A stretch of 23,629 bases of DNA from a virus, in the IMG/VR virus record IMGVR_UViG_3300007754_000061, positions 1-23,629 of that record; one strand, given 5' to 3'. This document shows, piece after piece, positions 1-23,629 of this stretch. A program made the translations under genes and the position numbers. Under the pieces are notes generated by a model. It saw only the letters and a list, made by a program, of their open reading frames with translations. It made no database searches and was not told the origin of the DNA. How positions within the stretch are numbered: the first letter of the stretch is position 1; each line of letters opens with the position of its first letter.

Positions 1-1254
1 GGAGCATCATTTGGTGATGATACAGGAACTTGGGAATTTGACGGGGCAGGAGCATTATCTGAAACAGGAATGACAACATTTAGTGTAACACCGTCAAGTA
101 CTTTGTATATGCAGGGTGGTGGAGTTTCCAGGTATGGAGATGATACAGGTTATTGGAGTTTTGATGGTAGTGGAGCGTTGTCTGAAACAGGAATGACAAC
201 AATTTCAATGACGCCATCTAGTACAGTAGATGTAGATGCGGGTGGTGCAGTTACAATAGATTCTTCAGCAGCAATTAGTATTGGTGGTGATTCAGTTGGA
301 CAAAAGATTACAGTAGGTGGAGATACTGGTACTAGAACTGAAGTAGAATTAAATGCAATTTTAGTAGATATTAATGCTGGAGCCAGTGGAGTCACGATTG
401 ATGCTGGAGCAGCGTCTAGTTTTACAACTTCTGCAGGAGCATTAACATTAGAAGGGGCATCGGGGGTAGATTTAAAAGAAAATGGTACTTCAGTTATTAC
501 TATTGATTCTGCGCGAGATACTTTGTTTGCATCAACTGGGGGATCAACAGGAGACCCAGATGTAGAATTTGATGGTTATGTTAGACATGATGGACAAGTA
601 GAAATAGCCGATACAACAACTTCAACAACAACTAGTACAGGTGCTTTGGTTGTTGATGGTGGTGTAGGTATAGTTGAAAATTTAAATGTCGGAGGAAATG
701 CCGCAATCACAGGTAATTTAACGGTATCGGGAACTACGACCACAGTAGATTCTACCGTAGTAAATATTGGAGACAATATCCTCACATTAAACGCAGCTGG
801 TGGAGCGGTAGATAGTGGTATACAAGTTATAGACGCAGTAAGTACATCACATACAGGATCATTATTATGGAACGCAACCAATGATTATTGGTATAGTGGA
901 ATTAGTGGTTCAACACATTATAGACACCCAGTACAAACCGGACTTTCAGATTTAACAGAAAATAGACCAGTAATTGCGGATGGTAATGGTAGATTAGAAT
1001 CTTCAGCAAATATTACAGATGATGGTTCGACAGTAAATATGGGCGTATCTACTCATGTAACTGGTTCAGTTTTTGTTAGTACTGGAGCAAGTGTAGCATC
1101 TGGTAGTTCAGTAGCTTTCCAGGTTCCTTCAAGTACTCAAGTTGGATATATGTCATCTGCTGATACAACCGCTGTTACTGCTGGATTAGTTGGATATAAC
1201 GCAAGTAATGGAAATTTAACGGTTAGTTCTGTCATTGATGGGGGGACATTCTAA
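1..1254 (+). CDS. Tail fibre / adhesin protein, 5' end outside window
   Basis: The reading frame is open from base 1, so the protein starts upstream; 417 codons are visible. The product is rich in Gly, Ser, Thr, Ala and Asp with few charged or aromatic residues, as in beta-rich trimeric phage fibres. It opens with two copies of a 41-residue repeat (GDDTG.W.FDG.GALSETG). Further on it has the segment GALVVDGGVGIVENLNVGG followed by GNLTVSGTTTT and a 'LLWNATNDYWYSG' stretch, a module order I know from fibre proteins of marine T4-like phages. The C-terminus (GYMSS...GNLTVSSVIDGGTF) is nearly repeated at the end of the next gene. The stop overlaps the next start as TAATG, so the two are probably translationally coupled. 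Which structure the fibre attaches to, and its receptor, cannot be told. Confidence 0.8.
   Translation, partial: GASFGDDTGTWEFDGAGALSETGMTTFSVTPSSTLYMQGGGVSRYGDDTGYWSFDGSGALSETGMTTISMTPSSTVDVDAGGAVTIDSSAAISIGGDSVGQKITVGGDTGTRTEVELNAILVDINAGASGVTIDAGAASSFTTSAGALTLEGASGVDLKENGTSVITIDSARDTLFASTGGSTGDPDVEFDGYVRHDGQVEIADTTTSTTTSTGALVVDGGVGIVENLNVGGNAAITGNLTVSGTTTTVDSTVVNIGDNILTLNAAGGAVDSGIQVIDAVSTSHTGSLLWNATNDYWYSGISGSTHYRHPVQTGLSDLTENRPVIADGNGRLESSANITDDGSTVNMGVSTHVTGSVFVSTGASVASGSSVAFQVPSSTQVGYMSSADTTAVTAGLVGYNASNGNLTVSSVIDGGTF
13..258 (+). repeat. Two tandem 123-bp (41-aa) repeats in the fibre gene
   Basis: Units start at 13 and 136, exactly 123 bp apart and in frame. Both read GDDTG.W.FDG.GALSETGMTT.S.TPSST. 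A 21-bp stretch is identical in both copies (58-78 and 181-201). More copies may lie left of the window. Confidence 0.8.
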
Positions 1255-1496
1255 TGGCGACTTGGAAAAAATTATTAGTATCGGGGAGTATTGCAAAAAT
1301 ATCATCATTATTTGTGACTAGCGGTGCAACTAAAGTGTCAAATAGTGGGAGTTTATTTGTGTTTGCTAACAATTCCGATAAAGAGTTTGGTTATTTATCT
1401 TCTAGTGCCAGTGAAACAGAAACAGATGGTATACCAGGATATGATACAAATGGAAATTTAACTGTAAGTACTTTAATTGATGGAGGATCATATTAA
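1254..1496 (+). CDS. Small fibre-associated protein with W-K-K..SGS N-terminus
   Basis: An 80-aa protein starting MATWKKLLVSGS, a head motif that recurs at the N-termini of the fibre genes at 2931 and 5291. Its C-terminal third (GYLSS...GYDTNGNLTVSTLIDGGSY) copies the C-terminus of the gene before it, so the two proteins probably share a folding or docking module. The start at 1254 is set by the TAATG overlap and a purine-rich GGGGGGA ribosome site 10-16 bases upstream, inside the codons for the previous protein's last Asp-Gly-Gly. The end overlaps the next gene in the same way. It may be a short adaptor or tip subunit of the fibre. No enzymatic motif is visible. Confidence 0.7.
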   Translation: MATWKKLLVSGSIAKISSLFVTSGATKVSNSGSLFVFANNSDKEFGYLSSSASETETDGIPGYDTNGNLTVSTLIDGGSY

Positions 1497-1786
1497 TGGC
1501 ACAGGTAATAAAACTAAAAAGAAGCTCTACTTCAGGTGCAGTTCCATCTACGGGCAATTTAGCATTAGGGGAACTTGCTATGAATACCTATGAAGGTAAG
1601 ATTTTTTTTGAAAAAAATGATGGATCTGCTTCAATACAAACAATATTAACAACAGACTCAAAAACTACAGGATCGATAGAATTAACAGGCGATGTTACAG
1701 CATCAAAATTTAGTGGTGATGGGTCAGCATTAACAAACGTGACAGATCCAAATTCTGTAGTGTTTGGAATAGTTTTCGGAGGATAA
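1496..1786 (+). CDS. Small tail-fibre protein with Mtd-N-like N-terminus
   Basis: A 96-aa protein. Residues 1-40 (IKLKRSST...GNLALGELAMNTYEGKIFF) follow the pattern 'K.RSST.G..P....L..GELA.NT..GK.F', the small beta fold that opens many phage fibre and receptor-binding proteins and resembles the N-terminal domain of the Bordetella phage tropism determinant. The second half (GDVTASKFSGDGSALTNV) resembles the 'GDGSNLTG' segments of the fibres at 2931 and 5291. The start overlaps the previous stop (TAATG) with GGAGG just upstream. It probably forms a small trimeric connector. The family link is from pattern memory, not a search. Confidence 0.65.
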   Translation: MAQVIKLKRSSTSGAVPSTGNLALGELAMNTYEGKIFFEKNDGSASIQTILTTDSKTTGSIELTGDVTASKFSGDGSALTNVTDPNSVVFGIVFGG

Positions 1787-1789
1787 TAA

Positions 1790-2116
1790 ATGGCTAATAC
1801 ATTCAAAAATGCAGCAACAGGATCAAGTACAACATTACAAGCGATGTATACTTGTCCATCAGCGACAACTGCGGTAGTACATGCAATTTATTTAAGTAAT
1901 ATTGACGGTACAAATGCAGCTACTATAAATTTAAGTGTTAGTGGTAGTGCTACGTTTGAGGGCAGGACATATTTGTTAAAAACTGTAAATGTACCTGCGG
2001 ATTCTACAGTAATAATTGAAAAACCAATCAATTTGGGAGCAGGGGATAAATTAGAAACTGAAGCTTCCGCAAACGGAGATATTGATGCGTTTGCAAGCAT
2101 TTTGGAGATAACATAA
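1790..2116 (+). CDS. Small beta-sandwich virion structural protein
   Basis: A 108-aa protein beginning MANTFKNAATGSSTT and ending ...ASILEIT. It has alternating hydrophobic beta strands and no charged helices. This start-to-end pattern (a ligand-free jelly-roll-like fold of about 100-110 aa ending in 'LEIT') matches a common small structural protein in marine phages, usually found next to fibre or neck genes. It starts 3 nt after the previous stop, with GGAGG overlapping the codons of the previous C-terminal Gly-Gly. It ends one base before the next ATG. It is probably a virion decoration or fibre-attachment subunit; its exact place on the particle is unknown. Confidence 0.6.
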   Translation: MANTFKNAATGSSTTLQAMYTCPSATTAVVHAIYLSNIDGTNAATINLSVSGSATFEGRTYLLKTVNVPADSTVIIEKPINLGAGDKLETEASANGDIDAFASILEIT

Positions 2117-2117
2117 T

Positions 2118-2831
2118 ATGGCCGGTACGTTAAAATATATTGGTCAAGAACGATTTGATAGTAAAGTCACTGTCACGGATGGTGGAGCAGAAATAACAGG
2201 ATCGATTGATGTAGATGGTATTATAAAAGAGAGATTAAATTCCCTTATACCAACAATATTAGAAGGTCTTGTAGTACATTCAGATTCTTATAACGTTCTG
2301 GGGTCAAATGCTTTAACTACTGAAGATGGTGAAGCAATTATATTTGATGTAGATTCATCTGAGCATTCAATGTTTCCAGTAAGTGGTTCATCGTTAAAAA
2401 TTACTGGTGATGCTACTATTGACGGAAATTTAAACGCATCACTAACATTAAACGATACTCTACCAGAAGCAGATGACGCATATGATTTAGGTTCAAGTGT
2501 AAAAGAATGGAAAGATTTATATATTGATGGAACTGCAAATATAGATACATTAGCAGTTTCAGATGCATTTACTTATGGAAGTTCAACCTGGAATGAGACA
2601 TCTGGTATAAATGAACTTACAGGGTCGAGTTGGTCTTTTAAGGCAACATCTGGCTCGGGTGATTTATTTTCTATAACTAATACTGATGATGATATTGTGT
2701 TTAGGGTACAGGATTCAGTAGTTATTATGGCAGCGAAAAATACAACTCCTACAGCAGTCTCAGGTGGACTGTTTTATTCAGGATCTGACCAATGGTTTCT
2801 TGGATATGAGAATTTTGGGAGTACAAGTTAG
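2118..2831 (+). CDS. Tail fibre protein, 237 aa
   Basis: The N-terminal third holds a segment (LIPTILEGLVV....TTEDGEAIIF) that weakly resembles the C-terminal part of the 124-aa protein at 5291. The middle has the typical fibre signature AYDLGSSVKEWKDLYIDGTA (about residues 121-140), seen in many T4-like marine fibre proteins and again in the two large fibres of this window. The C-terminus (GGLFYSGSDQWFLGYEN) looks like a compact beta-rich tip. GGAGA upstream of the ATG, inside the previous gene's last codons, supports the start. It closes the run of five tightly linked small genes; a 99-nt gap with a candidate promoter follows. Confidence 0.7.
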   Translation: MAGTLKYIGQERFDSKVTVTDGGAEITGSIDVDGIIKERLNSLIPTILEGLVVHSDSYNVLGSNALTTEDGEAIIFDVDSSEHSMFPVSGSSLKITGDATIDGNLNASLTLNDTLPEADDAYDLGSSVKEWKDLYIDGTANIDTLAVSDAFTYGSSTWNETSGINELTGSSWSFKATSGSGDLFSITNTDDDIVFRVQDSVVIMAAKNTTPTAVSGGLFYSGSDQWFLGYENFGSTS

Positions 2832-2880
2832 ATTTTAGTAAAAGAAAAGTGGAATATGAGAATATAAATTTTAGAAAGAT

Positions 2881-2888
2881 TATATTTA
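2881..2888 (+). promoter_or_regulatory. TATATTTA box, candidate late promoter
   Basis: TATATTTATTA lies 50 nt upstream of the ATG at 2931, in one of the few real intergenic gaps. The same 8-mer precedes several other genes here (9748, 12441, 13186, 14195). It is not the classical T4 late TATAAATA. Confidence 0.45.
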
Positions 2889-2930
2889 TTAATGAATCGT
2901 GAACTGTAAAGTTTACATAGGAGAAACAAA

Positions 2931-4886
2931 ATGGCACAATGGAGAAAAGTACTAGTATCAGGCAGCGCAGCATCAGTATCATCTGTAAATAGTGATGCCG
3001 CAATAACCGCAGGAACCAGTTTTATAATTGGATCTGCTGATATTAATGAAACAGATTTAGAAAAGATTGATGGTATAACTGATGGTGCGGGTGCCGCTAA
3101 TAAAGCATTGGTTCTTGATTCGAATGCAGACATTGCTTCAGGGTTAAGAAATATAACAATAACAGGAACATTTTCTGATGGTAACTATACCTTTGATACA
3201 AGTGGAAATGTATCTGGTTTAGGAACAGTTGGTTCAGGTAATATTACCTCAACTGGTACTGTACAAGGTACAACTATTACAGCAACAACAGCTTTTGTCC
3301 CAGATGCGTCGGATGGTGCAGCTTTAGGAACATCGTCATTAGAATTTAGCGATTTATTCTTAGCAGACGAGGCAGTTATAAATCTTGGTAATGAACAAGA
3401 TGTTACTTTAACTCACGTTGCCGATACAGGAATTCTTTTGAATTCCACACGCAAAATACAATTTAATGATTCTTCTCAATATATTGGTGCTTCAAGTGCC
3501 GCAGATTTAGATATAGCTGCCACAACCGATGTTAATATCGAGGCTACAACACTTGATGTTAATGCTGCGTTGGATGTGTCAGGTGCGACAACTCTTAATG
3601 GAGCAGTTACTCTTGGAGATGCTTCAGGTGATGATATTACAAATACTGGTAGATGGGTTGGAGATTTTGTTCCCAAGTCCGATAGTGCTATTGATTTAGG
3701 AACTTCCGCATTACAATTCGCAGAAGCTCATATTGATGCAGGGTATATAGATGATATTACTGCTACAGGAACTTCAACACTTACTACAGTTGATATTAAT
3801 GGTGGTAATATTGATGGAACTACTATTGGTGCAACATCAGCAGCAGCTGGTACATTTGCAGCAACAGTTGCAACTACTTTAAAAAATGCTTCTGCAGTAG
3901 GAGCATCACATTTAACTGGTTCATTTACTGGTTCATTTGTTGGAGATGGTAGTAATTTGACAGGAGTTTCTCAAGATATTGATACATTAAATGCTTATGG
4001 AGCAGCAACATTACATCAGACACAAGATAAATTCTTAGTATCTGATAATGGAACTGAAAAGAGTATTACATTTAGTAATCTGCAAGATAGCATTTTTGCA
4101 GATGTAAGTGGAGACGCTACAATAGCAGCAGGTGGAGCTGTAACAATAGCAGCAAATGCAGTTGAAGGTTCAATGTTAAATGATAATGTAATTTCTGGAC
4201 AAAGTAATTTAGGTAGTGCTACAGTAGCACAAGAAGATGAATTTTTATTCTCTGATGCTGGAACTATAAAAGCATTAACTTTTTCAAATCTTGAAGATTC
4301 AATGTTTGGAAATTTTAGTGGTGAAGCAACTGTAGCAGCTGGTGGAGCAGTAACTCTAGCAGCAACTAACACTAGTTTGACAACATTAGCGAATTTAACT
4401 ACCGCAGGCGCATTAAATGCAGGTTCGATTACAACAGGGTTTGGATCTATTAATAATGGTGCTTCAGCTATTACAACCACAGGAACAGTAACAGCAGGCA
4501 CATTGTCGGTGACTGGAAATTCAACTATCAATGGCGATTTAACCGTAAATGGTACAACTACAACATTGTCCACTACAAATTTGGCGGTTGGAGATAGTTT
4601 TATATTTGCAGCTACAGGTTCAGCGGCTTCAAATGTAGATGGTGGTTTGATTGTACAAGAAGGTGCTTCAGTCGATAGTGGTTCAGCGATATATCATGAT
4701 ACTGGAGATAACAGATGGGCAGTAGCTAAATCTGTTGCAGCTTCTGCTACCGCAGTAACCGCATTAGAACATGTAGTTACTGTAAAACAGTTAGGTGATA
4801 ATGATGATCCAGTATCAGGTGATAAAGAGTATGGAGCTGGTGAAATGGCAATAAATTCAGATGGAACTATTTGGATTTTTAGTTAA
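2931..4886 (+). CDS. Large tail fibre protein, 651 aa, modular
   Basis: Starts MAQWRKVLVSGS, the head motif also found at 1254 and 5291, after an AGGAGA ribosome site. Residues 30-100 carry the module FIIGSADINETDLEKIDGIT...KALVLD...[16 protein letters not shown], shared with the 1225-aa fibre. 'ALGTSSLEFSDLFLADEAVINL' and 'AIDLGTSALQFAEAHI' are two DLG-type fibre modules. Residues 320-348 hold [20 protein letters not shown], shared with the 124-aa protein. A 70-aa tandem repeat starts at residue 366, and a GDLTVNGTTTTLSTTNLAVGD module follows near 535. There is no S74 or other autoprotease domain at the C-terminus (GAGEMAINSDGTIWIFS), so folding may need another protein. It is almost certainly a fibre or adhesin; receptor unknown. 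Confidence 0.8.
   Translation: MAQWRKVLVSGSAASVSSVNSDAAITAGTSFIIGSADINETDLEKIDGITDGAGAANKALVLDSNADIASGLRNITITGTFSDGNYTFDTSGNVSGLGTVGSGNITSTGTVQGTTITATTAFVPDASDGAALGTSSLEFSDLFLADEAVINLGNEQDVTLTHVADTGILLNSTRKIQFNDSSQYIGASSAADLDIAATTDVNIEATTLDVNAALDVSGATTLNGAVTLGDASGDDITNTGRWVGDFVPKSDSAIDLGTSALQFAEAHIDAGYIDDITATGTSTLTTVDINGGNIDGTTIGATSAAAGTFAATVATTLKNASAVGASHLTGSFTGSFVGDGSNLTGVSQDIDTLNAYGAATLHQTQDKFLVSDNGTEKSITFSNLQDSIFADVSGDATIAAGGAVTIAANAVEGSMLNDNVISGQSNLGSATVAQEDEFLFSDAGTIKALTFSNLEDSMFGNFSGEATVAAGGAVTLAATNTSLTTLANLTTAGALNAGSITTGFGSINNGASAITTTGTVTAGTLSVTGNSTINGDLTVNGTTTTLSTTNLAVGDSFIFAATGSAASNVDGGLIVQEGASVDSGSAIYHDTGDNRWAVAKSVAASATAVTALEHVVTVKQLGDNDDPVSGDKEYGAGEMAINSDGTIWIFS
3018..3235 (+). 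repeat. Fibre cassette, copy A (partner at 6724-6935)
   Basis: This segment encodes IIGSADINETDLEKIDG through NVSGLGTVG and closely matches 6724-6935 in the 1225-aa fibre gene. A run of about 35 bp ending in 'ctggtttaggaac' is identical in both. It is a likely target for recombination between paralogues. Confidence 0.75.
4026..4364 (+). repeat. Two 210-bp (70-aa) spaced repeats in the 651-aa fibre
   Basis: Units start at 4026 and 4236, 210 bp apart. Both encode D.FL.SD.GT.K..TFSNL.DS.F followed by SG.AT.AAGGAVT.AA. They look like a duplicated shaft segment. Confidence 0.7.
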
Positions 4887-4914
4887 AATTATATAAAATA
4901 AATAGAGGTCATAA

Positions 4915-5214
4915 ATGGCGTTAAGAACGGGGAAAACCAGAGTATTGGTTGATGAAGCAGCCAAGTTTGGAAAAACGGAAATTGAATTTTTGTTAACTTT
5001 AATACAAGAATCAATGATTCCAGGAAAATTTTTACAACAAGCAATGGATGTTGTGGTAAAATTGAGAAATCAATATAAATTAATTGATAAACCTAAATGG
5101 GAAGTCAAAAACACAATGTCGATTGAAGAAGAAGTAAAAGAAAGAGCGAAAGCAGCCCTCAAAGAAAAAGAGGGAGAGCTTTGGATAAGAAATAAAGAAG
5201 AAAATGAAGCTTAA
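4915..5214 (+). CDS. Hypothetical helical protein, 99 aa
   Basis: I do not recognise this protein. It is charged (rich in Lys and Glu) and probably mostly helical. Residues 17-52 (KFGKTEIEFLLTLIQESMIP..FLQQAMDVVVKLRNQ) look like two amphipathic helices, and residues 70-99 form a long Glu/Lys helix. No signal peptide, membrane segment or catalytic motif is visible. Its composition is quite unlike the Gly/Ser/Thr-rich fibres on both sides, so it may be a fibre assembly or regulatory factor rather than a structural part; that is inference. AGAGG 6 bases upstream supports the ATG. Its 3' end overlaps a possible 28-codon ORF. Confidence 0.7.
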   Translation: MALRTGKTRVLVDEAAKFGKTEIEFLLTLIQESMIPGKFLQQAMDVVVKLRNQYKLIDKPKWEVKNTMSIEEEVKERAKAALKEKEGELWIRNKEENEA

Positions 5215-5290
5215 TGGTTGGCCCATCTCTTTGGCAGATGATGGGAAGTGGGCTCAAAAGAGTTACCAACCGCGATTGAGGGAAGAATAA
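5204..5290 (+). CDS. Possible 28-aa microprotein bridging two genes
   Basis: An ATG at 5204 (in GAAAATGAAG) opens a frame that overlaps the last 11 nt of the previous gene, fills the whole gap, and stops (TAA 5288-5290) directly against the next ATG at 5291. The predicted product starts MKLNGWPISLADDGKW and ends RLREE, an ordinary soluble composition. Bases here are clearly richer in G+C than the surroundings. A competing 21-codon frame starts at 5214 (MVGPSLWQMMGSG...) by a TAATG overlap. A frameshifted extension of the 99-aa protein, or a non-coding structured leader, are alternatives. No strong ribosome site precedes 5204. Confidence 0.4.
   Translation: MKLNGWPISLADDGKWAQKSYQPRLREE
5216..5271 (+). 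other. GC-rich region able to form nested stems
   Basis: GGTTG (5216-5220) can pair with CAACC (5267-5271). Inside it, GCCCA (5221-5225) can pair with TGGGC (5249-5253), and CATCT (5224-5228) with AGATG (5236-5240) as an alternative. There is no T-run after it, so it is not an intrinsic terminator. It ends just before the ribosome site of the gene at 5291 and could affect its translation. Confidence 0.4.
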
Positions 5291-5665
5291 ATGCCAAATT
5301 GGAAAAAAGTCATAATCTCTGGTTCAGATGCTAGTGTGTCGTCGTTATCTACAAGTGGAGCGATTATAAATGCATCGGCAGTAGGATCATCACATTTAAC
5401 AGGATCCTTTACAGGGTCTTATCAAGGTGATGGAAGTAATTTGACAGGAATCGAATCTGGTATATTTGCAGCAACAGGTTCAATTCAAGCTACCACAAAT
5501 ACAGTACAGGTTACTGGGTCTTTAAGTGTAGATGGCACAATTCAGGAAGCAGGATTTACAATTCCAGGATTGATAGAAAAAATGGTGGTGGATGGTTCTA
5601 GTACCTCAATATTAGATTTTACAACTATAACAAACAATGATGGCGAATTATTAGTAGCTAACTAA
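5291..5665 (+). CDS. Small fibre protein with W-K-K..SGS N-terminus
   Basis: A 124-aa protein starting [19 protein letters not shown], a close match to the N-terminus of the 651-aa fibre (MAQWRKVLVSGSAASVSS). Residues 33-55 ([20 protein letters not shown]) match another part of that fibre. It therefore looks like a shortened paralogue: head motif, one GDGSNLTG module, a beta segment ([14 protein letters not shown]), and a short C-terminal part. GAGGGA about 8 bases upstream supports the start. The next fibre gene follows after 11 nt. It may be the docking part of a two-protein fibre, with the 1225-aa protein (which lacks the head motif) as the distal part; this is inference from order. Confidence 0.7.
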
Positions 5666-5676
5666 GGGAAAGAATA

Positions 5677-8600
5677 ATGGCAAAAACACACAGTAGTTTA
5701 ACAGGCGCAGATTTACATAATAATAAAGGTATAGGAGTCGAAACTTCTGCTAACTTTATGACGATAAGTCAATCTCTAAATATATTGAGTGCAAGTGCAG
5801 CATCAACTGCATCTTTTGGTAGATTTGAAGGAGCTGGAGACTCACATTTTAGTGGTTCTGTAACATTTGGCGGAGACCTGACAATTGGAGATGCTGCATC
5901 AGATTCAGTTTCTATAACTGCTGATTTAACTTCACATTTAATACCAAACGCAGATGCAACTTATGATTTAGGTTCAACTTCTCAAGGATGGAATGATTTA
6001 CACTTAGGTAGTGGTGGAGTTATTAATTTAGATGGTGGTGATGTTACAATGACACATTCATCAAATCTAGTTAGCATTGCTGGAGGAAACACAAGGGTTA
6101 TTAGATTAGAATTAGATTCAGCATCAGATTATATAGATGTTTCAACAGATTTACAAGTAATTGCAGCAGCAGATATTACATTAGACCCAGCAGGTGGAAA
6201 TGTTAAACCAGCTTCAAATGATGACGCGGCACTTGGTGTTGCAGGAACTGGTTGGTCAGATTTATTCTTAGCAGAGGGAGCAGTTATAAATTGGGATAGC
6301 GGCGATTTTACAGCAACTCAAGCAAATAATTTACTTACACTTTCTGGTGGAAACACAAGAGTTGATAGATTAGAAATAGATAGTGCAAATGATTATTTAG
6401 ATGTAGATACAGATTTAAAAATAGTAGCAGCAGCTGATATTACATTAGACCCAGGTGGTAACAATGTTAAACCTGGTTCAGATAGCGCTGATGATTTAGG
6501 TGTTAGTGGCACAGCTTGGAGAAAGTTATATGTAGATGATATAGAATTAAATTCACAAGGTAGTGTAACAAATGCAGTATCAGCATCCATTGGATATATT
6601 AGTGGGTCTGGTAATATGAAGATAGATGGCGCCGCAACATTTGGTGGTGGTTATGGTTCAACGGGAACAACTATTTCTTCAGCGGGCGTAATTCAATCTA
6701 ATGGTAATATAGAAACAGCAGGTAGTTTTGTTATTGGCTCTGCTGATATGAATGAAACAGATTTAGAAAAATTAGATGGTATAACAGATGGAACGGCAGC
6801 GGCAAATAAAGCATTAGTACTAGATGCATCAAAAGACATAGGAACTATTAGGAATTTAACTATTGACGGTGTATTTACTGATGGAAATTATACGTTTGAT
6901 ACAAGTGGAAATGTATCTGGTTTAGGAACGGTTGGATGTGGAGCAATAACTACATCAGGCAATTTAGCAGTAACAGGTACAATTACAGGAGATACTTCAC
7001 TAACTTTAGACTCAACCACTCTTACTACTGCTGAGTTAGGGGTTTTAGATTCTGTGACTGCAGGAACTGCAGCCGCTAGTAAGGCTGTGGTATTAGATGC
7101 AAGTAAAAATATAGCAACCATTGGGACTGTTGGTTGTGGAGCAATTACATCAACTGGAAATAGTTCATTTGCTGGTGGAGTGACGGTCGGAGGAGATTTA
7201 ACCGTAAATGGCTCTACTGTAACGGTTGATGCTACTACATTAAATGTAGCGGACAAAAATATCACGATTGCTAGTGGAAGTACAACTTCAGCAAATATGG
7301 ATGGGGCAGGATTAAATTTTGGTTTAGATGCTGCGGTATCTCAGTTAGCGTATCGACATAGTGATACAACTTTAACTTCAAGTGTAGATTTAGGTGCACC
7401 ACAATTCCATTCAAGTATTACAACTGGTACTGCACCATTTACAGTTCAATCAACTACTGAAGTTGCTAATCTTAACGCAGCTACTGTTGGTGGTAAAACT
7501 ATGGCAGAACCAGGAGCCATTGGTGGCACTACAGCCGCTGCTGGTACATTTACAGATTTAACTGCTACTGCAAACATTGATATTGATGATTCGGGTGGAG
7601 ATGGAGCAATGGATGGTGTTATTATTGGGGCAGCTACAGCAGCCGCAGCTACATTTACAACCGTTAATGGAACTACATTCGATGCTACTACTGATTTTAC
7701 AGTAGGTTCTACTGTAATTACAGACGATTCAATTGTGATGACTCCATCAAATAGTGATACGGTTACTATGGCAGCATCTACTAATGGTGCTTTGACTTTC
7801 ACTACGGTTGATGCAGCAGCCGCAGCAGCAAATCTTTTATTTACAATAGATGGTACTGCTGAGATTGCTTCAGCAGGAGCAATAACATTAGATTCTGGAG
7901 CAGGAATTAACCTTGAACCAGCAGCTGGTTCAGCAATTTTATTGGATGGTACAATTAGTGTAGATGCTGGAGTAGTAACAGGAGCAACATCTATTACATC
8001 TACTGCTTTTGTAGGTGATATAACTGGAGATATTACGGGTAATGCTGATACAGCAACTAAAATCGCATCTATTACGAATAGTAACATTGTACAATTAACT
8101 GAGTCACAAACTTTAACTAACAAAACTTTAACAAGTCCTGTCTTAACAACACCAGCATTAGGAACACCAGCAAGTGGTGTGATGACAAATGTAACAGGAA
8201 CGGCTTCAAATTTAACATCAGGTAAAGTAACAGTAACGGATAATGCAGACAATACAGCCTTTGCAATTCCTTTTCACGATGGATCAGATGCTTTATTAGA
8301 TGATACTGGAACATTAACATACAATCCAGGTACAGCAACATTGTCAGCAACAAGTGCTTCAATTACTTATATAACCTCAAGTAAGGTTGAGGTTGATGCT
8401 ACCTCGTTAACAATTGGTGGAACTTTACTTACTAAGACTATTGCAGATAATATTCAAAACACAAGTGGTACAAATACTGGTGACCAAGATTTATGGGATG
8501 TTGTTGCAGGTGATAGTGGAAATACAACTGCAAATTCTACAACTGATACACTTACAATTGCTGGTGGATCGGGAATTGATACAAGTGTAAGTGCCGATAC

Positions 8601-9354
8601 CGTTACGATTGCTGGTGAAGATGCAAGTGATACCAATAAAGGTGTTGCTTCATTTAGTTCAGATAACTTTAGTGTATCGAGTGGTGCAGTAACCATTAAA
8701 GATAGTGGAGTTATTCTTGGAACTGAAACAACAGGAAATTATGTAGCAACAGCAGTAGCAGGTACTGGTATATCTGTAAGTGGGGCAACTGGAAATGTAA
8801 CTATTTCAAGTGCAATCACAGCAGGTGACGGTTTAACATTAAATACCGCAGACATAGATATAGATGCTGCTCAAACAACAATTACTTCGATATATAATAA
8901 CTCATTGAAAGTTGGATATGACGCGAGTGATAATATATGTTTTGCTACTGGATCTAATGGACAAATTAGTTACTACCAGAATGGTGTAGAAGAATTTAGA
9001 ATGGCGGCTGGTGGTACATTCCACGCTGATGCTGATGTGGTTGCGTATTCTTCAACCGTTGCATCTGATATGAATCTTAAAGAAAATATTACAAATATGA
9101 AATATGGTTTAGATACTGTGATGCAACTTAGAGGTGTAGAATATGATTGGAAACGAAAAGATATGGGACACGATGTTGGTGTTTTAGCACAAGAAGTTGA
9201 AGCAGTTATTCCTGAACTTGTCAAAGAACATGAAGGATTACAAGGTAGAGGAAAATTTAAATCTGTAGACTATAATAAATTAGTACCAATTTTAATAGAA
9301 TCTATTAAAGAACTTAAATCAGAAATTGATGAATTAAAACTAATCAAGAATTAA
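5677..9354 (+). CDS. Long tail fibre with C-terminal S74 chaperone
   Basis: A 1225-aa fibre that probably forms a long trimeric shaft. Visible modules: [18 protein letters not shown] (about 98-115); two 88-aa tandem repeats (115-290); [16 protein letters not shown] at the end of the second; the [25 protein letters not shown] module shared with the 651-aa fibre (about 350-425); and [20 protein letters not shown] (about 506). The last ~100 residues are a Peptidase S74 intramolecular chaperone: SDMNLKENI with Ser1130 and Lys1135 as the likely self-cleavage dyad, then [33 protein letters not shown] and a closing coiled coil. The usual Arg of SDxRLK is Asn. In known members (endosialidases, T5 L-shaped fibre) the domain assists trimerisation and is then cut off. 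Start: AAGGGA ribosome site, ATG 11 nt after the previous stop. Confidence 0.9.
6019..6546 (+). repeat. Two tandem 264-bp (88-aa) repeats in the long fibre
   Basis: Units start at 6019 and 6283, exactly 264 bp apart and in frame. Both read VIN.D.GD.T.T...NL....GGNTRV.RLE.DSA.DY.DV.TDL followed by AAADITLDP and a DLG/ALG...W..L segment. Confidence 0.85.
6724..6935 (+). repeat. Fibre cassette, copy B (partner at 3018-3235)
   Basis: This stretch encodes [18 protein letters not shown] through NVSGLGTVG and aligns along its whole length with 3018-3235 in the upstream fibre gene. A weaker third relative follows at about 7000-7130 ([20 protein letters not shown]). Confidence 0.75.
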
Positions 9355-9391
9355 AATTGTTATTTGAATAAATTTAACGATATATATACTT

Positions 9392-9399
9392 GATATTTA
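9392..9399 (+). promoter_or_regulatory. Degenerate TATATTTA-type box (GATATTTA)
   Basis: GATATTTA lies 45 nt before the ATG at 9437, a spacing like that of the exact TATATTTA boxes. A T4-like TATAAATA also occurs at 9417-9424, but it touches the ribosome site (AGGAG 9424-9428), so a transcript from it would lack the site. Confidence 0.3.
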
Positions 9400-9436
9400 A
9401 ATTAACTATTAACTAATATAAATAGGAGTTATAAAC

Positions 9437-9730
9437 ATGCCTGAAACGGAAAACAAAACTGCAGAAGTTAAGATTGCTGCAGAAGAAACTGAAAAAATTA
9501 GAGAATTACAAAGTCGTTATACTCAAATTACAGTAAATCTAGGACAAGTTTCAATTGCCTCTGAGAGATTACAAGAAAATTTGGATTCTTTGGATACTCA
9601 GAAAGAAGAACTGTTAGCGCAACATGCAACTGCTCAAGAAGATGAGAGTAAACTTGTTGAAGACCTAACTACTAAGTATGGAGTTGGAAATTTAGACCTA
9701 GATACTGGTATTTTTACACCGAATGAGTAA
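9437..9730 (+). CDS. Small coiled-coil protein upstream of sheath
   Basis: A 97-aa acidic protein. About residues 12-80 read as a long helix with heptad-like spacing (ETEKIRELQSRYTQITVNLG..., ERLQENLDSLDTQKEELLAQ), so a coiled coil is likely. The last 15 residues (YGVGNLDLDTGIFTPNE) are a non-helical tail of the kind that could bind a partner. I know short proteins of this shape near tail genes of marine T4-like phages but no assigned function. AGGAG 8 bases upstream fixes the start. It stands alone between two gaps of about 82-84 nt, so it may have its own transcript. It could be a tail assembly factor. Confidence 0.65.
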   Translation: MPETENKTAEVKIAAEETEKIRELQSRYTQITVNLGQVSIASERLQENLDSLDTQKEELLAQHATAQEDESKLVEDLTTKYGVGNLDLDTGIFTPNE

Positions 9731-9747
9731 TTTTGGGATTTTAATTT

Positions 9748-9755
9748 TATATTTA
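9748..9755 (+). promoter_or_regulatory. TATATTTA box before the sheath gene
   Basis: TTTTATATTTATAC lies 67 nt upstream of the sheath ATG, in an intergenic gap. It is an exact match to the boxes at 2881, 12441, 13186 and 14195. Confidence 0.45.
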
Positions 9756-9814
9756 TACTAAATAATATTTGACTTTTATAACTAATTTTTAATCTAAAAT
9801 CTAGGAGAAATTAA

Positions 9815-12319
9815 ATGGCAGAAAGAATTGTTAGTCCTGGCGTATTCACGCAGGAAACAGATCTTTCTTATCTCCCTCAAGGTGTAGCTAATATTGGAGC
9901 AGCAATAATCGGACCAACTCAAAAAGGTCCAGCGTTCGTTCCAACTATTATAACTGGTGGTGGAGAATTTGAAGAAAGATTTGGTCAAAATATAAAAACA
10001 TCCTATGTTCCCTTTGCAGTACAAGAATATTTAAAATCCGCATCTACCGTAACGGTAGTTCGGGTAATGCATACAGGTGGATATAGAGCTGATTACATAA
10101 ATGTAATTGCTAGTGGATCTATAGCAGCAAATGTCTCTAGCAGTGTAGTAGCTTTTACTTTAACTAATACAAGACTTGGACAGAATGTTGGAATTGGACT
10201 TTCAGCTTCTGCAAGTTTGGATGATACTAATAACGAGTTTGATTTAACTATAAGTGGTTCAAGTGGAGTACATCAAACTTTTACTAATTTGAGCTTTGAT
10301 AGTAGTAGTGCAAATTATTTTGCTAAAAAGATTTCATCAGATCCACAAAATAATACTGATTATGCATATATCTATAAGGCATTTCATACATCAGCAGATA
10401 TGGTAGGATCATCTTTAGGTGGATTGCAAGTTACTGGTAGTGCTTCAGCATCTGCTGGATTAAATTTTTCTGGTGGAACTAATGGAGGTTATACTGCTCA
10501 ATATGATGCAGTAGGCGATTCAACCTCTTGGGGTGGAAATGTTGATTATTGTACTGCAAGAACACCTTATATTATAGATCAAGGTGCAACTAGTTGGGAT
10601 CAAACTTCGGATAGAACGTTTAAAAACTTATTTAGAGTATATACATTAGGTCATGGTACTGATATGAATACTGAATATAAAGTAGGTATTTCTAATATTA
10701 GAGCAGCTGGAACAATTCCAGGATCTGATTATGGAGATTTTACTTTGTCTATTATACCTCTAGATGGTAGAGCACCAGAAACTTGGGAAAATTGTAATTT
10801 TGATCCAGCTTCTCCAAGCTATTTTGCAAAACAAATTGGAGATTCTCATGTAATTATAGATTCTAATGGTAGGTTGACATATCATGGAAACTTTCCAAAT
10901 AGATCTAAATGGTGTAGAGTTGGAGATTATCAAAATATAGAAAATTATCCAAACTCGGTAGTACCGTATGGATATGCAGCTTTAGATAACCCAATTGCAG
11001 GTGGTACGTTAGTACCAACAGCTTCAATGAAGCTTCAACAAGTTGATAATACTAATGAACAAACCTTTCAAGCAAGTGCGTATCATGGATTTGATTTCAT
11101 GGACATTGGAGTAGATAATAGAATAAGAGGCAAATATGATAATGATGGAGCAGCTTATCTTTCACCAATTCCAAGTGGAACAGGAACTGGATCTAATCTA
11201 TGCTTTAGTTTAAATAATGTGTATGGACATGGTGACGCAGCAAATTTACCTGGAAGTCCTTCAACTTATTCAGATTCAACTGAAAAGATAACATTAGCTT
11301 TATCTGATATAGGTCAGAGACGGTTTGCAGTTCCTTTTCAATGGGGATTCGACGGTGTAGATCCAGCTTCAAAACCATCTATGGGTAATGATATAACTAC
11401 TACTAATGTAATGGGATTTGATTGTTCTACTTCAAGTACTAGTGGAACTACATTATACAAACGAGCTATTAATGCAGTATCTAATCCAGATGAATTCGAT
11501 ATTAATATGTTGGTACTTCCTGGAATTATTCATAGTAAGGATGGTAGTAATTGTCATAATAATATTACCGAACACGCTATAACTAAGGTGGAAGAAAGAG
11601 CTGATTGTTTCTATATAATGGATGGATTCCATTGGGCGGATACTATTTCGCAAGCAACTAGTGCTCTTGGATCACTAGATACTAATTATACAGCTACGTA
11701 TTATCCCTGGGTACAAGTAAATTACTCCATAGAAGGAGGCAATGTGGAACCAGTTTGGGTACCACCTTCAGTTGCTTTGTCTGGTGTATTTGCTTTTAAT
11801 GACAGGATAGGTCAAGAATGGTTTGCACCTGCAGGATTAAATAGAGGTGGATTGACTATAACCTCTAAAGCTAAGTTTAAGTTAAATCATGCAGAGAGGG
11901 ATAAGCTTTATGAAGAAAGAATTAACCCAATTGCAACATTTCCTGGTCAAGGACCGACGGTGTTTGGACAAAAAACATTACAATCCAAACCATCAGCACT
12001 TGATAGGATTAATGTTCGTAGATTGTTAATTAATCTGAAGAAGTTTATTGCTTCAACATCTAAATTCTTGGTGTTTGAACAGAATACAACCGCAACAAGA
12101 AATCGTTTCTTGAATACGGTTAATCCATATCTTGAAAATGTACAGTCCAATAGTGGTTTGAATGCTTTTAGGGTAGTGATGGATGAATCAAACAACACAC
12201 CTGATGAAATAGATAGAAATAGGTTAGTTGGACAGATATTTGTTCAACCTACAAGAACCGCTGAGTTCATTGTGTTGGATTTTGTTGTTCAACCTACTGG
12301 AGCAACCTTTCCAGAATAA
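9815..12319 (+). CDS. Contractile tail sheath protein (gp18-like)
   Basis: The 834-aa subunit of the contractile sheath, which wraps the tail tube and shortens to drive the tube through the host envelope. The N-terminus is classic gp18: MAERIVSPGVFTQETDLSYL, then GVANIGAAIIGPTQKGPAFV and YLKSASTVTVVRVMHTGGY. The C-terminus is also diagnostic: INLKKFIASTSKFLVFEQNT, FLNTVNPYLENVQ, and a final strand 'RTAEFIVLDFVVQPTGATF', which in this family takes part in the interlocking of neighbouring subunits. It is longer than T4 gp18 (659 aa); the extra length seems to lie in the middle (about residues 90-560), where surface domains vary between phages. AGGAGA with a short spacer supports the ATG. It is followed by a strong terminator. 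Confidence 0.95.
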   Translation: MAERIVSPGVFTQETDLSYLPQGVANIGAAIIGPTQKGPAFVPTIITGGGEFEERFGQNIKTSYVPFAVQEYLKSASTVTVVRVMHTGGYRADYINVIASGSIAANVSSSVVAFTLTNTRLGQNVGIGLSASASLDDTNNEFDLTISGSSGVHQTFTNLSFDSSSANYFAKKISSDPQNNTDYAYIYKAFHTSADMVGSSLGGLQVTGSASASAGLNFSGGTNGGYTAQYDAVGDSTSWGGNVDYCTARTPYIIDQGATSWDQTSDRTFKNLFRVYTLGHGTDMNTEYKVGISNIRAAGTIPGSDYGDFTLSIIPLDGRAPETWENCNFDPASPSYFAKQIGDSHVIIDSNGRLTYHGNFPNRSKWCRVGDYQNIENYPNSVVPYGYAALDNPIAGGTLVPTASMKLQQVDNTNEQTFQASAYHGFDFMDIGVDNRIRGKYDNDGAAYLSPIPSGTGTGSNLCFSLNNVYGHGDAANLPGSPSTYSDSTEKITLALSDIGQRRFAVPFQWGFDGVDPASKPSMGNDITTTNVMGFDCSTSSTSGTTLYKRAINAVSNPDEFDINMLVLPGIIHSKDGSNCHNNITEHAITKVEERADCFYIMDGFHWADTISQATSALGSLDTNYTATYYPWVQVNYSIEGGNVEPVWVPPSVALSGVFAFNDRIGQEWFAPAGLNRGGLTITSKAKFKLNHAERDKLYEERINPIATFPGQGPTVFGQKTLQSKPSALDRINVRRLLINLKKFIASTSKFLVFEQNTTATRNRFLNTVNPYLENVQSNSGLNAFRVVMDESNNTPDEIDRNRLVGQIFVQPTRTAEFIVLDFVVQPTGATFPE

Positions 12320-12342
12320 TAAAATATCTTTATAAGATAACT

Positions 12343-12371
12343 AAAAGCCCCAGTTTTTACTGGGGTTTTTT
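12343..12371 (+). terminator. Intrinsic terminator after the sheath gene
   Basis: The core CCCCAGT-TTTT-ACTGGGG (12348-12354 with 12359-12365) is a perfect 7-bp stem with a 4-nt loop. Flanking A and T residues and one G-T pair extend it to about 12 bp. TTTTTT follows at 12366-12371 and another T-run at 12373. It separates the sheath transcript from the tube transcript and, with A's on the other side, could also work in reverse. Confidence 0.9.
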
Positions 12372-12440
12372 GTTTTTATAAAAACTTCAAAAAAACTTCT
12401 AAAGGATATTATTAATATAAGCGCAATTTTTCATAACCTT

Positions 12441-12448
12441 TATATTTA
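12441..12448 (+). promoter_or_regulatory. TATATTTA box before the tail tube gene
   Basis: CTTTATATTTATTA lies 43 nt before the tube ATG and downstream of the terminator, where a new promoter is needed. Its extended form TATATTTATTA is identical to the one at 2881. Confidence 0.5.
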
Positions 12449-12483
12449 TTACTGAAAAGAAATCTTATTTAGGAGAAGAAAAG

Positions 12484-12975
12484 ATGCCTGAGTTAATTGA
12501 TGCAACTGAAATAATGTTTACCCCATTTGAACCGAAAACTAAAAATCGGTATGTCATGTATATCGAAGGTATTCCGGCATACTTGATTAAAACAGCTAGT
12601 AGGCCACAGATTACATTTGAAGAAATAGTTTTAGACCATATTAATGTAAAGAGATATATTAAAGGTAAAGGAGAATGGCAACCTTTAGCAGTTACTTTAT
12701 ATGACCCAGTAGTTCCTTCTGCAGCACAAGCATGTATGGAATGGGTTAGATTATCACACGAGTCAGTAACAGGTCGTGATGGTTATTCAGATTTTTATAA
12801 AAAGGATGTATCTTTTAATTTATTAGGTCCAGTTGGTGATGTGGTTGAAGAATGGACATTAAAAGGAGCATGGGTACAAGATGCAAACTTTAATGATTTG
12901 GATTTTGCAAATGGAACAGATCCAGTAGATATTGAATTACAATTGCGTTATGATTACGCAATTTTACAATTCTAA
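12484..12975 (+). CDS. Tail tube protein (gp19-like)
   Basis: The 163-aa subunit of the inner tail tube, the same length as T4 gp19 (163 aa). Features typical of the family: NRYVMYIEGIPAYLIKTASR near residues 22-41, 'ITFEEIVLDHINVKRYIKGKGEWQ' as the core beta strands, PVVPSAAQACMEWV (about 78-91), the 'YSDFYKKDVSFNLLGPVGDVVEEWTLKGAWV' stretch, and the closing strand IELQLRYDYAIL. AGGAG upstream supports the ATG. In T4 this gene is followed by the portal; here it is followed by a small membrane-type protein, the chaperone and the tape measure, an order closer to P2- or lambda-like tails. Confidence 0.95.
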   Translation: MPELIDATEIMFTPFEPKTKNRYVMYIEGIPAYLIKTASRPQITFEEIVLDHINVKRYIKGKGEWQPLAVTLYDPVVPSAAQACMEWVRLSHESVTGRDGYSDFYKKDVSFNLLGPVGDVVEEWTLKGAWVQDANFNDLDFANGTDPVDIELQLRYDYAILQF

Positions 12976-12994
12976 TTAATAACGGAGAATAAAA

Positions 12995-13150
12995 ATGAGT
13001 GAATGGATAGCAGCAAATTGGGAATATGTTTTAGTTGGTATTTACGCAGTAGAAAAAATCGTAAAACTTACACCTACTAAATATGATGATATTATTTTTG
13101 ATATGATTTTGAAACCAATTAAAGAGAAATTCGCACCTTCAAAAAAATAA
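12995..13150 (+). CDS. Small membrane-type protein, 51 aa
   Basis: Reads MSEWIAANWEYVLVGIYAVE, then KIVKLTPTKYDDIIFDMI and a basic tail ending APSKK. Residues 9-24 are hydrophobic enough for a short, marginal membrane helix; the 'KLTPTKYDD' turn and basic C-terminus resemble small phage membrane proteins, some of which are annotated as holin-like. CGGAGA 8 bases upstream supports the ATG, which lies 19 nt after the tube stop, so it is probably co-transcribed with the tube. A holin role is only a possibility; no endolysin is in the window. Confidence 0.7.
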   Translation: MSEWIAANWEYVLVGIYAVEKIVKLTPTKYDDIIFDMILKPIKEKFAPSKK

Positions 13151-13185
13151 ATACCAAAATAAAAATTTGTTTGATAGATTTTAGT

Positions 13186-13193
13186 TATATTTA
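13186..13193 (+). promoter_or_regulatory. TATATTTA box before the tail chaperone gene
   Basis: AGTTATATTTACA lies 41 nt before the ATG at 13227, in a 76-nt gap. Confidence 0.45.
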
Positions 13194-13226
13194 CAATTAG
13201 TTATAAATTTTATTAAGGAGAATGAC

Positions 13227-13979
13227 ATGCCCGAAACTACGTTTCCGACGGAAACCATCGATCTGCCGTCGAAAGGATATTTTTATCCTGAAAAAAGTCC
13301 ATTATCAAGTGGTAAGGTCGAATTAAAATATATGACAGCTAAAGATGAAGATGTTTTGACGTCACAAAATCTTATTGCTAAAGGTGTTGTTTTAGATGTA
13401 CTTTTAGATAATTTGATAGTCGATAAAAAAGTCAAAATTGATGATTTATTGATTGGTGATAAAAATGCTTTATTGATAGCTGCGAGAGTGTTAGCTTATG
13501 GTAAAGAATATGAGTTTGAAGTTATTTCGCCTGTTACTGGAGAACCTACTACACATAATTTGGATTTAACTTCATTGAAGGATGTTTCAGTAGATTTTAG
13601 TAAGGTATCTAAAGGACAAAATACATTTGAATTTACTTTACCTACTACAAATAGAGTTATTAAGTATAAATTATTAACTAGTGGTGATGTTGATAATATT
13701 GAAAAACATGCTAAATCATTAAGTAAAGTTAGTGATATAGATAGATCTCTTACTACTAGATTAAAACATATGATACTTGAAGTTGATGGTAATTCTGAAC
13801 GATCATTTATTAATAACTTTGTAGATAATGAATTTTTCGCTGTAGATAGTAGATCATTTAGAGAATATATTTCAGATAACACCCCAGATATCGATTTAGA
13901 AATAACAATTGATGTGGATGGGGAGGAGGTAGAAGTTACTGTCCCGATGACGGTACAGTTTTTTTGGCCTTCCTCCTGA
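13227..13979 (+). CDS. gp26-like baseplate/tail assembly chaperone
   Basis: A 250-aa protein of the T4 gp26 type (Pfam T4_baseplate family). Conserved stretches: IDLPSKGYFYPEKSPLSSGK (11-30), YMTAKDEDVLTSQNLIAKG (35-53), then DDLLIGDKNALLIAARVLAY (72-91), and the ending VPMTVQFFWPSS. In T4 gp26 belongs to the baseplate hub assembly group, and relatives sit where tail assembly chaperones lie, between tube and tape measure. That is its place here: tube at 12484, probable tape measure at 14556. AAGGAGA supports the ATG. The 3' end overlaps a second frame that lacks its own start and probably extends this protein by ribosomal frameshifting, as in gpG/gpGT systems. The codons for Gly-Glu-Glu at 13921-13929 are GGG-GAG-GAG, unlike the usual GGA/GAA. 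Confidence 0.85.
   Translation: MPETTFPTETIDLPSKGYFYPEKSPLSSGKVELKYMTAKDEDVLTSQNLIAKGVVLDVLLDNLIVDKKVKIDDLLIGDKNALLIAARVLAYGKEYEFEVISPVTGEPTTHNLDLTSLKDVSVDFSKVSKGQNTFEFTLPTTNRVIKYKLLTSGDVDNIEKHAKSLSKVSDIDRSLTTRLKHMILEVDGNSERSFINNFVDNEFFAVDSRSFREYISDNTPDIDLEITIDVDGEEVEVTVPMTVQFFWPSS
13959..13965 (+). promoter_or_regulatory. Candidate +1 frameshift site, seven T's
   Basis: In frame 0 the codons are CAG-TTT-TTT-TGG, five codons before the stop (13977-13979). A +1 slip of tRNA-Phe from TTT to TTT keeps all base pairs and leads into GGC at 13966. A Shine-Dalgarno-like GGGAGGAGGT (13921-13930) lies about 28 nt upstream, and 13922-13929 can pair with 13969-13976 over 8 bp. Confidence 0.55.
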
Positions 13980-14187
13980 GTATAAAACTCAGATCCACGA
14001 ACAGATATTTCAACTAACATTTAATTCTAGAGGTTCAATACCCTTTGAACAAGCCTATAATATGCCAGTTTATCTAAGAAGATGGTATCTTAAAAGATTA
14101 GACAAGGCTTATAAGGATGAAAACGAAGCTATAGAAAAAGCACAAAAAAAATCCATAAAACCAAATTTTCCAAAAATTAAAAAATGA
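13966..14187 (+). CDS. Frame +1 extension of the tail chaperone
   Basis: A 73-codon frame reads GLPPEYKTQIHEQIFQLTFN, then IPFEQAYNMPVYLRRWYLKR and a Lys/Glu-rich helix. The pattern 'PPEY...H.QIFQL.......YNMP..LR..Y' looks like the C-terminal part of tail assembly chaperones in marine T4-like phages. The frame is closed by TGA at 13948-13950 and has no ATG, GTG or TTG before the conserved part; its first ATG is at 14062, with no ribosome site, in the middle of the apparent domain. The most economical reading is a fusion of residues 1-246 of the gp26-like protein plus these 73 residues (319 aa). A separate short protein from 14062, or a non-standard start, are the alternatives. Confidence 0.65.
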   Translation, partial: GLPPEYKTQIHEQIFQLTFNSRGSIPFEQAYNMPVYLRRWYLKRLDKAYKDENEAIEKAQKKSIKPNFPKIKK

Positions 14188-14194
14188 TTATTTG

Positions 14195-14202
14195 TATATT
14201 TA
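14195..14202 (+). promoter_or_regulatory. TATATTTA box before the 84-aa gene
   Basis: TTGTATATTTATATA lies 46 nt before the TTG start at 14241, just after the chaperone extension ends. Confidence 0.45.
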
Positions 14203-14240
14203 TATATGAATCCCTTAATTTAAGTTTTTAGGAGTCAATA

Positions 14241-14495
14241 TTGGCTAAGTATGTAGTAAAAGAAAATAAAATAATTACAGAATTTCTTGGTAGTCTTTTT
14301 AAAGCAGTAGCAAAAAGGAAATCTTCAAAAGTTTTGAAAGCTCTATCAAGAGATCCAGTTATGAAAAGACATATAAAGGCTGCTGATAAAATAGGTAAAG
14401 ATATTATACAGCATATAGAAAAGAAGAAAAAAGATGATCCTGAATGGGCTGATAGATATGATGCCGTATCAGATTATTTTGATTCTTTAGACTAA
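14241..14495 (+). CDS. Small basic helical protein with TTG start
   Basis: An 84-aa protein (MAKYVVKENKIITEFLGSLF...) starting with TTG. The start is fixed by AGGAG (14230-14234) with a 6-nt spacer, and no ATG lies near. It is mostly helical and basic in the middle (AVAKRKSSKVLKAL, then HIEKKKKDD), with an acidic end (YDAVSDYFDSLD). I do not know the family. It sits between the chaperone extension and the probable tape measure, the place of small tail-assembly or hub factors (T4 has genes 51, 27 and 28 here), so a tail assembly role is likely by position only. The weak TTG start could keep its level low. Confidence 0.65.
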   Translation: MAKYVVKENKIITEFLGSLFKAVAKRKSSKVLKALSRDPVMKRHIKAADKIGKDIIQHIEKKKKDDPEWADRYDAVSDYFDSLD

Positions 14496-14513
14496 TTAGG
14501 AAATGATTTATAT

Positions 14514-14532
14514 ATAGTGTATTCTACACTAT
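14514..14532 (+). other. Perfect 8-bp hairpin before the tape measure gene
   Basis: ATAGTGTA-TTC-TACACTAT is a perfect inverted repeat with a 3-nt loop. No T-run follows, so it is not a normal intrinsic terminator. It could be an RNA processing site, a leader structure or a protein-binding site 24 nt before the ATG. Confidence 0.45.
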
Positions 14533-14555
14533 TCAATTAAAAGAAGATAAAACTT

Positions 14556-16511
14556 ATGGCAGATCCAAAATTAACAAAACAACAAAAAGATGACCTTAAA
14601 GAGTTTAATGAGTTGTTAAAACAACAACCTAAACTTTTTAGGTCTATACTAGGTATTTCTGAAACCATCAAAAAATCTGTTACTGATACTTCAGATGCTA
14701 GTGAAAAAATTGTTAAAAGTAATAAAGCTTATTTAGATATAGCAAAACAGGTTTTATCAAATACAAAAAATATTCATAAAGAAACTTTTGATGTGGCAGA
14801 CCTTAGTGATCAAATTCTAAAAGCTCAAAAATCTGGAGATAAAGTTTTAGTAAACCAATTAAAACAATTAAATAAATTACAGCAAGGGCAGAAAAGATAT
14901 AATAATGTTGTAAATGCGGGAGCTAATTCTATAGAAAAAATGATGAGTGGTATAGAGAGTACATTTCGTCAAATTCCGTTCATTGGAGATTTTCTAGCAG
15001 ATGCAATAAATTTTGGTGATATGAGCAAAAATATGCAAGGTTCATTTAGAGAAGGAGCTAAAGCTTCAGGTGGGTTCTTGAAAGAGGGGTTATACCAAGG
15101 CACAGTTGAAGGTACTACTTCAGGAATGGTAGAAAGTGCTAATCTTGGAAAATCCTTAGGTAAAAAAATGGGCCAGTGGTTTAGATCTCCAGTTGGTGAA
15201 GGTGTAAGTAAGACTGGTAAAGAGTTGGTGGTAGTAGATAAAAACGCAAAAGGTGTTGCAGGGAAGTTTAATGTGATGAAGTTAGGAGCAATAGGACTTG
15301 CCGCAGCTGTATCAACAATGGCAGCTAAAATGGCCAAGTTTGCATTTGAAACTGGTCTTTCTCTAGAACGGAGTATCAAATTAGGTCCATCATTATTTAT
15401 TAATTCAGGTTATGTTAAGTCGATGGCGGAAGAGTTTGGAACCATCAATGATGTAAATACTAAAATAGCATGGCAACTTAAAAAACAATCATTCTTTTAT
15501 GGAATAGAAGCAGAACAAGCAGTAAAAATATTAAGAATACAGAGTGCTTTATCTGATAGTAGCCATGAACAATTAATTAATGTACAGAACACAGTTGCTG
15601 AATTTGCAAGATCTAAAGGAGTATTGCCTTCAAAAGTATTTGACGATATAGCAAACTCTACAGAATTGATGGCAAAATATGCTGACGGTACTGCTGAAGG
15701 ATTTATGAAAGCAGCTGTACATATAAGAACTATGGGTATAGGATTGGAAGTAGCTGACCAGATAGCTTCTCATTTATTAGATATAGAAGGCTCTATAAAT
15801 GCACAATTTATGGCTAATTCAGTACTTCAGAAAAATATGAATTTAGATAGAGCTAGACAATTGGTGTTGAATAATGATCTAGTAGGAATGATGGAAGAAG
15901 TTAAGAAGCAATTAGGTGGAGAGTTAGAATTTCAAAGATTAAATTTGGTAGAAAGAGACTTACTTAGTAAGGCTATAGGAACTGATATTTCAAATGTAGC
16001 CAAGATGATTTCAGCACAGGAAGCCTCAAATGAGGTTACGAAACAAGCTCAAGGAAATTATAAACTATTGGGTGCTATAATTGGTGGAGTAGTAGGACTA
16101 TTAGTCGCGGCTGTTCCAGCTATAAGAACTGCAATGTCAGGTGGTCTTTCTTTTGCAGTAGATGCTATGTCTGTAGCAAAAGGTCTGACTGTAGTAGGAA
16201 TAGGAGCAGCAGGTGGAGCAGCAGTTGGATCAACCTTCGCTAAACAACAAGATTTTGTTTCTAGACCAGGTATGAATCCAATACCATTTAGTACTGATGA
16301 TACAATTATAGGAACAAAAAATCCAGCTGGATTGGGCGGGGGTGGTAATTCTCAGATAGCAATGGCCATTACTAATCAAACAAGAGCAATGAATAAATTA
16401 GAACAAACTATCAGTAAAGGACAAGCACAATCAACTCGACAACGACAGAGCATGATTGATGCAACTACAAAAGGTCAAAATAAACTTTATAGAGGATTTA
16501 TAGAGGGTTAA
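14556..16511 (+). CDS. Probable tail tape measure protein
   Basis: A 651-aa, mostly helical protein. The N-terminal 130 residues are rich in Lys, Gln, Asp and Leu with coiled-coil character (LTKQQKDDLKEFNELLKQQ). Hydrophobic Gly/Ala segments occur near 243-264 (LGAIGLAAAVSTMAAKMAKF), 503-525 (LLGAIIGGVVGLLVAAVPAI) and 543-563, as in tape measures, which sit inside the tube and end up in the host membrane. Position agrees: after tube and chaperone, before baseplate genes, the place of T4 gene 29. At about 1.5 angstrom per residue it predicts a tail near 100 nm. No lysozyme or peptidase motif is visible. The ATG at 14556 has only a weak AGAAG site upstream. The next gene starts 2 nt after the stop. 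Confidence 0.7.
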   Translation: MADPKLTKQQKDDLKEFNELLKQQPKLFRSILGISETIKKSVTDTSDASEKIVKSNKAYLDIAKQVLSNTKNIHKETFDVADLSDQILKAQKSGDKVLVNQLKQLNKLQQGQKRYNNVVNAGANSIEKMMSGIESTFRQIPFIGDFLADAINFGDMSKNMQGSFREGAKASGGFLKEGLYQGTVEGTTSGMVESANLGKSLGKKMGQWFRSPVGEGVSKTGKELVVVDKNAKGVAGKFNVMKLGAIGLAAAVSTMAAKMAKFAFETGLSLERSIKLGPSLFINSGYVKSMAEEFGTINDVNTKIAWQLKKQSFFYGIEAEQAVKILRIQSALSDSSHEQLINVQNTVAEFARSKGVLPSKVFDDIANSTELMAKYADGTAEGFMKAAVHIRTMGIGLEVADQIASHLLDIEGSINAQFMANSVLQKNMNLDRARQLVLNNDLVGMMEEVKKQLGGELEFQRLNLVERDLLSKAIGTDISNVAKMISAQEASNEVTKQAQGNYKLLGAIIGGVVGLLVAAVPAIRTAMSGGLSFAVDAMSVAKGLTVVGIGAAGGAAVGSTFAKQQDFVSRPGMNPIPFSTDDTIIGTKNPAGLGGGGNSQIAMAITNQTRAMNKLEQTISKGQAQSTRQRQSMIDATTKGQNKLYRGFIEG

Positions 16512-16513
16512 AG

Positions 16514-19500
16514 ATGGCATTAACAGACTTAAACAGACCAAAATTAAAAAAATATTCACCTAAGGGAATGGTTAAAAAAGGTGCTAATGTATCAGGATGG
16601 TCTTATGGAAAGTCCGGAAAAAGAAGTCCATATAAAAGTAATTTTGGTAGGTCATCTAATGATCCGTGGCTTTTAACATATAGGGAACCTGGAGATTTGC
16701 CAGTTATAGAATTATCTGGAAATATGGAGTCGGCATTAAAGAATCTTTCTGATTTAAAAACGAAACTGGGTGTAGGTAGAACAAAGTTTTTAGAAGATTT
16801 GGTTAAGACTGGCTCCACTGTTAAGGAAGCAAAGACTATATATCAAAAAGAGTTAAAAAATTTAAAATCTGCACATACTTTAGTAGAAAATCATAGGAAA
16901 TCAGAATTTAATAAAAATGTATATGCGAATGCAGGTAGAATGGTGGATTATATTACTCAACGAATTTCGGATATTCAGAATGGAAAATTAGAGAATTTAA
17001 CTCCTAAAGATATACCTGGATTGGAAAAATCTCTAGAAAGTTGGATGAGGAAGCAACAACAAGCAGAAAATCGAATGTTGGGTAAAGATTTAGGTGGTAT
17101 GTTTTTTGGTAGTCAATTGCAAGATATTAGTGAAAGATTAGGTGGGACATTTGACAAAAAAGGTGAACTTGGCGAATTTAGAAAAAATTTAGCAGAAAAA
17201 TTTAATAAGAAAGGTGAGATATTTAACCCAAACATAAAATTCGTTGAAGTTCCAAAACGCCACAAACCGTCTACAGTTAATTATTTTATAGATCATGATG
17301 TTATGGGATTTAGTAAAAATATGCAAATTGGTGAAAGTAAATTTATAGGTATTACAAAAGATGGGAAAAACTATAAATATCCAGATAATTACGGTTTAGT
17401 AGATAGAGGGTTGAGAACTGGAGAGTCCATTTTTACAGTTAATTATTTTGGATCAATGAGTGCACCAATTGATCCAACAGAAACAACTGAAGGAGTACCC
17501 GCAAAAGAGTTACATGCAACTGGTTTTACCAAATTTTTTACGGATAAGACAAAATCTCAATTTGTAGGTATTTCAGATAATGGAGAATCATATAAATATC
17601 CAGTAGTAGAAGGATTTCACCAGGGAACTTTTAGACTTGGAATTGAAGGTGGAAGAACGGTTACAGGTTTAGGTAATATAGATTCTTCTCTAAAGGTAGG
17701 TGTTGATTATTTTAGTGGAATTCCAGGTGACTGGGGTAACGCTGGAGGCCAATCGAACACACATACCTTACCGTTAGGATTTTGGAAGAATATTGGTAAA
17801 GATAAAACATTATTGCCATTTAAATCTAGGTCTCAACTTGCTTATATGGTTACGGGTGGTGACCTGGCTGGTAAGTATGTATTTGGATTTGGTCCTCCCA
17901 CATCAGATATGGCAGTTGATAGTCCTCATATGTGGCAACTTAGTTCTAAATCTATAATTCCAGACGTTCCAAATACGTGGGATGTAAGAGGTCAAACTAT
18001 GTGGGATCAAATGGGCGAGTATCCCTGGGCTGCGTATAATCAACCAACTCTGCAGTCTAAAGGTGTTAATTTTATGGCTGGAACTAAAAAAGGTAAAACT
18101 TTTAATCCAGATCAAGATTTACATCCATATGGATTTACTACAAATATGGGAAAACTAAATTGGCAAACAGGAGACCCAAATACTGGAATAGCTTCAAGAT
18201 TAGCAATTCCTATAGATGAAAACGGTGATAGATCTAAGATAAAAATATCAGCAAATTTAGATGGATTGGATGGATATGATTTTCCTTATCCAGGTCAAGG
18301 TAGTTGGCATATTAGAAAGCATTACCGTAGAAGATTTACTCCCCCATTACATAACGGAGCTGTAGCTTTGGGTCAATCTGGAACTCATTTCAACTTGGGA
18401 GTTCGTTCTAGTGAAGGAGTTGTACCTTTGCCTAATTCATATTCATCAGAAGATTATCCAATTTACTCATCAGTTAATTTAGCGAATGAGGACGAAGTAA
18501 CTAGACTTAATACTATGATAGGAGCATCTACATATAAAGTTCCAAAAATAGGTTCTGAGCTAGCAAGAAAATTTGTACATCCTACAAATGCAGAAGGTGG
18601 AACATATGGAAAATTTGGTTATATAAATCATTATTGGGAATGGAAGAACCCTCATAAAATAAGAGAAGAAGCAGGTCATGGTTCATTATTTCCAATTCAT
18701 CCTATTATTTATAAATCTTTGTTAGATATGGGTGGACCTCATGATGATGTGGGTGATCAGGATTCGTATGTGAGTGGGAAATCTCTTAAAGAAGTTTTTC
18801 GTTATAGTGGAAATACTGATAGAAGGCAAGGAGCTGGACCAACTATAGAATTTGTAAGAGGTGGATTGCCGACAGCGTTAGTTAGAGTAGAAGCAGATTT
18901 ACACAGATTAAAAAAACTTTTACATCATAGTGGTAATACTGGAAATTTTATATTAGGAAAACAATTTCTTTTACAGGCATTAAATCCACGAGAGGAAACA
19001 AGAGTATTTAATCCATTGAGCTTTGAAGCGAACGCTACAAGAGTAGTAAAATTACAAAGACATATTAGTGCAGAGGGACTTTTGAATACAATAAAAACAA
19101 GTATTCTTAATCCTATAAAGAATTTTCTTGACCCAGGTTCAGTATCTCCTGTTACCTTAGGATTATATGAAAGATATGAAGGTTATGATTGGGGACCAAA
19201 AAACAGACGAGGGAAGAAGAATAAATTAGCGCAGTGGGCTAACGAAAGTTTTAAATCAGAAGAAATTGGAACTGCCGCTGGAACATTTGGAGATAAACTT
19301 AAAAAAGGCTTATTGCGAGGACTCACAAAATCATTTACATCAGCCGCACGTTCAATTACGGGGTATAACTTAGAGGAATCTCCAGAACCACCTTCTAGAT
19401 ATGTAGATTCTCAAAAAACTTTAGATAAAAAGCCAATACATGAGGGAACTCAGCAAAAGGGTAAGCAAAGTTGGAAAGTTAAAGAGTATTCAAAGCTGAA

Positions 19501-20596
19501 AAATAAGTTGGGGGGTATGAGTTATGGATATGGTAATGCTCTTGAACGCCAATGGGGACAAAAAGTAGTAGATGATGTTGGAGATCAAGGAAAACCAGAT
19601 AATGCTTCTAATTTAGAATGGCATTCAAGGCTTGGATGGATTCATCCTAAAGATTCCGATCAAATAGATAAGATAAATGCACATAGATATGGTGATCCAC
19701 TACCAGAGGAAACTAATAATGAGTTTAATGACGAACGTGATTTCATAAAATTTAGATTTAAGGATATGGTAAGGGGAAGTAATATAGTTTTTAGAGCAAT
19801 TTTATCTGGTATAAATGATAATATAACTCCAGATTGGACATCAGAAAGATATATTGGTAGAGCAGATCAAGTTCATGTTTATAAAGGAGCTGACAGAAAT
19901 ATAAGTTTTAATTTTTCTATTGCACCAAAATCAATAACTGAATTTCCATTTTTGATGGAGAAATTAAATTATTTAATTGGATTGTGTTATCCAGAATACG
20001 ATGAAAATAATGGCAATAGAATGGTTCCACCAATGACACAATTGACAATTGGAAGTATTTTAGATGAGGCTTCAGGATTTTTAAATTCCTTGAGTTATAC
20101 AGTAGAAGAAAGTAGTCCTTGGGAAATAAAAAGGGGAATGCAATTACCTAAGTTTATAAATGTAAGTTGTGATTTTAGATATATTGGTAATCAATTACCA
20201 AGTAAATACGGGCAGCATTTAGGATATGATCAAGGTTGGTTTAGACGAGTGGATCCTGCACCAACACCAGAGGAAAGAGCAGATATATTGAGTCGTACAA
20301 CTGATTTATATAATCCCGATGCTCATATTGATAATGGGTCATTTGGATTAGATCCGTTACGACAGAACCCCTCAGTCTGGAAGCCCATGAAGCTTTCTAA
20401 TGGTGGTGCATTACCGACACCATCTGCCGCGAAGATATCGATGGATCTCCAAGCACAGACTGCAATAGGAAACGCTGCTTGGAATAATAAGTCACCAGAA
20501 CAACTATCTAAAGAGGCAGAATTAGCTGAACTGTATAAATTCGGGGGCGCTAAACAAAAGGAAACTCTAACTGCATTAAATCCTTTTGGAATTTGA
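16514..20596 (+). CDS. 1360-aa baseplate protein, gp48/gp54-like C-terminus
   Basis: About residues 1077-1240 form a domain I recognise from phage baseplate tube-junction proteins: FRFKDMVRGSNIVFRAILSG, then NITPDWTSERYIGRADQVHV, YKGADRNISFNFSI, MEKLNYLIGLCYPEY, and a final strand set ending INVSCDFRYIGNQLP. The preceding ~1050 residues are not recognised. They contain related units near 254-300, 308-375 and 396-420 (VNYF...GFTKFF...FVGIS..G..YKYP) and long Gly/Trp/Tyr-rich stretches suited to surface loops. T4 gp48 and gp54 are only 364 and 320 aa, so this is either a fusion or a heavily extended baseplate/tube-initiator protein. It begins 2 nt after the probable tape measure with AGAGGG upstream. 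The N-terminal part might make peripheral baseplate contacts (inference). Confidence 0.7.
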   Translation: MALTDLNRPKLKKYSPKGMVKKGANVSGWSYGKSGKRSPYKSNFGRSSNDPWLLTYREPGDLPVIELSGNMESALKNLSDLKTKLGVGRTKFLEDLVKTGSTVKEAKTIYQKELKNLKSAHTLVENHRKSEFNKNVYANAGRMVDYITQRISDIQNGKLENLTPKDIPGLEKSLESWMRKQQQAENRMLGKDLGGMFFGSQLQDISERLGGTFDKKGELGEFRKNLAEKFNKKGEIFNPNIKFVEVPKRHKPSTVNYFIDHDVMGFSKNMQIGESKFIGITKDGKNYKYPDNYGLVDRGLRTGESIFTVNYFGSMSAPIDPTETTEGVPAKELHATGFTKFFTDKTKSQFVGISDNGESYKYPVVEGFHQGTFRLGIEGGRTVTGLGNIDSSLKVGVDYFSGIPGDWGNAGGQSNTHTLPLGFWKNIGKDKTLLPFKSRSQLAYMVTGGDLAGKYVFGFGPPTSDMAVDSPHMWQLSSKSIIPDVPNTWDVRGQTMWDQMGEYPWAAYNQPTLQSKGVNFMAGTKKGKTFNPDQDLHPYGFTTNMGKLNWQTGDPNTGIASRLAIPIDENGDRSKIKISANLDGLDGYDFPYPGQGSWHIRKHYRRRFTPPLHNGAVALGQSGTHFNLGVRSSEGVVPLPNSYSSEDYPIYSSVNLANEDEVTRLNTMIGASTYKVPKIGSELARKFVHPTNAEGGTYGKFGYINHYWEWKNPHKIREEAGHGSLFPIHPIIYKSLLDMGGPHDDVGDQDSYVSGKSLKEVFRYSGNTDRRQGAGPTIEFVRGGLPTALVRVEADLHRLKKLLHHSGNTGNFILGKQFLLQALNPREETRVFNPLSFEANATRVVKLQRHISAEGLLNTIKTSILNPIKNFLDPGSVSPVTLGLYERYEGYDWGPKNRRGKKNKLAQWANESFKSEEIGTAAGTFGDKLKKGLLRGLTKSFTSAARSITGYNLEESPEPPSRYVDSQKTLDKKPIHEGTQQKGKQSWKVKEYSKLKNKLGGMSYGYGNALERQWGQKVVDDVGDQGKPDNASNLEWHSRLGWIHPKDSDQIDKINAHRYGDPLPEETNNEFNDERDFIKFRFKDMVRGSNIVFRAILSGINDNITPDWTSERYIGRADQVHVYKGADRNISFNFSIAPKSITEFPFLMEKLNYLIGLCYPEYDENNGNRMVPPMTQLTIGSILDEASGFLNSLSYTVEESSPWEIKRGMQLPKFINVSCDFRYIGNQLPSKYGQHLGYDQGWFRRVDPAPTPEERADILSRTTDLYNPDAHIDNGSFGLDPLRQNPSVWKPMKLSNGGALPTPSAAKISMDLQAQTAIGNAAWNNKSPEQLSKEAELAELYKFGGAKQKETLTALNPFGI

Positions 20597-20614
20597 TGGG
20601 AATTGATAAATTAA

Positions 20615-20917
20615 ATGAGATATAAATTTACAGATCAAAAAATGGACAAGAGATTAAAACAGAAAGTTTTAAAGCCAACCATATATCCAAAAATACCTTT
20701 AAGAGATGATGATATCTATATGTTTCCAGATGATTTAGAAAGATGTGAACATTTAGCATTCAAGTTTTACGGTGACCAATCTTTATGGTGGATTATCGCT
20801 CAGGCAAATAATATATTTGATGGTTCTATTTATTTAGATACAAGTAAACAGATAAGAGTTCCTGTAAATATAAGTGGAGTATTGATAGAGTTGGAAAATA
20901 TAAATAGGTTATTCTGA
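20615..20917 (+). CDS. LysM-like baseplate wedge protein (gp53-type)
   Basis: A 100-aa protein. The core ERCEHLAFKFYGDQSLWWII followed by AQANNIFDGSIYLDTSKQIRVP matches the LysM-like pattern 'LA..FYGD..LWW.IA.AN.I......L..G..LR.P' seen in T4 gp53-type wedge proteins and in P2 gpX-like tail proteins. In T4, gp53 helps hold wedges together around the hub. It is short compared with T4 gp53 (196 aa), with only about 35 residues before the LysM-like part, so it may carry just the joining domain. It sits one base from the next gene. The ribosome site is weak; the next Met is at 20642. Confidence 0.75.
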   Translation: MRYKFTDQKMDKRLKQKVLKPTIYPKIPLRDDDIYMFPDDLERCEHLAFKFYGDQSLWWIIAQANNIFDGSIYLDTSKQIRVPVNISGVLIELENINRLF

Positions 20918-20918
20918 T

Positions 20919-23629
20919 ATGTCTAATTTCAATCTTAGACCTATACCAAAAGAAATTCGCTATAAACTTTTACAAAAGCAAAAGGCATTCGCACGTCAAA
21001 GTATTACAGAAGCAACTTCAGCTAATAAATCTTTAGAATTAGGCGATGATTTTCTTCAATTTCATAATAGATCTACTTGGGCACATATGATTGGATTAAG
21101 TGTTATATCTGGAGAAGATAAAAAAGATAGAATATCAATTATTGGAGCTGGTGAGTTAAATCAAGAACCTGCCGCTAATGAACCTTTAATGAAAAGTCAT
21201 TTTAGTTCAATTTATAGACCTTGGAATCTTAGTAAAGGAGCTCAGGGAGAAGCTATTTTTTCAGATACACTTTACAGACCAATTTCAGGAATTAAATCAA
21301 TTTCAACTAGATATGAAGGAACTTTAAAAGCTGCGAGGGAATGTACAGTTAATTTTACTGTATTTTCATTAGAAGACCTCGATAGACTTTCTCCATATTT
21401 TTTTAGAGTTGGGTCAGAAGTTTTAGTAGAATTTGGGTGGAATGTAGTAACTGATACTGAATCTTCAATGTTTAATACTTCATTAGGACATAAAATTATT
21501 GATATATATAATGAAAAAGGAGTATCAGGAATAAAGAGTGATGGTGGAGTAATAGATTTATTAACAAATAATACTGCAGAAAATTATGAAAGAGAAATTT
21601 TAAAACATAAAGGGGATTATGAATATGTCTATGGAACTATTTGGAATTTTGAATATTCGTTGAGAGATGATGGTGGATTTGATTGTGTAGTAAAGATTAA
21701 AACCGTTGGAATGAGTTTATTGGATACTAAAGTAAATAGAGAGCGTTCCCCATCAGTAAAAAGTGTAGAAAATGAATCGGAAGAGAGAAAAATTGAAAAT
21801 ACATCTCCAGACGAGGTATCAGACGAATTTTATTTAATGATGGATAATTTACCAGAAATTGTTTATGGATCTCTCATACAAGGATATTCAAGAACATCAA
21901 AGATGAAGGGAGATTCAGTTAAAGAGAGATCCAAAAAGGCTAGTACTAATTTTGGGGATGGAATAGATTCGTTAGATGCGGCATTTTATTTAATGGGTGG
22001 TGGTGAAGGTTTTTCAGATAATTATAAAAAGACTCAACAATTTGCTTTGGCGTTATTGATCGAAAGTGTAGATTTTGGATGGGATTATTGGACTAAATAT
22101 GAACCATTAGTATCAGTATTTCAAGAAGCATTGATAGAACAAGGTCAAAATCTTCCAGTATACGGAGCAGATGGCGGGTTCGGGGACGAAACGTTGGGAG
22201 CTATGGTAAAGTTTCAGAACGACATAGGAAGTAATATACTTATAAAGTGGGTAAAGGCCAGTATAGATGACGATTGGAAAAAAAGAGTAGATCATATATC
22301 TAAATCTATATTTACTAAAGGAGTTCAAGATATAGATCCTACTGATGACTATATAGCTACCCACAATCCAGCTATTCAGTATTTGAGGGCAGGTAAAGAC
22401 GGGAAAAGACCAAAGCAATTTAATATTACAGAAGTTCCGAATTCTCCACCTTATTTAACAGCAACTGAAGATCCAAATAAGATAGTTGATAATTATGAAG
22501 ATACTATACCAGAAATAGAATCTAAATTTTATAACTGGTCTACGGATGTAGGGACACCTACAGAAAAAGACGATAAAATAACTATTTTTACTTCATATCG
22601 ACAATCAAATACTACACAAATTTTTACTGGATTTAATTGGGAAAAATCTAAAGAAGATTTTGATACTTTATCAGAAAAGTATGCTACTGAATATTACAGA
22701 GATAATTTAATACCAATAGGACGAAAAAGAGCACGAGCTAAAGAGAAAGCTCAACCATTAAATAAGGGTCATTCCGCTGTAATAGGTGGTATTAGTCGTG
22801 ATATTACAAAATATCCGGATTACTGGCCATGGAAACCAGAGTGGACTAAACTGCCTGAGGAAGATCCAGATAAGCCATTTGTGCCAGGTGAGAGTGACGA
22901 ATTTTTGGAATTTTTAGACGATTCTGTTCCAGCTAAAATTTGGATACGATGGGGATGGTTTGAAGATAATATATTGACAAGATATTTGGGATATATGCCT
23001 GATGTTGATACAGGCGGGTCTCCAGTTTCATTTTTTAAATCAGTAGAACCTAAAATTAATAAATTAGGTGAAATTATTACAGGATATGAATCTAATAAAA
23101 TAGGATTACCAAAGCCTTTACTTACAACTGATGTAAAACAGATATTAATACCTGATAGAGTTGAAAGTTTAGAAAAAGTTAAAACATATGCACCACATAT
23201 CAAGGATATAGTGGATTTTAATTTTTATGCTTGTTTAGGTACGTTTTTAAACTCTGAAATAAAGGAACCAGACGGAGTTGGAATATCTCCAGTAGAAGTA
23301 CCAGTGGAAGGATCAACTGATACCCGAGAGAATTATAAAGTTGGATACATCAGAAATTTATTTGTAGAAGCATCTACATTACAGGAGGCTTTTCTTAATA
23401 TAGGAACATTAAAAGAAGGTCTTGATAGATTTATTGCAATAATGTATAAAAATTTTGGTAAAGTTCATAACTTAGAGGTACAGCAAGGTAGAGATGATAA
23501 TATGGTAGGAATAGTGGATACAAATTTAATTTCTGATAATGCTATTTGGAAAAATAAACGAAAAGAAGATATTCCAGACTCTTTAGAAAATGAAGCTAAC
23601 AAAATTAGAGTATTTGAATTTCCAGCATG
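20919..23629 (+). CDS. Large baseplate hub/wedge protein, 3' end outside window
   Basis: The frame is open from ATG 20919 to the right edge (903 codons and counting). Residues about 100-175 (TLYRPISGIKSISTRYEGTL, then FSLEDLDRLSPYFFRVGSEV and LVEFGWN) resemble a domain of hub-like structural proteins in marine myoviruses. A second, similar element is at about 675-705 (AKIWIRWGWFEDNILTRYLG). Between them, residues about 395-437 match a peptidoglycan-binding 1 fold: LVSVFQEALIEQG, then ADGGFGDETLGAMVKFQND. This would let the baseplate grip the cell wall, although no catalytic domain is seen so far. The start is one base after the previous stop, implying coupling. Exact role (hub or wedge) is not settled. 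Confidence 0.7.
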   Translation, partial: MSNFNLRPIPKEIRYKLLQKQKAFARQSITEATSANKSLELGDDFLQFHNRSTWAHMIGLSVISGEDKKDRISIIGAGELNQEPAANEPLMKSHFSSIYRPWNLSKGAQGEAIFSDTLYRPISGIKSISTRYEGTLKAARECTVNFTVFSLEDLDRLSPYFFRVGSEVLVEFGWNVVTDTESSMFNTSLGHKIIDIYNEKGVSGIKSDGGVIDLLTNNTAENYEREILKHKGDYEYVYGTIWNFEYSLRDDGGFDCVVKIKTVGMSLLDTKVNRERSPSVKSVENESEERKIENTSPDEVSDEFYLMMDNLPEIVYGSLIQGYSRTSKMKGDSVKERSKKASTNFGDGIDSLDAAFYLMGGGEGFSDNYKKTQQFALALLIESVDFGWDYWTKYEPLVSVFQEALIEQGQNLPVYGADGGFGDETLGAMVKFQNDIGSNILIKWVKASIDDDWKKRVDHISKSIFTKGVQDIDPTDDYIATHNPAIQYLRAGKDGKRPKQFNITEVPNSPPYLTATEDPNKIVDNYEDTIPEIESKFYNWSTDVGTPTEKDDKITIFTSYRQSNTTQIFTGFNWEKSKEDFDTLSEKYATEYYRDNLIPIGRKRARAKEKAQPLNKGHSAVIGGISRDITKYPDYWPWKPEWTKLPEEDPDKPFVPGESDEFLEFLDDSVPAKIWIRWGWFEDNILTRYLGYMPDVDTGGSPVSFFKSVEPKINKLGEIITGYESNKIGLPKPLLTTDVKQILIPDRVESLEKVKTYAPHIKDIVDFNFYACLGTFLNSEIKEPDGVGISPVEVPVEGSTDTRENYKVGYIRNLFVEASTLQEAFLNIGTLKEGLDRFIAIMYKNFGKVHNLEVQQGRDDNMVGIVDTNLISDNAIWKNKRKEDIPDSLENEANKIRVFEFPA

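What the first reader, a model, noticed from the sequence alone, without database searches (positions are those of the whole stretch)
13919..14187. Probable +1 frameshift in a gp26-like tail assembly chaperone
Seen: the gp26-like gene ends in frame 0 at 13979, and a second frame (+1) with a conserved-looking sequence (GLPPEYKTQIHEQIFQLTFN...YNMPVYLRRW) overlaps it. The second frame is closed by TGA at 13948-13950 and has no ATG/GTG/TTG before its conserved part. Seven T's at 13959-13965 allow a slip of tRNA-Phe with full re-pairing. Known: many tailed phages make a long and a short chaperone by frameshift between tube and tape measure genes, usually by -1; +1 and -2 cases exist. I do not know of one described for the T4 gp26 family. 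It would link gp26 to the gpG/gpGT principle.
Basis: partly seen in the sequence, partly recalled or inferred. Interest (0 to 1): 0.75.

Follow-up and report, generated by a model that had tools for sequence, protein, structure and literature searches.

The report
Plus-one frameshift in phage tail chaperone
In this marine phage and hundreds of relatives, the ribosome very probably skips one base at the end of a tail-building helper gene to make a second, longer helper protein; this is the known two-form tail chaperone trick, but with an unusual forward (+1) shift and a conserved RNA hairpin just before the shift site.

Summary
The gp26-like gene (13227-13979) overlaps a +1-frame extension (13966-14187) with no start codon before its conserved part. 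In 282 of 285 relatives the extension lies in the +1 frame. All 202 distinct junctions contain UUU followed by U or C (UUU_Y), including 28 TTT CTT TGG and 14 TTC TTT TGG sites where -2 re-pairing or poly-T transcriptional slippage is implausible. Two relatives that lost the UUU encode the extension behind its own ATG.

The gp26-to-tail-chaperone link is already published (Vladimirov 2022): in T4, gp26 and gp51 are separate short and long forms. Eight other T4-like phages checked have the extension in the -1 frame at the same Phe-Phe codons, with a T before the T-run; this clade never has a T there.

New here, as far as I could find: the +1 direction in this family, and a hairpin ending mostly 2-6 nt before the slip codon, with covariation and synonymous-site selection. 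Engineered hairpins at that spot stimulate +1 and suppress -1 shifting on 70S ribosomes. The frameshift product and its efficiency are unmeasured. Verdict: real; a new variant of a known kind.

The parts
13227..13979 (+). TAC-N: gp26-like tail assembly chaperone, short form (250 aa), frame 0
   Evidence: PF12322 T4_baseplate E=2.7e-8 over its cutoff, residues 26-247; phrog_150 E=2.6e-10; AlphaFold2 model pLDDT 90.7, best named BFVD match SP-15 'baseplate hub subunit' TM 0.84, E=7.2e-19
13920..13930 (+). Shine-Dalgarno-like tract GGGGAGGAGGT, 28-29 nt before the slip codon (21-26 nt in most relatives)
   Evidence: SD-like 5-mers in codons -15 to -7 in 70 of 103 representatives against 22% expected from synonymous shuffles and 0-5% at control positions; spacing. 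Role inferred only
13937..13955 (+). Upstream RNA hairpin: stem TACTGTC / GACGGTA (7 bp, one G-U pair), loop CCGAT, 3 nt (CAG) before the first slip codon
   Evidence: mean MFE -7.8 kcal/mol in 33 nt, z -2.05 against synonymous shuffles (controls -0.22 to +0.05); covariation score 0.363 against 0.199 +/- 0.021, 0 of 500 shuffles
13948..13950 (+). TGA closing the +1 frame upstream of the shift site
13959..13968 (+). Shift site TTT TTT T GGC (frame 0: TTT TTT TGG C); tRNA-Phe slips +1 on UUU_U, next codon GGC
   Evidence: UUU_Y in 202 of 202 distinct junctions
13966..14187 (+). TAC-C: +1-frame extension domain (73 aa), three predicted helices
   Evidence: conserved in IMG/VR; profile match to the -1-frame extensions and T4 gp51 C-terminus, probability 95.7%; AlphaFold2 pLDDT 87.8
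13227..14187 (+). Predicted long form TAC-NC (319 aa) made by +1 frameshift
   Evidence: product not observed experimentally
12484..12975 (+). Tail tube protein (gp19-like), upstream neighbour
   Evidence: phrog_4542 E=1.9e-24
14556..16511 (+). Probable tape measure protein (by position and hydrophobic stretches), downstream neighbour
   Evidence: no significant family match; position matches annotated tape measure in Flavobacterium phage immuto

Best explanation
The locus encodes a tail assembly chaperone in two forms. Most ribosomes make the short gp26-like protein (TAC-N, 250 aa) and stop at 13979. A minority slip one base forward at UUU_U (13959-13965): peptidyl-tRNA-Phe re-pairs perfectly one base downstream, and translation goes on in the +1 frame for 73 codons, giving TAC-NC (319 aa). 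A hairpin (13937-13955) refolds as it leaves the mRNA exit channel, just behind the ribosome paused at the slip codons. It would push towards +1 and block -1, as the short-spaced Shine-Dalgarno duplex does in the release factor 2 gene. By analogy with lambda gpG/gpGT, TAC-N coats the tape measure protein and the extra helical domain of TAC-NC recruits tube subunits. Shown: conserved frames, slip codons, hairpin with covariation, homology of both parts to T4 gp26/gp51. Inferred: that the shift happens, its efficiency, the hairpin's role, the chaperone function.
For: Extension in the +1 frame in 282/285 loci and 9/9 more. UUU_Y in 202/202 distinct junctions, and also in the distant phages SP-15 (TTT TTT CAC), Streptococcus phage GXN1 (TTC TTT CGT), RM378 (TTT TTT TGG), all with +1 extensions. 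UUU_Ynn is known to be +1-prone in bacteria (PMC5009743). 157/202 have no possible start before the junction. Synonymous choice before the slip: Arg CGA 66/66 (background 10%), Gln CAG 33/33 (19%), no T before a TTT-first site (background 38% T), which removes -1 pairing. Hairpin: z -2.05 against -0.22 to +0.05 at controls, peak exactly adjacent to the slip; covariation 0/500 shuffles. Two relatives that lost UUU have the extension in another frame with its own ATG. Homology to T4 gp51 C-terminus and cyanophage 'gp51'. Engineered upstream hairpins stimulate +1 and attenuate -1 on 70S ribosomes (PMC6321510).
Against: No proteomic or reporter evidence. Hairpin is absent or weak in the most distant +1 phages (RM378 -2.6, GXN1 0.0 kcal/mol) and in some close ones (e.g. 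L178, L197, L227 fold to 0.0), so it is not obligatory. The hairpin sits in different registers in different clades, so RNAalifold finds no single consensus. The hairpin z falls to -1.1 when codons are drawn from the local, G+C-rich pool. 45/202 junctions do have a potential start codon upstream.
Confidence: 0.9

Rival explanations
1. The shift is -2 rather than +1 (as in phage Mu): the tRNA slips two bases back on the T-run; this leads to the same reading frame.
For: TTTTTTT in 158/202 junctions (153 TTT TTT TGG, 5 TTT TTT TAC) would allow re-pairing.
Against: In TTT CTT TGG (28 loci) and TTC TTT TGG (14 loci) -2 re-pairing meets mismatches (TTC under tRNA-Leu, TCT under tRNA-Phe), while +1 UUU_C or UUU_U re-pairing is perfect. 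Hairpin position suits +1 (PMC6321510).
Confidence: 0.05
2. The extension is a separate gene translated from its own, perhaps non-standard, start or by termination-reinitiation.
For: SD-like tract upstream; L319 and L324 do have an ATG-started extension in a different frame; several databases annotate short ORFs there.
Against: 157/202 have no ATG/GTG/TTG before the conserved part; first start is typically 16-59 codons inside it. Conservation begins exactly at the codon after the slip site (G1, L2 nearly invariant). The UUU codons are lost when a real start exists.
Confidence: 0.04
3. RNA polymerase slippage on the T-run gives mixed mRNAs.
For: T7 in the window and in 158/202 junctions.
Against: TTTCTTTGG and TTCTTTTGG sites have runs of only 3-4 T; the synonymous and hairpin constraints fit the ribosome.
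Confidence: 0.01
4. Sequencing error or a decaying gene.
For: None beyond the single contig.
Against: Hundreds of independent assemblies with purifying selection in both frames.
Confidence: 0.002

Closest known systems
Tail assembly chaperones of T4-like phages (gp26 = TAC-N, gp51 = TAC-NC; Vladimirov et al. 2022)
   Same: TAC-N is the same family (PF12322); extension is homologous to the gp51 C-terminus; same place near tube and tape measure genes; frameshifting in several T4-like groups is already reported.
   Different: T4 uses two separate genes; cyanophages, HTVC008M, KVP40, phiM12, Cr30, phiW-14, GAP32 have the extension in -1 frame. Here it is +1 with UUU_Y and an upstream hairpin.
Lambda gpG/gpGT and other tail chaperone frameshifts
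   Same: Short and long chaperone from one gene by frameshift just upstream of the tape measure gene.
   Different: Lambda shift is -1; proteins not detectably related by sequence here. A very likely +1 case in the archaeal myovirus HSTV-2 is mentioned in PMC5009743.
Bacterial release factor 2 (prfB) +1 frameshift
   Same: +1 slip (CUU_U; 28 of our sites read CTT TGG and so carry CUU_U too); duplex just behind the ribosome promotes it.
   Different: [quoted passage not shown] here an intramolecular hairpin and a Trp sense codon.
Engineered upstream hairpins acting on +1/-1 frameshifting (Huang, Cho, Chang 2018, PMC6321510; SARS-CoV 5' stem-loop)
   Same: Stem-loop juxtaposed 5' of the slip site that favours +1 and attenuates -1, including on 70S ribosomes.
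   Different: Those are constructs or a -1 attenuator; here a natural conserved element at a +1 site.

Membership tests
T4 gp26 family (PF12322) | Profile match over the curated cutoff | tested here: met
   34.2 bits against cutoff 24.5, residues 26-247
T4 gp26 family (PF12322) | Fold shared with gp26-family members | tested here: met
   BFVD matches SP-15 baseplate hub subunit TM 0.84, E 7e-19, and other T4-like hub proteins
Frameshifted tail assembly chaperone (gpG/gpGT type) | Gene lies between tail tube and tape measure genes | tested here: met
   Tube at 12484-12975; tape measure by position only in the window, annotated in immuto
Frameshifted tail assembly chaperone (gpG/gpGT type) | Conserved out-of-frame extension without its own start | tested here: met
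Frameshifted tail assembly chaperone (gpG/gpGT type) | Conserved slippery sequence at the end of the short gene | tested here: met
   UUU_Y in 202/202
Frameshifted tail assembly chaperone (gpG/gpGT type) | Extension homologous to a known TAC-C | tested here: met
   hhalign to -1-group extensions plus T4 gp51 C-terminus: probability 95.7%, E 9e-9 for the pair; Foldseek matches to annotated chaperones are weak (E above 1)
Frameshifted tail assembly chaperone (gpG/gpGT type) | Both protein forms made in infected cells in a fixed ratio, absent from virions | not testable with these tools
   needs proteomics
-1 frameshift site of T4-like TACs (T_TTT_TTY) | T before the TTT TTY codons and extension in -1 frame | tested here: not met
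   Extension +1; no T before TTT-first sites in the clade, against T in 8/8 -1 phages
[quoted passage not shown]
   SD-like tract is 21-30 nt away in most members; A-site codon TGG

The most novel reading that the evidence does not exclude
A natural +1 frameshift element in which a conserved, covarying 5' hairpin, refolding behind the ribosome 2-6 nt from UUU_Y, is the dedicated stimulator (an RNA-only counterpart of the release factor 2 SD duplex). In the gp26 family the same Phe-Phe codons serve either -1 (T_TTT_TTY, SD-like tract about 9 nt upstream in some) or +1 (no T before, hairpin), so shift direction has switched in evolution at one homologous site.
Probability: 0.6. Interest if true: 0.72.

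Novelty: new variant of a known kind. Interest (0 to 1): 0.55.

Why it matters
It gives a large natural data set (over 200 distinct sites) for +1 frameshifting in bacterial-type ribosomes without a stop codon, with a candidate stimulator that until now was mainly studied in constructs. It shows one chaperone family using separate genes (T4), -1 shifting and +1 shifting at the homologous codons, which makes the question 'what sets the direction of a frameshift' directly testable. Practically, annotations of this region in Flavobacterium phage immuto, Bacillus phage SP-15, RM378 and similar phages miss or truncate the long chaperone.

Tried and rejected
Rejected: -2 slip and transcriptional slippage (sites without T-run), independent start, sequencing error (see rivals). 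A pairing between the upstream purine tract (GGAGGAGG) and the downstream CCTTCCTCC seen in the window is not general (L110 and others lack the downstream partner). Downstream structure: z -1.41 for codons 0-12, but that stretch is coded in two frames, so the null is unfit; codons 5-22 give only -0.4 to -0.5, codons 20-32 -1.04; not claimed. RNAalifold on 46 sites gave no single consensus because clades use different registers. The fused 319-aa protein could not be folded (tool rule on four-letter codes), so the two parts were folded apart. PDB gave no relative by sequence or by fold of the extension. One query was mangled and is ignored. The key paper, Vladimirov 2022, is not held: its title and what other papers say of it are cited; whether it mentions +1 cases is not known to me.

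Full report
Check of the observation. The gp26-like gene matches PF12322 over its cutoff and phrog_150 'baseplate hub'. The 73-aa extension matches only an unnamed family weakly (phrog_20255, E=8e-4). Reading TGGC as one step gives the 319-aa product.

Conservation. Searches of IMG/VR with the gene, the extension and profiles of each brought about 290 loci. A common script found the extension in the +1 frame in 282 of 285 loci that hold both parts. Ten loci from bacterial or archaeal assemblies were found; all nine with both parts are +1. After removing identical junctions 202 remain: TTT TTT TGG 153, TTT CTT TGG 28, TTC TTT TGG 14, TTT TTT TAC 5, TTT CTA TTC 1, TTT TTA TGG 1. Every one contains UUU followed by U or C, the tetranucleotide class known to be +1-prone in bacteria (PMC5009743). 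TTC TTT TGG needs the slip at the second codon; TTT CTA TTC needs it at the first; so either codon can serve. The three exceptions are informative: L260 has a gp26 gene broken upstream; L319 and L324 carry the extension in another frame behind an ATG, and their slip codons read TTC TTG and TTC CTT, without UUU.

More distant phages. Microcystis phage Mel-JY01 (TTT TTT TGG), Flavobacterium phage immuto (TTT CTT TGG), LR756508 (TTT CTA TTC), Streptococcus phage GXN1 (TTC TTT CGT), Bacillus phage SP-15 (TTT TTT CAC) and Rhodothermus phage RM378 (TTT TTT TGG) all have a +1 extension. P-SSM2, S-PM2, HTVC008M, Cr30, phiM12, phiW-14, KVP40 and GAP32 have it in the -1 frame, with T before the TTT TTY codons in all eight; in P-SSM2, S-PM2 and Cr30 an SD-like GGAGGGA lies about 9 nt upstream, the spacing known for -1 stimulation (PMC5009743). 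In P-SSM2 and KVP40 the -1 ORF is annotated as gp51. T4 itself has two separate PF12322 genes, gp26 (208 aa) and gp51 (249 aa, about 48 aa longer at the C-terminus); Campylobacter phage CP81 also has two. The Phe-Phe dipeptide is invariant in an alignment of T4 gp26, the -1 group, SP-15 and GXN1. The +1 extensions and the -1 extensions plus the gp51 C-terminus match as profiles (probability 95.7%).

Signals around the slip. Codons before the slip site are chosen against the phages' own usage: Arg is CGA in 66 of 66 (background 10%), Gln CAG in 33 of 33 (19%), Asp GAC 11/11, Asn AAC 14/14; the only T-ending codons stand before TTC TTT TGG, so TTT-first sites never have a T before them although 38% of third bases are T. 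Unusual codon choice extends over about 12 codons. The 33 nt before the slip fold to -7.8 kcal/mol on average in 103 representatives, against -1.3 to -3.6 at seven control positions; z against synonymous shuffles is -2.05 against -0.22 to +0.05. It falls to -1.1 if codons are drawn from the local pool, which itself reflects the selection. The signal peaks exactly next to the slip site and fades upstream. Stems usually end 2-6 nt before the first slip codon, most often 3-4. In 46 aligned relatives the register of the window's stem has 79.5% paired cells against 20-58% for slid registers, and a covariation score of 0.363 against 0.199 +/- 0.021 in shuffles, none of 500 reaching it. A second register, 6 nt further in sum, serves other members. 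In the window: TACTGTC (13937-13943), loop CCGAT, GACGGTA (13949-13955), then CAG and TTT. An SD-like tract further upstream is also enriched (70/103 against 22% expected), ending mostly 21-26 nt from the slip; in the window GGGGAGGAGGT at 13920-13930.

Mechanism. A refolding hairpin juxtaposed 5' of the slip site stimulates +1 and attenuates -1 frameshifting on 70S ribosomes, mimicking the internal SD duplex (PMC6321510). The phage hairpin sits where those constructs have it. I therefore propose that tRNA-Phe slips forward on UUU_Y while the hairpin refolds behind the ribosome; the absence of T before the run removes the -1 alternative. The SD-like tract directly 5' of the hairpin may act through the hairpin as a bridge or simply pause the ribosome; this is speculation. 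Chaperone function follows from family membership, position between tube and tape measure genes, and the gpG/gpGT precedent; it is not shown here.

Structure. The extension is predicted as three helices (pLDDT 87.8); fold matches to annotated tape measure or tail chaperones exist but are not significant. The short form is predicted well (pLDDT 90.7) and matches gp26-family proteins.

Novelty. The chaperone identity of gp26/gp51 and the existence of frameshifting in T4-like groups are published (Vladimirov 2022, as cited in PMC12846349 and PMC10885494; the paper itself was not available). An earlier review still excepted T4 (PMC5009743). I found no description of +1 in this family or of a natural conserved 5' hairpin at a phage +1 site, within the open library searched. 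Hence: a new variant of a known kind.

Noticed in passing
L319 and L324 (around 3700-4010): Two relatives have the extension domain as a separate ATG-started gene in another frame, and have lost the UUU slip codon: natural loss of the frameshift.
   Followed up: partly
L113 4700-4946, L116 4540-4763, L112 4746-4982, L147 2960-3174: Annotated short hypothetical proteins in immuto (36 aa), SP-15 (39 aa), Mel-JY01 and RM378 lie over the +1 extension and look like truncated or mis-started calls of it.
   Followed up: partly
window 13920-13930: Strong Shine-Dalgarno-like tract inside the gp26-like gene about 28 nt before the slip site; enriched in relatives at a fairly fixed distance, role unknown.
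   Followed up: partly
window 14241-14495: 84-aa ORF with a TTG start and SD between chaperone and tape measure; no family match. Mel-JY01 has a small ORF in the same place.
   Followed up: no
window 5677-9354: 1225-aa tail-fibre-like protein whose C-terminus resembles an S74-type intramolecular chaperone (from memory of the motif); several neighbouring repetitive fibre-like ORFs at 70-5665.
   Followed up: no
L337 3001-3762 (CP070664.1, candidate division WOR-3): The same +1 arrangement lies on a 2.8-Mb bacterial MAG chromosome, perhaps a prophage or a contractile injection system.
   Followed up: no
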